A model generated the notes under the pieces. It saw only the letters and a list, made by a program, of their open reading frames with translations, was not told the origin of the DNA and made no database searches. Positions 1-64,000 of a DNA stretch of 64,000 nucleotides are shown here, one piece after another. The position numbers and the translations under genes were made by a program. Each line of letters starts with the position of its first letter. Within the stretch, counting starts at the first letter, position 1. The stretch comes from Aquibacillus kalidii (GTDB taxonomy: Bacteria > Bacillota > Bacilli > Bacillales > Amphibacillaceae). The DNA lies in NCBI RefSeq assembly GCF_014280935.1, contig NZ_JACLZI010000027.1, forward strand, positions 29,593 to 93,592, in the 5' to 3' direction.

Positions 1-110
1 TTATTAGTTGGCAAGAAGAAAAAATACAAAATTTCGCGAATCATGTATATAAAAGTACTTTTGGGGAATACCGAGTGTTTAAGGATGGCACTGTAAAAAA
101 GACTTATTAG
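1..110 (+). CDS. C-terminal end of an unidentified protein (partial)
   Basis: An open frame runs in from the left edge (codons from base 3) and stops at TAG 108-110, giving about 35 residues that end in DGTVKKTY. I do not recognise the family. The fragment is hydrophilic with mixed charge and has no membrane segment. The next gene starts 31 bases downstream on the same strand, so the two could be co-transcribed. The start and function lie outside the window. Confidence 0.45.
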   Translation, partial: ISWQEEKIQNFANHVYKSTFGEYRVFKDGTVKKTY

Positions 111-141
111 CTTAACATTTTACCTTTGTGAGGTGGATAGT

Positions 142-417
142 ATGGAATACATTATTATCAGTATATCGGTTGTGCTAATGTTTTCCTTCTTTTCCTTGAT
201 TGGCAAGCTTAGTGGATTCGAAGACCGCTTACAGCACGTAGAGCATACTTTTGACCAGATTGGAAAAGAAAGAAAGCTTCTTGATGATCCTATTAATGAT
301 GAACTACGCTTATTATTGCTTGAAGGAAAAGACGTTGCTGCCGTAAAGAAGGTTCGAGAAGCATTTGGTTTCTCAATAATGGAAGCAAAAAAATATATCG
401 ACAATTTAAATCACTAA
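142..417 (+). CDS. Membrane-anchored protein with ribosomal L7/L12 C-terminal-like domain
   Basis: A 91-residue protein with one N-terminal membrane segment (about residues 3-20), a short charged linker and a C-terminal part that includes LLLEGKDVAAVKKVREAFG and then EAKKYID. That end resembles the alpha/beta C-terminal fold of ribosomal protein L7/L12. Small proteins of this type occur in Bacillaceae and their function is unknown to me. ATG 142 is chosen because GAGGTGG (130-136) sits five bases before it. The in-frame GTG at 133 overlaps that ribosome binding site. A hairpin terminator follows directly. Confidence 0.7.
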   Translation: MEYIIISISVVLMFSFFSLIGKLSGFEDRLQHVEHTFDQIGKERKLLDDPINDELRLLLLEGKDVAAVKKVREAFGFSIMEAKKYIDNLNH

Positions 418-450
418 AACATGGACCAGCTAATCTCCATGTTTTTTCTT
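418..450 (+). terminator. Rho-independent terminator
   Basis: An 8-bp perfect stem (AACATGGA 418-425, TCCATGTT 436-443) with a 10-base loop starts right after the stop codon and runs into a T-rich tract. Confidence 0.75.
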
Positions 451-503
451 TTTTTAGTAACAATTCGTAGGCTTTTGTCATAAACTTTTCTGAGGTGTTC
501 CTT

Positions 504-692
504 ATGAAAAGTTTATTTAGCACTACCTCCTTTTTGGCTAAATTTTTTACATCCTTCCTATTGGGGTTTGGCTTTTTTGTAGTCTGGTTAATATTTGTTA
601 TGCCATTATTCGGATTAGAATCCATGTTAGCGTTATTTATTATAATCTTAGTCGCATTTATAATAGAAGCTTTAGTAAAAATGAAACGTTGA
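504..692 (+). CDS. Small two-helix membrane protein of unknown function
   Basis: A 62-residue protein made almost entirely of two hydrophobic segments (about residues 12-34 and 38-56), with a basic C-terminus ending KMKR. I do not recognise a family. ATG 504 follows TGAGGTG (491-497) at good distance. The in-frame GTG at 495 lies inside that binding site and is less likely. The stop codon is embedded in a perfect palindrome (683-718). Confidence 0.55.
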   Translation: MKSLFSTTSFLAKFFTSFLLGFGFFVVWLIFVMPLFGLESMLALFIIILVAFIIEALVKMKR

Positions 693-718
693 TAGGAAAA
701 TTTTCCTATCAACGTTTC
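683..718. repeat. Perfect 18+18 bp palindrome over a stop codon
   Basis: GAAACGTTGATAGGAAAA (683-700) is followed with no spacer by its exact reverse complement (701-718). As RNA it would form a 14-bp stem with an 8-base AAAATTTT loop. It contains the last codons and stop of the upstream gene. No good T-run follows, so it is not a textbook terminator on either strand, though a role in ending or stabilising the transcript is plausible. Confidence 0.75.
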
Positions 719-795
719 TATTAGTGTGTCATTGATAAACTATTTTCCCTATTTTCATAAGAAGGAATATAGGGCCATATAACGAATACTATAAC

Positions 796-813
796 TTGTG
801 ATTTAATTCACAA
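796..813. promoter_or_regulatory. TGTGA-N6-TCACA operator-like palindrome before the RRNPP regulator
   Basis: TTGTGA and TCACAA are separated by six bases. They end 21 bases before the ATG of the HTH-TPR regulator and just before its ribosome binding site. The half-sites match the CRP/FNR-family pattern TGTGA-N6-TCACA. It could be an FNR-type site or an autoregulatory operator; the sequence alone cannot say which. Confidence 0.45.
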
Positions 814-834
814 TATTATAAAGAAGGTGAACAC

Positions 835-2091
835 ATGTATGACATTGGCAAGATAATTCGGCAACAAAGACAAGCACGAAATTTAAAGCAAGCAGAACTA
901 GCAGCAGAGATTTGTTCGGTTTCTTATTTAAGCAAAATCGAAAACAAACAAATCACTCCTAGTACACTTGTTGTAGATTCCCTCTGTGAACGGCTTGGAA
1001 TTAGTTATTTAAATGAGACTAATGACTTGGATAGTTACCTGTCAGATCAATTGACAAAATGGTATGAGGCGATGCAATACCATGATTTTGAGAAGGTGTC
1101 CTCCTTGTATGAGGAATTACAGGAGCATTTTCCTAACCCACACAATTATGAATTAGATATCCGTTATAAGCTATTTCACTTTCGATATCTACTTTGTATG
1201 CACGAGCTTGAGCAGGCAAAAGAAGCCATGCTGTTACTAGAGGATTTAAAAAGCATTTTCGAGCCTGTGGACGAGTTCTATTATATGAAATTTGTTGGTC
1301 TTTATTATTTGCATATTCCTAAATATAGAGAAGCCCTTAATCATCTTAATGTAGCTGAGCAATTGAACAGTACACTTCATATAGATGATACAGAGTTATT
1401 TTTGCACCTCGCTATTGCAAATAGCAATTTACACATCATCTATAAATCTAATTATTATGCAGAGAAAGCCAAACAAGGTTACCAGGAGCATTTGTTGCAT
1501 AAAAAGGTAATCGAAAGCAAAATAATTATCGCCATTAATCTTCTTTTTCAACATGAATATCATCAGGCTGTTACGGTACTTAAAAAAATTATTAAAAATT
1601 CCACCGATTTAGAGCAGTATCCCTTTTTTTCTTACACAGTTTGGCATAACCTTGGTAACGCCTATTTAAAATTGGACATGTTCGACGATGCCCTTCATTA
1701 TCTCAAAAAGGCATGGAAAACTAAAAGCGAGCAAACGGATGCTAACAACCACTCTGCAACTGTTTTTCTCATTGCAGAAGTATATAAACGAATCGGAAAT
1801 TATGAGTTAACCAAACAGTATATTGATATAGGCGAGAAGATAAGTACAGGCCTAAAGTACAAATATAAGTTTTATATGCTCAGAAATTGTCTTTATACCG
1901 GTTGGAATCAATCATTTATTGAAAAATTAGAGGGAGAAATTATGCCCTATTTCGAAGCAAGTGGTGATCAATTAGAATTCACGGACTGTTTACAGTTACT
2001 TGGTACTATTTATCATGACAAGCAATGCTATAAAAAAGCTTCTTACTATTTTCAATTACTTTCTATTAACCTCTCTAAAAATACTTTATAA
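835..2091 (+). CDS. RRNPP-family transcriptional regulator (HTH plus TPR, NprR/PlcR-like)
   Basis: A 418-residue cytoplasmic protein. Residues 5-60 form an XRE-type helix-turn-helix (IRQQRQARNLKQAELA, then SYLSKIENKQITPS). The rest is helical TPR-like repeats, for example YPFFSYTVWHNLGNAYLKL. HTH plus TPR at about 420 residues is the architecture of NprR; PlcR is shorter. These regulators bind a re-imported peptide encoded next door, and here a 43-codon secreted-peptide gene starts 15 bases downstream on the same strand. The ribosome binding site AAGAAGGTG precedes ATG 835, and an operator-like palindrome lies just upstream. The target genes and the exact subfamily are inference. Confidence 0.8.
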   Translation: MYDIGKIIRQQRQARNLKQAELAAEICSVSYLSKIENKQITPSTLVVDSLCERLGISYLNETNDLDSYLSDQLTKWYEAMQYHDFEKVSSLYEELQEHFPNPHNYELDIRYKLFHFRYLLCMHELEQAKEAMLLLEDLKSIFEPVDEFYYMKFVGLYYLHIPKYREALNHLNVAEQLNSTLHIDDTELFLHLAIANSNLHIIYKSNYYAEKAKQGYQEHLLHKKVIESKIIIAINLLFQHEYHQAVTVLKKIIKNSTDLEQYPFFSYTVWHNLGNAYLKLDMFDDALHYLKKAWKTKSEQTDANNHSATVFLIAEVYKRIGNYELTKQYIDIGEKISTGLKYKYKFYMLRNCLYTGWNQSFIEKLEGEIMPYFEASGDQLEFTDCLQLLGTIYHDKQCYKKASYYFQLLSINLSKNTL

Positions 2092-2105
2092 GGATGTGTA
2101 CTGAC

Positions 2106-2237
2106 TTGAAAAAATTAATGGTTATTGTCATCACTTTAGTTGTCATTCTTCTTACATCAACTTTGCCTCCTCATCAACAAGAAGCTGGAAATGAAGCAAT
2201 TTATCCAAGATTAGTTATCAGCCACGACTCCAAGTAA
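2106..2237 (+). CDS. Candidate signalling pro-peptide of the upstream RRNPP regulator
   Basis: A 43-codon gene that is easily missed because it starts with TTG. The product begins MKKLMVIVIT, continues hydrophobic to about residue 19 (LLTSTL), and ends in the hydrophilic tail YPRLVISHDSK. This is the layout of PapR/NprX/Phr precursors: exported, processed and re-imported. AAGGATG (2090-2096) sits nine bases before TTG 2106. An in-frame ATG at 2094 would lack its own binding site. It lies 15 bases after the receptor gene and before a strong hairpin. I cannot tell which C-terminal residues form the mature signal. Confidence 0.65.
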   Translation: MKKLMVIVITLVVILLTSTLPPHQQEAGNEAIYPRLVISHDSK

Positions 2238-2257
2238 GCATATCTTTTCTTTCTGCA

Positions 2258-2285
2258 CAGGTGAAGTAAACCCTTACTTCACCTG
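2258..2285 (+). terminator. Hairpin ending the receptor/peptide operon
   Basis: A perfect 12-bp stem (CAGGTGAAGTAA, TTACTTCACCTG) closes a four-base loop 20 bases after the peptide stop. A short T-run (CTTTTT) comes about 13 bases later, so termination is likely but not textbook. Confidence 0.6.
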
Positions 2286-2449
2286 GATATCCCCAACTTT
2301 TTAGCATGATCACCCTTCTCATCCATAATTACCCGTTATTATGTCAGGATTGTTAAGTATCGTTACAAATCGATAACATCCGTCATTTTTCGACATTCCC
2401 ATGCTATACTGTTGCCAACAACAACAAACAACGAGGAGAGTGAAGCAGC

Positions 2450-3421
2450 ATGAAAAAAACAAACAAAACGTTAATCGCCGTAGTTGCCACTTTAGGAATA
2501 GCGACAGGATTTTCAACAAAAGTAGAAGCAGCATCCTATACTGTACAACCAGGTGATTCGCTTTGGGCAATCTCTCAGAAATACAATACAACTGTTTCAA
2601 ACTTAAAATCTATTAATAATCTTTCATCTAATTCAATCTATGTAAATCAAGTTATTGAAACCTCTGAAACTACAACGTCTACTTCAGGGTCGTCTTATAC
2701 TGTTCAATCCGGAGATTCCCTATGGGGAATTGCGCATAAACACGGTATTTCTGTTTCAGATTTAATGAAATGGAATAATAAGACAAGCTCTATTATTCAT
2801 GTTGGAGAGACGTTATCTATCTCTCAGACTAGCAATTCTACTACTTCAACTGAATCTACATCTAATATGACCACTTATAAGGTAAGTGCAGGCGACTCGT
2901 TATATGCGATAGCTAATCGTTTTAATGTTTCTGTATCTAATCTGAAGTCGTGGAATAATTTAACTACAAACACGATTTATATTGGACAAACACTTAAACT
3001 AACTGGTTCTACTTCAGCACCAACTCCTACTCCAGTTAAAGTAGAGCAACCTGAGGAGAATCTTGCCGCTAAAGTAATTGCTGAAGCCAAAAAGCATGTT
3101 GGTACACCATACAAATGGGCAGGTGTTGCTCCTGGTGGATTTGACTGTAGTGGATTTATCTACTATGTACACAAAACTGCTGGAATGGATATTAATAGAA
3201 CAGATACAACAGGTTATTACAATCAATCATCAACAATCTCTAGCCCACAACCAGGAGACTTAGTATTCTTTAGTGGAACATACAAAGCTGGAATCTCTCA
3301 TATGGGTATCTACATCGGAGATAACAAATTCATACACGCAAGCTCAAGTGGCGTTCAAATCACCAGCCTAAGCAACTCATACTGGAGCAAACACTTCACA
3401 AATTACAGACGCTGGAACTAG
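2450..3421 (+). CDS. Secreted D,L-endopeptidase: three LysM domains plus NlpC/P60
   Basis: A 323-residue cell-wall hydrolase. A signal peptide ends at VEA (about residue 27). Three LysM peptidoglycan-binding modules follow, each with a Y(T/K)V..GDSL(W/Y) core (near 29, 84 and 142), joined by Ser/Thr-rich linkers. The C-terminal NlpC/P60 domain (from about 205) carries the catalytic Cys in GFDCSGF, the His in SHMGIYIG and a third polar site at IHASS. It resembles CwlS/LytF-type enzymes that cut D-Glu-meso-DAP bonds in peptide stems. AGGAG lies just before ATG 2450. A TTCGACA/TGTCGAA box (2389-2395) overlaps the promoter zone, with a possible -10 TATACT at 2405. It has its own terminator. Confidence 0.9.
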   Translation: MKKTNKTLIAVVATLGIATGFSTKVEAASYTVQPGDSLWAISQKYNTTVSNLKSINNLSSNSIYVNQVIETSETTTSTSGSSYTVQSGDSLWGIAHKHGISVSDLMKWNNKTSSIIHVGETLSISQTSNSTTSTESTSNMTTYKVSAGDSLYAIANRFNVSVSNLKSWNNLTTNTIYIGQTLKLTGSTSAPTPTPVKVEQPEENLAAKVIAEAKKHVGTPYKWAGVAPGGFDCSGFIYYVHKTAGMDINRTDTTGYYNQSSTISSPQPGDLVFFSGTYKAGISHMGIYIGDNKFIHASSSGVQITSLSNSYWSKHFTNYRRWN

Positions 3422-3489
3422 GGTGCCTGTCACCACCCGGTATTTGTCGAACGATTAGGACTTATTTCCCCGGAAATAGGTTCTTTTTT
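3421..3489 (+). terminator. Terminator preceded by a GGTG-CACC mini-palindrome
   Basis: Directly after the hydrolase stop comes GGTGCCTGTCACC, a short imperfect palindrome. About 25 bases later a 10-bp stem (ACTTATTTCC and GGAAATAGGT, one G-U pair) runs into TTCTTTTTTT, a good Rho-independent terminator. Confidence 0.7.
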
Positions 3490-3626
3490 TGTTGACTTTA
3501 GCTTCCCCAACTTATTGATGATTATGTATAGTATTGATTTAACTGTAATACCAATTTTTCCTCTTATTTAGATTTGCATATTCATCTTATATTTAGGCAT
3601 TACTATTTGTATGGGAGGTGTGCAAA

Positions 3627-3782
3627 TTGGCTCAAGACGTATTATGTGAAGTAAGTAACTGTAAATATTGGGCAAACGGCAACAAATGTAAAGCAGATGC
3701 AATTTATGTTGTTAGCCATAGAGGCAAAAGAGCCGCTAACCAAGAAGAGACAGACTGCCAAACATTCGAGCCGAAGATCTAA
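3627..3782 (+). CDS. DUF1540 small cysteine-rich protein
   Basis: A 51-residue protein starting with TTG 3627 after the strong binding site GGGAGGTG (3613-3620). It holds four cysteines in the DUF1540 arrangement: C..(4)C near the N-terminus (LCEVSNCKYW), then NKCKA, then DCQTF close to the end. The spacing suggests metal binding, but the biochemical role of DUF1540 is unknown to me; such genes are common in spore-formers. It is monocistronic, with a terminator immediately downstream. Confidence 0.8.
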   Translation: MAQDVLCEVSNCKYWANGNKCKADAIYVVSHRGKRAANQEETDCQTFEPKI

Positions 3783-3802
3783 AGCACGCTAACTATATGG
3801 AA

Positions 3803-3845
3803 GGTCTGGCCCTTTTCCCTCGCTTAGGGTCAGGCCTTTTTAGTT
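3803..3845 (+). terminator. Rho-independent terminator of the DUF1540 gene
   Basis: An 11-bp stem with two G-U pairs (GGTCTGGCCCT and AGGGTCAGGCC) is followed by TTTTTAGTTTT. Confidence 0.8.
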
Positions 3846-4130
3846 TTATCCCCCTATTTGTTGGTTATATTCTCCCTGTTTTTTATTTAATCTCCCAAAC
3901 TTATGCTTTTATCCCCCAAATATTACGAGTTATCCCCCAAAAATACTGATTTATCTCCCAAATCCAAAATTACACCCTTTTTTTAAGCGGGGAGGGGATC
4001 TAAATATATCTTGCGTATTAAAGTTGGATGTATCACCCTATCTTTTTCTAATAACCTCCCTATTTTCGTTTTTATCTCCCAAATATTATGAGATATCTCC
4101 CGAAAACTCCAATTTAACCCTAACTCCCCC
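3846..4130 (-). repeat. 21-bp-phased degenerate motif array A (TTTGGGnGATAA)
   Basis: On the minus strand the core TTTGGG(A/G)GATAA recurs. On the plus strand the ATC(C/T)CCC cores start at 3890, 3911, 3932 and 3953, exactly 21 bp apart, with weaker copies near 3848, 3870 and 3972. A second block has cores at 4032, 4053, 4074, 4095 and 4116, again exactly 21 bp apart but out of phase with the first. The bases between cores are not conserved. It fills the gene-free stretch between the DUF1540 terminator and the PilZ gene. Confidence 0.8.
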
Positions 4131-4256
4131 ACACCAACATTAGTCAAAAAGGACAATTTCAGAAAATATTGACAAGTAGTCATTTTACATAGTACTCTAC
4201 TAAAGGATGTACAATTAAATAGAGAGACAAAAATATGGTAAAGGGGATAATATTTT

Positions 4257-4610
4257 ATGACTAGACAGGGTTCTAGGATTCCGTTCCAAACTGCACCATC
4301 GATGAAAACGACGATTACAAGGGTCAATGGACTAAATTTGTTTAAATCGGAAACAGTTATTGCACTTAAGGATGTAAGTGTATCTGGAATTTGCTTTACC
4401 TCTGAATTAGATTTTGAAGTAGGTCAATATTTAACGATCGAGTTAAGCTTATTCACGCCTACTAACCAAATATTTGGAGAAGTTGTCAGAAAAGAATCTA
4501 AAGATTCTAGTTACACCTATGGTTTTAAGATTACTACAGCAGATAAAACCTACCATGAATACATGTCCTCCTATGAAAATTACATAAGAAAAGAAACGAT
4601 GAATATATAG
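4257..4610 (+). CDS. PilZ-like domain protein
   Basis: A 117-residue soluble protein. The central part reads KDVSVSGICFTSE followed by FEVGQYLTIELSL, matching the DxSxxG turn and beta-barrel of PilZ domains. The N-terminal RxxxR half of the c-di-GMP-binding motif is not evident (RQGSRIPFQ is only a loose match), so ligand binding is uncertain. AAAGGGG lies about ten bases before ATG 4257. A strong terminator follows, so it appears monocistronic. Confidence 0.7.
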   Translation: MTRQGSRIPFQTAPSMKTTITRVNGLNLFKSETVIALKDVSVSGICFTSELDFEVGQYLTIELSLFTPTNQIFGEVVRKESKDSSYTYGFKITTADKTYHEYMSSYENYIRKETMNI

Positions 4611-4616
4611 TAGGTG

Positions 4617-4645
4617 GACGACAATAATATTGTCGTCTTTTTTTT
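4617..4645 (+). terminator. Rho-independent terminator
   Basis: A 9-bp perfect stem (GACGACAAT, ATTGTCGTC) with a three-base loop is followed by nine T residues. Confidence 0.9.
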
Positions 4646-4715
4646 GTACAAATTTCTTCACTTGTAAACACTACTCTTTTTATACTAAACTGGCTCATAT
4701 AAGGAGCAATGCGAC

Positions 4716-5663
4716 ATGATTAATATAATTGCAGTTACGAAAGCAAACCAAGCCATCACATTAGATACAATTGAAGGCCTAAAAAATGTGGACTACAGCT
4801 GGTACTGGATTGATTTTGATCAACCAACTAAAGCCGAAATATCACAATTAGATGAAAAGCTTAAATTTCACCCATTAGCAATCGAAGACTGTATTCAAAG
4901 TTTGCAACGGCCTAAGCTCGATTATTATGATGACTTCAATTTTTTCATCACACATGCTATCAATAAAGCAGACCTTAGCAAGGAAGAACATGATTTTTTC
5001 ATCGGGGAAGATTATGTTGTTACCTTCCATGAGTATGAATCGAAAGAGATTAACCAGGTTAGAAGCAGATTACTTCAATTAAAGGATCCTGGTAGCTGGG
5101 ATGAGTATCGGATCTTTTACGAAGTGATTGATAAAATAGTCGATAACTACTTCCCGATTATTTATGAAATAGAGGATCAGCTGAATGAAATTGAGGATAA
5201 TGACAACAATGAACCAATGAATGTGCTACTCGACAATTTATTCGATATCCGACACGAGCTTCTCAAGCTCCGTCACACCATTAATCCTGTCAGAGACCTA
5301 TTCTATCGGATTTTAAATTCGAACCATCTAGAAGGGGTTAAAGCACGCAGAGAATACTTCCTTGATATTTATGACCATTTGTTAAAACTATCTGATATGG
5401 TTGCATCTAATCGGGAAATTACCAATGATATTCGTGATAATTATCTTTCACTCAACTCACACCAAACGAATGAAGTGATGAAACTACTAACCATTATTAC
5501 TTCTATATTTGTTCCGCTTACTTTTATTGCTGGTGTATATGGGATGAACTTTGCTTTTATGCCTGAATTGAACTGGAAGTATGGGTATTTTGTAGTTTTG
5601 GGTGTCATGATTGTGATGGCTGTTTCTATGTATGTTTGGTTTAAGCGGAAAGGGTGGTTTTAA
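4716..5663 (+). CDS. corA: CorA-family divalent cation (Mg2+/Co2+) transporter
   Basis: A 315-residue protein. It has a long cytoplasmic funnel domain rich in acidic and helical segments (1-250) and two C-terminal membrane helices. The CorA signature YGMNF sits at the end of the first helix, and a basic tail KRKGWF follows the second. The family forms pentameric Mg2+ channels gated by Mg2+ in the cytoplasmic domain. AAGGAG lies nine bases before ATG 4716. No M-box-sized leader is present in the 100 bases upstream. No clear terminator was seen downstream. Confidence 0.92.
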   Translation: MINIIAVTKANQAITLDTIEGLKNVDYSWYWIDFDQPTKAEISQLDEKLKFHPLAIEDCIQSLQRPKLDYYDDFNFFITHAINKADLSKEEHDFFIGEDYVVTFHEYESKEINQVRSRLLQLKDPGSWDEYRIFYEVIDKIVDNYFPIIYEIEDQLNEIEDNDNNEPMNVLLDNLFDIRHELLKLRHTINPVRDLFYRILNSNHLEGVKARREYFLDIYDHLLKLSDMVASNREITNDIRDNYLSLNSHQTNEVMKLLTIITSIFVPLTFIAGVYGMNFAFMPELNWKYGYFVVLGVMIVMAVSMYVWFKRKGWF

Positions 5664-5854
5664 TTAATTTGGTCGGATCCAATCAGACTTACACTAATTG
5701 AGGACCCCTCTATTTCTAGTCTCTATAATTAGATACCTTAGATATTGAGGTACTTACCACAAAGACTATCTCTTTGAAAGGCAATTTGAAAAAGATACTA
5801 ATAATCAAAAGGAAATACTACTTAAGTGAATTACTCAAAAAAAAGGATCGTAAG

Positions 5855-6160
5855 TGTGCTTCACCCCAAAAGTTAGAATAAAAATCTATTTTTTTGGGTG
5901 TTTATTTATGGCTAAATATAGCGAATTTAAGTTATTGACAGTAAGCGAATAGAAAGAAGGGTATGGGCATGCTTGCTAAGAATCAAGGGCATAAGAACCA
6001 TTTCCCCCATTGAAACGTGGGTGAAACTTTATAAGAAATATGAAAACGAAGGTTTTATAAGAAGACGGCATAAGAAAGTTTATCCTGTTCAATCTCAAAA
6101 ATTAGCTGGTATGATTCCAGTTAGTTACTGTATTCATACCAGCCAATTAGGTGCTTAATA
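5855..6160 (+). pseudogene. Degraded IS3-family (IS150-like) OrfA transposase remnant
   Basis: ATG 5908 begins MAKYSEFKLLTVSE and stops at TAG 5950. The characteristic OrfA continuation (GMLAKxxG.., then ETWVKLYKKYENEGFIRRRHKKVYP) appears in other frames down to about 6092, so the reading frame is broken by several frameshifts and a stop. The upstream sequence, with CACCCCAAAAGTTAG and then TTTTTTGGGTG (about 5862-5900), looks like an insertion-sequence end. A 10-bp inverted repeat (GCTGGTATGA and TCATACCAGC, about 6104-6144) follows. No OrfB remains. I see no intact gene between corA and gmd (5664-6211). Confidence 0.75.
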
Positions 6161-6211
6161 TAAAACTCTTACTCTTAGGGGCAACCACAAAGATAAGTAC
6201 TCTTTTTTTCT

Positions 6212-7249
6212 TTAACTAAATTTTTTCAGATCAGATTCTACCATGATCTTTACTAATTCTTCAAATGATGTTTTAGTTGGGTTCCAACCAAGTAGTGTTC
6301 TTGCTTTCGTTGGGTCGCCTAATAACTGCTCTACTTCTGCAGGTCGGAAGTAATCCGGGTTGACTTCAACAACAACATCACCAGTAGATTTGTTTATACC
6401 TTTTTCATTTACACCTTCACCTTTCCACTCAATCTCTATCCCCGCATGTTTAAAGGCTAACGTAGCAAATTCTCGTACTGTATGCATCTCTCCAGTTGCA
6501 ATCACAAAGTCTTCCGGTTTATCGTGCTGTAAAATTAACCACATACACTCAACATAATCTTTGGCGTAGCCCCAGTCACGTCTTGCGTCTAAGTTTCCTA
6601 ATGATAATGTTTTCTGCATACCTTTAGCAATTCTAGCAGCAGCTAGCGTGATTTTTCTAGTAACAAATGTTTCGCCTCGACGCTCTGATTCATGATTAAA
6701 GAGGATACCATTTACAGCGTACATGTCATATGACTCACGATAGTTCTTTGTAATCCAAAACCCATACTGCTTTGCAACTGCGTAGGGTGACCTTGGATAA
6801 AATGGTGTAGTTTCTTTTTGTGGAACCTCTTGAACCTTACCATATAATTCAGAAGTTGAAGCCTGGTAAACTCTTGTTTTCTTTTCTAATCCAAGAATCC
6901 GAACGGCCTCTAATATTCTTAGTGTCCCTATACCATCAACATCCGCTACGTATTCAGGAACATCAAAAGAAACTTTCACATGTGACATTGCAGCTAAATT
7001 ATATATCTCATCTGGTTGAATTTCATTAATTAAACGAATCATATTGGACGTATCAGTCAAGTCTCCTGAGTGAATATAGAAGTTTTCACTACTCTTTAAT
7101 TCCTCAACATATAAATGTTCAATTCTCTCTGTATTAAAGGATGAGCTTCTACGAATAATACCGTGAACCTCATAACCCTTTTCTAATAATAGTTCTGCTA
7201 AAAATGATCCGTCTTGTCCAGTAACTCCTGTAACTAGTGCTTTTTTCAT
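6212..7249 (-). CDS. gmd: GDP-mannose 4,6-dehydratase
   Basis: A 345-residue short-chain dehydratase that converts GDP-mannose to GDP-4-keto-6-deoxy-mannose, the first committed step to GDP-fucose. It shows the NAD(P) motif GVTGQDGSF near the N-terminus, the active-site STSELYG and the YxxxK pair in [10 protein letters not shown], plus [11 protein letters not shown] of the family. ATG 7249 is chosen because TGGAGG sits five bases before it. The ATG four codons upstream overlaps that site. It is downstream of fcl in the same orientation, 28 bases apart, so likely co-transcribed. It works with manC (14.8-16.2 kb). Confidence 0.95.
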
Positions 7250-7277
7250 ATTATCCTCCATAATAATTAATTATTTC

Positions 7278-8213
7278 CTATTGATCTGCTACATTATCTA
7301 GAAACCATTGATAGGCTTGATTTAAGCCTTGATCTAAAGATATCTTTGCTTCCCACCCTAAGCTATTTAACTTGGTAACGTCAACTAGTTTTCTTGGTGT
7401 TCCATCTGGCTTAGAAGTATTAAATTCAATATTACCTTCGAAGCCGACAACTTCTTTTACCTTTTCAGCCAACTCCTTAATTGAAATATCCTTCCCAACA
7501 CCAACATTTACAAACTGGTTTCCTTCATATGTATTCATAAGGAAAATGGTTGCATCAGCCAGATCATCAGAGTACAAAAATTCTCTTCTTGGTGAACCTG
7601 TACCCCAAACTTCTACTGATGACTTATCATGCAATTTTGCTTCATGAAATTTTCTAATTAAAGCAGGTAATACGTGGGAAGACTCTAAGTCGAAATTATC
7701 ATTAGGCCCGTATAAATTCGTCGGCATAACCGAAATATAATTTGTACCATATTGGCGGTTGTATGATTCACACATTTTGATACCTGCAATCTTTGCAATG
7801 GCATAAGGTTCATTAGTTGGCTCTAATACACCTGTTAACAAGGAATCCTCATTCATAGGTTGTGGTGCAAATTTAGGATATATACATGTACTACCAAGGA
7901 AAAGTAACTTTTTCACATTATTACGGTAAGCTGCGTCTATCACATTTGTTTGAATTAGTAAGTTGTCACGGATAAAATCTGCTGGGTATTCATTATTTGC
8001 TACGATTCCACCAACTTTTGCAGCAGCAAGGAAAACGTACTCTGGTTTTTCAGAAGAAAAAAAATCATCGACTTTTGTTTTATCCGTTAGATCAAGATCT
8101 TTACTAGTTCTATAAATTAAGTTTGTATAACCCTTTTCTTTCAAGTTTCTTACAATAGCTGATCCTACTAACCCTCTATGACCGGCTACATAGATTTTTG
8201 CGTTTAATTCCAT
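7278..8213 (-). CDS. fcl: GDP-L-fucose synthase (epimerase/reductase)
   Basis: A 311-residue enzyme that epimerises and reduces the gmd product to GDP-L-fucose. The N-terminal Rossmann motif is [20 protein letters not shown] and the YxxxK pair in YAIAKIAG are typical of Fcl/WcaG. AGGTGG lies seven bases before ATG 8213. It is the first gene of a two-gene unit with gmd. About 660 gene-free bases separate it from the next gene upstream. Confidence 0.95.
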
Positions 8214-8874
8214 TACTCATCCACCTTTTATAAAATATATCTTAAATTTATCTACTTATAAATTAAACATAACGATTAAACACTAAAAAAACAACATCAA
8301 TAAAGAATATATAACTTACTATCAACAATTTCAATAGTTGTACCACATTAATTTCTTTAAATTAGTACCCCACTTATCTAAGAACTAAGGAATAATAGAT
8401 TCCCTTTATAAAACTTGACCTTATTAAAGAATACATTACATCTATTCTAACTTCATAGAATTGAACAGGGAAAAAGATGAACTATCAGGTAATTGACTAC
8501 AAGTAAGAGGTTAGATTCTTTGATTATAATCAAGTAAACTATCTATCTAATTGAAACTGTTTTAATTTGGGAGTGAAAATGAAAACTAGTGTGGAGTATA
8601 TGAGATTAGTTGAAGAAAGGTCATAGAGTTCTAAAAAATTCCTAAATATATGAGAAACATCACTATATAAAACTGTCTCCTTTAGTTTTTAGTATTATAT
8701 ACATCCTGAGTATATCAGCTTATTTGGTGTGTATTTTTCTTCTGTTGTCACCTTTTGCTGCGGAGGATATTCTATTCTAATATCTACCTATTACACCAAA
8801 AAGAATAATGTCTTGGTATAGATAAAGACATAAAAAAAGGAACCCTATAAGGATTCTTTTTTTTAGTTAAGTAC
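8214..8874. other. Gene-free stretch between fcl and a TagO-like gene
   Basis: No convincing gene. A plus-strand start with a good binding site (ATG at about 8580, MKTSVEYMRLVEERS) stops after 15 codons, and a minus-strand tail reads SSAAKGDNRRK before a stop near 8730. Both look like decayed coding fragments but I cannot assign them. A weak hairpin with flanking A and T runs (about 8833-8865) probably terminates the minus-strand TagO-like gene. Confidence 0.4.
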
Positions 8875-9924
8875 TTACTTCTTTGTACGTTGGGATTCAA
8901 AAAGCCTTAACAAAGGTCGGTAATTTTGGCCTATTAAACCTGTAACTTCAACAGTTAATTCAACGCAGATTAACAATGCAATTAATGTAATAGTAGATCC
9001 CCACATAGTTGCTCTCGTGAAAATAATAGCAGCTACACTAAATAAAGCACACATGGAATAAATAACCAAAACTGTTTGTCGATGTGAATATCCAAGTCTT
9101 AGTAAACAGTGATGCAAATGCAACTTATCAGGATCAGATATGGGAGTCTTATGGACAATCCTTCTAACTATAGCAAATACTGTATCCAAGATAGGTACAC
9201 CTAAGATCAAAATAGGTATAGCTAAGGAGAACAGAGTAACATTCTTAAATAACCCCATGATAGAAAGTACACTTATCATGTATCCAAGAAACAATGCTCC
9301 TGTATCTCCCATAAATATTTTTGCAGGGTGGAAATTATAAAATAGGAATCCGATAGTACTTCCGAGTAAAATCAATCCTAGTAAAGCAACATAAGTATTC
9401 CCTAAAGATATCGCCATACCTGATATGGTTAATAGAGCAATAGAAGAAACACCCGCAGCAAGACCGTCTAATCCATCAATCAAATTTATAGCATTGGTAA
9501 CCCCAACAATCCACAATATAGTAATTGGGATACTTAAAAAGCCTATATCAATTTTATCTCCAAATGGGATAGAAATAAAGTCAATTTGAACTCCACCAAA
9601 AACTGTTATAAGAGCTGCAATAAGCTGCCCAGTGAATTTAACCTTAGCTGACAATTGATACTTGTCATCTAAAGCACCAATCAAAGTTATTAAACTAGCT
9701 CCTAAAATAACTACCCAGTTTAATTCATTATTAGGAGAAGCAATTAAAAACCCAATCATAAAACTAATAAAAATAGCTAATCCCCCGAGTCTTGGCATTA
9801 CTTTAGTGTGTACCTTCCGATGATCAGGTTGATCTGTTGCTCCTATTTTTATAGCAAATTTCTTTATTAGTGGCGTTATCATCACTGCAATAGCAAGACA
9901 AGCCACGAATAAAACATATTTCAT
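8875..9924 (-). CDS. Polyprenyl-phosphate HexNAc-1-phosphate transferase (TagO/WecA family), copy 1
   Basis: A 349-residue, roughly 10-helix membrane enzyme. It carries the family signatures GALDDKYQ (Mg2+/substrate), NAINLIDGLDGLA, MGDTGALFLG and the HLHH loop. The family transfers HexNAc-1-P from a UDP-sugar to undecaprenyl phosphate, which starts teichoic acid or polysaccharide repeat synthesis. AGGAGG precedes ATG 9924. A paralogue lies at 25.3-26.4 kb next to an LCP ligase gene. By position this copy would initiate the fucose-containing polymer, but that division of labour is inference. Confidence 0.88.
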   Translation of the reverse strand: MKYVLFVACLAIAVMITPLIKKFAIKIGATDQPDHRKVHTKVMPRLGGLAIFISFMIGFLIASPNNELNWVVILGASLITLIGALDDKYQLSAKVKFTGQLIAALITVFGGVQIDFISIPFGDKIDIGFLSIPITILWIVGVTNAINLIDGLDGLAAGVSSIALLTISGMAISLGNTYVALLGLILLGSTIGFLFYNFHPAKIFMGDTGALFLGYMISVLSIMGLFKNVTLFSLAIPILILGVPILDTVFAIVRRIVHKTPISDPDKLHLHHCLLRLGYSHRQTVLVIYSMCALFSVAAIIFTRATMWGSTITLIALLICVELTVEVTGLIGQNYRPLLRLFESQRTKK

Positions 9925-10661
9925 GTGTATCCTCCTAGGTCTCTTTGAGTATTATAATTGAATAGTTGATTTTATTTGCACAAATATATAGACGAATTTC
10001 ACACAATAAGGTTTCATATTGTGTCAAACTATTTTCAGATATTACTATAAAACATCTTTACCAATTATATAGAAAAGGATAATAAAATACAATATTATTT
10101 TTTTTACATCATTATACACATCACCAAATTTATTACCTAATTCCCAAAAATCACCTAAATTAGAATATTTTATATAAAGTCCAGGAATAAGTTATTTATC
10201 TTATTAATGTTTCATATAAATTTATATATTCTCTGGTAACTTGGTCTAACTTAAAAGAATTCACAGCTTTCTCACGAACTGGATAGATAAATCCAAATGT
10301 TGATCCTTTTCTTTCATCTCGGGTAGGACCTTAATGCAACGGATAAAACAACCTGTTTATTTAAAGGAATATCTAATTGCACTCAAATTTAATCTTTAAC
10401 TGTAATTCAGGTCAACCATACAAGATAGAATACATTAGACAACAAAAATAGATAGTTTTGAAGTAGTACACCGGTTAAAGGATACATTTTTACTTTCTTT
10501 TCGTTCTTTTCCTGTACTTTTGAAAGTCCTCTTGTTTCCGTTTAAAATAATCATCAATAATTGCTAGACCCCATCCTAATAAGTGTAAATTACTGAACCT
10601 CTTGGCATTTTCTTAGTTTACCTCACTATTGTTGCTCATTAGGAATGATGCGTGGGTGTAT
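9925..10661. other. Gene-poor stretch with decayed coding fragments
   Basis: About 740 bases without an intact gene. The minus strand holds a glycosyltransferase tail (listed separately) and a 40-codon open stretch (10490-10612) reading NLHLLGWGLAIIDDYFKRK, preceded directly by a stop and without a start. The rest is AT-rich with no recognisable element. Confidence 0.45.
10196..10310 (-). pseudogene. C-terminal remnant of a glycosyltransferase
   Basis: Reading the minus strand towards TAA 10196-10198, the frame gives GFIYPVREKAVNS, then LDQVTREYINLYETLI. This is the usual C-terminal helix pair of family-1/4 glycosyltransferases. Upstream, the frame is lost and an EMKEKDQHLDLS continuation appears in another frame, so the gene is truncated and frameshifted. 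It suggests that a further glycosyltransferase once stood between the TagO-like gene and the PA14 protein. Confidence 0.5.
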
Positions 10662-10715
10662 CTATAAATAAAGACACTTGTCAATTTGCATTGACAAGTG
10701 CCTTTATTTATAGAG
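10662..10715 (-). terminator. Very long hairpin terminator of the PA14/glucosaminidase gene
   Basis: CTATAAATAAAG-A-CACTTGTCAA pairs with TTGACAAGTG-C-CTTTATTTATAG with one mismatch, giving a stem of about 22 bp and a six-base loop right after the stop at 10716. Confidence 0.85.
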
Positions 10716-13700
10716 CTATTTAATTTGATTTACATAATCTACATGAACCCAGCCTGTTTTACCACTATAGGTAACTTTAAGCCAAGAACCACTCATCATA
10801 ACATTATTATTAGAATCTAATAAAGCAGTTAATAATTGATTGTTTGATAGATTAGCCAGTGTTGAACTATCCGAATTTGGCTGTTCTCTTAGATTTAGAT
10901 ATGAATCAGATGAAACACTAACTTGATAAAGGTTCTTTAACTCAACATATGGAGAATATAACCATCCCTCTTGGTTGTCAACCTTTACTTTGTACCATCC
11001 GTCACTATTTCTTCCATATACAACTACTTTTTGATTCGTATTTAATGTTTTAATTAATGTAGTACTATCTACAGAAGGTTTACTACGAAAGTTAACACTA
11101 GAAGTAGTAAATCCTATAGTGCCATCTGGATAACTACTGATTGTCGTGTTACTTGGTAATTCAGTTTCTCCAGGTTGGGCTAGAAACTTCGGTTCATCAA
11201 ACTGCATTGTGTAGTTGCTAATTAAGTTGTAAATCGATTGAATTCTACTAGTTTGACTAACCGCCCAACTTACATGCGTTGCATATTGATGCGTACCAGG
11301 GTTACTAGGATTCCACTTCATTTTATAAAGTGTATTTTGTCCAGCTTGAATATAATTAACAGAAACAAACTGGGCTCCTCCAATAATTGCTGCTTCAGGA
11401 GATGTCCATCCTTCTTTTAGAGCTTTTTGAGCTCCACATTCAGTTGGATAATCATCATATGCTCCAATTCCATACATGTTATACACCTTATTTGGAGAGA
11501 TATCAACTTTTACTGGATTCCCATTACTATCTTTAACAATTGTGCCTTTATCACTACACTGATTCCATTGACTGACACCTTTTGCAAGAGTAGAACTTCC
11601 GTTACCCGTTTCATGTAAAGCATGAGCCATTAAGTAGACTTCATTTATACTATACTTCTTAGCTGCATTAATGAACGCCTGCGCTTTCCCAATAAAAATA
11701 CCTTTATTATACAATATTTTACTATTTACCTCGTCTACATTTAAACCAGCGGGTTTTGAAAGCAGTAAAAACTGAAGGTAACTTTCTGTTCCCTTTTTAA
11801 AGTTAGATGGATTAGCATAATACTCTACTAACTCTCTCGTTGCAGGTATTGTACCAGCTCCGTCAGCCTTAGGTCCTCCATAATTCATCTGTCTATCTAC
11901 CATTTGATCAAATGAATAATTGTATTGAGTTTGTGTATATATTTTTGTTGGACCTGGGTTATACTTTTCAAAGTCAAATTTCAATGATGCACTGCCAGTA
12001 TTCTCATAATACTCAATGACCACTGTATGCGTACCCTTAGTTAAAGTAACATTATTTTGTGTTAATCTTAAAGAACCGTTACTCCAAGCATTAATTACAA
12101 GTTTACCGTCAACGTAGAGCTTTGCACCATCGTCAGCCCATACCTTCATTGTATAATCACCATCTTCAGTGATGTTGACTTTACCTTGGTATCTTCCTGA
12201 AAATCCATCTGCAGGAATAGTGACTTCTGGTGATGAATCTCCCCATTGAAAATCAATCTGTTCATAAGCAACAGGATAACCAGTCAAGAGCGGCGTACCA
12301 CTCAAGTTTTTGTTAGAGTATAACTCCCCTATCCAACCATTAACTGGTATCGTTAAAGGTTCTAAGCTTAATGATATATTACTTAGACCAGTGTCTTCTC
12401 GATGTTCTACTTCAATCCAATGAATATTAGATCCATTTACATTGTTTACATTTACCTTGTAAACTTTGTCCTTGAAGCTTCCACCTGTCCAACGGTCTAC
12501 AACTAATTTCCCATCCAGATAAACTCTTACGCCATCATCTCCACTTAGGTTTAATGTGTATGCACCTGCTGTAATTCTTTTAGCAGTTACATATTTACTA
12601 GAGTAATAGTCATTTTGAATACCCGTAATCGGAGACCCTGATCCACTATCTTCTAATAAAGCGCCATTTGCTCCTGGAGCAATAATTTTAGCATTTTCGG
12701 GGTTACCTTCTAGCTTATCATTATTGTAATAATACGCTAACCAACTACCGAATGGTACAACATCAGAATAGACAGTTGAATTTCTCACCCCATCATAGTA
12801 TTCTGTACCAATTGTAACATTACCAGATAACGTTCCAAGAATAGCCCTGTTAACTTTCCCACTAGAGTTTGTCCATCTATCTACCTTGTACTTTCCATTC
12901 ACCTTTACTCGAATACCATCATCTGCGAGTGTTTGAAGAAAGTATTCTTGTCCATCAAAAGTTCTTGATTGGTCAAAATAAGCGTAGAAATCGTCAACCG
13001 GGAAACCTTTCGGGCCATTATATCCCCATTGATAGTGGACTTGCTCTGTTACTTCGGAGTATGTCGGTTTCTCATCTATTTGAACATCAAACGCTGCCCT
13101 TCTAACATTATCATAATACTCCACTTTTATACGGTGCGTCCCTTTGCTTAGATATTGAAGACTTTCACCTCGATGACTGTAGGAATTATTTATCCACGAA
13201 TCGATAATTAATTGGTCATCTACATATACCCGAATACCATCATCAGCAAAAGCCTTAAAATTTACAAATTTGCTATTATCTAATACTAATAGCTTTTGAA
13301 ATTTTGCCGAGAACTTATCTTCAGGTATATTAACGACGGGCTTACTATTTCCCCAATCAAGGCTTAAATTTTCAGAATGATATTCAGCAAATTCAGGATC
13401 ACCTGATAGTGAAGTGTTAGGATAGAACTCTGCGGTCCACTTATCCGCTGTCACTTCAACAGGCTTAAGATTAAACGCAAGTTTACTACTACCTGTATTC
13501 TCTCTATACTCTACTTTAATCCAATGAATGTTAGAACCGTTAATATCCTTGACATTAATTTTAAAGGATTCCTCTTTGTAACTACCTACGCTCCAGCGAT
13601 CCACTACTTTTTTACCATCTAGATATACTCGAACTCCATCATCTGCTCCGACGCGTAAGATATAGTATCCAGAAGATAAGCGTTTTGCTGTAATATATTC

Positions 13701-14642
13701 ACTAGAGAATTTATCCGAATTAATACCACTTAAAGGTGACCCTTTCCCATTATCTTCGCTAAGGGAATCCCGCTCCCCTTGTTGTAAAGTTTGGGCTTTA
13801 ATCGGTCTTCCTTCTAACTTGTCATTGTTATAATAGTACCCAAGCCAATGACCAAACGGTACAATATCTGAGTAAATCGTAGCATTTCTCACACCGTCAT
13901 AGTATTCTGTACCAACTGATACATGTCCAGATAATTTTCCAAGTATTGTTCGATTTACCTGTCCACTTGAGTTAGTCCATCTATCAACTTTATACTCACC
14001 ATTAACTTTAACACGAATACCATCATCAGCTAATGTTTGTAAAAAATACTCTTGTCCATCAAAGTTTCTGGATTGGTCAAAGTAGGCATAAAAATTATCT
14101 ACTGGAAATCCCGTTGGACTTTCATAACCCCAATGATAATGGACTTGTTCAGTAGTCTCTTTGTATGCAGCTTTTTCCCCTATGTCAACCCGAAATGCTG
14201 CTCTTCTAACATTATCGTAGTATTCAACTTTGACAGTATGAGTTCCCTGGCTTAAGAACATAACGTTTTCTCCACGAAGGCCATAGGAGTCATTCTTCCA
14301 TGAATCAATTATTAGTTGATTATCAACATAAACCCTGATGCCATCATCTGCCCAAGCTTTGAAACTCATAAATTTGTCTTTTTCTATAACAAGATCTCTT
14401 TGAAATCTAGCAGTAAATCCATCTGCTTTAATATTAGCTGCAGGTGATTGATTTCCCCAATCAATCTCTAGATTACTAGTTTCAATTTGCATTGGAGATG
14501 ATATCCCAGAAAATGTTAAGTTAGAGAAAAGTTCCCCAGACCAAGTACTAGTTGCTGCTTTTGATAAATTAGGCATCAACAATAGTAGAAAGATAGAAAA
14601 TGGGATTAATACAATTAATCTATTTAGTTGTCTAATAGTAAT
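10716..14642 (-). CDS. Giant secreted N-acetylglucosaminidase with seven PA14-like modules and SH3b repeats
   Basis: About 1308 residues. Seven PA14-type modules are marked by (A/G)DDG(I/V/A) motifs. Modules 1-3 and 4-6 are near-copies, a tandem duplication of about 380 residues. Next comes a GH73-type glucosaminidase domain (LMAHALHETGNGSSTLAKG with the likely catalytic Glu; MYGIGAYD), then two SH3b wall-binding domains (VNFRSKPS, LNLREQPN). The start is odd. The longest frame from a standard start codon begins at TTG 14582 and lacks a signal peptide. The frame continues upstream through RLIVLIPFSIFLLLLMPNL to ATT 14642, eight bases after AGGAGG (14651-14656), and is closed there by a TAA. 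I therefore place the start at ATT 14642. It sits inside the polysaccharide locus; PA14 modules often bind glycans, so it may act on or be anchored by that polymer. Confidence 0.85.
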   Translation of the reverse strand: MTIRQLNRLIVLIPFSIFLLLLMPNLSKAATSTWSGELFSNLTFSGISSPMQIETSNLEIDWGNQSPAANIKADGFTARFQRDLVIEKDKFMSFKAWADDGIRVYVDNQLIIDSWKNDSYGLRGENVMFLSQGTHTVKVEYYDNVRRAAFRVDIGEKAAYKETTEQVHYHWGYESPTGFPVDNFYAYFDQSRNFDGQEYFLQTLADDGIRVKVNGEYKVDRWTNSSGQVNRTILGKLSGHVSVGTEYYDGVRNATIYSDIVPFGHWLGYYYNNDKLEGRPIKAQTLQQGERDSLSEDNGKGSPLSGINSDKFSSEYITAKRLSSGYYILRVGADDGVRVYLDGKKVVDRWSVGSYKEESFKINVKDINGSNIHWIKVEYRENTGSSKLAFNLKPVEVTADKWTAEFYPNTSLSGDPEFAEYHSENLSLDWGNSKPVVNIPEDKFSAKFQKLLVLDNSKFVNFKAFADDGIRVYVDDQLIIDSWINNSYSHRGESLQYLSKGTHRIKVEYYDNVRRAAFDVQIDEKPTYSEVTEQVHYQWGYNGPKGFPVDDFYAYFDQSRTFDGQEYFLQTLADDGIRVKVNGKYKVDRWTNSSGKVNRAILGTLSGNVTIGTEYYDGVRNSTVYSDVVPFGSWLAYYYNNDKLEGNPENAKIIAPGANGALLEDSGSGSPITGIQNDYYSSKYVTAKRITAGAYTLNLSGDDGVRVYLDGKLVVDRWTGGSFKDKVYKVNVNNVNGSNIHWIEVEHREDTGLSNISLSLEPLTIPVNGWIGELYSNKNLSGTPLLTGYPVAYEQIDFQWGDSSPEVTIPADGFSGRYQGKVNITEDGDYTMKVWADDGAKLYVDGKLVINAWSNGSLRLTQNNVTLTKGTHTVVIEYYENTGSASLKFDFEKYNPGPTKIYTQTQYNYSFDQMVDRQMNYGGPKADGAGTIPATRELVEYYANPSNFKKGTESYLQFLLLSKPAGLNVDEVNSKILYNKGIFIGKAQAFINAAKKYSINEVYLMAHALHETGNGSSTLAKGVSQWNQCSDKGTIVKDSNGNPVKVDISPNKVYNMYGIGAYDDYPTECGAQKALKEGWTSPEAAIIGGAQFVSVNYIQAGQNTLYKMKWNPSNPGTHQYATHVSWAVSQTSRIQSIYNLISNYTMQFDEPKFLAQPGETELPSNTTISSYPDGTIGFTTSSVNFRSKPSVDSTTLIKTLNTNQKVVVYGRNSDGWYKVKVDNQEGWLYSPYVELKNLYQVSVSSDSYLNLREQPNSDSSTLANLSNNQLLTALLDSNNNVMMSGSWLKVTYSGKTGWVHVDYVNQIK

Positions 14643-14774
14643 TTAGAGTTCCTCCTCACACACACCTCATTTATATTACATTCTTATTATCAAGGATTTC
14701 TCCTAAAATGTTAATACTTTTTCGACATTTTTTTATAGTATATTTTGGGATATTGAATAATAATGCTGAAATCC

Positions 14775-14825
14775 ACATAAAAATAGTACTTTATAGTCAA
14801 GTTTCCAAACTATAAAGTACTATTT
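14775..14825 (-). terminator. Terminator overlapping the 3' end of manC
   Basis: A perfect 17-bp stem (AAATAGTACTTTATAGT 781-797 within 14.7-14.8 kb, and its complement 14809-14825) contains the manC stop codon. On the minus strand it is followed by a T-run. Confidence 0.85.
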
Positions 14826-16171
14826 ATGCTATCCCAATTTTTATTCAAAACCACTTCGTCATTTTCCACCAAGTCTGTACCTGTTTGAATCTCAATTATT
14901 TCTAACTCATTTATTGCTCTAATTGTATGTTTAGTCCTCTTCGTAATTTCAACAACCTGACCCGGATTAATACCTTGTTTTACACCATTAACAATTATCT
15001 CTCCAGTTCCTTTAACAATGGTCCAGTTCTTACTTCGACGTTTATTATAGCTATAATTTAGATTTTTCCCACTATCTATAGTTAACTTTTTCGTGATCAC
15101 TTCAATTCCATTATTATGATTGGCGTGATCTAATATTTTATAGGATCCCCATTGTGTCTCTTCATATTTCGGAATAATATTTTCCAACTTGTTAACGTAT
15201 TGTTTTATGCGTTGACTATATGTTTTATCTGACACTAGAATCCCATCAGGGCTTACTGCTACGACAACATGATTAATTCCTAATACTGCAACGGGAATAT
15301 CTAATTCGTTGATAACATGGTTATCCACTGATTCCTCATTAATTATTGCTTTTCCAATTACGTTAGAAGACATTTCTTCAGTCAATGTATTCCATGTACC
15401 AAGGTCCTTCCAATAGCCTTGGTAATCAATTGCGACTATTTTTTCAGTTGATTCTACCACCTCAAAATCAAAGCTATTTTTAGGTAATTGATCATACAAC
15501 TCAATAAGACTATCGTAAGAGGTAGGGAAATTTTTTCTCTTTAATAAATTTAGAATGAAGCTTAATTTAAATGCAAAAATTCCACAATTCCATAGAGCGT
15601 TTTCTTTAATTAGTTCTGCTGCTGTTACTTCATCTGGCTTTTCTTTAAACCTAGCAACATTCAAGTATCCTTCCTTTGTATTACTCTCCGGAACAATATA
15701 CCCATATTTTGCAGAAGGGTAAGTTGGTGTTACACCCATTAGAGCTAGGTCAGCAATTGATGTATGAATCACCTTTTCTAAGTCCTTAATTCGTTCAAAG
15801 AAACGATCCTCTACATAAGGATCAACAGGTAAGATTGATATTACCTCATCTTCCCTTACATCTAGTTCCGAATATAGATAGGAACAAGCCAGAGCAATTG
15901 CTGGAAATGTGTCTCGCCTCTCGGGCTCGATGACTAAAGGAACATCCTCTCCAAGTTGATTTTTCACTATATCAACCTGAGAATTACTTGTGGCAATAAC
16001 CGTTGATTCAGCTAACTGCACTTTGTCTAATTGTGCCCAAACACGTTGTACCATTGAAATACGATTCTGGTTTTCGTCCTCCAAAATTTTAAGGAATTGC
16101 TTTGACCTTGCATCATTAGATAATGGCCAGAGACGTTTACCTGACCCACCAGAAAGTAAAATAAGTCTCAT
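14810..16171 (-). CDS. manC: Mannose-1-phosphate guanylyltransferase (ManC type, with cupin domain)
   Basis: A 453-residue enzyme making GDP-mannose from GTP and mannose-1-phosphate. The N-terminal nucleotidyltransferase has LSGGSGKRLWPLS (8-20) and FKEKPD; the C-terminal third is a cupin domain with KNWTIVKGTGEI and PGQVVEITKRTKH, as in bifunctional PMI-GMP enzymes. Whether the isomerase half is active cannot be judged. The GGGTGGG binding site precedes ATG 16171. It starts 22 bases after the upstream glycosyltransferase and feeds gmd/fcl. Confidence 0.93.
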   Translation of the reverse strand: MRLILLSGGSGKRLWPLSNDARSKQFLKILEDENQNRISMVQRVWAQLDKVQLAESTVIATSNSQVDIVKNQLGEDVPLVIEPERRDTFPAIALACSYLYSELDVREDEVISILPVDPYVEDRFFERIKDLEKVIHTSIADLALMGVTPTYPSAKYGYIVPESNTKEGYLNVARFKEKPDEVTAAELIKENALWNCGIFAFKLSFILNLLKRKNFPTSYDSLIELYDQLPKNSFDFEVVESTEKIVAIDYQGYWKDLGTWNTLTEEMSSNVIGKAIINEESVDNHVINELDIPVAVLGINHVVVAVSPDGILVSDKTYSQRIKQYVNKLENIIPKYEETQWGSYKILDHANHNNGIEVITKKLTIDSGKNLNYSYNKRRSKNWTIVKGTGEIIVNGVKQGINPGQVVEITKRTKHTIRAINELEIIEIQTGTDLVENDEVVLNKNWDSINSTL

Positions 16172-16193
16172 CTAATCCCACCCTTACTACTAA

Positions 16194-17318
16194 TTAATTT
16201 AGTAACCTTTTGTACAACTGTTTAATTTTTTCGGATTCTATTTCCCAATTAAATGTATGTTGAATATATTCCCTTCCATTCTGACCCATTTCTTTAACCA
16301 TGTTTCTATCTTTATACAATTGAACAATGTAACTTGCTATTTCTTCTGGATTAGCTGGATTCACAAAAAAACCTGATTTTGTATTCTCCAACTTATTTCT
16401 CCATGACTCAAAATCGCTAGCTATAAAAGGTAACCCAAACATTTGATACTCAAAAATTTTATTCGGACTCGTTTGTGAGTGATCACCAACATCTAGAATT
16501 GTAATTAAACCTATATGGGATTGAGCCATTAATTCAAAAGCATTCTTCTGTGGAAGGAACCCTTTATACTCTATCCATTTCCAACCATCAGATTTTGTTA
16601 ACGCCTTATAGTAGTCCTCATTATCGAAAGATCCTACTAACGTGAAGGTAATATTACTTCCTTTTTCCATCTCATTGGCTAGGTGTACTGCATCCACCAT
16701 CTCTTTAATACCTCTTGTTTTACTTAATGTACTTCCAACATAAATAACTCGGAAACCTTCTTGAGATGGAATGGCGCGGATAGACTTCATATTTTTAGAA
16801 ACTGGTGCATTTTCAATAATAATTGCTTTTTTACCAATACGTTTTTTAACATTTGTTTGTGTAACGATGACTGCATTAAATACCTTGCCCGCCAATTTTT
16901 CCATTTGACTAATACTCGATGCGGCGATTTTTCTAATCGGACTTGGTATCCATTCTCTCATTAATAAACGTTTACTAAAGTCCTCATGCGTATCATATAT
17001 AACCTTTTTCCCAAACATTTTTAATAAGAACCCGATTGGTAATGTATCAGGGTTATGTATGTGATATACATCCGCTTTAATTGATAACACCTTAAAGAAC
17101 AACTTAAAAAGATTGATAAATCTGGAGGCCCTTTTTCTAAAGGTAGGAACCTCTACAAAGTTAATATCTAAATCTATCGTCTCATTTTTTGGATTTCTCG
17201 CATAATAAGTAACGTTAAATCCTAAAGAGAGTAGCGTAGATATTTCTTTTGTATATATTCTTACGTCATCAAACTTATGAACTGGTGCAACTACACAAAC
17301 ATGGCATGTTTTATCCAT
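16194..17318 (-). CDS. Glycosyltransferase family 4
   Basis: A 374-residue GT-B fold enzyme. The N-terminal half contains DVYHIHNPDTLPIG, the C-terminal half VIYVGSTLSKTRGIKEM and the donor-binding region SPNKIFEYQMFGLPFIASD with the usual Glu. It probably adds one sugar to the lipid-linked repeat at the cytoplasmic membrane face; donor and acceptor are unknown. ATG 17318 is preferred since AAAGGGGA lies just before it; the ATG eight codons upstream overlaps the binding site. Confidence 0.88.
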   Translation of the reverse strand: MDKTCHVCVVAPVHKFDDVRIYTKEISTLLSLGFNVTYYARNPKNETIDLDINFVEVPTFRKRASRFINLFKLFFKVLSIKADVYHIHNPDTLPIGFLLKMFGKKVIYDTHEDFSKRLLMREWIPSPIRKIAASSISQMEKLAGKVFNAVIVTQTNVKKRIGKKAIIIENAPVSKNMKSIRAIPSQEGFRVIYVGSTLSKTRGIKEMVDAVHLANEMEKGSNITFTLVGSFDNEDYYKALTKSDGWKWIEYKGFLPQKNAFELMAQSHIGLITILDVGDHSQTSPNKIFEYQMFGLPFIASDFESWRNKLENTKSGFFVNPANPEEIASYIVQLYKDRNMVKEMGQNGREYIQHTFNWEIESEKIKQLYKRLLN

Positions 17319-17364
17319 GAAAAAATCCCCTTTAAAACACACTATTTTTTAAGTAAAACATATT

Positions 17365-18090
17365 TCATTTCAATTTTTTTATTAATGAAATCGTTGTATT
17401 ATAAAAGTTAAGAGGTGGGTATTTTTTAATGATTTTTTCTCTTTCTCTATATAAATTGTCCCTTTGTGTATCACTTAAGCCACCCTCTAAATATTCGCAT
17501 ATTGGTAAATCTATCTTCATAAAATGTAACTTACGTTTCATTTTTAAGCGCAAGATCATTTCAAAATCTGCTGCAATTTTATATTCAAGATCATACTTTT
17601 CTTGTTTATGTTTGTCTGATTTAAAAAATACTGCTTGGTGACATAGCGTTTTTCTACTAAGAAATAAGTAACTTAATTTATTAGGATACCTTCTAACCTG
17701 ATTATTATAAATAATGTCTCCATAAACTACATCTGGAAGTGTATCTTGCCCCTTGGCAAAGGAAATAACTTTTTCAATGGTATCATTATTCAAAAACTCA
17801 TCGCCCGAGTTCATAAAATTAACAAAACTACTAGAATCCGATACCATTGACAATCCTTTGTTCATTGCGTCATATATACCTTTGTCTGGTTCGCTAACCC
17901 AATGCGTTATATGATCAGAGTATTCTTCAATAATTTCTGCTGTACTATCTTTCGAAGCTCCATCTACTACAATATACTCAATATTCTCATACGTTTGGGA
18001 CATAATACTCTTAATCGTCCCTTCGATTAATTCTTCGCTGTTGTAACAAACAGTAATTATACTTACCAATGGCTTTTCATTCATTTTCAT
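17365..18090 (-). CDS. Glycosyltransferase family 2
   Basis: A 241-residue GT-A enzyme: VSIITVCYNSEEL at the N-terminus, YIVVDGASKDST, the SEPDKGIYDAMNKG stretch typical of WcaA/colanic-acid-type GT2 proteins, and FMNSGDEF as the DxD-like metal site. The LCHQAVFF motif and an internal D/E-rich site (AADFEMILRLK) fit the family. It is in line with neighbours on the minus strand, separated by about 30-45 bases. Sugar specificity unknown. Confidence 0.88.
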   Translation of the reverse strand: MKMNEKPLVSIITVCYNSEELIEGTIKSIMSQTYENIEYIVVDGASKDSTAEIIEEYSDHITHWVSEPDKGIYDAMNKGLSMVSDSSSFVNFMNSGDEFLNNDTIEKVISFAKGQDTLPDVVYGDIIYNNQVRRYPNKLSYLFLSRKTLCHQAVFFKSDKHKQEKYDLEYKIAADFEMILRLKMKRKLHFMKIDLPICEYLEGGLSDTQRDNLYREREKIIKKYPPLNFYNTTISLIKKLK

Positions 18091-18122
18091 TATTTAATCC
18101 CATCCAATTATGTTTAGCATGG

Positions 18123-19283
18123 TTATTCCATTGCCGCTTCAATATATTTTCTATACTTTTCCGCAATTACTGGCAGACTATACTGTCTTAATACATACTC
18201 TCTGCCTTTTCGCTTAATTTCCTGATATTTGTCTTCATCATATAATAATAATTCTATGGCGTTGGTTGTAGAAATGATATCTCTCTCATTGACTAGTATA
18301 GCTACTTCCTTTTCTCTAGCTAAATGTGTAATTCCCCCACTATTAGAAGACACAACCGGTAGTCCACTAGCCATTGCCTCCACATTAACAACTCCAAAGT
18401 ATTCTTCCCATTTAGATGTTGAAACTGGGTGACCTACAAATAAATCTGCCTTCCTGTATAGTGCTGGCAGTTCGTGGTGAGGTATAGGGTCCAAAAATTC
18501 AATTTGATCCTCTAATCCTTCATCCTTGACCATATTTTCTAAAAATTTCTTTGATTCACCTGAACCAATAATTTTAAGTTTAACATTATCATCCATTTTC
18601 ATTATTGGAGCTACAGCTTCAATTATATAATGGACACCTTTTTCCATAACAAGTCTAGCTACACAGAGTATCACTTTTTCTTTAGATTGCTTCTTCTTTA
18701 CTTCTGCTGGAGAAAACAAATCAGTATCTACAGGGTGCCCTAATATTACAAACTGTTTAGAGATTTGTTCTTTTGACAGCCCTAAGTCCCTGAATCTTTC
18801 AGCTGCTTTAGGTGCAGTCAACCAGATAATACTTGATTGTTCTAAAGCTTTCACAACCTGTTTTCGCTTTAGTCTCCAATTTATCGAATTGGCTTGTCCC
18901 ATTAATGTTAACGAAGAATCAAAAGCCAAGGGAATATCCCAACTTCTAGATAAGACTGCAGCTTGCATACCCTGATTATATACAGTTGGATCACACCCTA
19001 GAATAAAATCAAATTTATCCTTATATTTATTTAATATCTGTTTTTTAAATAATAATGGTTTTTTTAAAAAACTTGTTCGATTTATTACAGCTCTTGCATC
19101 GTAAGGAATAGTTATAATATTTAATTCGGAGTCTTCAAAAGTGTCACGATCATCCATCATAATTGTAAATTCCCAACCATAATTGTTTTGTAAATACTTA
19201 TAAATTAATGCCATCGCTTCAAAAGCAGTCCCATTTGCTATTACTCCAGGACGATAAGATAGCACCTTTAATGGCTTTGTCAT
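18123..19283 (-). CDS. Glycosyltransferase family 4
   Basis: A 386-residue GT-B enzyme. It contains KVILCVARLVMEKGVHYIIEA (shared by GT4 donors domains), LYRKADLFVGHP and EYFGVVNVEAMASGLPVV, the last holding the EX7E-like motif. AGGTGG lies seven bases before ATG 19283. It starts 10 bases after the flippase stop on the minus strand, so the two are almost certainly co-transcribed. Confidence 0.9.
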   Translation of the reverse strand: MTKPLKVLSYRPGVIANGTAFEAMALIYKYLQNNYGWEFTIMMDDRDTFEDSELNIITIPYDARAVINRTSFLKKPLLFKKQILNKYKDKFDFILGCDPTVYNQGMQAAVLSRSWDIPLAFDSSLTLMGQANSINWRLKRKQVVKALEQSSIIWLTAPKAAERFRDLGLSKEQISKQFVILGHPVDTDLFSPAEVKKKQSKEKVILCVARLVMEKGVHYIIEAVAPIMKMDDNVKLKIIGSGESKKFLENMVKDEGLEDQIEFLDPIPHHELPALYRKADLFVGHPVSTSKWEEYFGVVNVEAMASGLPVVSSNSGGITHLAREKEVAILVNERDIISTTNAIELLLYDEDKYQEIKRKGREYVLRQYSLPVIAEKYRKYIEAAME

Positions 19284-19293
19284 ATAATACCAC

Positions 19294-20634
19294 CTATTTA
19301 CTAAATTTTTTTAGAATATAAAAAGTAAACAACGCTTTTGTTTGCATAATAAATATTGGCCTTACTTTAGAAAAGAAAACATGCATTAAATATGAGGCTA
19401 CTGCCTGTGATATTAAAGTTGCATAGGCAGCACCAACAATACCATACTTAGGAATTAATATAGCATTAAGAACTAGGTTAATAACTGCCCCACCACTATT
19501 AGTAATAAAGGAATATTTAGTTAGGTTTTCATTAACAATGTAGGGATTCCTTGCCACGCCAAGAAAAACGAATACAGCTGACCAAATGTGTATAGACAAG
19601 ACCTCTCCTGCACTGTGGTATTCTGAACCATATAGAAGACTTATTAACCAATCAGAAAGAAAAGTCATAGGTAATGCTATAAGAACTGCAGATAAGACAA
19701 CTACTCTATATAGAAGTAAATTATAATAATTATATGCATCCTTGTTTTGACTATTTTTAGCGTTTGTTAAGTATGGTGCAACTGTTGTAACTAGAACAGT
19801 TGGAATAATATACCATGACTCTGACAATCTTAATGCAGCAGTGTATTGTCCGACTGCACTATCACCCAGAATTTGCCGAAGCATTATTTGGTCTGTTTTC
19901 ATATAAATTGTGATTACTAAACCAGAGAATATTAATGGCCAGCTATCTTTTAAAAGTGAGATAGCCGTAATTTTACTATAAGACCACGCCTGAATATCCC
20001 CTGATTTTTTATACCAAATCACCAAAAATAGTGCGATTAAAATCATTTCTAACATAGTGACAATTGCAAAGAATGCCAAAGGTTGATTTAATACAATTCC
20101 CAAAATTTTTAATAGCGAAGTAAAGATGAAGGCAAAACCTCTAGAATAGGCAACATATTTAGAAATTACCTGTGATTGAAACCAAAAGTCAACTACATCT
20201 AAAGATTTAAATATCATACCGAAAGAAATTATCCCAATTAACCAGACTGTTACTTTCTCATCACTATGAACTATTAATCCTAGGGTAACAGATATAATAG
20301 CTACTGCAATTCCGCCTACTAATTTAAGTAGGAAGGCCGTCCCTAATATCTCATCCTTCTTTTCAGGAGAGCGTACTACATTCCTTACAACTATACCGTC
20401 TAATCCTAGAGTAGCAAACGACGAGAATATTAATACAAAAGCCTGAGCATATCCTAATAATCCATAGTCATCTGGACCTAAATATCTAGCTACCCAAATA
20501 CCAACAAACAGCCCTACAATCATCCGTAGAACTCGTTCTAAAAACAGCCAACTCGTATTTGAAAGTATTTTTTTAAATGTTTGGTTAGAACTTAGTCTGT
20601 TTAATACCCTATAAAGGGAATTTTTTATATTCAT
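19294..20634 (-). CDS. Polysaccharide repeat-unit flippase (Wzx/MOP family)
   Basis: A 446-residue integral membrane protein with about 12-14 hydrophobic segments. The N-terminal SNTSWLFLERVLRMIVGLFVG and ARYLGPDDYGLLGYAQAF stretch is typical of RfbX/Wzx proteins, which move lipid-linked repeat units across the membrane. The ribosome binding site is weak (AGG at distance). The gene order GT2 - flippase - GT4 - GT2 - GT4 - manC supports a Wzx/Wzy-type pathway. Confidence 0.9.
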   Translation of the reverse strand: MNIKNSLYRVLNRLSSNQTFKKILSNTSWLFLERVLRMIVGLFVGIWVARYLGPDDYGLLGYAQAFVLIFSSFATLGLDGIVVRNVVRSPEKKDEILGTAFLLKLVGGIAVAIISVTLGLIVHSDEKVTVWLIGIISFGMIFKSLDVVDFWFQSQVISKYVAYSRGFAFIFTSLLKILGIVLNQPLAFFAIVTMLEMILIALFLVIWYKKSGDIQAWSYSKITAISLLKDSWPLIFSGLVITIYMKTDQIMLRQILGDSAVGQYTAALRLSESWYIIPTVLVTTVAPYLTNAKNSQNKDAYNYYNLLLYRVVVLSAVLIALPMTFLSDWLISLLYGSEYHSAGEVLSIHIWSAVFVFLGVARNPYIVNENLTKYSFITNSGGAVINLVLNAILIPKYGIVGAAYATLISQAVASYLMHVFFSKVRPIFIMQTKALFTFYILKKFSK

Positions 20635-20764
20635 TAAGATCAGCCTACTTATTATAGTATTATTACAGATTTTTATTTCTTGAATCTAGAAATTCACTGA
20701 AACTTTTTATTTTAATTTTTAATAGAATTTTCATGAAATATCCTAGAAAATAACTTTACTACCT

Positions 20765-21538
20765 TTATAGATACGTTTTTATAACAGCCCTTATAGCATA
20801 ATTTGTAAAATACCACGAAGACTTAATAATCCCTAAACCCTCTATATTGCGATAAACAAACCAATTCTTCTTAGCAGCTTTTATTTTGTTACTTGATATA
20901 GAACCCGGAACAATTCTATATTGTGATAGTGATAGTTTTAAACCATATGCATTTATCCCTGCTTTTAATATTTTTAACCAAAGAGCAAAATCCTGTCGGG
21001 TCTTTATATTTGGCATCTTACAATCTTTAATTTTATCCCTATCTAGGATAACAGTTAAACATCCAATAGCCCCAGGACTCTTTAACAAATGTGTATAATC
21101 TACCTCTTTAACAGCGTGAACTGACTTACTGGTAAAATTGCCTGCAACATCCATAATTTCATAGCTTGTAAATGTAAAAGCATAGTCATTTGTTTGCATG
21201 AATTTTATCTGTTCACTTAGTTTATTTGGTTTCCATATGTCATCAGAATCTAAAAAGGCAATATATCTTCCTTTTGCTTTAGAAATAGCAGTATTTCTTG
21301 CAACCGCAGCTCCACTATTATTTTCTAATTTGATTAAATGAATTCTACCGTCTTTTTTACTGTACTTTTCAACGATTTTAACTGTATCGTCGCTTGAGCA
21401 ATCATCTACTATGATCATTTCCCAATTACTGTACGATTGATTCAAAACACTTTTTATAGTTTCTCCTATAAATCTTGCTGAATTATAGGAAGGAGTTATT
21501 ATTGTTACTAGCGATTCTTGACTATCCGAAATACTCAT
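20765..21538 (-). CDS. Glycosyltransferase family 2
   Basis: A 257-residue GT-A enzyme with VTIITPSYNSARFIGETI, WEMIIVDDCSSDDT, NSGAAVARN and the DxD-type site FLDSDDIWKPNKL. The C-terminal part (QYRIVPGSISSNK) resembles GT2 enzymes of capsule loci. GAAGGAG sits seven bases before ATG 21538; the ATG two codons upstream is too close to that site. It is the first gene of the minus-strand polysaccharide run, divergent from the polymerase gene across an intergenic region with an 11-bp inverted repeat. Confidence 0.9.
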   Translation of the reverse strand: MSISDSQESLVTIITPSYNSARFIGETIKSVLNQSYSNWEMIIVDDCSSDDTVKIVEKYSKKDGRIHLIKLENNSGAAVARNTAISKAKGRYIAFLDSDDIWKPNKLSEQIKFMQTNDYAFTFTSYEIMDVAGNFTSKSVHAVKEVDYTHLLKSPGAIGCLTVILDRDKIKDCKMPNIKTRQDFALWLKILKAGINAYGLKLSLSQYRIVPGSISSNKIKAAKKNWFVYRNIEGLGIIKSSWYFTNYAIRAVIKTYL

Positions 21539-21582
21539 AATCATTCTCCTTCAAATTTGCTATAGTTTAATTTTATATTTTT

Positions 21583-21616
21583 ATGTTATTATTTTTCAGT
21601 GAGACAATAATAACAT
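21583..21616. promoter_or_regulatory. 11-bp inverted repeat in the divergent polysaccharide promoter region
   Basis: ATGTTATTATT (21583-21593) and AATAATAACAT (21606-21616) are exact inverted copies separated by 12 bases. They lie between two divergent genes of the polysaccharide locus, where a regulator could control both sides. It could instead be an RNA hairpin in one leader. No T-run follows. Confidence 0.5.
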
Positions 21617-21702
21617 GTGTACATTTTTACCCTTAATATTGTCTGAATAGATATTTTATGTCAAGATATGATTATTGTAATAAAAGGAAAGGATTGTTTT
21701 CT

Positions 21703-23127
21703 ATGCCGTTCACCCATATAAAGAATAGCACAATAATTAACATACTAATTATAATACTACTATTCGCCCCAGCACCTGGTATTTTATTCGGTAGTGTAAG
21801 TATAAAATTAATCGATCTAATGGTGTTAGGATTAAGTTACTTGGTGTTATTTTACTTATATATAGTTAGTCGCAAAGAGTATCATAGCCCAAATATACTA
21901 TTTTCAAAAGATAAAGTTTTGTTATTTTTTGGAAGTGCATCAATTAGTGTCATTCTATCTACTGTCTATGGTAGTTTCGCTTTCAAAGAAGAAACTTCCC
22001 TAACCGATGTTTATGAACTGTATCGCTACTTCTACTATGCTTCATTCTATTTAATTGCGGTTTATTTTGTTAAAGATGTAAAATCACTACTTAAATGTTT
22101 TATTATTTCAGTTTTTGTTGTTGAATTATTTGGGGTTCTACAATTTTATAATCTTTTTAATATCAATAATAATCTTGGGTTGCTATATACTCAAAATGAA
22201 AGTTTTCATCATATGATTCAAAATCAGCATCGTATTACTAGTACATTTAAAAATCCCAATTTATATGGTTCATTTTTGATAATTGTTATTAGTCTAACGT
22301 TATCTTTGATCGTTCTATTGAAAGAGAAAAGCAGAAGTCTAACTCTTTTATTATTTGCATTGCTTACATTAACATTACTTAATGTGTTTTTATCAACCTC
22401 AAGAACAACAATTATTACTTCATTTGGATTAATTTGTTATTCCGTATTTATGTTTCTGGTTACAAGAAAGGACACTTTCAAAGGATTGTTAACAAAATAT
22501 ATAATAATTTTTTGTGTATTTGTACTTCTTGCGGTATCCTTTGTCCCAAGTATTCCATATTTAAGTACAGCTGCAAATAGTATTGTGTCAACTTTTGAAA
22601 AATACACTCAAAGTGAAGATTCAGCAAACAATAATAAAAATAGAAAAACAAAAGATGAAAAAGACAATTCCTCAGATACAGAGAGTGATGAGGAAGAAAA
22701 TACTGTTAATAAAGTAAAAGAGTCATTAGAAACGGTTGACAGTTTTAATAATAGATATGGAGCATGGGAAGTTAATTTGAACTACTTTGAAAAATCACCA
22801 ATTATTGGAGCAGGTCCCATGAAGAATGGTTATCCCCTTGCAGATAATGCTTATATTTATTTATTAGCTAGATATGGTGTAGTAGGCTTTTTGATATATA
22901 TTTCCTTTATACTGATCATTTATATAAAAACTTTGATCACAATTTTCAAAAAAAATAGAAGTACAGTAGAATTAGTTACTTCAAGTACTGTAAATATTAT
23001 ATTGGTAGCCTACCTAGTTATTGGTTTTGTATCTGAAGTGTGGCTTAATATTCAATCAATGATATTTTTATTCATACTATTAGGCATACTGAATAACAAA
23101 AAGGTACACCAACATTTCAAACTATAA
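21703..23127 (+). CDS. O-antigen ligase/polymerase-like membrane protein (Wzy-type)
   Basis: A 474-residue protein with about ten membrane helices. A large loop in the C-terminal half contains a very acidic stretch (SDTESDEEENT). The sequence PIIGAGPMKNGYPLADNAYIY followed by RYGVVGFL is the usual O-antigen ligase/Wzy pattern. It would polymerise the repeat units outside the membrane. I prefer ATG 21703, which follows GGAAAGGA by nine bases, over ATG 21658, which has no good site. It is on the opposite strand to the glycosyltransferase run. Confidence 0.82.
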   Translation: MPFTHIKNSTIINILIIILLFAPAPGILFGSVSIKLIDLMVLGLSYLVLFYLYIVSRKEYHSPNILFSKDKVLLFFGSASISVILSTVYGSFAFKEETSLTDVYELYRYFYYASFYLIAVYFVKDVKSLLKCFIISVFVVELFGVLQFYNLFNINNNLGLLYTQNESFHHMIQNQHRITSTFKNPNLYGSFLIIVISLTLSLIVLLKEKSRSLTLLLFALLTLTLLNVFLSTSRTTIITSFGLICYSVFMFLVTRKDTFKGLLTKYIIIFCVFVLLAVSFVPSIPYLSTAANSIVSTFEKYTQSEDSANNNKNRKTKDEKDNSSDTESDEEENTVNKVKESLETVDSFNNRYGAWEVNLNYFEKSPIIGAGPMKNGYPLADNAYIYLLARYGVVGFLIYISFILIIYIKTLITIFKKNRSTVELVTSSTVNIILVAYLVIGFVSEVWLNIQSMIFLFILLGILNNKKVHQHFKL

Positions 23128-23136
23128 TAATTTTAG

Positions 23137-23181
23137 AAGAAGCTACATTCCATTTTAGATTGAATGGAATGTAGCTTCTTT
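23137..23181. terminator. Bidirectional terminator between polymerase and galU
   Basis: A perfect 18-bp stem (23137-23154 and 23163-23180) with an 8-base loop lies between two convergent genes. T-rich sequence follows on the plus strand and an A-rich stretch precedes it. Confidence 0.9.
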
Positions 23182-23194
23182 TTAACAGGTATTG

Positions 23195-24067
23195 TTAAAA
23201 CTGTTTTTCTTTCAAAAACTCTATTAGTTCTTCTTTTAAGTCCTCTCGCTGAAGTGCAAAATCGACAGTGGCCTTTATGAAACCAAGCTTATTACCAATA
23301 TCATATCTTTTACCAGTAAAGTTGTAAGCATACACATTTTGACTTTCATTAAGCTTTTCTATTGCATCCGTTAATTGTATCTCTCCACCTTTTCCAGGCT
23401 CTAATTTCTCTAAAATATTAAATATTTCTGGAGTTAAAATATATCTTCCCATGACTGCATAATTTGATGGAGCTTCTTCCTTTGATGGCTTCTCTACTAA
23501 AGATTTAACCTTAATAGTATTATTGACAATCTCAAATTTTTCATCTGGTGCAATTACACCATAACTTGATACCAAATCTTCTGGAACCTGCTGAACACCT
23601 ACTACTGATGCTTCTTTTTGGTTATAAATTTTTATTAACTGCTCTAAACAAGGTTCATCAGATTGAACAATATCATCACCCAACAAAACAGCAAATGGCT
23701 CATTTCCAATAAATCGGTTGGCACAATAAATGGCATGCCCTAACCCCTTGGGCTCTTTTTGTCGTATGTAGTGAATATTGGCTAGTGAAGAGATTTGTTT
23801 AACTTCACTAAGAATATCTGCTTTTTCCTTCTTCGCTAATGTCTCTTCTAGCTCATAAGAAGTGTCAAAATGATCTTCTATAGCTCTTTTCCCTCTTCCT
23901 GAAACAATAATGATATCTTCTATTCCAGATGCAACAGCTTCCTCAACTATATATTGTATCGTTGGCTTATCCACTATGGGTAACATCTCTTTTGGCTGAG
24001 CCTTAGTGGCTGGTAAAAATCTTGTGCCTAAACCAGCAGCGGGAATTATCGCCTTTCTAATATTCAT
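23195..24067 (-). CDS. galU: UTP-glucose-1-phosphate uridylyltransferase
   Basis: A 290-residue GalU/GtaB-type enzyme making UDP-glucose. Near the N-terminus it carries [20 protein letters not shown], then [24 protein letters not shown] and [15 protein letters not shown]-glucose would serve wall glycopolymers or the polysaccharide made by this locus. AAGGAG precedes ATG 24067. It stands alone on the minus strand, divergent from the LCP gene. Confidence 0.95.
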
Positions 24068-24203
24068 AAAATTACTCTCCTTATATCGAAAATATATTTA
24101 TGCATTTAATGTTGTTAAAATATTTTCAGTAAATCCTTAGCGACAATATTTTATCATACACTTTAGTTTACTTACAATTATATGAAGATCAACCACTTTA
24201 ATA

Positions 24204-24245
24204 TTTCGACAAATTGTTTTCAGGAAATAGTTTATAGTGTATAAT
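24204..24245 (+). promoter_or_regulatory. 0A-box-like site and sigma-A-type promoter of the LCP gene
   Basis: TTTCGACAAA (24204-24213) is the reverse complement of TTTGTCGAAA, a good Spo0A-box match. It is followed by a possible -35 TTTTCA (24217-24222) and a perfect -10 TATAAT (24240-24245) at 17-bp spacing, about 55 bases before the GTG start. Confidence 0.5.
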
Positions 24246-24298
24246 ACTTTTTTAGAGGATTTTGCATCAATTTTCTGAAAATAAGGGGATATTTAATT

Positions 24299-25264
24299 GT
24301 GAAACGAAAAGAATTAAAAAAGAAGATTAAGCGAAAAGGCTTACTTAAAAAAGTCATTATTTCTTTTTTTCTATTAGTTGTCATACTGCTTGGGGGCGGA
24401 GGATACCTATATTTCCAAGCATATAAAGCTACAAGTGCATCTTTTGATGACCTTGGTGGAAGAGAAAAGTCTGATTTAAGAGTTGAAACAGTGTCGATTG
24501 ATAAAGATCCTATTTCTGTCTTGCTTCTTGGAATTGAAGATTATTCTTCTGGTGGAAGTAACGGAAGATCGGATTCCATTATAGTTTTAACATTTAACCA
24601 AGAACAAAAGTCTCTAAAAATGTTGAGTATACCACGAGACTCTTTCGTAACGATTGCGGGTAGAGGAATAGAAGATAAGATAAACCATTCCTACGCATTT
24701 GGTGGACCGGAAATGACAATCGAGACCGTTGAAGATTTATTAAATATCCCTATCGATTATTATGCCACAGTTAACTTTGAAGGATTCAAAAATGTGGTAG
24801 ACATAGTTGGAGGTGTAACTGTAGATGTTCCTTTTGATTTCTCAGAAGACAGTGATGACCATACAGGGAAGTTGTATTATACCGAAGGAGAAATGCTTTT
24901 AAACGGTAAAGAGGCACTTGGCTATGCTAGAATGAGAAAACAAGATCCTCTTGGCGATATTGGCAGAGGGGACCGGCAAAAACAAGTAGTAAAAGCAGTT
25001 ATTGATAAGCTAACATCCGCTAGCACTGTATTTAAAATTGATGACCTTTCTGATGAATATGGTGAAAATGTGATTTCTAACATGAAACTAAAAGAAATTT
25101 TCAACTTCTATAAAGAATATAAGGATTTTAATACGTCAAATATTGAACAACTAAAAATTGAGGGTTCAAATGGCAATATAGATGGAATTTACTACTATAT
25201 GCTTGACGAACAATCTTTAACCAATATTAGTAATACATTAAGAGAACATCTTGAATTACCATAA
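24299..25264 (+). CDS. LytR-CpsA-Psr (LCP) family wall-polymer ligase
   Basis: A 321-residue membrane-anchored enzyme: basic N-terminus, one membrane helix (about 18-38), then an extracellular LCP domain with GRSDSIIVLTF, LSIPRDSFV (an Arg of the pyrophosphate site), INHSYAFGG and GRGDRQKQVVKAV. The family transfers lipid-linked glycopolymers to peptidoglycan. GTG 24299 follows AAGGGG. Its neighbour on the other strand is a TagO-type gene, so the pair likely handles teichoic acid or capsule attachment. Confidence 0.92.
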   Translation: MKRKELKKKIKRKGLLKKVIISFFLLVVILLGGGGYLYFQAYKATSASFDDLGGREKSDLRVETVSIDKDPISVLLLGIEDYSSGGSNGRSDSIIVLTFNQEQKSLKMLSIPRDSFVTIAGRGIEDKINHSYAFGGPEMTIETVEDLLNIPIDYYATVNFEGFKNVVDIVGGVTVDVPFDFSEDSDDHTGKLYYTEGEMLLNGKEALGYARMRKQDPLGDIGRGDRQKQVVKAVIDKLTSASTVFKIDDLSDEYGENVISNMKLKEIFNFYKEYKDFNTSNIEQLKIEGSNGNIDGIYYYMLDEQSLTNISNTLREHLELP

Positions 25265-25271
25265 ATCAGTA

Positions 25272-25306
25272 AAAAATTCCTCTTTAAGACGAAGAGGAAT
25301 TTTTTA
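25272..25306. terminator. Bidirectional terminator between LCP gene and tagO
   Basis: A 13-bp perfect stem (AAAAATTCCTCTT, AAGAGGAATTTTT) with a 7-base loop overlaps the 3' end of the minus-strand tagO. A and T runs flank both sides. Confidence 0.9.
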
Positions 25307-26390
25307 CTTTCGTTTTGTTACTTTTCACCTTCTTGTAAACCTTCTTACTATACCTCAGAACAGGCCTTCTTCCTTTTCCTACGACACCAACCATCTCTGC
25401 AAAAAGGTGGAGTAAGATTAACATTAAGAAAGAAATTACTAGTGATAAACTTAATGATGCATTTGAAAACAAAATCGCTAACACTCCAAAGATACCACTA
25501 AATCCATATAGAATTAGAACAGTATTTCGGTGGCTAAAACCAGCAGCTAATAGTTGATGGTGTATATGATTCTTATCAGGCATCATTATCCCTTCACCGT
25601 TTAGCATTCTTCTTACAATCGAGAATAATGTATCAAAAATTGGTAATGCTAAAACAATTATAGGTATTACGAAACTGAATAACGTTACATTTTTAAATAA
25701 ACCCAGTATCGAGATAACAGAAATCATATAGCCCAAGAACATCGATCCCGTATCACCCATATAAATGGTAGCGGGATTAAAGTTATGAAAGAGGAATCCA
25801 ATATTACTCGCTATCAATACCACACATAGATAGATAACCAAGAGCCGATGGTCAGCTATAGCCATAAACAGAATACTTGATAACGCAATGGTGGAGACCC
25901 CAGATGCCAGCCCATCTAAACCATCAATTAAATTGATAGCATTTGATATCCCAATTACCCAAACAATGGTAAGCATAATCCCAAAGGTCTCATTTAATTC
26001 TACAAGTCCAAATAAAGGAATTGTAATTCTTTCTATGGTAATACCAGCAAAAATAATAACTAAAGACGCTGCTAGCTGTCCTCCTAGTTTTAGGACTGGT
26101 CTAATTTGATACTTATCATCTAAAATGCCCGTCAAAATTATAATAACTGCACCAATACTTATAGAAACAAAACTTTCGTGCTGTGGACTTAAGTATAGTA
26201 GTCCCATAAAGGTTCCTAAGAAAATTGCCAATCCACCTAATCTTGGCGTAATTTCTTTATGAACCTTCCGGTGATCCGGTACATCCATAGCTCCAATCTT
26301 CAGTGCTAGTTTTTTTACTGGATAAACAAGTAATACTGTGGACACTAAAGATATAATGAATGCTAATAATAGTTCTGTTATACTAATCAT
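25284..26390 (-). CDS. tagO: Undecaprenyl-phosphate GlcNAc-1-phosphate transferase (TagO family), copy 2
   Basis: A 368-residue multi-helix membrane enzyme with GILDDKYQIRP, NAINLIDGLDGLASG, MGDTGSMFLGY and KNHIHHQLLAAGFSH. It catalyses the first step of wall teichoic acid synthesis in B. subtilis. The basic C-terminal tail ends in a Lys/Ser stretch. Placement beside an LCP ligase gene makes this copy the likelier true TagO; copy 1 at 8.9-9.9 kb shares the same motifs. The binding site is modest (AGGG). Confidence 0.88.
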   Translation of the reverse strand: MISITELLLAFIISLVSTVLLVYPVKKLALKIGAMDVPDHRKVHKEITPRLGGLAIFLGTFMGLLYLSPQHESFVSISIGAVIIILTGILDDKYQIRPVLKLGGQLAASLVIIFAGITIERITIPLFGLVELNETFGIMLTIVWVIGISNAINLIDGLDGLASGVSTIALSSILFMAIADHRLLVIYLCVVLIASNIGFLFHNFNPATIYMGDTGSMFLGYMISVISILGLFKNVTLFSFVIPIIVLALPIFDTLFSIVRRMLNGEGIMMPDKNHIHHQLLAAGFSHRNTVLILYGFSGIFGVLAILFSNASLSLSLVISFLMLILLHLFAEMVGVVGKGRRPVLRYSKKVYKKVKSNKTKVKNSSSS

Positions 26391-26576
26391 AATATCCCTG
26401 CTTTTAATTAATTATTTCCTTCTTACTATTTGTCTTATCTCCAATAGTATGTCAATTAAATCCTTCCAACTATTTTCAAAAATTTCCACTCTATTCGCTA
26501 GTTTAACATTTGTCATTAAAAATTCATATTTATATTTATTAATTTTGCTTTTTTTTTATTAAGAATTTCAACTGAG

Positions 26577-26608
26577 AAAAGCACTCCAATTATTTTGGAG
26601 TGCTTTTT
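26577..26608 (-). terminator. Rho-independent terminator of the efflux operon
   Basis: A perfect 13-bp stem (AAAAGCACTCCAA, TTGGAGTGCTTTT) with a five-base loop lies just after the RND stop. Confidence 0.85.
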
Positions 26609-26614
26609 TACAAA

Positions 26615-29600
26615 TCACATTTCCTCTGTTTTAGCTTTCTTCCTGCCAAACAACCCTTTAATCTTAACCGACAAATCATCAAAGTAAGTATATACCACAG
26701 GAATCAATAATAAGGTAAACAAGCTAGATACACCCAATCCAAAAATAACTGTAATCGCTAGTGGTTGTTGTGTTTCCGCTCCTTCTCCCCATCCAAGTGC
26801 TAATGGGACCATACCTAGAATCGTTGTTAGGGTTGTCATTAGAATTGGACGCATTCTGCTGACTCCGGCCTCTAGGATTGCTTCATATCGACTTGCACCG
26901 CGCTCCCTTACAATATTGATGTAGTCGACGAGTACAATCGCATTATTAACAACTATACCGGCGAGCATGATGACCCCAATGAAGGCCGTAATACTCAGCG
27001 GCTTCCCTGTAATGAATAATCCTCCCAATACCCCGATTACGGTTGCAGGCATTGAGAACATAATAATTAGTGGGAATAAGAAATTTTCAAACTGAACAGC
27101 CATTACCGCGTAAACAAGGAATATTGACAAGACAAGTGCGACCGCTAAATCGGCAAATGCTTCTGCCATGTCTTCTGCTTCGCCACCGATCGTAAAATTA
27201 TATCCCTCTGGGAAATGCATGTTATCTAATGCTGCTTTTACATCTGTTGTCACACTCCCAAGGTCTCTGTTCATAATATCTGATGTTACATTCACTTGCC
27301 TTTGTTGGTTCTCTCTAGCAAGATTTGCTGGGCTTTGTATTTGTTCAAAGTCAGCAATAGTTGATAAGGGAATCATCGTACCTTGCTGTGTTTGAATCAC
27401 CATATTTTCAAGATCACTAATTGTTGTTCGTTCCCCTTCAGGATATTGCAGTCTTACATTCATATCGTCGCCGTTCTCACGATATTGCATAACTGTTTGA
27501 CCCGTGAAACCAAGCTGAACTTGGCTCATTACATCCTGATAGGTTAATCCATATTGTGCTGCTACTTCACGATCAACTAGCACGTTCATCTCAGGACGAG
27601 TTTCTGACACAGAAGACGTTGGGTTATAAATGCCATCCACTTGAGAAATCGTATAGATTACTTGATCAGCTAATTCACGTAACACATCATGATCAGAACC
27701 ATTAACTTGAATTTGCACTGGGTTACCTGACCCCATTGCACCTGCACCCATTGCACTTACAGTAATTTCAGCACCAACGATTGTTTTCAAATCGTCGTTA
27801 ATGTCTTGCATTATTTGCTCGGTCGTTCCGTTACGATCTTCTTGTGCGACAAGTTGCAATGTATAGGAAACCTGATTAGAGCCGCCACCCATCACAGCTG
27901 CTTCGGCACTGCCACCACTAATGGTGACATAGTTCATATCAATGACATCTTCATATGCTTCAAGCTTCTGATTAACTTGTTGCGCTACTTCTTCCGTCTT
28001 TTCCTTTTTCGTTCCAACTGGTGTTTCTACTGTAATACTTATTTGCCCTTGATCTCCTTGAGGAATAAACTCTGTACCAATGAACGGGATCAAGAACAGG
28101 CTAGCTATAATTAAGATCAACGTACCAAAGATTGTCGTTTTTCTAAATTTTAATACCTTTTTCAGTACTCTTTCATATCCACCATTAAACTTGTTAAGTA
28201 GCTGGTCAAACCAATACCTTCTCCCGTTATCCTCCATTGCTTTCGATAACAATTTTGACGATAGCATTGGAATTAACGTAATAGACACTACTAGCGACGC
28301 AATAAGCGAAAATGCCACTGTAAGAGCGAGTGGTGTGAATAGCTCTGATGCAATTCCTTCAACAAAAACAATCGGCAAAAATACGACTAGTGTTGTTGTA
28401 GTTGATGCGATAACAGCTGGCGCTAATTCAGAGGCACCCTTTTTCGCTGATTCGACCATGCTAAATCCGCGCTGCCTGTAGGCTACGATATTTTCTAAAA
28501 TAACAATCGAACTGTCGACCATCATTCCAAGCCCTAATGCAAGGCCACCCATTGTTAATACGTTTAAGGTTTCTCCTGTAAAATAAAGCAAGGTAAATGT
28601 AGCGATAATTGCAATCGGAATCGAGATCCCAACCACAATCGTTGCGCGAATACTTTTTAAAAATAACAGGAGGATTAATAGTGCAAATACGCCTCCAACA
28701 ACCATATTTTGAATAACAGATGAAATGGAAGATTTAATAAAGGTTGACGTATCTACCACAACATCCATCTCAACGTCGGCTGGTAGCTCCCCTTTTAGCT
28801 CATCAATTGCATTAATGATATTATCTGAAACTTCAACTGTGTTTCCATCTGATTGCTTCATAACAGATAGAACTACAGAAGGTTTTCCATTTACCAATGA
28901 AGTTCCTTTTTCATCGTATGTATCCTTAACGGTTGCTACATCTTCCACATGAATAGTAGCTCCTTGTGGCGTTGTTAGAATAGTTTCGCTTATATCTTCT
29001 ACTGATTTGTAGTCGCCATTGATTCTAATTTGCAGTTCTTTATCCCCTTTGGCAATCGTACCAGCTGAAGCAGATTGATTGGCACCACTCAACGCTTGCA
29101 TGATTATCTGCGGATTCAATCCATACTGAGCTAATTTAGCTCGATCCAACTCGAGTTCAATGACACGTTCCTTACCACCTTCGACTGTTACAGATGCTAC
29201 GCCACCTTGACGTTCAAAATAAGGAACGACCTTTTCCTCAGCAAGTGCTTGTAACTTAACCGTATCTTCACCAGTTAGTCCAACCCACATTATCGGCATT
29301 TGATTTGGATTAAAACGTAATACACTCGGGTCTTGCGCTGTTTCTGGTAACATACCTTTAACTTGATCGACACTTTCCCGAACTTCAAGGAGTGCGTTAT
29401 CTAAATCAACACCTGTATTAAACATTAAAATAACAAGTGATGAACCTGATTGTGATTGCGATTGAATCGTCTCCACACCCTCAATCGAGCTTAGAGCTGA
29501 TTCAATTGGTACACTTACTTGCTTTTCTACCTCTTGTGGTGCTGCATCAGGATAACTGGTTGCGACAACCGCTATTGGTAGATCAATTTCCGGGAAGAGG

Positions 29601-29704
29601 TCGATGGCTAAACTCCGAACGGAAATAAAACCTAGTGCAATGATCGATAATACGATCATAATGACTCCAACTGGTCGTTTGACGGATGTTTCTACTAGCT
29701 TCAC
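26615..29704 (-). CDS. RND-family efflux pump (SwrC/AcrB-like)
   Basis: A 1029-residue transporter with the full RND plan: N-terminal helix, large extracytoplasmic loop, helices 2-7, second loop, helices 8-12. The fourth-helix proton-relay region reads GLGMMVDSSIVILEN, holding the key Asp. Gram-positive members such as SwrC export surfactants and toxic amphiphiles. The GTG start (29704) overlaps the stop of the adaptor gene as GTGA, with GGAGGAG upstream, so translation is coupled. Confidence 0.93.
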   Translation of the reverse strand: MKLVETSVKRPVGVIMIVLSIIALGFISVRSLAIDLFPEIDLPIAVVATSYPDAAPQEVEKQVSVPIESALSSIEGVETIQSQSQSGSSLVILMFNTGVDLDNALLEVRESVDQVKGMLPETAQDPSVLRFNPNQMPIMWVGLTGEDTVKLQALAEEKVVPYFERQGGVASVTVEGGKERVIELELDRAKLAQYGLNPQIIMQALSGANQSASAGTIAKGDKELQIRINGDYKSVEDISETILTTPQGATIHVEDVATVKDTYDEKGTSLVNGKPSVVLSVMKQSDGNTVEVSDNIINAIDELKGELPADVEMDVVVDTSTFIKSSISSVIQNMVVGGVFALLILLLFLKSIRATIVVGISIPIAIIATFTLLYFTGETLNVLTMGGLALGLGMMVDSSIVILENIVAYRQRGFSMVESAKKGASELAPAVIASTTTTLVVFLPIVFVEGIASELFTPLALTVAFSLIASLVVSITLIPMLSSKLLSKAMEDNGRRYWFDQLLNKFNGGYERVLKKVLKFRKTTIFGTLILIIASLFLIPFIGTEFIPQGDQGQISITVETPVGTKKEKTEEVAQQVNQKLEAYEDVIDMNYVTISGGSAEAAVMGGGSNQVSYTLQLVAQEDRNGTTEQIMQDINDDLKTIVGAEITVSAMGAGAMGSGNPVQIQVNGSDHDVLRELADQVIYTISQVDGIYNPTSSVSETRPEMNVLVDREVAAQYGLTYQDVMSQVQLGFTGQTVMQYRENGDDMNVRLQYPEGERTTISDLENMVIQTQQGTMIPLSTIADFEQIQSPANLARENQQRQVNVTSDIMNRDLGSVTTDVKAALDNMHFPEGYNFTIGGEAEDMAEAFADLAVALVLSIFLVYAVMAVQFENFLFPLIIMFSMPATVIGVLGGLFITGKPLSITAFIGVIMLAGIVVNNAIVLVDYINIVRERGASRYEAILEAGVSRMRPILMTTLTTILGMVPLALGWGEGAETQQPLAITVIFGLGVSSLFTLLLIPVVYTYFDDLSVKIKGLFGRKKAKTEEM

Positions 29705-30570
29705 TTACTCTCCTCCTCCATGATGCTAATTTTACTGCCATCTGTAAGAGTAAGCTGCCCACTTACTACAACTTGATCACCCTCTGATATTTCTCCTTCT
29801 ACTGCTGTTAAATCAGTTTGCATTTCAATTGGCTTAACCGCCACTTTGGATACCTTGTCATCTTTCACCACATAAACGAAGGATTCCTCATCATCTTCCA
29901 CCAATGCACTAGTTGGAATTAATAAGGTATCTTTCACAACATTTTCAGGAACTTTAATTTCTGCCGTCATTCCTGGTTTAATTTTTCCATCTGAATTGGG
30001 TAGTGTTAGTTCCACTGGATAGAGACCTGTTTCTCCTGCAACGGATGCTACGTAATTAATGTTTGCAGTAAATTCACCTTCTATATTCGCGAATTGCACT
30101 GTTGCCTCTTCTTTCCCTTCAAACAAATCTAAATTTTCAGCAGTTACTTGCACTTGAATTAAAATTTCATTCAAATTAGCAATAATGGCAAATGGTTCAG
30201 TGTTTGAAACGACACTACCTTCTGCACCATTAATAGTTGTAATGACACCCTCAGTGGGAGCTTCAATAGTAAACGTCCCTCTTCCATCCGCTCTTTGGAT
30301 CTTAGCAAGGATTTCTCCTTCTTCCACCTGGTCCCCTTTTGTAACTTCTAATGTGTCTAGTTCGCCAGCTACCGGTAGCATAACTGGTGTTGTTGATTCA
30401 GGTAAGCTTCTTCCATAGAACTGCTTCTCAATGACCAAATCTTCTTTTGTCACATCTTCAACCTCGACAGGTGTTACTTGATCTGCTGGTTTTTCACTTT
30501 TTTCATTTTCCTCCGTACAAGCCACTAGAAACAACAGGATTGCTAGTGGTAACAAATACAATTTTTTCAT
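29701..30570 (-). CDS. Periplasmic-adaptor-type lipoprotein of the RND pump (HlyD/MFP family)
   Basis: A 289-residue lipoprotein. The signal ends in the lipobox LVAC (Cys 18), followed by an acidic linker, a biotinyl-lipoyl-like half motif (GDQVEEGEILAKIQ, then PTEGVITTINGAEGSVV) and a C-terminal beta domain (IPTSALVEDDEESFVYVV). It presumably couples the pump to the wall zone. The coding end overlaps the pump start by four bases. Confidence 0.92.
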   Translation of the reverse strand: MKKLYLLPLAILLFLVACTEENEKSEKPADQVTPVEVEDVTKEDLVIEKQFYGRSLPESTTPVMLPVAGELDTLEVTKGDQVEEGEILAKIQRADGRGTFTIEAPTEGVITTINGAEGSVVSNTEPFAIIANLNEILIQVQVTAENLDLFEGKEEATVQFANIEGEFTANINYVASVAGETGLYPVELTLPNSDGKIKPGMTAEIKVPENVVKDTLLIPTSALVEDDEESFVYVVKDDKVSKVAVKPIEMQTDLTAVEGEISEGDQVVVSGQLTLTDGSKISIMEEESK

Positions 30571-30710
30571 GTATCCTATCCCCCAATAAATTTTTTCCTA
30601 TGTATATTTTGATAATCTATTTCTATTCTTGCCATGCTTTACTACTACGATTCAATAAAGTGAAAGGTTTCACTGCTATTTAGTATACAATGAAATGATA
30701 TGAAATGGAA

Positions 30711-30750
30711 AAGGGAACCCTTGTGCTATGACAAGAGTTCCCTTTTTTAG
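30711..30750. terminator. Hairpin between lipoprotein and efflux operon
   Basis: A stem of about 14 bp (AAGGGAACCCTTGT with ACAAGAGTTCCCTT, one mismatch) lies downstream of the minus-strand lipoprotein gene. The best T-run is on the plus strand, so it may act in both directions. Confidence 0.6.
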
Positions 30751-30763
30751 AGAAAGGATAAGA

Positions 30764-31126
30764 TTACTCCTCTTCTTCTTTCTCCATTGTATCTTCATTT
30801 GTTGCATCTTGCTCTTGTTCTGAAGTACCTTCTGGATTTTCTCCAGTAGCGTCGTCGCCGTTAGTACCCTGTTCACCGTTTTCACCGTCTGTTAAATCAT
30901 TTGCTTCATCTTGGATTTCATCGCCCGCATCGTCAAGGTTTTCTTCTACATTCTCTCCAAGACCTTCACCATTGTTACCAGCATCATCCATCTCTTCTTG
31001 AATCTCATCAGCTGGAGCCTCTTCTTCTGGTGGTGGGTTTTGCTCGTCGTCATTCTCAGCACAACCAGTCATTAAAGAAACTGCAAGGGCAGGTGCACCA
31101 AGTTTTAATAACCATTTTTTATCCAT
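30764..31126 (-). CDS. Very acidic low-complexity lipoprotein of unknown function
   Basis: A 120-residue protein. A signal ends in the lipobox LMTGC (Cys 22). The remainder is nearly all Glu, Asp, Gly, Asn and Pro, with DDAG repeated and a C-terminus of KEEEE. No folded domain is visible; it may be an intrinsically disordered surface chain, and the high acid content would suit a salt-tolerant cell. AAGGAGG precedes ATG 31126. A hairpin separates it from the efflux operon. I do not recognise an orthologue. Confidence 0.7.
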   Translation of the reverse strand: MDKKWLLKLGAPALAVSLMTGCAENDDEQNPPPEEEAPADEIQEEMDDAGNNGEGLGENVEENLDDAGDEIQDEANDLTDGENGEQGTNGDDATGENPEGTSEQEQDATNEDTMEKEEEE

Positions 31127-31408
31127 CGGTGAATTCCTCCTTAAAATTTGTTTCTATATTAGCTTTCCCTGTTCTCGAAAATAATTCGAGCATAAGATGC
31201 GGTTCAAGTAATTACTAATGATGGTTTGTGTTGACAGTTTGATCTTTAGCAGCGGCTTGAACTGCTCTTAATCCGGTTTTGTCTCCCAAGCATGACTAAT
31301 TTACCCTGTTCAGTAAACAGTCTTGTTTATAATTCTTCATTTTGGGATAAATTATTCGTGGAATTAGTATATTTTTGGATGCAATTGTTTTGGGTGAGGT
31401 GTGGTGGT

Positions 31409-31526
31409 GGCACATAAGTACGTTATCTTGGCACATAAATGTTGTGGTTTGGCACATAAGGCTGGAAAAGTGGCACATATCTCTAATTTTAGGGGGCATA
31501 TATTTAGTTAAGTGGCACATATCAAA
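31409..31526 (+). repeat. 21-bp-phased degenerate motif array B (TTTGGCACATAA)
   Basis: GGCACATA cores start at 31409, 31430, 31451, 31472, 31493 (GGGGCATA) and 31514: six units exactly 21 bp apart. The spacers are unrelated except for T/A-rich bases before each core. The array happens to be open on both strands, but sister arrays C and D contain stops in the equivalent frame, so coding is unlikely. It lies between the lipoprotein and fabZ in a gene-free stretch (31127-31610). Confidence 0.88.
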
Positions 31527-31570
31527 AACTCTTGATACATTCCTCCACAATAGGAAAACTTCACCCAATA

Positions 31571-31603
31571 AAAAGCACATGACCACCACGTGATCATGCA
31601 CTT
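31571..31603 (-). terminator. Rho-independent terminator of fabZ
   Basis: On the minus strand GTGCATGATCAC pairs imperfectly with GTGGTCATGTGC around a short loop, followed by TTTTTATT. Confidence 0.65.
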
Positions 31604-31610
31604 CCCACAA

Positions 31611-32027
31611 TTATTTAACAGCAAAAGTAATTTCTGCTTCACAAGCAAGCTCGCCATCAACTGTTGCTACTGCTTTTCCTTTACCAATTGGACCTTTTAC
31701 TTTAATTATTTCAACTTCTAACTTTAACTGGTCGCCTGGCTTTACCTGGCGCTTGAAGCGACATTTATCAATGCCCGCCAAAAAGCCGATCTTACCTTTG
31801 TTTCCTTCTTTACTAAGAATCGCTACAGCCCCAACCTGTGCTAGTGCTTCCACAATTAATACACCAGGCATTACAGGGTAATCAGGAAAGTGTCCTTGGA
31901 AGAATGGTTCATTTATTGTTACATTTTTTTTGCCGACAACTCTTGTTTCTTCTAATTCCGTAACTTCATCCACCAACAAAAACGGATAGCGGTGAGGTAT
32001 TACCTCTTTAATTTGTTGTACATCCAT
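31611..32027 (-). CDS. fabZ: 3-hydroxyacyl-ACP dehydratase
   Basis: A 138-residue hot-dog-fold enzyme of type II fatty-acid synthesis. It dehydrates beta-hydroxyacyl-ACP to trans-2-enoyl-ACP in the cytosol. The catalytic His is in [12 protein letters not shown] and the Glu in [10 protein letters not shown]; the N-terminal [13 protein letters not shown] is typical. AAGGGAG precedes ATG 32027. It follows mbl, flhO and flhP, as in B. subtilis. Confidence 0.95.
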
Positions 32028-32090
32028 TTTATCTTGCTCCCTTCCTATGTATAGACTTCATTCATTATACCAAATACACGTATAGATATT

Positions 32091-32125
32091 AACAAAAACA
32101 GCTAACCCATTAAGGGCTAGCTGTT
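32091..32125 (-). terminator. Terminator overlapping the 3' end of the EpuA-like gene
   Basis: A 12-bp stem (AACAGCTAACCC, GGGCTAGCTGTT, one G-U pair) overlaps the stop of the upstream gene. On the minus strand it is followed by TTTTTG. Confidence 0.75.
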
Positions 32126-32473
32126 TAAACCATCACTCGTTACAATATCAACTATATGTCGCCACGTATCCAAGTTTAATGCATCTAATGCAGATCCACC
32201 ACCAAGTATTCCATACCCAACCATTAGTCCAACAATCAACGCTGCAAAACAAAGAACAAAAATGATCACCAACCGTAACCAAATAGGTAATATTCGACGG
32301 CGAAGCTTTCTACCTAAGCGCTTCTCTGCACGACGATTTTTCTTACTTTGTTTGTCTTCCTTATTTTGTTCACGATCTAACTGTTGTTCTTGTTTTTGTA
32401 GTTGACGCATATCTTTTCGACTTTTCGGGTTAGATTGTACCTTCTCTCCCGATTGTGTTTGCATACTAGGCAT
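32117..32473 (-). CDS. EpuA-like small membrane protein (annotated elsewhere as RNA polymerase subunit beta family)
   Basis: A 118-residue protein with a long, highly charged Lys/Arg/Gln-rich N-terminal half (1-68), one membrane helix (about 69-92, LVIIFVLCFAALIVGLMVG) and a short extracellular tail. Proteins of this shape next to flhP/fabZ in Bacillaceae fall in the EpuA family, which databases confusingly label DNA-directed RNA polymerase subunit beta; nothing here suggests a polymerase role. It lies 31 bases after flhP. Confidence 0.75.
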   Translation of the reverse strand: MPSMQTQSGEKVQSNPKSRKDMRQLQKQEQQLDREQNKEDKQSKKNRRAEKRLGRKLRRRILPIWLRLVIIFVLCFAALIVGLMVGYGILGGGSALDALNLDTWRHIVDIVTSDGLNS

Positions 32474-32504
32474 GTTTGGCGACTCCTTACATTAAAGATT
32501 CGTG

Positions 32505-33332
32505 TTAACGCAATTGATTAATTAATCCTGACATTTGATCGTTCATTGAAATAGATCTCGCATTCATTTGGTAAGCGCGTTGAGTTAACAACAGCTCTGA
32601 CATTTGCTTAGATAAGTCAACATTAGAGCTCTCTAGCGAACCGCTCTTGACTTCTAACGCATTATCTACAACCTGTTGAATGATCTCATTTGCATTAAAC
32701 TCTGTTTGAGCTACTTGAGGTAAGCGGAAGTTATTATTACCTACAGATTCCAACATTCTCGGACGAACTGCCTCTACAATTGACAATTGGTCCTCCACTT
32801 GCTGGTTTCCATTTCTCGTAGTTTGAATTAATCCATTGCTTGTAATAGAAATGGATTCAAATCCATCCGCAAACATGATTGGACCGTTTTCTCCGATAAC
32901 CGGATTACCATCAGAAGTGGTTAGAGTAACCTGACCATCTCCATTTGGACTTAAATAAAAGTTACCTGAACGGGTAAACTGTGTTTCATTAATTCCATTT
33001 TCTGTTACACTGATTTGAAATAATTGATTTGAATTCACTAATGCAACATCAAGAGCTCGTCCAGTTGACGTTAACGCCCCTTGTGCTAGATCGCGACTGA
33101 CAGTTCCTAGTTTAGCTCCTGTACCAATACGGATACCATCTGGAGTTAGGCGACCTTCGGCATTAGCAGGATCTTTTAAGTTATCAATCTGCTGAAATAA
33201 CAACGATGAAAAGTCTGCTTGCTGACTTTTATATCCAGTTGTGCCTACGTTGGACATGTTGTTTCCGATGATATCAAGCTTATTCTGTAATTGGCCCATG
33301 GTGACTGCTGCTTGTATAGACATACGGCTCAT
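32505..33332 (-). CDS. flhP: Flagellar hook-basal body protein FlhP (FlgF/FlgG family)
   Basis: A 275-residue rod protein with the N-terminal motif LDIIGNNMSNVGTTGYKSQ and the C-terminal SNVDLSKQMSELLLTQRAYQMNARS, which form the coiled-coil D0 domain of axial flagellar proteins. Export is by the flagellar type III machinery, so no signal peptide is present. It starts 12 bases after flhO, its paralogue. Confidence 0.92.
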   Translation of the reverse strand: MSRMSIQAAVTMGQLQNKLDIIGNNMSNVGTTGYKSQQADFSSLLFQQIDNLKDPANAEGRLTPDGIRIGTGAKLGTVSRDLAQGALTSTGRALDVALVNSNQLFQISVTENGINETQFTRSGNFYLSPNGDGQVTLTTSDGNPVIGENGPIMFADGFESISITSNGLIQTTRNGNQQVEDQLSIVEAVRPRMLESVGNNNFRLPQVAQTEFNANEIIQQVVDNALEVKSGSLESSNVDLSKQMSELLLTQRAYQMNARSISMNDQMSGLINQLR

Positions 33333-33344
33333 TGATTAATCCCC

Positions 33345-34166
33345 CTACCTTAGTCGTCCTATTTCATTAACTGCTTTATCTAAACTTTGGTCATATGCTT
33401 GGATTACCTTTTGGTTTGCTTCAAACATGCGATAGGCTTGCATCATATCGGTCATCGTTTGAGCTGTATCAACATTAGAGTTTTCCAAGTAGTTCTGCTG
33501 AACCGAGAATGTTACACCTTGGTTTGTTCGAGCATTTTCTAATACTTGTCCATCCTCAGCTCTGAACAGTCCTTCGCCTTCTTTAACTAATTGATTAGCA
33601 TTAGCACTATAAGCAATTCCTAGCTGTGTTGCTTGATTTCCTACTTGTACGGAACCTTCTGCTGTAACATTGAATTCCTGCCCATCCGTACTAATCGGAT
33701 TACCGGTCTGATCTAACACGTAATAGCCTTGGTTACTTACGAGCAAGCCTTGTCCATCTACAGTAAAGTTACCGTTTCTAGTATATCGAGTTTCACCTTC
33801 AGCGTTTTGAACAGTGAAAAATAAACTTCCATTATCGTCAGGCAAAACGCCATTTACCAGTGCCATGTCTGTTGAAATCCCAGTATTCTTTAAAGCTCCT
33901 TGTGCAAAATCTGGAATCGTTTCCTGTACATAGACACCTGTATTGAGCGCACCTACTCTTGTTCGCATAGGAATAGTAGTTTCTCTTCTAGGAGGAAAGG
34001 TCTTATTTTCCATACGCTCAATCAACATTTCCGGGAAAGCCTTTAATGTGGCTTGGTCCTGCTTATAACCTGGTGTTAAGGCGTTGGCAACGTTATTTGA
34101 TAAAGCTTCTTGTCGTCTCTGTTGTGCTATCATTCCTGATGTTGCGGTATAAAAACCTCTTAACAA
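33345..34166 (-). CDS. flhO: Flagellar hook-basal body protein FlhO (FlgF/FlgG family)
   Basis: A 273-residue axial protein with RRQEALSNNVANALTPGYKQD at the start of the conserved region and NSNVDTAQTMTDMMQAYRMFE at the end. The TTG start at 34166 is supported by GAGAGGGG nine bases upstream. It follows mbl in the same orientation with a 90-base gap. Confidence 0.92.
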   Translation of the reverse strand: MLRGFYTATSGMIAQQRRQEALSNNVANALTPGYKQDQATLKAFPEMLIERMENKTFPPRRETTIPMRTRVGALNTGVYVQETIPDFAQGALKNTGISTDMALVNGVLPDDNGSLFFTVQNAEGETRYTRNGNFTVDGQGLLVSNQGYYVLDQTGNPISTDGQEFNVTAEGSVQVGNQATQLGIAYSANANQLVKEGEGLFRAEDGQVLENARTNQGVTFSVQQNYLENSNVDTAQTMTDMMQAYRMFEANQKVIQAYDQSLDKAVNEIGRLR

Positions 34167-34256
34167 GTTCGTTTCCCCTCTCCACTTCAGTCTTTAACTT
34201 TGAAAAAATGATGTTTTCCTACAATTTTCGCATCTAAGTCACAAAATATTTATTTA

Positions 34257-35261
34257 TTAAACGATATTCCGTCTTCTTTCAATTTTATCAATGTTTTCAA
34301 GCATGATGCCTGTCCCTTTTGCTACACAGTTCATCGGCTCTTCCGCTAATAAAACAGGTACTTTTAATTCTTCTGCAAGTAGTTGGTCTAAACCGTGAAG
34401 CAAAGCCCCACCACCTGTTAAAATAACACCACGATCAATTATATCAGCTGATAACTCTGGCGGTGTTTGTTCTAAAACTGTTTTTGCAGCCTGAACGATA
34501 AGCGCAATTGATTCTCTAAGTGCTTCTTCCACTTCACCAGAACGAATTGTAATCGTGCGTGGTAAGCCTGTTACCATATCTCGTCCACGAATATCTATTT
34601 CTTCATCACGTGACCCTTGAAATACAGTTGCAACATTCAGTTTAATATCTTCCGCAGTTCTTTCCCCGATAAGTAATTTATATTTACGTTTAACATAATT
34701 TAATATTTCAGCATCGAACTTGTCACCAGCCATTTTAATTGACTGGGCTGTTACGATGTCGCCCATTGAAAGAACGGCTACATCCGTCGTTCCTCCACCA
34801 ATATCTACAACCATATTACCGCTTGGTTGGAAAATATCCATTCCAGCGCCAATCGCAGCAACTTTAGGTTCTTCTTCTAAATAAACTTTCTTTCCACCGG
34901 ATTTCTCCGCAGCTTCTTTGATTGCTTTTTGTTCTACCTTTGTTATATTAGTCGGGCAGCATATTAGCATTCTAGGTTTGGATAAAAATCCTCGTACATT
35001 TATTTTATTGATAAAGTATTTTAACATTGCTTCCGTAACATCAAAGTCAGCAATAACACCATCTTTTAATGGACGAATAGCTTCTATGTTTCCAGGAGTA
35101 CGCCCCACCATACGACGGGCCTCTTCTCCTACTTCGAGAACACGACCAGTAGTGCGATCCATCGCTACTACAGAGGGTTCATTAAGTACAATTCCTTTTC
35201 CTTTTACATGTATAAGTACATTTGCCGTTCCAAGATCTATTCCAATATCCCTAGAAAACAT
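34257..35261 (-). CDS. mbl: Rod-shape-determining actin homologue Mbl
   Basis: A 334-residue MreB-family protein with the actin-fold phosphate loops GIDLGTANVLI and DIGGGTTDVAVLS and the adenosine motif LTGGGALLHGLDQL. It forms membrane-associated filaments guiding lateral wall synthesis. The C-terminus ends KIERRRNIV. Location between spoIIID and flhO identifies it as Mbl rather than MreB. GGGAGG precedes ATG 35261. Confidence 0.95.
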   Translation of the reverse strand: MFSRDIGIDLGTANVLIHVKGKGIVLNEPSVVAMDRTTGRVLEVGEEARRMVGRTPGNIEAIRPLKDGVIADFDVTEAMLKYFINKINVRGFLSKPRMLICCPTNITKVEQKAIKEAAEKSGGKKVYLEEEPKVAAIGAGMDIFQPSGNMVVDIGGGTTDVAVLSMGDIVTAQSIKMAGDKFDAEILNYVKRKYKLLIGERTAEDIKLNVATVFQGSRDEEIDIRGRDMVTGLPRTITIRSGEVEEALRESIALIVQAAKTVLEQTPPELSADIIDRGVILTGGGALLHGLDQLLAEELKVPVLLAEEPMNCVAKGTGIMLENIDKIERRRNIV

Positions 35262-35413
35262 AAGGTTTGATCCTCCCTGCCTAATTTAGTTGCTTCGTAT
35301 CCGTTCGTGAACACTATGCTTCTAGTATATATAATATCATAAAATTTATTATTTAGTTATAGTTATTAATAAATAAGAGTTGGAAATATTTTGGCAGTTG
35401 GAGGATCCTTGCA

Positions 35414-35713
35414 TTAACTAACAGGTTTTATCGGTGTTTCCTCTTCTATTTCGATTTCTCCAGCAGAATTAAGTTTATATTTCAGCTTGGTTGCTTCTCC
35501 ACCACGTAAGTGCCTAATCGCCTTGTGATGGTCCAAAATTGTTTTGACTTCATTTGCTAATTCAGGGTTGATTTCTGGTAACCTCTCAGTTAAATCCTTA
35601 TGAACAGTACTTTTTGACACACCAAATTCCTTTGCGATGACTCGTACGGTTTTTCTTGATTCCACGATATACTTTCCTATCCTGATCGTTCTATCTTTGA
35701 TGTAATCGTGCAC
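35414..35713 (-). CDS. spoIIID: Sporulation transcription regulator SpoIIID
   Basis: A 99-residue DNA-binding protein of the mother-cell cascade. The helix-turn-helix reads RVIAKEFGVSKSTVHKDLTERL, and a basic segment further on (KAIRHLRGGEATKLKY) provides the second DNA contact. I take GTG 35713 as start (giving MHDYIKDRTIRIG) since AGGGAGGC is seven bases upstream; the ATG ten codons earlier lies upstream of this site. The C-terminal tail (EIEIEEETPIKPVS) is a little longer than in B. subtilis. In the family it acts after sigma-E. Confidence 0.95.
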   Translation of the reverse strand: MHDYIKDRTIRIGKYIVESRKTVRVIAKEFGVSKSTVHKDLTERLPEINPELANEVKTILDHHKAIRHLRGGEATKLKYKLNSAGEIEIEEETPIKPVS

Positions 35714-35743
35714 ACCACTCGCCTCCCTAAGTTGTATGTCCAA

Positions 35744-35990
35744 GGTGTGAAATGAGACAAGAGGTTGGAGATTGTGGTTATTTCATACTCGTCTTATGTA
35801 AGATAAAAAGGTATTTGTTTGCTTTATTCATTGATATAAAAGCCCCACACACTCTCACCTTAGACGAATCATGTTCGGTTTCTAACATCTTATTAGCATT
35901 TAGGATGGAATATGATTAAAAATAAAAAATGTACTGTCTAATTCCTTTACAAATAATATGGACAAGTGTTCATTTTGAGAGGAATATTCT
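35744..35990. other. Leader of spoIIID, gene-free
   Basis: No gene. This AT-rich stretch lies upstream of spoIIID and should contain its promoter (sigma-E dependent in B. subtilis), but I could not pick a -35/-10 pair with confidence. Confidence 0.3.
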
Positions 35991-35994
35991 CAAA

Positions 35995-36064
35995 TAAAAA
36001 AAGCATCACTCTAACTAATATCCATCACTTGTACAGTAATTTAAAGTTAGAGTCATGCCTTTTC
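35995..36064 (-). terminator. Long-loop hairpin after the AimR-like operon
   Basis: GCATCACTCTAACT and AGTTAGAGTCATGC can pair (one internal mismatch) around a loop of about 30 bases. The minus strand continues into TTTTTTTATTTG, so this is a likely terminator for the peptide gene. Confidence 0.55.
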
Positions 36065-36080
36065 ACAATTCATTATGTAT

Positions 36081-36263
36081 TTATCCTACATCACCATAAT
36101 CAGGATCATGTTGGTAGGTAGTAATATCTCCTTTTTCATAAATCGGCTCTTGAATTAGGATAGAATCCACCTCATCACCTTGACTGGCTTGAATATCACG
36201 AGAAGTGTAACTAGATAAAGTAATTAAGAACAACATAACTAGTATTAGCAACCGCATTTTCAT
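36081..36263 (-). CDS. Candidate signalling pro-peptide (AimP-like) of the AimR-like receptor
   Basis: A 60-residue protein: a signal-peptide-like N-terminus (MKMRLLILVMLFLITLSS), then a hydrophilic region ending HDPDYGDVG. Small size, export signal and position 33 bases after the receptor gene match AimP/Phr/PapR precursors, whose mature signal is the last 5-10 residues. ATG 36263 is selected because GGGAGG sits eight bases upstream; an upstream in-frame TTG would place that binding site inside the coding region. The mature peptide is probably within the last eight residues, but this cannot be fixed from sequence alone. Confidence 0.65.
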   Translation of the reverse strand: MKMRLLILVMLFLITLSSYTSRDIQASQGDEVDSILIQEPIYEKGDITTYQHDPDYGDVG

Positions 36264-36296
36264 GGCTTTGTCCTCCCTTAAATTTAACTTTTTCAA

Positions 36297-37334
36297 CTAG
36301 TACGCTTTCCTTTTTATTTTTTGGAGTGGAAGTCTTGCAAAAAAATGGTCACTCCGTTTTTCTATAAATTCATTATAAGAACTAAACAAGAACTGTTCAT
36401 TTCCTGTTGCTAGTCCCATGTAATATTTGTGGAAAGGTGTATCTTGGTTTACTCTTTCCAAAATCCTTTGTGCTTCTTTTAAATTACCTCTTGCTATTTC
36501 AATATGTGCTTGCTCACTGAGGTCCTTTGTTTTCAATCCTTCCACTTCCCCAAAGTGTGCACATATAAATGGATAATTCCGATTTTTAATAACCGAGATC
36601 AACTGACTTTTGTCAAATAGTTCAGCCGATTTCAACGCTTCATCAAGGTGGTAAACACTTGAATGATAATCTTCATAAATGTAGCTTAAGGCTAAATTAA
36701 TATGAAGTTGTACTTTTCGCTCTACATTAAATGTTTGATTTATCGCTTGATAGGCATGCTTCCTAGCCAAAATGAGTTCGTTACGCTTCCAATAGTAGAT
36801 GAACAACAGTGTATTTAAGCGGACACGAAAGAGGGAGGCAAGCAATGGGTTTTCCACTTCCATGATCAAATCATTAATTTCATCTAAATAATACCCTAAA
36901 CTATCATATTTATATCCAGAATAGTCTAATGATATTTTTAGAAAAATAAGTAGACATTTCAACTCCGGTAAGCTTGTCTTTATTTCTTGTGCATGATGTA
37001 AAATGGTTTGGGCAGGTCGATTGTAGTTTCTTCTTGCTACCATTAACTCATAAACAGCACCCCATTTACGATTGATAGGGTTTTCACTTTGCTTATTTTT
37101 AATGATGAGAAAATCTAGCTCTGTATAAAATCCATTTAGATAGAGGTATTCCATTCCGATCCTCATATCAATGGCGGATTCCGTTTGTAAACAAAATTGT
37201 TTAGCAAGATCTGCTGCAGCTTTTTCATCATTGTCTATGCTTACCATCGTTATAAACTGATTGAGATTAAGCTGTGGATTATAGTTTTGATATTCCTTTA
37301 AAATACTAGACTTAGTTGAATCAAATCCCGTCAA
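36297..37334 (-). CDS. AimR-like (arbitrium-type) TPR peptide receptor lacking the DNA-binding domain
   Basis: A 345-residue all-helical protein. The C-terminal region reads GNLKEAQRILERV, then FHKYYMGLATGN, then FARLPLQKIKR. It follows the C-terminus of phage SPbeta AimR as I remember it (GN..KEA..IL.R, YY..GL, F...LPL..I). The N-terminus aligns only after about 40 residues of phage AimR, so the part that carries its helix-turn-helix is missing. TTG 37334 has an ideal AAAGGAGGGG site, and an in-frame TAG six codons upstream rules out a longer protein. It is followed by a small exported-peptide gene. No phage genes are nearby; it lies between spoIIQ and spoIIID. Family assignment is by eye. 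Confidence 0.65.
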   Translation of the reverse strand: MTGFDSTKSSILKEYQNYNPQLNLNQFITMVSIDNDEKAAADLAKQFCLQTESAIDMRIGMEYLYLNGFYTELDFLIIKNKQSENPINRKWGAVYELMVARRNYNRPAQTILHHAQEIKTSLPELKCLLIFLKISLDYSGYKYDSLGYYLDEINDLIMEVENPLLASLFRVRLNTLLFIYYWKRNELILARKHAYQAINQTFNVERKVQLHINLALSYIYEDYHSSVYHLDEALKSAELFDKSQLISVIKNRNYPFICAHFGEVEGLKTKDLSEQAHIEIARGNLKEAQRILERVNQDTPFHKYYMGLATGNEQFLFSSYNEFIEKRSDHFFARLPLQKIKRKAY

Positions 37335-37606
37335 AGCTTCCCCTCCTTTCCTATCATTTAGTTAAATATTAATATAATTAATATTATTTCACATCTAATT
37401 TAATATTCAACCCAAATACACCTATTATTGCTCGACATTTACTTCAAGGCTTCGACAGCTTTGCCTTTTTGATGACTATTCTCATTAGCCTATTTTAGAA
37501 GAGAATGTAGTTAATTGACAAAACAGATACTAACTCTTCCATTCGTTGATTGATTAGTGGTAACCTTACTGTTAAAATTCTCAATAGGATGATTGACGTA
37601 GCAAGC
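37335..37606. other. Leader of the AimR-like gene
   Basis: About 270 gene-free bases. It holds a perfect 21-bp AT palindrome (37365-37385) close to the start codon and, near 37427-37462, two CGACA elements (CTCGACA, TTCGACA) resembling Spo0A half-boxes. No other gene was seen. Confidence 0.4.
37365..37385. promoter_or_regulatory. Perfect AT palindrome upstream of the AimR-like gene
   Basis: AATATTAAT and ATTAATATT flank a central ATA, 31 bases before the TTG start. It could be an operator, or part of an AT-rich core promoter. Confidence 0.45.
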
Positions 37607-37645
37607 CATTTAAAAAAAGTCTTAGGATTTAATCCCAAGACTTTT
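37607..37645 (-). terminator. Rho-independent terminator of spoIIQ
   Basis: AAAAGTCTT-G-GGATT and AATCC-T-AAGACTTTT (minus strand) form a 14-bp stem with one mismatch, followed by TTTAAATGG. Confidence 0.75.
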
Positions 37646-37659
37646 CTAGTAAGTTATGT

Positions 37660-38622
37660 TTAAGCATTTGCCATTGCTGCAGAAGATTCTGTTTGGTTAG
37701 TCGTGTTGTCCTCTTCTGGTTGTTCTTTGTCAGTACTGTCATCTTCTTCTGCATCGTCCTTATCAGTACTCGTGCCTGATGTTTGGTCTTCCTTCATGCT
37801 GTCTTTTTGCTTTGCTTCTTTCTCAGTTGACTTCTCTTCTGTTGATTTTTCTTCAGTTGCATTACTTTCAGTTGAAGATTTTTCATCTTCTTGCTTTGCT
37901 TTTTCATCTGCACTTTCTTGTTTCGGAGCTTTTACATCGTTTAATGGTTGGTTAAAGTAGCTTTCTGGATTTACTGGCTCTCCAGCTTTACGTAATTCAA
38001 AGTGTACATGTGTTCCGCTTGCTTGACCATAAATATTACGGCCAGCTGTACCAATTGTATCACCTTGTTTTACTTTTGCACCTTGGTCTACCATTACTTC
38101 ACCTAAACTAGCATAATACGTTTCTAAGTCATTTTCATGTTGTAATTTTACTACATTACCCAGAATCGGGTCTTCTTTCACTTCTGTTACTGTACCGCTT
38201 AGTGAAGCCATGACATCAAATGCCTTATCATCTGCTGATGCAATATCTAATCCGTTGCTTTGATAGTATTTATTGTCATATAGAACAAGTGCTTTTTCTT
38301 GGTCTGCACTATCTGCATCGTAGTCAAAGAATTTAGTTACGATTTCTGTTTGCAAATCTTCTGCTACTGGCATTTTAATTACTTCTTGTTGATTTACAAC
38401 CTCAGCAGCATCCTGTTCGAAATCCTTCATGCTTTGACCAGATAGATCAAGATCCTGTTCTGTTTCATCACTAGCCTGTGGTACCTGATTATCCAGATTT
38501 TGATACCATAATACACCTGTTAACAACAACGCAGCCATTGTTAAGTAAACTGCTGGGAAAAACCATCTCTTACCGAAGACACGTCTCCAACCATTTTTTG
38601 AAACGTTCTTATTTTCCTCCAT
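37660..38622 (-). CDS. spoIIQ: SpoIIQ forespore M23-like channel protein with long acidic tail
   Basis: A 320-residue bitopic membrane protein: cytoplasmic N-terminus, one helix (about 23-42), extracellular LytM-like domain. The second zinc motif GTHVHFEL is intact. The first His motif is degenerate (SNGLDIA, Ser where LytM enzymes have His), as in B. subtilis SpoIIQ, so it is a scaffold and not a peptidase. It pairs with SpoIIIAH across the septum to build the engulfment channel. The last 90 residues are a low-complexity Glu/Lys/Ser/Thr tail. GAGGTGA precedes ATG 38622. A TTTGTCGAAAA box lies about 80 bases upstream. Confidence 0.93.
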   Translation of the reverse strand: MEENKNVSKNGWRRVFGKRWFFPAVYLTMAALLLTGVLWYQNLDNQVPQASDETEQDLDLSGQSMKDFEQDAAEVVNQQEVIKMPVAEDLQTEIVTKFFDYDADSADQEKALVLYDNKYYQSNGLDIASADDKAFDVMASLSGTVTEVKEDPILGNVVKLQHENDLETYYASLGEVMVDQGAKVKQGDTIGTAGRNIYGQASGTHVHFELRKAGEPVNPESYFNQPLNDVKAPKQESADEKAKQEDEKSSTESNATEEKSTEEKSTEKEAKQKDSMKEDQTSGTSTDKDDAEEDDSTDKEQPEEDNTTNQTESSAAMANA

Positions 38623-38698
38623 TGATCATCACCTCAGCAATCATTCTGATCAGAAAGAGGAACTTATATACATTAATCCATAAATTTTTTCTACTTAT

Positions 38699-38709
38699 TT
38701 TTCGACAAA
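38699..38709 (-). promoter_or_regulatory. Spo0A-box-like site upstream of spoIIQ
   Basis: On the minus strand TTTGTCGAAAA matches the 0A-box TTTGTCGAAA. spoIIQ is sigma-F dependent in B. subtilis and I found no convincing sigma-F pair, so the relevance is uncertain. Confidence 0.35.
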
Positions 38710-38754
38710 CGGGTTAAATTATACTGTAAATCCCGAATTACCAATATTTCCAAT

Positions 38755-38796
38755 AAAAAGAGGTACCTAAACTAAGTAGTTTAGGTACCTCTTTTT
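38755..38796. terminator. Bidirectional-looking terminator after spoIID
   Basis: A perfect 19-bp stem (AAAAAGAGGTACCTAAACT and its complement) with a 4-base loop, flanked by T/A runs on both sides, lies just before the spoIID stop at 38798. Confidence 0.92.
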
Positions 38797-38797
38797 A

Positions 38798-39892
38798 TTA
38801 TTTTCTAGCAGCTAATTTAGGTGCTGTTGTATTGATTTCACTTACCTCTGCACCTTTGTAATAATAGGTAACGATGTCTTTATATGTCTTGCCTTCTTTC
38901 GCCATTCCATTCGCTCCATATTGGCTCATTCCAACACCATGTCCATAACCTTTCGTGGTAAACACGAGATGATCTTTCTTCTGTGTCACTTCAAAATCTG
39001 TTGAACGAAGATTTAATTTCTCTCTTACGTCACGCCCAGATATTTCTTTACCACCCATCGTGATAGTAGCAACCCGATTACTTTCTGTTCGAGTAGTCTT
39101 AAAAGTAGCAGCATCCTGCTTAATATCGATACCAAGTGCCTTTTCCACATCCGCGACAGTTAAAATTTTCTGATCTAAAAATTTTGGGGAGATTTTTTCA
39201 TCCCATGGACTTGCTACACTTCTTAAATACGGTAACTCATTTGGCCAATAATTTTCTGAATCCTCGGTATAACCATTACTTGTCGAGAAAAATGCTGGTG
39301 TAATTGGTTGGTCATTATATGTAACGATTTCACCCATCGTTGCAGCAACGGCCTGTTTAATCTTGTTCACCTTCCAGTTATAATCCGTTCCCCACTGCTG
39401 ACGCAACTCATCATCACTTTTATATACTTGGTGTTGTACAGTATCTGTAAGATCAGCATCACCAGGTATCTCATTTGGCTGTGCACTGTTTTCTTGTGCC
39501 ATTAGGAAATTAACAACATAGGTTCTGGCTGCCAGCGCTTGTGCTTTTAATGCCTCTAGTTCAAAATCAGCTGGCATCTCAGAAGCAACTACGCGGACTA
39601 CATATTCCTCTAACGGGACTGACTCCACTTTTTTGGATTCAGAACGATATACACTTACAGAAAAAGGAGAATCATTTTCCTGTAAGACTACCTCCTGTGC
39701 CTTTGCTTCGACATCAACTGATTTGTTCTCAGCTTCTCCCCCCTGAATATATGGCAAAACAATGACTGTTGGAATCACCAAGATGATGGAAAATAATCCT
39801 AACACGATGAATAGGGTTGGCTTTCTCCACTTATTACTTGTTTGATTTTGTTTCCATTTATTTTTCGGTAGTTTGTGTTTCCATTTTTCCAT
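38798..39892 (-). CDS. spoIID: SpoIID peptidoglycan lytic transglycosylase
   Basis: A 364-residue engulfment enzyme: basic N-terminus, one membrane helix (about 25-45), extracellular catalytic domain. SEMPADFELEALKAQALAART carries the catalytic Glu, and GYGHGVGMSQYGANGMA is the second family signature. It cleaves denuded glycan during engulfment with SpoIIM and SpoIIP. ATG 39892 is chosen because AAAGGGAGG sits just before it; the upstream in-frame ATGs precede that site. Confidence 0.95.
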   Translation of the reverse strand: MEKWKHKLPKNKWKQNQTSNKWRKPTLFIVLGLFSIILVIPTVIVLPYIQGGEAENKSVDVEAKAQEVVLQENDSPFSVSVYRSESKKVESVPLEEYVVRVVASEMPADFELEALKAQALAARTYVVNFLMAQENSAQPNEIPGDADLTDTVQHQVYKSDDELRQQWGTDYNWKVNKIKQAVAATMGEIVTYNDQPITPAFFSTSNGYTEDSENYWPNELPYLRSVASPWDEKISPKFLDQKILTVADVEKALGIDIKQDAATFKTTRTESNRVATITMGGKEISGRDVREKLNLRSTDFEVTQKKDHLVFTTKGYGHGVGMSQYGANGMAKEGKTYKDIVTYYYKGAEVSEINTTAPKLAARK

Positions 39893-40402
39893 ATGCGGCC
39901 TCCCTTTCATTTGCAATCTAGTTAATTTTGTCCAAGCCTACCACTAGGCCCTTCTCTATTAATAATTCTATTCAAATAGAAATACAATAGAACTAAATTT
40001 TTAGCAAAAGATATATTAGATAGACAAGCATAGTGACTTTTTCAAGATTGGACTTAGCTAACCCTTCCCATATGGTTAAGCAACCATTCTTACATAAAAA
40101 AAGAAAAAGTTATTAATTCTTGGCTATTTGCTTAATCATACGTTAAAACTTTTCATATTATGTTGTTGACTTGATAATTTATCGATACAGGCACCTGGCA
40201 TCCATTAAAGCGGAAGGAAGCTTATGGGGTTAGTGGTATATTTATACCTTCTCTTGCTGTTTATATTTGCGAATGAGGTATATGTATATATTGAGTCTTA
40301 AGCACATATAGAAAAAGTATGTGAAGGTAGAAAGCTTTGAAAGTGGAAAAAGAACTTTGAAGTTATAACTGCACATGACAATTGCTATATTATTTTATAT
40401 CA
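39893..40402. other. Gene-poor stretch between spoIID and murA
   Basis: About 510 bases containing the spoIID leader and one plus-strand micro-ORF (40224-40301, listed separately). Near 40190 CAGGCACCTGGC resembles the GGTGCC-type mini-palindrome seen at 3421. Nothing else is recognisable. Confidence 0.4.
40224..40301 (+). CDS. Possible 25-residue hydrophobic micro-protein
   Basis: ATG 40224 opens a 25-codon frame, MGLVVYLYLLLLFIFANEV and then YVYIES, preceded by AAGGAAG five bases upstream. It would form a single membrane helix. Very short frames of this kind arise by chance in AT-rich DNA, so support is weak. It is on the opposite strand to its neighbours. Confidence 0.25.
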   Translation: MGLVVYLYLLLLFIFANEVYVYIES

Positions 40403-40438
40403 AAAAAAGAAAGCAGACCACATTTCTGTAGTCTGCTC
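40400..40438 (-). terminator. Rho-independent terminator of murA
   Basis: AGCAGAC and GTCTGCT form the base of an 11-bp stem with one mismatch; the minus strand continues into CTTTCTTTTTTTG. Confidence 0.8.
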
Positions 40439-40452
40439 TCATACCCTACTAA

Positions 40453-41760
40453 TCAGTAGGCAGAAGATTGCTGATTTTGTTTATAATTAATTACATCCTC
40501 TTCATCTGAAACACGCTCAATATCTGCACCTAATTGTGCTAGCTTCTCAGCAAGATCGACATAACCACGATCAATGTGCTTTAACTCTGTAACACGAGTA
40601 TAGCCTTCTGCAGTTAAACCAGCTAAAATTAGTGCTGCCCCTGCTCTTAAATCTGTTGCTGAAACCTCAGCACCTTGTAGTTGAACAGGACCTTCTACAA
40701 TGACACTGCGGCCTTCAATTTTTAACTTTGCGTTCATACGACGAAATTCTTCTACGTGCATAAATCTGTTCTCAAATACTGTCTCGGTAATGACACTAGT
40801 GCCATGTGCATTTAGCATTAGTGCCATCATCTGTGACTGCATATCTGTTGGGAAACCTGGGTGTGGCAATGTTTTAATATCAGTTGCTTTCAAACGTTTA
40901 GGTCCAATTACCCTTAGTCCATCAGCTTCTTCAATGATTTTAACACCCATTTCTTCCATTTTGGATACGAGTGAGCGCATATGCTCAAGCTCTGCTCCTT
41001 TGACTAAAACGTTACCGCCAGTAATGGCAGCTGCAGTCATGAATGTTCCAGCTTCAATGCGGTCAGGTATGATCGTATGTTCTACACCATGCAAACGATC
41101 AACACCTTGAATTTTAATTGTTTCTGTACCTGCACCAATAACCTTTGCACCCATTTTATTCAAGAAATTTGCTAGGTCTACTATCTCTGGTTCTTTTGCG
41201 CAATTTTCAATTACTGTTTTGCCATCTGCTAGTGCAGCAGCCATCATGATATTCTCTGTAGCACCTACACTAGGAACGTCTAAATAAATCTTAGCACCCT
41301 TTAAACGACCTTCCGCATGCACCTCAACAAATCCGTTACCTACATGAACTTTTGCACCCATTGCCTCGAAACCTTTTAGGTGAAGATCAATTGGTCTAGA
41401 TCCAATTGCACACCCACCAGGCATTGCCACTTTTGCATGACCATAGCGAGCAAGTAGTGGACCGAGTACTAAAACAGATGCCCGCATTTTTCTAACATAT
41501 TCAAACGGAGCCTCCGTAGTTAGTGGTTGTGATGCATCGACAGTAACTGTATTATTTGCAAAGCTAACATCAGCATTCATATTACTTAATACTTCTTTAA
41601 TCGTATACACATCAGCAAGGGCTGGTACTTCGTAAAGAACACTCTTTCCTTCACTTGCAATTATACTTGCTGCGATGACAGGCAGTACGGCATTCTTAGC
41701 ACCTTCCACTTTAACAGTGCCAGTCAGCTGCCTCCCACCACGGACGATGATTTTTTCCAA
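40453..41760 (-). CDS. murA: UDP-N-acetylglucosamine 1-carboxyvinyltransferase
   Basis: A 435-residue enzyme of the first committed step of peptidoglycan synthesis, adding enolpyruvate from PEP to UDP-GlcNAc in the cytosol. The active-site Cys is present in [15 protein letters not shown] (the fosfomycin target); [13 protein letters not shown] marks the N-terminus. The TTG start follows AAGGAG at eight bases. Position between ywmB and spoIID equals murAA of B. subtilis. Confidence 0.95.
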
Positions 41761-41797
41761 GGTTCATTCTCCTTCTTAGTCCAATTATTCACTAATA

Positions 41798-42523
41798 TTA
41801 ATATTCAGTAGTTATGATAGGTGTTCCTATTGTAATGGTTGTTTTTCCGCCCAATCCTTCTCGAGCAGCCATTTGCACGTTCATAGCTCCGTCCGAAGTA
41901 GGGATGGCAGACTCCCAGAGTGGCGTGGTTCCAGATAGGACTGTAAAATCGTCTTCTTTTATATTATCTAGTGTTTGAACATTCAAGTTTTTTTGTAAAT
42001 TATTTAACAAATAAACACTACTTATATTACCACTAGGAGACGTCTGTACACAAGAGAATTTTGTCAAATTTTGAGTAAATATAGTATTCGTCATTTCCTC
42101 AAGCTTTCTAGAGTAACGTTTATTAATCTTTTCATTCCACAAGTCTCCTGAGATGGTGTAAATTACTTCCACTGCATAATCCTTTTCAAAAGGAACTACC
42201 AATATAAAACTTTCGTTAATCTTGTCCTTTTTTTGAGTGCTCAGGATATATTTTGTTGCCTCTTCCATTTGTTTTGTTTGAAACGAATGGTTAGGATAAG
42301 ACTTTTCAATCTGCTTCTTAACTTCATCTACACTTTTGGCATCTACTTTTTCTTTAACAATTACTTGCCAATTCTCTAAATCTAGATTTTGTTCATTTAA
42401 TAGATTAGTAATGTCGCTCACTTCTTTTAGTGGTTCTGAGGACGACGCACTAGTTAATGTTGTAAAAGAAAATATAATAGTTATCATAACGGACACAACG
42501 AGAATCAACCTTATCTTTTTCAT
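41798..42523 (-). CDS. ywmB: YwmB family protein
   Basis: A 241-residue protein with a signal peptide (hydrophobic residues 4-24) and no other membrane segment. The name rests on the gene order ywzB - ywmB - murA - spoIID and on size. Members are labelled TATA-box-binding in databases because of fold similarity. The function is unknown; an exported location argues against DNA binding. GGGAGC precedes ATG 42523. Confidence 0.75.
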   Translation of the reverse strand: MKKIRLILVVSVMITIIFSFTTLTSASSSEPLKEVSDITNLLNEQNLDLENWQVIVKEKVDAKSVDEVKKQIEKSYPNHSFQTKQMEEATKYILSTQKKDKINESFILVVPFEKDYAVEVIYTISGDLWNEKINKRYSRKLEEMTNTIFTQNLTKFSCVQTSPSGNISSVYLLNNLQKNLNVQTLDNIKEDDFTVLSGTTPLWESAIPTSDGAMNVQMAAREGLGGKTTITIGTPIITTEY

Positions 42524-42652
42524 CTTAATCCAGCTCCCTAATTTATTATTATCCTCATTATGGTCAGGAGATGGTGGATGTATACTGATTGATTCTCGTC
42601 AATGTTTGACATTTTATCAAGGGGCTTTCCGTATTGATTACTATTGCATGCT

Positions 42653-42734
42653 TAAAAGGTACTAAGAGGAGTATTTTCCATCGTTCACAAAAAGATATCC
42701 TTAGCACCTTTTAGCGAGTTTTTGCAATGGAAAA
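42653..42734. other. Two interleaved complementary pairs (pseudoknot-like) in the ywzB-ywmB gap
   Basis: TAAAAGGTACTAAG (42653-42666) pairs with CTTAGCACCTTTTA (42700-42713) with one mismatch. TTTTCCAT (42674-42681) pairs with ATGGAAAA (42727-42734). The order A-B-A'-B' is that of a pseudoknot. It lies 130-210 bases upstream of ywmB and could be a leader element or the scar of a mobile element. Confidence 0.4.
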
Positions 42735-42793
42735 CGTAGGGGTGACGATATCACTACATTTTTTGTAACTATCTCATTATTCTAAAGAAGGAA

Positions 42794-43027
42794 TTAAAAG
42801 AGATATATTAACTGTTGGCCCCATTGAATTAACTCTAAGAAAAATTTACTAACGGTTGTTCCAATTACAATTGTCACTAAAATAATCAGTACTCTAGCTT
42901 CAAATACACGTGACTTATGAATTAGCGCATCAAAATTAACGGACTGTATTGCTCTCCATGTAATGATTATAAAAAGTATATGAGAGAAGATACTGAGTAA
43001 TGCATCCTGTGCTAGTGTTTGCAACAT
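42794..43027 (-). CDS. ywzB: DUF1146 family membrane protein YwzB
   Basis: A 77-residue protein with two membrane helices (about 8-30 and 45-68). Two-helix DUF1146 proteins are found directly downstream of atpC in Bacillaceae; the role is unknown. ATG 43027 follows AAAGGCG; the alternative start nine codons upstream covers the binding site. It is 230 bases after atpC, across the atp terminator. Confidence 0.75.
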   Translation of the reverse strand: MLQTLAQDALLSIFSHILFIIITWRAIQSVNFDALIHKSRVFEARVLIILVTIVIGTTVSKFFLELIQWGQQLIYLF

Positions 43028-43211
43028 TCTATTCACGCCTTTCTTTATTCGCACGTTATAAACTTTGACATGTTACGTATAAAAAGTCAATTGTAGTAGG
43101 TTTTGTTTTTGAGGGTATTCACTTTATAAAAGTGATTCGATATTTCCGGGGAAATATCGACAAATTAGGCAAATCACTTTGCAATTATATGAATGGAGAA
43201 TTTATCGTAAC

Positions 43212-43258
43212 AAAAAACGAGAAAGTCTCCACCCATTGTTTGGGACCTCCTCGTTTTT
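43212..43258 (-). terminator. Terminator of the atp operon
   Basis: AAAAACGAG and CTCGTTTTT close a long, partly mismatched stem directly after the atpC stop; the minus strand ends in GTTTTTTG. Confidence 0.8.
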
Positions 43259-43259
43259 A

Positions 43260-43715
<456 letters not shown>

Positions 43716-43754
43716 CTATCAATTTGGTCACTTACGAAGTAATTTATGGCTAAG

Positions 43755-44125
43755 GAATTGGTCAGGGTCTTGGTTATCTTGCTTACCAATCGACCCTAAC
43801 CGGTCGTCTCCGCTTCCTATTTCAGTCCAGCTCCGACTCCCAGGGCCTCGCTGAGATAAGCAATCCCTCTCCAAGGCTGAAAGATCACAGCCTTTACGCG
43901 AGCTTGCTTATCCAGTCGACCCTAACCGGTCGTCTCCGCTTCCTATTTCAGTCTAGCTCCATGGGCTTGATGCGATACGCATAAGATCGAGCCCATGGAG
44001 CTTTCTGATTCAATCGAGCTTCGGCTCCTAGGTCCTCGTGGATAAGCAATTCCCTCTCCAAGGCTGAAAGATCACAGCCTTTCCGCGGGCCTTGCTTATC
44101 CAGTCGGACCTGTACAGTCGCCTCC
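43755..44125. repeat. Structured direct-repeat block inserted between atpD and atpC
   Basis: Two direct repeats (43779-43834 and 43904-43960) share CGACCCTAACCGGTCGTCTC and the sequence to CTATTTCAGTC. Two others (43841-43918 and 44029-44106) each form a double stem: GATAAGCAA with TTGCTTATC outside, AAGGCTG with CAGCCTT inside. Between them is a 17-bp hairpin (43955-43971 and 43986-44002, AGCTCCATGGGC...). The block is GC-richer than its surroundings. It looks like a composite dispersed repeat of Bacillaceae and not a gene. Confidence 0.85.
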
Positions 44126-44135
44126 GCATCTTAAA

Positions 44136-45584
<1,449 letters not shown>

Positions 45585-45612
45585 TTAGATGTTAACGGTA
45601 TATTATTCGAAA

Positions 45613-46488
<876 letters not shown>

Positions 46489-46530
46489 TCACCGCCCTTT
46501 CTTCAAAGGTTGACGATCTTATTTCTATCA

Positions 46531-48045
<1,515 letters not shown>

Positions 48046-48060
48046 TCACCCCTATCATCA

Positions 48061-48606
48061 TTAATTTGCAGTTGCTATATTCCGTTCGAATCTTTCTAAC
48101 TTAGCTTTTACTGAACCATCGTAAATTGTGTTACCGATTTTTAGTTTAACGCCACCAATTAGGCTGGAATCGACAATATTAACGATATTCAATGCTTTTA
48201 AATTTAGTTTTTCCGAGAACACGTTAGTCAACTGTTCTTTTTCCTGATCAGATAACTCACGTACAGAATATACCTTTGCTTCTGCAATTCCTTTAGCATC
48301 ATTCACTAACTTCACAAAATGATCAACGATAGATGGAACAGCTTCTTCTATATGTCTATCTACTAAAAGATAGAGGGTGTTAACTACATCAGAAGAGAAG
48401 TCTTTAAACACTTCTTTAATCAGCTGTTTCTTTTTATCCACATTGATTTTTGGATGTTTCAAAAAGGTTGTGAATTCTTCATTGTTTTGGAAAACTTCCT
48501 TCACGATTTGAAGTTCAGGTTCCATATGATCTAATTTCGACTTTTCTTTACCGATTTGAAAAAGAGCTTCTGCATAGCGCTTTGATACGACTAAATTACT
48601 ACTCAT
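48061..48606 (-). CDS. atpH: ATP synthase delta subunit
   Basis: A 181-residue peripheral-stalk (OSCP-type) subunit: KRYAEALFQIG at the N-terminus and the C-terminal DSSLIGGVKLKIGNTIYDGSV. Its ATG overlaps the atpF stop by four bases, so translation is coupled. Confidence 0.95.
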   Translation of the reverse strand: MSSNLVVSKRYAEALFQIGKEKSKLDHMEPELQIVKEVFQNNEEFTTFLKHPKINVDKKKQLIKEVFKDFSSDVVNTLYLLVDRHIEEAVPSIVDHFVKLVNDAKGIAEAKVYSVRELSDQEKEQLTNVFSEKLNLKALNIVNIVDSSLIGGVKLKIGNTIYDGSVKAKLERFERNIATAN

Positions 48607-49130
48607 CGCTCTTCTCCTACCTCTTTAAGATAATCGGAAATCAATTTATCTTGATCCTGTGCATTTATCTCTTTTTCAATTACTTTCGTAGCAATTTGAA
48701 CAGACAAAGTAGCAACTTGGTCTTGAAGCGCCTTAATTGCTTTTTCTTTTTCTTGTTCAATATCTTCTTGAGCAGACTTTTTAAGACGTTCTGCTGCTAA
48801 ACGGGCAGCTTCAAGAATATCTTGTTCTTGTTTTTGTCCAGCCTTTTTAGCCTCATCTATAATACTCTGCGCTTCTTGGCGTGTTTGTTTTAATTGTTCT
48901 GCAGCTTCACGAGATGCTTTTTCAGCCTCTTTTCGATTCTTTTCTGCAGTATCTATTTCACTTGCAATATAATTTTCACGCTCTTCCATCTTGTTCATCA
49001 ATGGTCCCCATGCATACTTCTTCAATAGGACCATTAGAATTAGAAAGCTAATGAGTGCGAAAGCCATATCTCCAACACGGAAGCCACCAACTCCAGCCCC
49101 GATAACTAGCCAACCTGCATATGCTTGCAC
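48603..49130 (-). CDS. atpF: ATP synthase b subunit
   Basis: A 175-residue stator subunit with one N-terminal membrane helix (about 22-40) and a long coiled coil rich in Ala, Glu, Gln and Lys (NRKEAEKASREAAEQLKQ). The GTG start at 49130 follows AAAGGAG at nine bases. Confidence 0.95.
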   Translation of the reverse strand: MQAYAGWLVIGAGVGGFRVGDMAFALISFLILMVLLKKYAWGPLMNKMEERENYIASEIDTAEKNRKEAEKASREAAEQLKQTRQEAQSIIDEAKKAGQKQEQDILEAARLAAERLKKSAQEDIEQEKEKAIKALQDQVATLSVQIATKVIEKEINAQDQDKLISDYLKEVGEER

Positions 49131-49256
49131 AGTATTTCACTCCTTTCAGCGACCTATTTATTTCACTGACACAACTCTGTTACAGCGGTAAAGCATAAAG
49201 GAATGGCGAAGGTTGTCTTAGACGAACTTCGCCATCATCATTAGAATTTAATTAAA

Positions 49257-49511
<255 letters not shown>

Positions 49512-49516
49512 TTATG

Positions 49517-50634
<1,118 letters not shown>

Positions 50635-50813
50635 TGTTATTCGTCACCCGCTTTTTTCTATAAATGAATGGTTCCATACATTAACTCCCGATATGTATGT
50701 GCATAAAACAGTGGTCTGGTAGAAACAAGGTATTAATAAGTTTTGTGAAAGCACCTATTTTCTTCTAGCCACTTCCTAATAAATAATTTTATTAGATTAC
50801 CACAATCAAATTA

Positions 50814-50843
50814 TTCAGGCAGTGACAAACGTCACATCCTGAA
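50814..50843. promoter_or_regulatory. FNR-box-like palindrome in the atp leader
   Basis: On the minus strand TGTGA-CGTTTG-TCACT (50821-50836) equals the B. subtilis Fnr consensus TGTGA-N6-TCACT as I recall it. Flanking TTCAGG and CCTGAA extend it to a 30-base inverted repeat, so an RNA hairpin is an alternative reading. It lies about 20-40 bases downstream of the predicted transcription start. Confidence 0.5.
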
Positions 50844-50866
50844 AACCCTATCATCCACCATAAATT

Positions 50867-50895
50867 AGCATACAATAGGGGTAAGCCCTTGTCAA
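50867..50895 (-). promoter_or_regulatory. Sigma-A promoter of the atp operon
   Basis: On the minus strand a perfect -35 TTGACA (50895-50890) is followed after 17 bp by TATGCT (50872-50867). Transcription from about 50860 would give a leader of about 225 bases before atpI. The rest of the gap 50635-51109 holds no gene. Confidence 0.8.
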
Positions 50896-51077
50896 TCCGT
50901 TTGGACAAGAAAACAAAACATCAATTTCATCTAAAAAAGTACATATCAATCAAGAAGTTTTTAGAATATTCCCTCAAGAGGTTGCCATATCAAAAGCCTC
51001 ACCTTTCATTATAGTGGAAAAGTAATCGTGTAGATTCTACAATTTTGTGAATATTTGTTCGTTTGTCGAAATATTTT

Positions 51078-51101
51078 CTCCCCACCTAGAGTGGTGGGGA
51101 G
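51078..51101. terminator. Hairpin between the vpr-like gene and the atp leader
   Basis: A 9-bp perfect GC-rich stem (CTCCCCACC, GGTGGGGAG). The T-run ATTTTTC follows on the plus strand; the minus strand, where vpr would need it, has AAAATATTT. A TTTGTCGAAA box (51062-51071) lies beside it. Confidence 0.5.
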
Positions 51102-51109
51102 ATTTTTCT

Positions 51110-53308
51110 TTATTCCGGAAATGCAATTTGTAATGTTGTCTGATAGTGATGGATTTTACCATCCTTTGTTTCAATCGATATATTTGCTAGGTATTCGCCT
51201 TGCTTACCGATATCCCTTTTTTCCATTGATCCTTCGATTATACCTTGAGCAAGATCTTCTAATTCTAATAATGTTCGCTCGAAGGATAGTGAGTTAGGGT
51301 CATATAAATCAACGGTTACTTGTTCCGTTTTTTCTGGTAAATATAATCGATATTGGTACTGGTCATCTGAGAATTGCTTTAAGGAAAATTCCATTCCCAT
51401 CGCTTTCGGAAATTCTCCATCCTTATTTAAGAAAAGATATGGAAGTTTATAGCTTTTACTTCCTTGATTCAAGGTTATCCATCCCTGATGGATTCCAGTA
51501 TCCAGTCCTGAGCTTGTGATAGCTAACTCAACTTCGACTGTTTTTTTCTCACCAGGCTTCAATGTGAAACTTTTTGGAAAATACCACCTTAAGCCTTGCT
51601 TCTGTTCTGGAACCTCAAAATAATAGGTCTTTTCTTGGTCGGATACATTTTCCAATTGCATTTGGACGCTATGCTTTTCTTTTAACTTTTCAACTTTTCC
51701 AAAAGCAAGTAACGGATTTGTTATGATTAGATCTGTCTCTATTGCCTTGTCTGGTTGCATCCTGCCCATTCCTTGGTCAATCGGGTCATACAATTGTTCC
51801 CCTTTTGTTAATGGTAGTGCAGAAGTTAGTAAGGCCCCTTTTAACTGAGCCGGTGTCCAGTCTGGGTGTGCTTGTTTTACTAAGGCTAAACCACCAGCCA
51901 CATGCGGTGAGGCCATACTCGTCCCTTGTAATTCCTGGTATCCTCCTGGTACGGTGCTCATTATTGCTGCACCTGGGGCAACAATTTCAGGCTTAATGTG
52001 CCAGTTGGCTGTCACAGGTCCACGTGAACTAAAACCGGCTATTTGATCTTTCGTTTTTTTATACTTAGTATCTATCCAGTATTTAGACTGATTTGCTTGT
52101 TGCTTTAACCATTGGCCGTCTTTTTGTGAAATAGCTGCTACAGGAATCGTTATCTCGCCTTTGCCATCACTAACTGATCCCTGAAAAGGTCCCTCTTCAT
52201 TATTAAAAATGATGACAGCCTCTGCTCCTGCTTGTTCTGCCTTTCTTGCCTTTTCCGCGAATGGCACCTTTCCGCGTTGTAAGAGAACAATCTTTCCTCT
52301 TGCACCTGTTATTTCTTTATTCCCTATTCCTTCATAAGTAATTGGATAATCTTTTTGTAAATTCCATGGCTTTGAGCCGAGTAACGGTGACATGATAATT
52401 TGCTTATCCTCAAAAGAATCATAAAGAAATGGGATCTCTAATGGTGGTGTTGATGCTCCCACAGAGATAGCGTTTGTCGCAGTCGCTGGCGAACCAACAG
52501 TCCAGTTTGATGGACCAGCATTCCCGTTTGCTATTACAACAGAAACGCCCAGTTTAATAGCCTTATTTACCGCAATACTCGTTGGCCAGTCTGGTCCATT
52601 CACTGAATTTCCTAGTGACATATTGATGATATCCATACCATCCTTGACCGCTTTTTCAATTGCTGCAATTACTTGAATCGATGTACCACGACCACCAGGT
52701 CCAAGCGCGCGATATCCGTAAAGGTCAGCATCAGGCGCGATACCTTTCATATTTCCATCAGCAGCTATAATTCCTGAAACGTGGGTTCCATGCATCGTCG
52801 GAATCCCTTGTTCAGGCTGCGTTTCCAATGGATCATCATCTAGATCGACTAAATCATAGCCACCTTTGTAATTCTTCTTTAAATCTGGATGTCTATAATC
52901 TACACCCGTATCAATGACACCTATTTTGACACCTTCACCCGTGTAGTCGGTGCTGTTTTTCTGCTGATATTTTTCTTCCATCAGAAATGGAATACTTTTG
53001 TTTGGATTGGCTTCTGTATTTGTTTCGTATGTACGAACAGGATAGGCCTTTTTAACAAATTCCATTGAACCCATTCGTTGCAAGTTGCTAGGTGAACCCT
53101 TTAGGGCAAGCCCTGTGAAAATGGTGTCATATACTTGGACTACTTCGATATAAGGATAGTGGTTTTCAATGTACTCCTTTTGTTGAGCTGGGTCTCCATC
53201 GACTTCAATGATGATGGATTGCTCCTCGACCGCTATACCTTTTAATGGTGAAAGGAGAGTTGCGATTATTATGGTTACTATGGTAGTAATGATGTGTGTA
53301 CGTTTCAT
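51110..53308 (-). CDS. Subtilisin-family extracellular serine protease, Vpr-like
   Basis: A 732-residue exported protease: signal peptide (to about residue 26), inhibitor-type propeptide, S8 catalytic domain with Asp in GVIDTGVDYRHPD, His in MHGTHVSGIIA and Ser in QGTSMASPHVAGG. A PA domain (KIVLLQRGKVPFAEKARKAEQAGA) is inserted between His and Ser, as in Vpr. A C-terminal beta region of about 170 residues follows. AGAGGAG precedes ATG 53308. It lies between upp and the atp operon, together with a NERD gene. Confidence 0.93.
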   Translation of the reverse strand: MKRTHIITTIVTIIIATLLSPLKGIAVEEQSIIIEVDGDPAQQKEYIENHYPYIEVVQVYDTIFTGLALKGSPSNLQRMGSMEFVKKAYPVRTYETNTEANPNKSIPFLMEEKYQQKNSTDYTGEGVKIGVIDTGVDYRHPDLKKNYKGGYDLVDLDDDPLETQPEQGIPTMHGTHVSGIIAADGNMKGIAPDADLYGYRALGPGGRGTSIQVIAAIEKAVKDGMDIINMSLGNSVNGPDWPTSIAVNKAIKLGVSVVIANGNAGPSNWTVGSPATATNAISVGASTPPLEIPFLYDSFEDKQIIMSPLLGSKPWNLQKDYPITYEGIGNKEITGARGKIVLLQRGKVPFAEKARKAEQAGAEAVIIFNNEEGPFQGSVSDGKGEITIPVAAISQKDGQWLKQQANQSKYWIDTKYKKTKDQIAGFSSRGPVTANWHIKPEIVAPGAAIMSTVPGGYQELQGTSMASPHVAGGLALVKQAHPDWTPAQLKGALLTSALPLTKGEQLYDPIDQGMGRMQPDKAIETDLIITNPLLAFGKVEKLKEKHSVQMQLENVSDQEKTYYFEVPEQKQGLRWYFPKSFTLKPGEKKTVEVELAITSSGLDTGIHQGWITLNQGSKSYKLPYLFLNKDGEFPKAMGMEFSLKQFSDDQYQYRLYLPEKTEQVTVDLYDPNSLSFERTLLELEDLAQGIIEGSMEKRDIGKQGEYLANISIETKDGKIHHYQTTLQIAFPE

Positions 53309-53416
53309 CGTTGCATTTCTCCTCTGTTTTTTTCTGCTTAGTATGTGGGGGATGAGTGGATTTCATGCATGATTGTAGTTATTTGCTATGTGGTTTAGCT
53401 GTGAGAAATGAGTTTT

Positions 53417-53530
53417 GGCACATAACTTGCTTGTTTTGGCACATATGTCATTAGTAGCGGCACATATATGCTGTGTTTTGGCAGATAACCGGAGAGAAGT
53501 GGCACATTTCGACCTCATAGTGGCACACAA
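53417..53530 (+). repeat. 21-bp-phased degenerate motif array C
   Basis: GGCACATA-type cores start at 53417, 53438, 53459, 53480 (GGCAGATA), 53501 and 53522: six units exactly 21 bp apart, most preceded by TTTT or AGT. In-frame stops (TAG TAG) show it is not coding. It lies upstream of the NERD gene in the gap 53309-53647. Confidence 0.9.
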
Positions 53531-53647
53531 AAGTATTTACTCAGTTAAGCTATAGGTCTACGTAAATTATTTTACTAACTACAAAGGATTTTTCTATAAA
53601 TTAGCGAATATTTGAAGGGTGAACTTAAATTGGAATGGAGGAATTTA

Positions 53648-54601
53648 ATGAAAAATAGTTACCCACGCAATATTAAAGGGCACGAGGCTTTGTTACGACG
53701 GTTGGATTCTCATCATTATCAGTACCCGGTAATTGAAGATAATCTACGGAAATATATAGCAGGGTTCCGTGGAGAAGAAATAATATCCTATCAATTAAGA
53801 CGACTACCCTCCAACCGTTTCCTTGTACTAAAGGATTTACGACTGCAGTTTAATTCCCAGTATTTCCAAATTGACTTTCTAGTAATATGTGTTTATTTCC
53901 TTCTAATTATTGAAGCTAAAAACATAGCTGGCACTTTATTTTTTGATAAAGAGTTTAACCAAATGATTAGGACCTATAACGAGACGGAAGAAGGTTTTCG
54001 CAATCCCCTTAATCAAGTTTTTTATCACCAAGACTTACTTTCTTCATGGCTGTCCGCTCACCATTTTACCTTTACACCAATAAAATCCTTAGTAGCTATT
54101 GCGAATCCAAGTACAATCTTAAAATCAAACGCAGAAAATGACTTAATTTCTAGTAAGGTTGTCCATGCAGAAGAATTAGTAGCAAGAATAATGAAACTTG
54201 AAAAAAGATGCGAGAATACTAAACCTCTAACTAACACTTCTGAATTAGCTCAGATATTGCTAGATAACAGCGCCCCTCTCTTTACAAACCTTCTTGAAAA
54301 GTACAACATTCCACTTATAGATATTCAAACTGGCGTAGTTTGTCCATCCTGCTCTTCTAGACCGATGACACGGGTCACAGGTTCCTGGCACTGCGATGCT
54401 TGCTTCACTAATTCAAAAGATGCCCATATTCTGGCTTTAGAAGATTATCTCTTATTGATTTCTCCATCTATAACAAACTATGATTGCCGGAAGTTTCTCC
54501 ACTTAGAGTCACGAAAAGTAGCACATAAATTGATGTCTTCAATGGGGCTTACTTGCGTGGGAACAAAAAAAGGTGCATATTTCACTGATGCTCAGTTATA
54601 G
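53648..54601 (+). CDS. NERD-domain protein with C-terminal zinc ribbon
   Basis: A 317-residue protein. The nuclease-related NERD domain (about 35-160) has FQIDFLVI and, in the next strand, LLIIEAKNIAG; the Asp and the E-A-K triplet match the PD-(D/E)xK-like active site. A zinc ribbon follows (CPSCSS...WHCDACF, about residues 235-260), then a helical end. The function of such Bacillaceae proteins is unknown; a DNA-processing role is inference. ATG 53648 is chosen because TGGAGG is seven bases upstream; earlier in-frame starts lack a site. It is the only plus-strand gene between 26 kb and the end, and 21-bp arrays flank it on both sides. Confidence 0.75.
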   Translation: MKNSYPRNIKGHEALLRRLDSHHYQYPVIEDNLRKYIAGFRGEEIISYQLRRLPSNRFLVLKDLRLQFNSQYFQIDFLVICVYFLLIIEAKNIAGTLFFDKEFNQMIRTYNETEEGFRNPLNQVFYHQDLLSSWLSAHHFTFTPIKSLVAIANPSTILKSNAENDLISSKVVHAEELVARIMKLEKRCENTKPLTNTSELAQILLDNSAPLFTNLLEKYNIPLIDIQTGVVCPSCSSRPMTRVTGSWHCDACFTNSKDAHILALEDYLLLISPSITNYDCRKFLHLESRKVAHKLMSSMGLTCVGTKKGAYFTDAQL

Positions 54602-54623
54602 TGACTTAGCCTACAGCTGTTCT

Positions 54624-54740
54624 GGCACATAACTGTGGGGTTCTGGCACATAAGTTAATGGGATTGGCACATATCTCATAGGAGTTGGCACATAACAGAG
54701 GTAAAACGGCACATAAACCCCTTATTCCGGCATATAACTG
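54624..54740 (+). repeat. 21-bp-phased degenerate motif array D
   Basis: GGCACATA cores start at 54624, 54645, 54666, 54687, 54708 and 54729 (GGCATATA): six units exactly 21 bp apart, in the same orientation as arrays B and C. It starts 23 bases after the NERD stop. Confidence 0.9.
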
Positions 54741-54763
54741 CCCATCGATCGAAACCACATAAC

Positions 54764-54803
54764 AAAAAAATCAGACAGGCTACCTTACTTTGCCTGTCTG
54801 ATC
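54764..54803 (-). terminator. Rho-independent terminator of upp
   Basis: ATCAGACAGGC and GCCTGTCTGAT form an 11-bp stem; the minus strand continues into TTTTTTTG. Confidence 0.88.
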
Positions 54804-54816
54804 ATTTTAATTTATA

Positions 54817-55452
<636 letters not shown>

Positions 55453-55570
55453 TCACTCCTTCATTTTTTATAAAAGTTTGTCGACAATTGTCCATCCTAA
55501 AAAGTGTACGGTAAAATGACTTAGCTTTCAAGCATATACTATTAGTTTCTCCATTCTTTTTGCATTAAAA

Positions 55571-55602
55571 CAGTCCCTTGCCACAAAAATGACAAGGGAC
55601 TG
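55571..55602 (-). terminator. Rho-independent terminator of glyA
   Basis: A 10-bp perfect stem (CAGTCCCTTG, CAAGGGACTG) followed on the minus strand by TTTTAATGC. Confidence 0.8.
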
Positions 55603-55607
55603 ATCTA

Positions 55608-56843
55608 TTATTGATATAATGGGAATTTAGCAGTTAGTACTTTAACACGTTCCTTTGCTTCTACAAGCTTAGCTTCATCTTCATGATTTTTTAGTGTAAA
55701 GGCAATAATAGATGCAATTTCTTCCATTTCCTCCAAACCAAAACCACGAGAGGTTACAGCTGCAGTACCTACACGAACACCACTTGTTACAAATGGGCTT
55801 TCTGGATCAAATGGGATCGTGTTTTTATTTGTCGTAATCCCAACATCATCTAAAGCCTTTTCTGCATCTTTTCCAGTTAGGTTTAAGCCACGTACATCTA
55901 ACAATAAAAGATGGTTATCTGTACCACCAGAAACGATACGAATTCCTTCTTCTTGTAGCTTTTCACCAAAACGCTTCGCATTGGCAATAATATTCTTAGC
56001 ATATTCCTTGAAATCATCTTGTAAAGCTTCTTTAAAGGCAACCGCTTTAGCAGCAATAACATGCATTAAAGGGCCACCTTGAACGCCAGGGAAGATCGTT
56101 TTATCGATTTGCTTACCAAATTCCTCTTTACACAGAATCATCCCACCACGTGGACCACGTAATGTTTTGTGTGTCGTAGTTGTTACAAAATGCGCATGTG
56201 GAACTGGGTCTGGGTGTAAGCCACTAGCAACAAGACCTGCAATGTGCGCCATATCTACCATTAAATATGCGCCAACCTCATCAGCGATTTCACGGAACTT
56301 TTTAAAGTCAATTGTACGTGGATAGGCACTAGCACCAGCTACAATCAGTTTAGGCTTTACTTGTTTAGCCTTTTCCAGAATGGCATCGTAGTCAAGCTGT
56401 TCCGACTGCTCGTCCACTCCATACTCTTCAAAGTTGTAGAGCTTACCACTGAAGTTAACTGGGCTACCATGCGTTAAGTGTCCACCATGACTTAAATTCA
56501 TTCCCAAGACTGTGTCTCCAGGCTCTAAAACAGTAAAGTAAACGGCCATATTTGCTTGAGCTCCAGAGTGAGGCTGCACGTTAACATATTCCGCACCGAA
56601 AATTTTCTTCGCACGATCGCGGGCTAAATCCTCTGCGATATCTACATACTCACAACCACCATAGTAACGACGACCAGGATAGCCTTCTGCATATTTGTTA
56701 GTCAATACAGATCCTTGTGCTTCCATGACTGCCTGTGATACAAAATTCTCGGATGCGATTAATTCTATTTTGTCGTTTTGACGCTTTCGTTCCTTTTCAA
56801 TTGCCTCAAAAATCTCCAAATCATTCTGTTTAACGTGCTCCAT
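55608..56843 (-). CDS. glyA: Serine hydroxymethyltransferase
   Basis: A 411-residue PLP enzyme converting serine and tetrahydrofolate to glycine and methylene-THF. The PLP lysine is in [34 protein letters not shown] and [14 protein letters not shown] are family marks. AAGGGGG precedes ATG 56843. Confidence 0.97.
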
Positions 56844-57002
56844 TACTTTTCCCCCTTATTATTGTTCCATCTTATTTTTATGTAAAAACGTTGGATGACA
56901 CCAATTGGTAGAAACCCTTCGTTTCACTTCTGAAATGATAACAAGTTTTAGCTAAGAAGTATTTTTTAGTACTAAGACTGCCTTTCCCATAACGGTTGAA
57001 GG

Positions 57003-57563
57003 TCAATCACAATTGCCTTGTTCCTCGATTGAATAAACAGCTCTTTCTCCACCAATCAGCCTCGGCCTAGTTCGAGCAGCATTTACCCTTGCATTTCCAA
57101 CATATCGCTGCTTTAAGCGAAGTGGGACTGCCACTCGCTTTAAATGCATCCCAATCATTGTTTCCCCTATATCAATACCAGCATCTGCCCGAATACCTTC
57201 TACCACTACTGCTTGATCGAAATGCTTGTAGGCATAGGCCGCCATCGAGCCCCCAGCTTTTCTTACCGGGATCGCGCTAACTTCCTCAAGTTGTCGCTGC
57301 AAGGCTGTTTCCTCTTCTACTACAATCGCCCGATTTAAATGTTCACAGCACTGGAAAGCTAGCTGAACACCAGCTTTCTCTTTTAATCTAGTTAATTGTT
57401 TAAACAGGATAGCTGCAATTTCTTCACTTCCAGATGTACCGATATGTTCCCCAGCAACCTCGCTTGTCGAACAACCAACAACAAACACGTTCCCTTTTTT
57501 TAAGTATCCACTTTCTAACCATTCATCTACTATTCCCTTGATATGATCTTCAAGCTGATTCAC
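57003..57563 (-). CDS. ywlG: YwlG family protein (TIGR01440)
   Basis: A 186-residue soluble protein of the YwlG/TIGR01440 family, with FVVGCSTSEVAGEHIGTSGS, CCEHLNRA and a C-terminal ARTRPRLIGGERAVY. The function is unknown; the conserved Cys and His residues suggest catalysis or metal binding. GTG 57563 is preferred, with GAAGGGA about eight bases upstream; the ATG nine codons earlier has its only site one base away. It stands between rpiB and glyA as in B. subtilis. Confidence 0.85.
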   Translation of the reverse strand: MNQLEDHIKGIVDEWLESGYLKKGNVFVVGCSTSEVAGEHIGTSGSEEIAAILFKQLTRLKEKAGVQLAFQCCEHLNRAIVVEEETALQRQLEEVSAIPVRKAGGSMAAYAYKHFDQAVVVEGIRADAGIDIGETMIGMHLKRVAVPLRLKQRYVGNARVNAARTRPRLIGGERAVYSIEEQGNCD

Positions 57564-57623
57564 GAAAACAGTCCCTTCGAAAAAAAACATACCTTTTCGT
57601 ACATTTTCTATTTAACTTCTGAT

Positions 57624-58067
57624 TTACTTTATCGCCTCGTAGTCACTGATTTTCCCTATCCGGTTAGCATGTCGTCCACCTAAAAATTCTGTTTCTAACC
57701 AGATTTTTGCAATATCTCGTGCAAGTCCTGGCCCAATGACACGCTCGCCCATTGCGAGTATGTTGGAATCATTATGTTCTCTTGTTGCTTTTGCACTAAA
57801 TGTATCATGCACTAAAGCAGCACGAATACCTTTTACTTTATTAGCAGCTATGGACATCCCAATTCCTGTTCCACAAATTAAAATCGCTCGATCGAATTCA
57901 CCATCTGCAACACGCTTAGCTGCAGGTATGCCATAGTCAGGATAATCGACTGAGTCTTCACAATTACAACCAATATCTTCAAATTCAATATTCATTTCTT
58001 CTAATAGGGAAGCAATTTCCTTTGATAGATTTATTCCACCGTGATCAGACGCAAGTATAACCTTCAT
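57624..58067 (-). CDS. rpiB: Ribose-5-phosphate isomerase B
   Basis: A 147-residue RpiB/LacAB-family sugar isomerase: SDHGGINLSKEI at the N-terminus, the active-site Cys in ICGTGIGMSIAANKV and the RATREHNDSN-type segment (SAKATREHNDSNIL). It interconverts ribose-5-P and ribulose-5-P. AAAAGGAG precedes ATG 58067. Confidence 0.93.
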   Translation of the reverse strand: MKVILASDHGGINLSKEIASLLEEMNIEFEDIGCNCEDSVDYPDYGIPAAKRVADGEFDRAILICGTGIGMSIAANKVKGIRAALVHDTFSAKATREHNDSNILAMGERVIGPGLARDIAKIWLETEFLGGRHANRIGKISDYEAIK

Positions 58068-58093
58068 AATGAATGCTCCTTTTCCAAAAAAAA

Positions 58094-59386
58094 TTAAGAT
58101 AATTTAAAATGGCTCATTTGCTTTTTCAATGTATGTGCATGATTCTCTAATGTAACTGCTAATTCCTCTAAATTCTCTGCTACTACTGTTTGCTCTTGGA
58201 TCGAGGCACTTACTTGTTGCGCCCCTGCTGAAGTTTGTTCCGCTATCGCAGAAACCTCTTGGGCCTGCTCTGAAGTTGCCTGAATTTCTTCGAGTTGTGT
58301 TTTTACTAGATCTGTAATTTGATTAATGGCTGAATCTACTTCGTTTACGGAATCTGACATAGATGAAATAACGTCTGTGACACCTTGACTATTCTTCGCT
58401 TTCTCTCGCGTTTCGTCTACATGTGCTTGCATTTTATTCACGACAAGCTTCACATCATCCTGCATGTTTTTAATAAGATCCGCTATATTTTTAACCGCAT
58501 CAGTACTTTGATCGGCTAATTTTCTAACCTCTTCTGCTACAACAGCAAAACCTTTCCCATGTTCTCCTGCACGCGCTGCCTCTATAGATGCATTAAGTGC
58601 AAGTAAATTAGTTTGCTCTGCTATTTCCCCAACCATCGAAATGACATTGCCAACTTCTGATGCTTTTTGTGAAAGTCTATTTACATCCTCTAATGAATGC
58701 TCTTGGGTTTCAGCTAGCATGAACACACCATTTAGAAGTTGATTAATGATTTCCTTCGTTTCTGTTAGCTGCTTCGTCATCGTAGCAGATTTCTCTCGTG
58801 ACTCTGTTGCTTTAGTTTGAACTTGACTAGCTATTCTTGTTGATTCATCTATCGATTCGGCAGTTCTTTGAATCGAGCTTGATGACTCTTCAGCCCCTGC
58901 AGATATTTGTCTTACCGTCTGCTCAATAACATTTGTTTGAGCAGCTGCACGGCTTGCTGCATCTTTGATTTTATGTACAGAAGTATTCGTCTCCTCAAAG
59001 TTTTGATCGATGTTGCCTAAAATCGATTTTAAACTTTCTATCATTTTACTAAATGATAATGATAGTGAGCCTATTTCATCCTTTGAATCTCTAATTTGAA
59101 CCTCAATATCTAGGTTTCCTTCAGCCGCTTGTGTCGCAACTTTGTCAAGCTGTATGAGTGGCTTTGTAATAAAACGCGCTGCTGAAAATGCTAGAATTCC
59201 TGACCATATAATCCCAAGCAGCAATGTTAAGGAAACAAATAGCGTTTCTGGTATTGCAATAAACGCTACTATATAATCCTGTAAAAAATAAATAAAAATA
59301 GCACTTGTTGAATAGGTAACGATGGCAAGTAAAGTTGTAAAAACAACTAACTTCCATCGTAGATTAAAAGTTGCCTTTCCCCTCAT
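58094..59386 (-). CDS. Methyl-accepting chemotaxis protein without a large sensor domain
   Basis: A 430-residue receptor: two closely spaced membrane helices (about 12-33 and 40-60), a HAMP domain ([20 protein letters not shown]) and a long signalling coiled coil whose hairpin tip is [20 protein letters not shown]. Because the helices are only a few residues apart, no extracellular ligand domain exists; it may sense membrane or cytoplasmic cues. AGGAGG precedes ATG 59386. Confidence 0.92.
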
Positions 59387-59421
59387 GATTTCTCCTCCTA
59401 GATGTTTACCGCTAGAAAAAC

Positions 59422-60033
59422 TTATCCTCTTCTATTTTCTATTTTTTTTGCCAATAGTTCAACATACTTTTTCATTTCTTCTAAAGTTTTTTTATAAATT
59501 GACAAATCACCGCCAAAAGGATCTGAGATATCATAGTTAGGAAGTTTTGCTTCTAATACTTGAATATCACTAATTTCCATTTTTAAATGATCATATAGTG
59601 CGCGATCCATTTCATTATGGTCTAACTCTTTTCCACGTTCGGCTATGAATTCAGCACGCTTCTCTTCTAATCTGGAATAAGCTTTTTTCAACTTTTCCCA
59701 ATCATCATTTTCATCCAGTAATACGTACTCTTTTAAGGTGAATAATTTATCGTTAAAGGTAGGGTGTTGGACCGCAAGAGCTTGCTTATGGCTAGTAGTC
59801 ATTGTTAAAACTAAATCAGCCCAATTCAACAATTCTGGGGTAACGGTTTGTGATTGATGGTTAAGTGCAATTCCGTTATTTTGTAAGACAGCTGTTGTTC
59901 CCTCTGATGCAGGTTGGCCGTTCCCAGCATAAATACCTGCTGACTTCACCTCTGCTGTAGAGATTTTTCGTAATAATGCTTCTGCCATCGGACTTCTACA
60001 TGTATTTCCTGTACAAACGAACAATATTTTCAT
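59422..60033 (-). CDS. ywlE: Low-molecular-weight phosphatase YwlE (protein-arginine phosphatase type) with insertion
   Basis: A 203-residue phosphatase. The P-loop [14 protein letters not shown] carries the nucleophile Cys7 and the Thr that marks arginine phosphatases, which reverse McsB phosphorylation. The general acid lies in DPFGG. It is about 50 residues longer than B. subtilis YwlE as I recall it, since a charged helical segment ([13 protein letters not shown] to about LPNYDI) is inserted between FTLKEYV and DPFGG. GGGGG precedes ATG 60033. Confidence 0.85.
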
Positions 60034-60276
60034 GTTTCTACCCCCATCAGTTATGAATTATTCTAGGTGGTTATCCTATGACTTCATTGCGCTAGAAGTT
60101 CTTATCCTTCCACAATGGTTTGATTTTTACTCTTTGTCAAAAACTATACCATATTGACGGGAAGGCTACAAAGTTAAGCGTTGACTATTTGCTTGTTTTT
60201 AAACAGGTTGTTTCCACCAAATGCGACGATTCTATTCCAGATTAAAATGGTTGTTGATCATTAAATTATTTCAACT

Positions 60277-60324
60277 AAAAAATAACTCGGCGTACCTTAT
60301 AAAAAGTAAGCCGAGTTATTTTTT
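60277..60324. terminator. Bidirectional-looking terminator after mntP
   Basis: AAAAAATAACTCGGC and GCCGAGTTATTTTTT form a 15-bp perfect stem around an 18-base loop, with A/T runs built into both arms. Confidence 0.85.
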
Positions 60325-60378
60325 CTATACGTATCATCAAGGGCCCTTTAAAACTGCTGGGTTTTTGCCCCGTCTTTT

Positions 60379-60924
60379 TTACCCAAAAATAATTTTTAAT
60401 CCTAAACCACAAAGAATACTTCCACCAAGCAACTCACTGTACACACCCAGAAGTCCTCTCGCTTTTCTACCTAACAGTAAGCCTGTCCATGTCAAAACAG
60501 TACTTGCAAACCCAAACAATAGTAAGGCTAAGGCAACTTTAACACCTGACATTCCTAAACTTAAGCCAACGGAAAAGCTATCAAGGCTTACACTCAAAGA
60601 AAATAATATAAGACCAAGACCCACTGGACTCATTGCTTTATCTTCACGGTTAAATGAATTTAGGACCATCATTACCCCTAAACCGAAAAGCAGCAAACCT
60701 CCACCTAATACAGCAAAGCCTTCTAGCTTAGTAGAAATGAATTTACCTAGGACAATTCCAAAAAACGGCATCAATATATGAAAAATGCCCACTGTTATTC
60801 CCACGATAAATATTCTTTTCAGCCTCAATGCTTGCATTCCCATTCCTAATCCAACAGAAAATGCATCCATCCCTAAGGCTATGGCCATAAATAAAAGGGA
60901 CATCAACTCCCCTAATTGAACCAT
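60379..60924 (-). CDS. mntP: MntP-type manganese efflux pump
   Basis: A 181-residue membrane protein with six helices in two homologous halves, each with an Asp-containing motif: ALGMDAFSVGLGMG and VSLDSFSVGLSLG. These repeats define the MntP/YtaF family of Mn2+ exporters. Only 75 bases separate it from ywlC, so there is no room for a Mn2+ riboswitch directly upstream. Confidence 0.9.
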   Translation of the reverse strand: MVQLGELMSLLFMAIALGMDAFSVGLGMGMQALRLKRIFIVGITVGIFHILMPFFGIVLGKFISTKLEGFAVLGGGLLLFGLGVMMVLNSFNREDKAMSPVGLGLILFSLSVSLDSFSVGLSLGMSGVKVALALLLFGFASTVLTWTGLLLGRKARGLLGVYSELLGGSILCGLGLKIIFG

Positions 60925-60999
60925 AATGCCAACCCCTCTCTGGACATGCTACTCCACTATATGCGCCGCGAAAGGGTTTTATGATGCAATTGCATTAAA

Positions 61000-62031
61000 T
61001 TACTTATCGACAATCGTTCTACTTGCTGCTTTTTGTAGGCGGTTCATGATGGCTTGACCAACACCTATCTCTTCAAAAAATTCGCACAGAATCACGTCCA
61101 CTTCTGTCTGTTTAAATGAACGTAATGTATCATACAGTTGGATAGCAACTTCAGACAAATTCTGACGTGACCCACATGGATGGGTAATTGGAGCTTTCAA
61201 CTGTTCAGCTAATTCCCCACTTGCCATAACTCCAACCTTTTTCCCCTGTTCTGTAAGCTGATTGATCTTTTTTTGAAAAAAGTTGGCATTTCCCTTTATT
61301 AACCATAACGGGACATCTGGTTCATAATGGTTATATTTCATTCCAGGTGATTTCGGTTTATCTTTGCTTTGAACTAAGGCTGGATCAACCATGACCTTCC
61401 CAACTACCGCTTCTAACTGCTCACGGGTCACACCACCTGGTCTTAAGATCATCGGGATGTCACCTGTACAATCGACAACAGTAGATTCTAACCCTACACC
61501 AGTTTGTCCACCATCTAAAATACCTGCAATTTTACCATTTAAATCATGGTGAACGTGCACAGCATTAGTCGGACTTGGTTTACCTGAGCGATTGGCACTC
61601 GGTGCAGCTAAAGGAATAGCTGCTTTCTCAAGTAATAGTCTTGCCACCGGATGATCCGGGATCCTAACACCAACCGTTTCTAACCCAGCTGTGACATTTT
61701 CAGCTATTACACCATTGCTTTCTAAAATAACTGTCAGTGGACCTGGCATAAAGGCAGCAATCAATTTTTTTGCAGGCTCAGGTATGGACTGAACATATTT
61801 ACTAACTTCGTGAGGACTCGACACATGAACAATTAACGGATTGTCGGAAGGTCGTCCTTTTGCCAAAAATATTTTTTCCACTGCAGCACTATTTGTAGCA
61901 TCAGCACCTAGCCCATAAACTGTCTCTGTTGGAAAAGCTACAACCTCTTGTTGTCTTAATAGCGTAGCAGCTTGTTCAATTTGCGTATCTATATTTTCCT
62001 TGTCATCTATTTTCCAATACATAGTATCCAA
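61000..62031 (-). CDS. ywlC: L-threonylcarbamoyladenylate synthase (Sua5/YwlC)
   Basis: A 343-residue enzyme of tRNA t6A modification, making threonylcarbamoyl-AMP. The YrdC domain shows VVAFPTETVYGLGADA, KGRPSDNPLIVH and APSANRSGKPSPT; the C-terminal Sua5 domain has SPGMKYNHYEPD. TTG 62031 is chosen because AAAGGAG lies nine bases upstream and the length matches B. subtilis YwlC. The ATG 17 codons upstream would put that site inside the gene. Confidence 0.92.
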   Translation of the reverse strand: MDTMYWKIDDKENIDTQIEQAATLLRQQEVVAFPTETVYGLGADATNSAAVEKIFLAKGRPSDNPLIVHVSSPHEVSKYVQSIPEPAKKLIAAFMPGPLTVILESNGVIAENVTAGLETVGVRIPDHPVARLLLEKAAIPLAAPSANRSGKPSPTNAVHVHHDLNGKIAGILDGGQTGVGLESTVVDCTGDIPMILRPGGVTREQLEAVVGKVMVDPALVQSKDKPKSPGMKYNHYEPDVPLWLIKGNANFFQKKINQLTEQGKKVGVMASGELAEQLKAPITHPCGSRQNLSEVAIQLYDTLRSFKQTEVDVILCEFFEEIGVGQAIMNRLQKAASRTIVDK

Positions 62032-62072
62032 TTTGCGTAACTCCTTTAAAACCTGTGAATAATCTTGACACT

Positions 62073-62329
62073 TTATCCACATTATCCAACTTACTTTCTA
62101 TTTTCGCAAGCTGTTGATTTTACTAACCTCTGTTTTTACTCGGTTCTTGCCAACTTTCTTATTTGATGTCTTTATACTAATAAAAGCCACAGCTTCGATG
62201 GTAAGCTGTAGCTTTTGCTAATTGATATAAGATATATTTATTGTTATCCACACTAATCCACAAGTTATTAACATTATTACACAAGATATCAACAAGATTT
62301 ATCCACAGTTGTGGATAGATACTGGATAA
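62073..62329. promoter_or_regulatory. DnaA-box cluster next to ywlC
   Basis: Perfect TTATCCACA boxes lie at 62073-62081, 62244-62252 and 62299-62307. Near-perfect boxes lie at 62254-62262 (TAATCCACA) and, inverted, 62310-62318 (CTATCCACA). Weaker ones are at 62082-62090 and 62321-62329 (inverted). The first overlaps the 5' end of the longer ywlC frame. Such clusters bind DnaA away from oriC. Confidence 0.8.
62182..62216 (-). terminator. Hairpin downstream of the GNAT-like gene
   Basis: AAAAGC-C-ACAGCTT and AAGCTGT-A-GCTTTT form a 13-bp stem with one mismatch and T-rich flanks on both strands. It sits within the DnaA-box region. Confidence 0.7.
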
Positions 62330-62767
62330 CTATAAATCAGATTTTAATTGGGGGACTTTATTTACTTCTATTTTGTACCATTTTCCACCCTTTAATTCTA
62401 ATCCATCTGCAAAAGCAGGGGAAAGTTGTTCTTTAAAGCCTAATAAAGTTAATAAGGAACTTAATGTTTGTTGATGACTATAAACAAATAATCCGTTCAC
62501 AACTTTATCTCTAGTAATTGCTATTGCTGATTCAATTAGGCTTAACGGTAAGGAAGAAGGAACACCCTCTTTAATATACAAGCTTTTTAACCAGAACGCA
62601 TCGCCTTTCACTGGGGCTAACGCAAAGTATGCTTTATATTGTTCTTGATATTCGACCAAGTAACCATGCTGCCTTAACATCGTTTTGTCAGGCATTTCCT
62701 CCCACTTACCCTCAAAAAACTCTACAAGTATCTCCTCTTGAATGTTTTCCGTACTTATCATTTTCAT
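62330..62767 (-). CDS. Hypothetical protein, possibly a divergent GNAT fold
   Basis: A 145-residue soluble protein that I do not firmly recognise. The order of segments (FWLKSLYIKEGVPSSLPLSL, then GLFVYSHQQTLSSLLTLLGF) resembles strands and helices of GNAT acetyltransferases. However, the acetyl-CoA loop (R/QxxGxG/A) is missing, so enzyme activity is doubtful. B. subtilis has a GNAT gene (ywlB) at the equivalent place. AGGAG lies before ATG 62767. Confidence 0.6.
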   Translation of the reverse strand: MKMISTENIQEEILVEFFEGKWEEMPDKTMLRQHGYLVEYQEQYKAYFALAPVKGDAFWLKSLYIKEGVPSSLPLSLIESAIAITRDKVVNGLFVYSHQQTLSSLLTLLGFKEQLSPAFADGLELKGGKWYKIEVNKVPQLKSDL

Positions 62768-62835
62768 CCTTATCTACTCCTATCTAATCTATTAATTATT
62801 ACAGTCTATGATTGATAGGAATAAATATGATAGAT

Positions 62836-63462
62836 TTAGCTAAACCATTCTAAAAAGAAAAATTTAAATTCCACTTCTTTTTCTTTTTTATCTTCCTTCT
62901 TTTCTTCTTTCTTTGTATCTTTATCGTTTTTTTCTTCCCCATCCGCAACGCTAGTTCCATTTGAAAAATCTAAGAAGCATAGCGGTGGAAAAAGAACACA
63001 CCACCAATTTGCACCTTTGCCCTCACCTAACGTTACTAAAATTGCCTCGTATTCCCCTGAAGGATATACATAAGACCCATAAACCTTAGTTGGAAATTTC
63101 ACATCTTTCCCATACTTAACATTAAAGCTCTGTTCACTGCCCTCTGCTTCTAAAGTCTGGCCAACTATTCCTTCAATTTCTTGGATGTTTTTCTGAATCA
63201 GTTTACGTGCTTCTTTAATATCATCTATATCTTTAACCCACTCGGTAATTTGTTTATTTACTTCGTCACGAATTGTTCTTTTTAAATCTTGATCCGCTTC
63301 TTTATCACTATTTGCTAAAATCCTTAAACGAATAGCTTCGTCCGGGATAACTTGATAATCTGTGGATATTTGTTCTTGTTGGTCTCCTTGACTAAATCCT
63401 TTTGCCGGGAATGATCCAAATAATAATAAAAATATAAAAAAGATAAATATCAATTTCTTCAT
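62836..63462 (-). CDS. spoIIR: Stage II sporulation protein R
   Basis: A 208-residue secreted forespore signal that triggers SpoIIGA cleavage of pro-sigma-E. A signal peptide (about 1-25) is followed by the family block IPDEAIRLRILANSDKEADQ, KYGKDVKFPTKVYGSYVYPSGEYEA in part, and the Cys-containing NWWCVLFPPLCFLDFS. The C-terminus is a Lys/Glu-rich stretch ending FKFFFLEWFS. AAGGGGG precedes ATG 63462. It sits near ywlC, as in B. subtilis. Confidence 0.93.
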   Translation of the reverse strand: MKKLIFIFFIFLLLFGSFPAKGFSQGDQQEQISTDYQVIPDEAIRLRILANSDKEADQDLKRTIRDEVNKQITEWVKDIDDIKEARKLIQKNIQEIEGIVGQTLEAEGSEQSFNVKYGKDVKFPTKVYGSYVYPSGEYEAILVTLGEGKGANWWCVLFPPLCFLDFSNGTSVADGEEKNDKDTKKEEKKEDKKEKEVEFKFFFLEWFS

Positions 63463-63737
63463 GTTTATTTCCCCCTTAATTACTGTTACTCACAGTATGG
63501 GCAGTGAATCTATCTTTTAAACTTGTAATCTATTATTTTTTTAAAAGTTTTTTTGAGTTGTATTGTGAATGTTGATATGACGCGGTTTTGGAGAATAACA
63601 GATTTTGAAATAAATGTTGCTGTTTGAGCAATTGGTGGTGTGAATATACTAATTTTTCTTTTAAATTTATAGATTGCAACGCTAATGATTTTCCTCTTTA
63701 ATCATGTCTTACGTTCTCAATTCTGTTTTTTTATTAC

Positions 63738-64000
63738 GCCACCGATTAATCGCCTTACGTCGCGACTTTCTCCTACTTCTTCTTTTTTTGCTTCGTTAAG
63801 TACTCTCTTACATCGCGAGTTTATTCTGATTCTCCTTTTTCGCTTCGTTAACCACTCTCTTACATCGCGAGTTCCTCCTGATTCTACTTTTTCGCTTCGT
63901 TAACCACTCCCTTACGTCGCGAGTTCCTCCTGATTCTACTTTTTCGCTTCGTTAAGTACTCCCTTACGTCGCGAGTTCCTCCTGATTCTACTTTTTCGCT
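63738..64000. repeat. 52-bp tandem repeat array running off the window
   Basis: The unit contains GCTTCGTTAA, then CTTACGTCGCGAG, then CCTGATTCTACTTTTTC. GCTTCG starts at 63790, 63842, 63894, 63946 and 63998: exactly 52 bp apart, with a diverged first unit from about 63738. Because 52 is not a multiple of three, the frame changes in each unit, so it is unlikely to encode a repeat protein. On the minus strand every full unit carries GAATCAG(G/A)A and a TCGCGA palindrome. The region 63463-63737 before it holds no gene. Confidence 0.92.

Follow-up and report, generated by a model that had tools for sequence, protein, structure and literature searches.

The window, by which we mean the whole stretch of 64,000 nucleotides from Aquibacillus kalidii that was analysed, carries between spoIIQ and spoIIID a gene (36297..37334, reverse strand) for a TPR receptor of the AimR family, 345 residues long, in which the helix-turn-helix (HTH) recognition helix is absent. 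The TTG start of this gene is preceded by an AGGAGG ribosome site, and an in-frame stop upstream leaves just nine more codons open. On the same strand, 33 bases past the receptor stop, begins the open reading frame of a putative pheromone precursor (36081..36263) of 60 residues, with an ATG behind GGGAGGA and a hydrophobic N-terminus; an alternative TTG frame from 36296 would make it 71 residues long. Its last eight codons (36084..36107, reverse strand) encode the predicted mature pheromone DPDYGDVG, whose C-terminal DPxxG core recurs in downstream ORFs of 74 of 110 loci of the family and which would be released by processing.

The upstream flank is identified as spoIIQ (37660..38622, reverse strand; NF053738, 312 bits against a cut-off of 250) and the downstream flank as spoIIID (35414..35743, reverse strand; TIGR02844, 148.8 bits, and PF12116). 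Ten neighbouring proteins compared with NCBIfam are SpoIID, MurA, ATP synthase beta and gamma, MreB/Mbl, FabZ, SpoIIID, two flagellar hook-basal body proteins and one protein that gives no match. Eight neighbours compared with PHROGs include no structural, lysis or integration family, their matches being none, families of unknown function or, for Mbl, a partition family. The original prediction of a receptor-peptide pair in a core sporulation locus free of phage genes is borne out by the family models of both flanks, by these eight neighbours and by the precursors found at the same place in 74 to 82 of 110 loci of relatives.

The receptor and its peptide

Kinship with AimR, proposed originally from the C-terminal half of the protein, is confirmed by NF038310 (AimR; 178.2 bits, cut-off 70), PF22871 (248.3 bits, cut-off 26.7) and phrog_1728, the PHROGs match of the receptor, and the HMM comparison thus stays inside AimR. 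The top PDB matches by phmmer are phage AimRs (9f36, E 1.8e-12), and many proteins of this receptor family bear the NCBI name 'lysis-lysogeny pheromone receptor'. The receptor had also been described as about 40 residues shorter at its N-terminus. It is 41 residues shorter in total than SPbeta AimR (386 residues), but in the structural alignment residue 41 of SPbeta AimR corresponds to residue 19 of the window receptor, so that about 22 N-terminal residues are absent and the remainder of the 41 is lost elsewhere. The absence of an HTH stands, since the DNA-recognition helix of AimR is missing by both structure and alignment and the upstream frame is limited by the stop mentioned above. At most 14 residues lie ahead of the family model in the window frame, against 22 in an HTH-bearing paralogue; in 29 of the 110 loci the open frame by itself leaves room for an HTH. 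Loss of the HTH fits the suggested action by protein contact, as in Rap proteins, but the likeness to Rap does not extend to the N-terminus: the receptor has no match to PF18801 (RapH_N) at E 1, and the alignment of its predicted structure with the best Rap chains begins only at residues 50-54, which indicates that the N-terminal bundle of the Rap-Phr receptors is absent too.

At the peptide site of SPbeta AimR, the equivalents of E300, D360, F276, F362 and L199 are kept in the window receptor, those of N202, N206, R228, T236, N239 and N329 as well as M92, Y159, V198, F232 and Q299 are replaced, and the equivalent of L363 is F. The replaced contact residues would fit a different peptide, whose binding is itself predicted. 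The AimR models and the AimR fold are common to the window receptor and the phage AimR-AimP systems of SPbeta and phi3T, as is a small precursor gene downstream on the same strand (13 bases away in SPbeta, 30 in phi3T and 33 in the window). The window pair is unlike them in its core sporulation locus, the absent recognition helix, the many replaced peptide-contact residues and the pheromone, predicted as DPDYGDVG in place of SAIRGA or GMPRGA. The window system is thus AimR by descent and fold and not arbitrium by defining features.

Peptide genes were searched for in a stretch of about 500-560 bases past the receptor stop, the strict rule being a downstream ORF of 18-130 residues with DPxxG within the last 14. 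Such an ORF follows the receptor in 74/110 spoIIQ-linked loci, compared with 1/110 on the reverse strand, 0/110 upstream and 0.14% in shuffles, and in 3/8 loci at sites linked neither to spoIIQ nor to speE or speB. A relaxed rule, devised after inspecting the misses of the strict one, raises the count to 82/110 and leaves 28/110 without a recognised peptide gene. The commonest pheromone cores are DPDYGDIG (11) and DPDYGEIG (4), followed by DPDFGDVG, DPGYGDIG, DPEYGELD and DPEHGEIF with three each. Tandem DPxxG units, from 2 to 14, occur in 13 of the 82 precursors (L041, L060, L084, L085, L099 and L105 among them); the L099 precursor repeats DPEHGEIF or a near variant 14 times, and that of L105 has repeats of two kinds in alternation. 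Co-variation of peptide and receptor beyond shared ancestry is weak (partial Mantel r 0.09, 33/999), too weak for co-evolution to be retained as support.

The spoIIQ-linked receptor of Aquibacillus salsiterrae (L020) is broken into two frames while its peptide gene is still open and ends in DPAYEDVG. In one AimR-less genome the spoIIQ-spoIIID gap retains a short ORF (L205, 3887-4093) whose leader resembles a signal sequence; it is perhaps a peptide gene that has outlived its receptor.

All 16 spoIIQ-linked loci of the Gracilibacillus genus group (L030, L031, L033, L035-L039, L042-L044, L046, L047, L049, L058 and L059) have a pheromone gene without a signal sequence. Their frames measure only 16-52 residues from stop to stop, with a maximal 10-residue hydropathy of at most 1.07. 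The remaining 66 precursors have a median of 2.94, and only one of them falls below 1.5 (L064, where the start is probably set too far upstream). Changes in the eight pheromone codons across the 16 loci are mostly synonymous, which points to a translated and selected peptide: D1, P2, D3, D6 and G8 are invariant, G5 is altered once, Y4 becomes F in five loci and I7 becomes V in three. Leaderless communication peptides (LCP) of Rgg/RopB likewise lack a signal sequence in the account of PMC10518010; those systems differ in their receptor, which is of the Rgg/RopB kind there and of the AimR type here.

Distribution and inheritance

In the window's taxonomic family, a receptor match at E 1e-10 is found in 125/159 genomes and 39/46 genera. 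Altogether 130 places were examined in 113 of the 125 matching genomes (L001 and L021-L149; the 12 genomes left out are G070, G073, G081 and G128-G136), with all locus counts raw, that is, with phylogeny ignored. The synteny check in relatives agrees with the window: the receptor lies at spoIIQ/spoIIID in 110/113 genomes, with both flanks seen in 103 and one flank in 7, and the copies examined in the other three (G012, G036 and G119) are not spoIIQ-linked. The remaining places comprise 12 downstream of speE or speB and 8 elsewhere. A set of 18 named loci (L003-L020) from Aquibacillus, Gracilibacillus, Paraliobacillus, Natronobacillus, Terrihalobacillus, Ornithinibacillus and Oceanobacillus places the receptor between spoIIQ and spoIIID in 18/18; these mostly duplicate genomes already counted and are not added to the 110. 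In an order-wide sample PF22871 is present in 80/397 genomes, 34 of which supplied 40 stretches for follow-up. A second taxonomic family (f36, six genomes sampled) has the spoIIQ-spoIIID site in two loci (L167 and L189) and the speE-speB site too. In both of these spoIIQ-linked loci aimR is followed by two precursor-like genes; one contains DPVEPP-type repeats and the other ends in DPDIGGMG or DPDTGGMG.

The receptor follows its neighbours in descent. Across 95 three-gene loci, AimR distances correlate with those of SpoIIQ (Mantel r 0.833, 0/999) and SpoIIID (Mantel r 0.735, 0/999). The SpoIIQ tree repeats 50/92 AimR splits (mean 0.16 with shuffled labels), including 40/52 of the splits with support of at least 0.9, and the nearest neighbour is the same for both proteins in 51/95 loci. 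A 99-row tree, built by a quick method and including just two phage AimRs, is divided by a branch of support 100. On one side stand 74 rows of chromosomal types (spoIIQ-linked, speB-linked and the like); the 25 rows on the other comprise both phage AimRs, L169 and proteins that are for the most part longer, although a few, such as L157 and L165, are short. A group of support 99 unites the 32 spoIIQ-linked rows of the window's family with 6/8 of the 'elsewhere' copies, and the two spoIIQ-linked rows of f36 fall outside it. On this sequence evidence, the receptor locus is vertically inherited across the whole family and is not one genome's oddity; neighbourhood, conserved synteny and vertical tree alike speak against carriage of the pair by a phage or mobile element.

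SpoIIID is present in 151/159 genomes, and the 8 genomes without it, from three genera, are all without AimR. Since 26 SpoIIID-bearing genomes lack AimR, the receptor is not required for sporulation as such. RapH_N, a single model that does not detect every Rap, is found in 12/159 genomes, and 10 of the 12 belong to the same genus (g36), where AimR is present too; as Raps of the RapH_N kind are rare in the family, AimR could take the Rap role there.

Other AimR copies were observed alongside the spoIIQ-linked ones. A second conserved chromosomal class lies directly 3' of genes identified by eye as those for spermidine synthase and agmatinase in 12 loci, namely one in the window's own genome (L140, 5473-6531, contig C39) and 11 further ones. 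A DPxxG peptide gene is found in 0/12 of these speB-linked loci, 11 of which offer at least 300 searchable bases, and this class may therefore listen to the spoIIQ-linked pheromone. The third AimR of the window genome (L169, 2749-3795, contig C38) has an HTH-like N-terminus, a downstream precursor ending in DPDPPVG and a Phage_integrase gene (PF00589) about 1.9 kb away; mobile and arbitrium-like, it contrasts with the copy in the window. One genome (L126, G083) has two aimR copies some 3 kb from each other whose scores are identical, owing either to recent duplication or to the assembly.

The promoter region of the receptor gene

Upstream of the receptor gene, on its strand, the window contains a perfect match (37451..37457) to TGTCGAA, which is the Spo0A-box core as described in PMC3485338, and 20 bases nearer the gene a second box, TGTCGAG, with one mismatch to the core (37431..37437). 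These are followed by a possible -35, TTGAAT (37405-37410, reverse strand), and an extended -10 element, TG-AATAAT (37383..37388, reverse strand), for which the family consensus is TATGnTATAAT. The start of TGTCGAG 49 bases before the -10 is the commonest register in the family (31/104 loci).

By itself one such box is weak evidence, as TGNCGAA occurs 28 times in the whole window against 21 expected, a count equalled in 6/100 shuffles; the case for Spo0A rests therefore on family-wide conservation. TGNCGAA is found on either strand of the spoIIQ-aimR interval in 102/110 loci, and on the strand of the gene in all of these except L056, whereas dinucleotide shuffles of the interval give a mean of 13.2 loci and a maximum of 20. 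The stretch between aimR and spoIIID has it in 12/106 loci against 20.3 expected. Within 350 bases before the gene, a same-strand box is present for aimR in 102/110 loci and for spoIIID in 3/106, with weaker occurrence before spoIIQ (19/96) and mbl (13/72). Before aimR at other sites the box appears in 3/12 speB-linked loci and in 5/8 elsewhere, and in 0/2 of the spoIIQ-linked loci of f36 (L167 and L189) within the 350 bases. The AimR-less genomes supplied 20 stretches, of which 17 are short spoIIQ-spoIIID gaps (272-904 bases) with a same-strand box in 0/17, two (L200 and L213) are without spoIIQ, and one (L199) has a 4-kb gap with other open frames and two boxes; the Fisher test on box presence took in 16 receptor-less gaps.

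The arrangement of the promoter is conserved along with the box. The wider pattern TGNCGA[AG] lies between spoIIQ and aimR in 104/110 loci, and in 78 of these 104 it stands 38, 39 or 49 bases before the extended -10 (TATGnTATAAT), compared with a shuffled mean of 13.6 and maximum of 21. The favoured spacings differ by about one helical turn. The -10 scores at least 6 in 72/104 loci (shuffled mean 11.6, maximum 18). In 26/104 loci (shuffled mean 0.2) another TGNCGA is present 19-22 bases farther upstream. Two Spo0A targets of the same genome, spoIIGA (L192) and spoIIE (L193), served as controls: the former has TGTCGAA on its own strand about 160 bases upstream and the latter just TGACGAA on the opposite strand about 300 bases upstream.

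An extended form of the box, TGNCGAACGA, is present in 83/110 loci. The extension lies outside the described Spo0A core and marks no promoter set in the genome tested, so that a regulator other than Spo0A is possible. As a genome-wide regulon mark the extended box was rejected, since TGTCGAACGA occurs 4 times in that genome (G094), and the reversed pattern that served as control occurs 7 times; one site is before aimR, one is near an apparent yqeG, and the other two are inside open frames for an apparent sigma factor and ruvB (all by eye). Spo0A control of the receptor gene, as predicted from the conserved boxes, is nevertheless likely, and the suggested link to sporulation gains from the Spo0A-box core in 102/110 loci.

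Interpretation and rival explanations

AimR genes located on chromosomes have been described before (PMC9765709, PMC12700828). According to PMC9765709, 87% of AimR matches are in mobile elements and the rest are read as eavesdroppers, a reading which the spoIIQ-spoIIID receptor family does not fit. PMC12700828 groups AimR with receptors of Paenibacillaceae and notes chromosomal systems in Alkalihalobacillus; subfamily 21 (Alkalihalobacillus) and AloR/subfamily 08 (Paenibacillaceae) are chromosomal AimR-like receptors too (PMC9765709, PMC12700828). A DPG motif is widespread in the peptides of AimR and subfamily 08 in these two sources, and the form here is DPxxG. A fixed sporulation locus, a Spo0A box, HTH loss and a leaderless pheromone were not found described for chromosomal AimRs in the relevant parts of the same two papers. 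PMC10075063 lists RRNPP clusters, and its main text gave no match for the four genus names looked for. The locus was likewise not found among the matches listed for literature that links AimR to spoIIQ/spoIIID or to genera of halophiles.

With moderate confidence, we read the pair as a host-owned quorum-sensing switch, induced by Spo0A~P, that tunes sporulation by protein contact. The observed basis is the pair itself, its constant position between spoIIQ and spoIIID, its vertical inheritance, the absent recognition helix and the conserved box with an extended -10, all read from sequence. Because the receptor is HTH-less, the peptide gene adjacent and the promoter motif of Spo0A type, the pair probably enables cells to sense their neighbours ahead of sporulation. 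Spo0A~P would raise both receptor and peptide, the precursor would be exported and cut to the mature pheromone, and the peptide would re-enter the cell via an oligopeptide permease and bind the concave TPR face of the receptor, altering which partner protein it holds. That partner would most likely belong to the phosphorelay or to the early sporulation proteins; the free receptor would hold it back and let it go as peptide accumulates, and commitment to sporulation would thereby be tied to neighbours.

An arbitrium receptor of prophage origin, since domesticated or decayed and either functionless or an 'eavesdropper' on phages, could account for the kinship in sequence and fold to phage AimR and for the loci in which no peptide gene is recognised (28/110), and a propeptide is reported for only 11% of AimRs outside prophages, plasmids and phage-plasmids (PMC9765709). 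We consider it highly improbable in view of the identical site in nearly all genomes examined (110/113), the congruence of the receptor tree with SpoIIQ, the receptor's own peptide gene in most loci (74-82/110) and the conserved promoter box; the tandem peptide copies and the mostly synonymous codon change in 16 loci point to selection, and both phage AimRs included in the tree lie beyond a branch of support 100. A phage origin of the window copy was rejected because the receptor had no tblastn match at 1e-5 in 50,697 phage records; the 23 phage records that carry an AimR came up only when the AimR of another genome (L174) was the query.

The missing base-reading helix makes it distinctly unlikely that the receptor is still a transcriptional regulator, acting via its TPR face or a DNA-binding partner, even though the TPR domain of AimR contacts the DNA backbone in SPbeta complexes (PMC6458997, PMC6536502) and the Pfam family is named 'transcriptional regulator-like'. 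Also unlikely is a Spo0A-controlled quorum sensor whose target lies outside sporulation (matrix, protease, competence or stress), with spoIIQ-spoIIID as a stable parking place. Spo0A governs many other processes (PMC3485338) and 26 SpoIIID-bearing genomes do without the receptor, but the linkage to spoIIQ/spoIIID recurs in two taxonomic families and the receptor is absent from all 8 SpoIIID-less genomes.

The reading of the pair as a host-owned switch on sporulation has a bolder form, which we put forward tentatively and consider less likely than not: AimR may be native to the host and phage arbitrium its mobile, DNA-binding cousin, HTH-less AimR with a DPxxGDxG pheromone may be the main Spo0A-controlled density gate on sporulation in this family, as Rap-Phr is in Bacillus, and the Gracilibacillus pheromone, its signal sequence lost, may have changed from a social signal into a private timer inside the producing cell. 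In a whole family AimR is retained as a host gene at a sporulation locus, under a Spo0A-type promoter and in most cases with a pheromone of its own. How arbitrium originated, and what replaces Rap-Phr outside Bacillus, thus become directly testable questions, and the occurrence of one pheromone in leader-bearing, multi-copy and leaderless forms provides a natural contrast.
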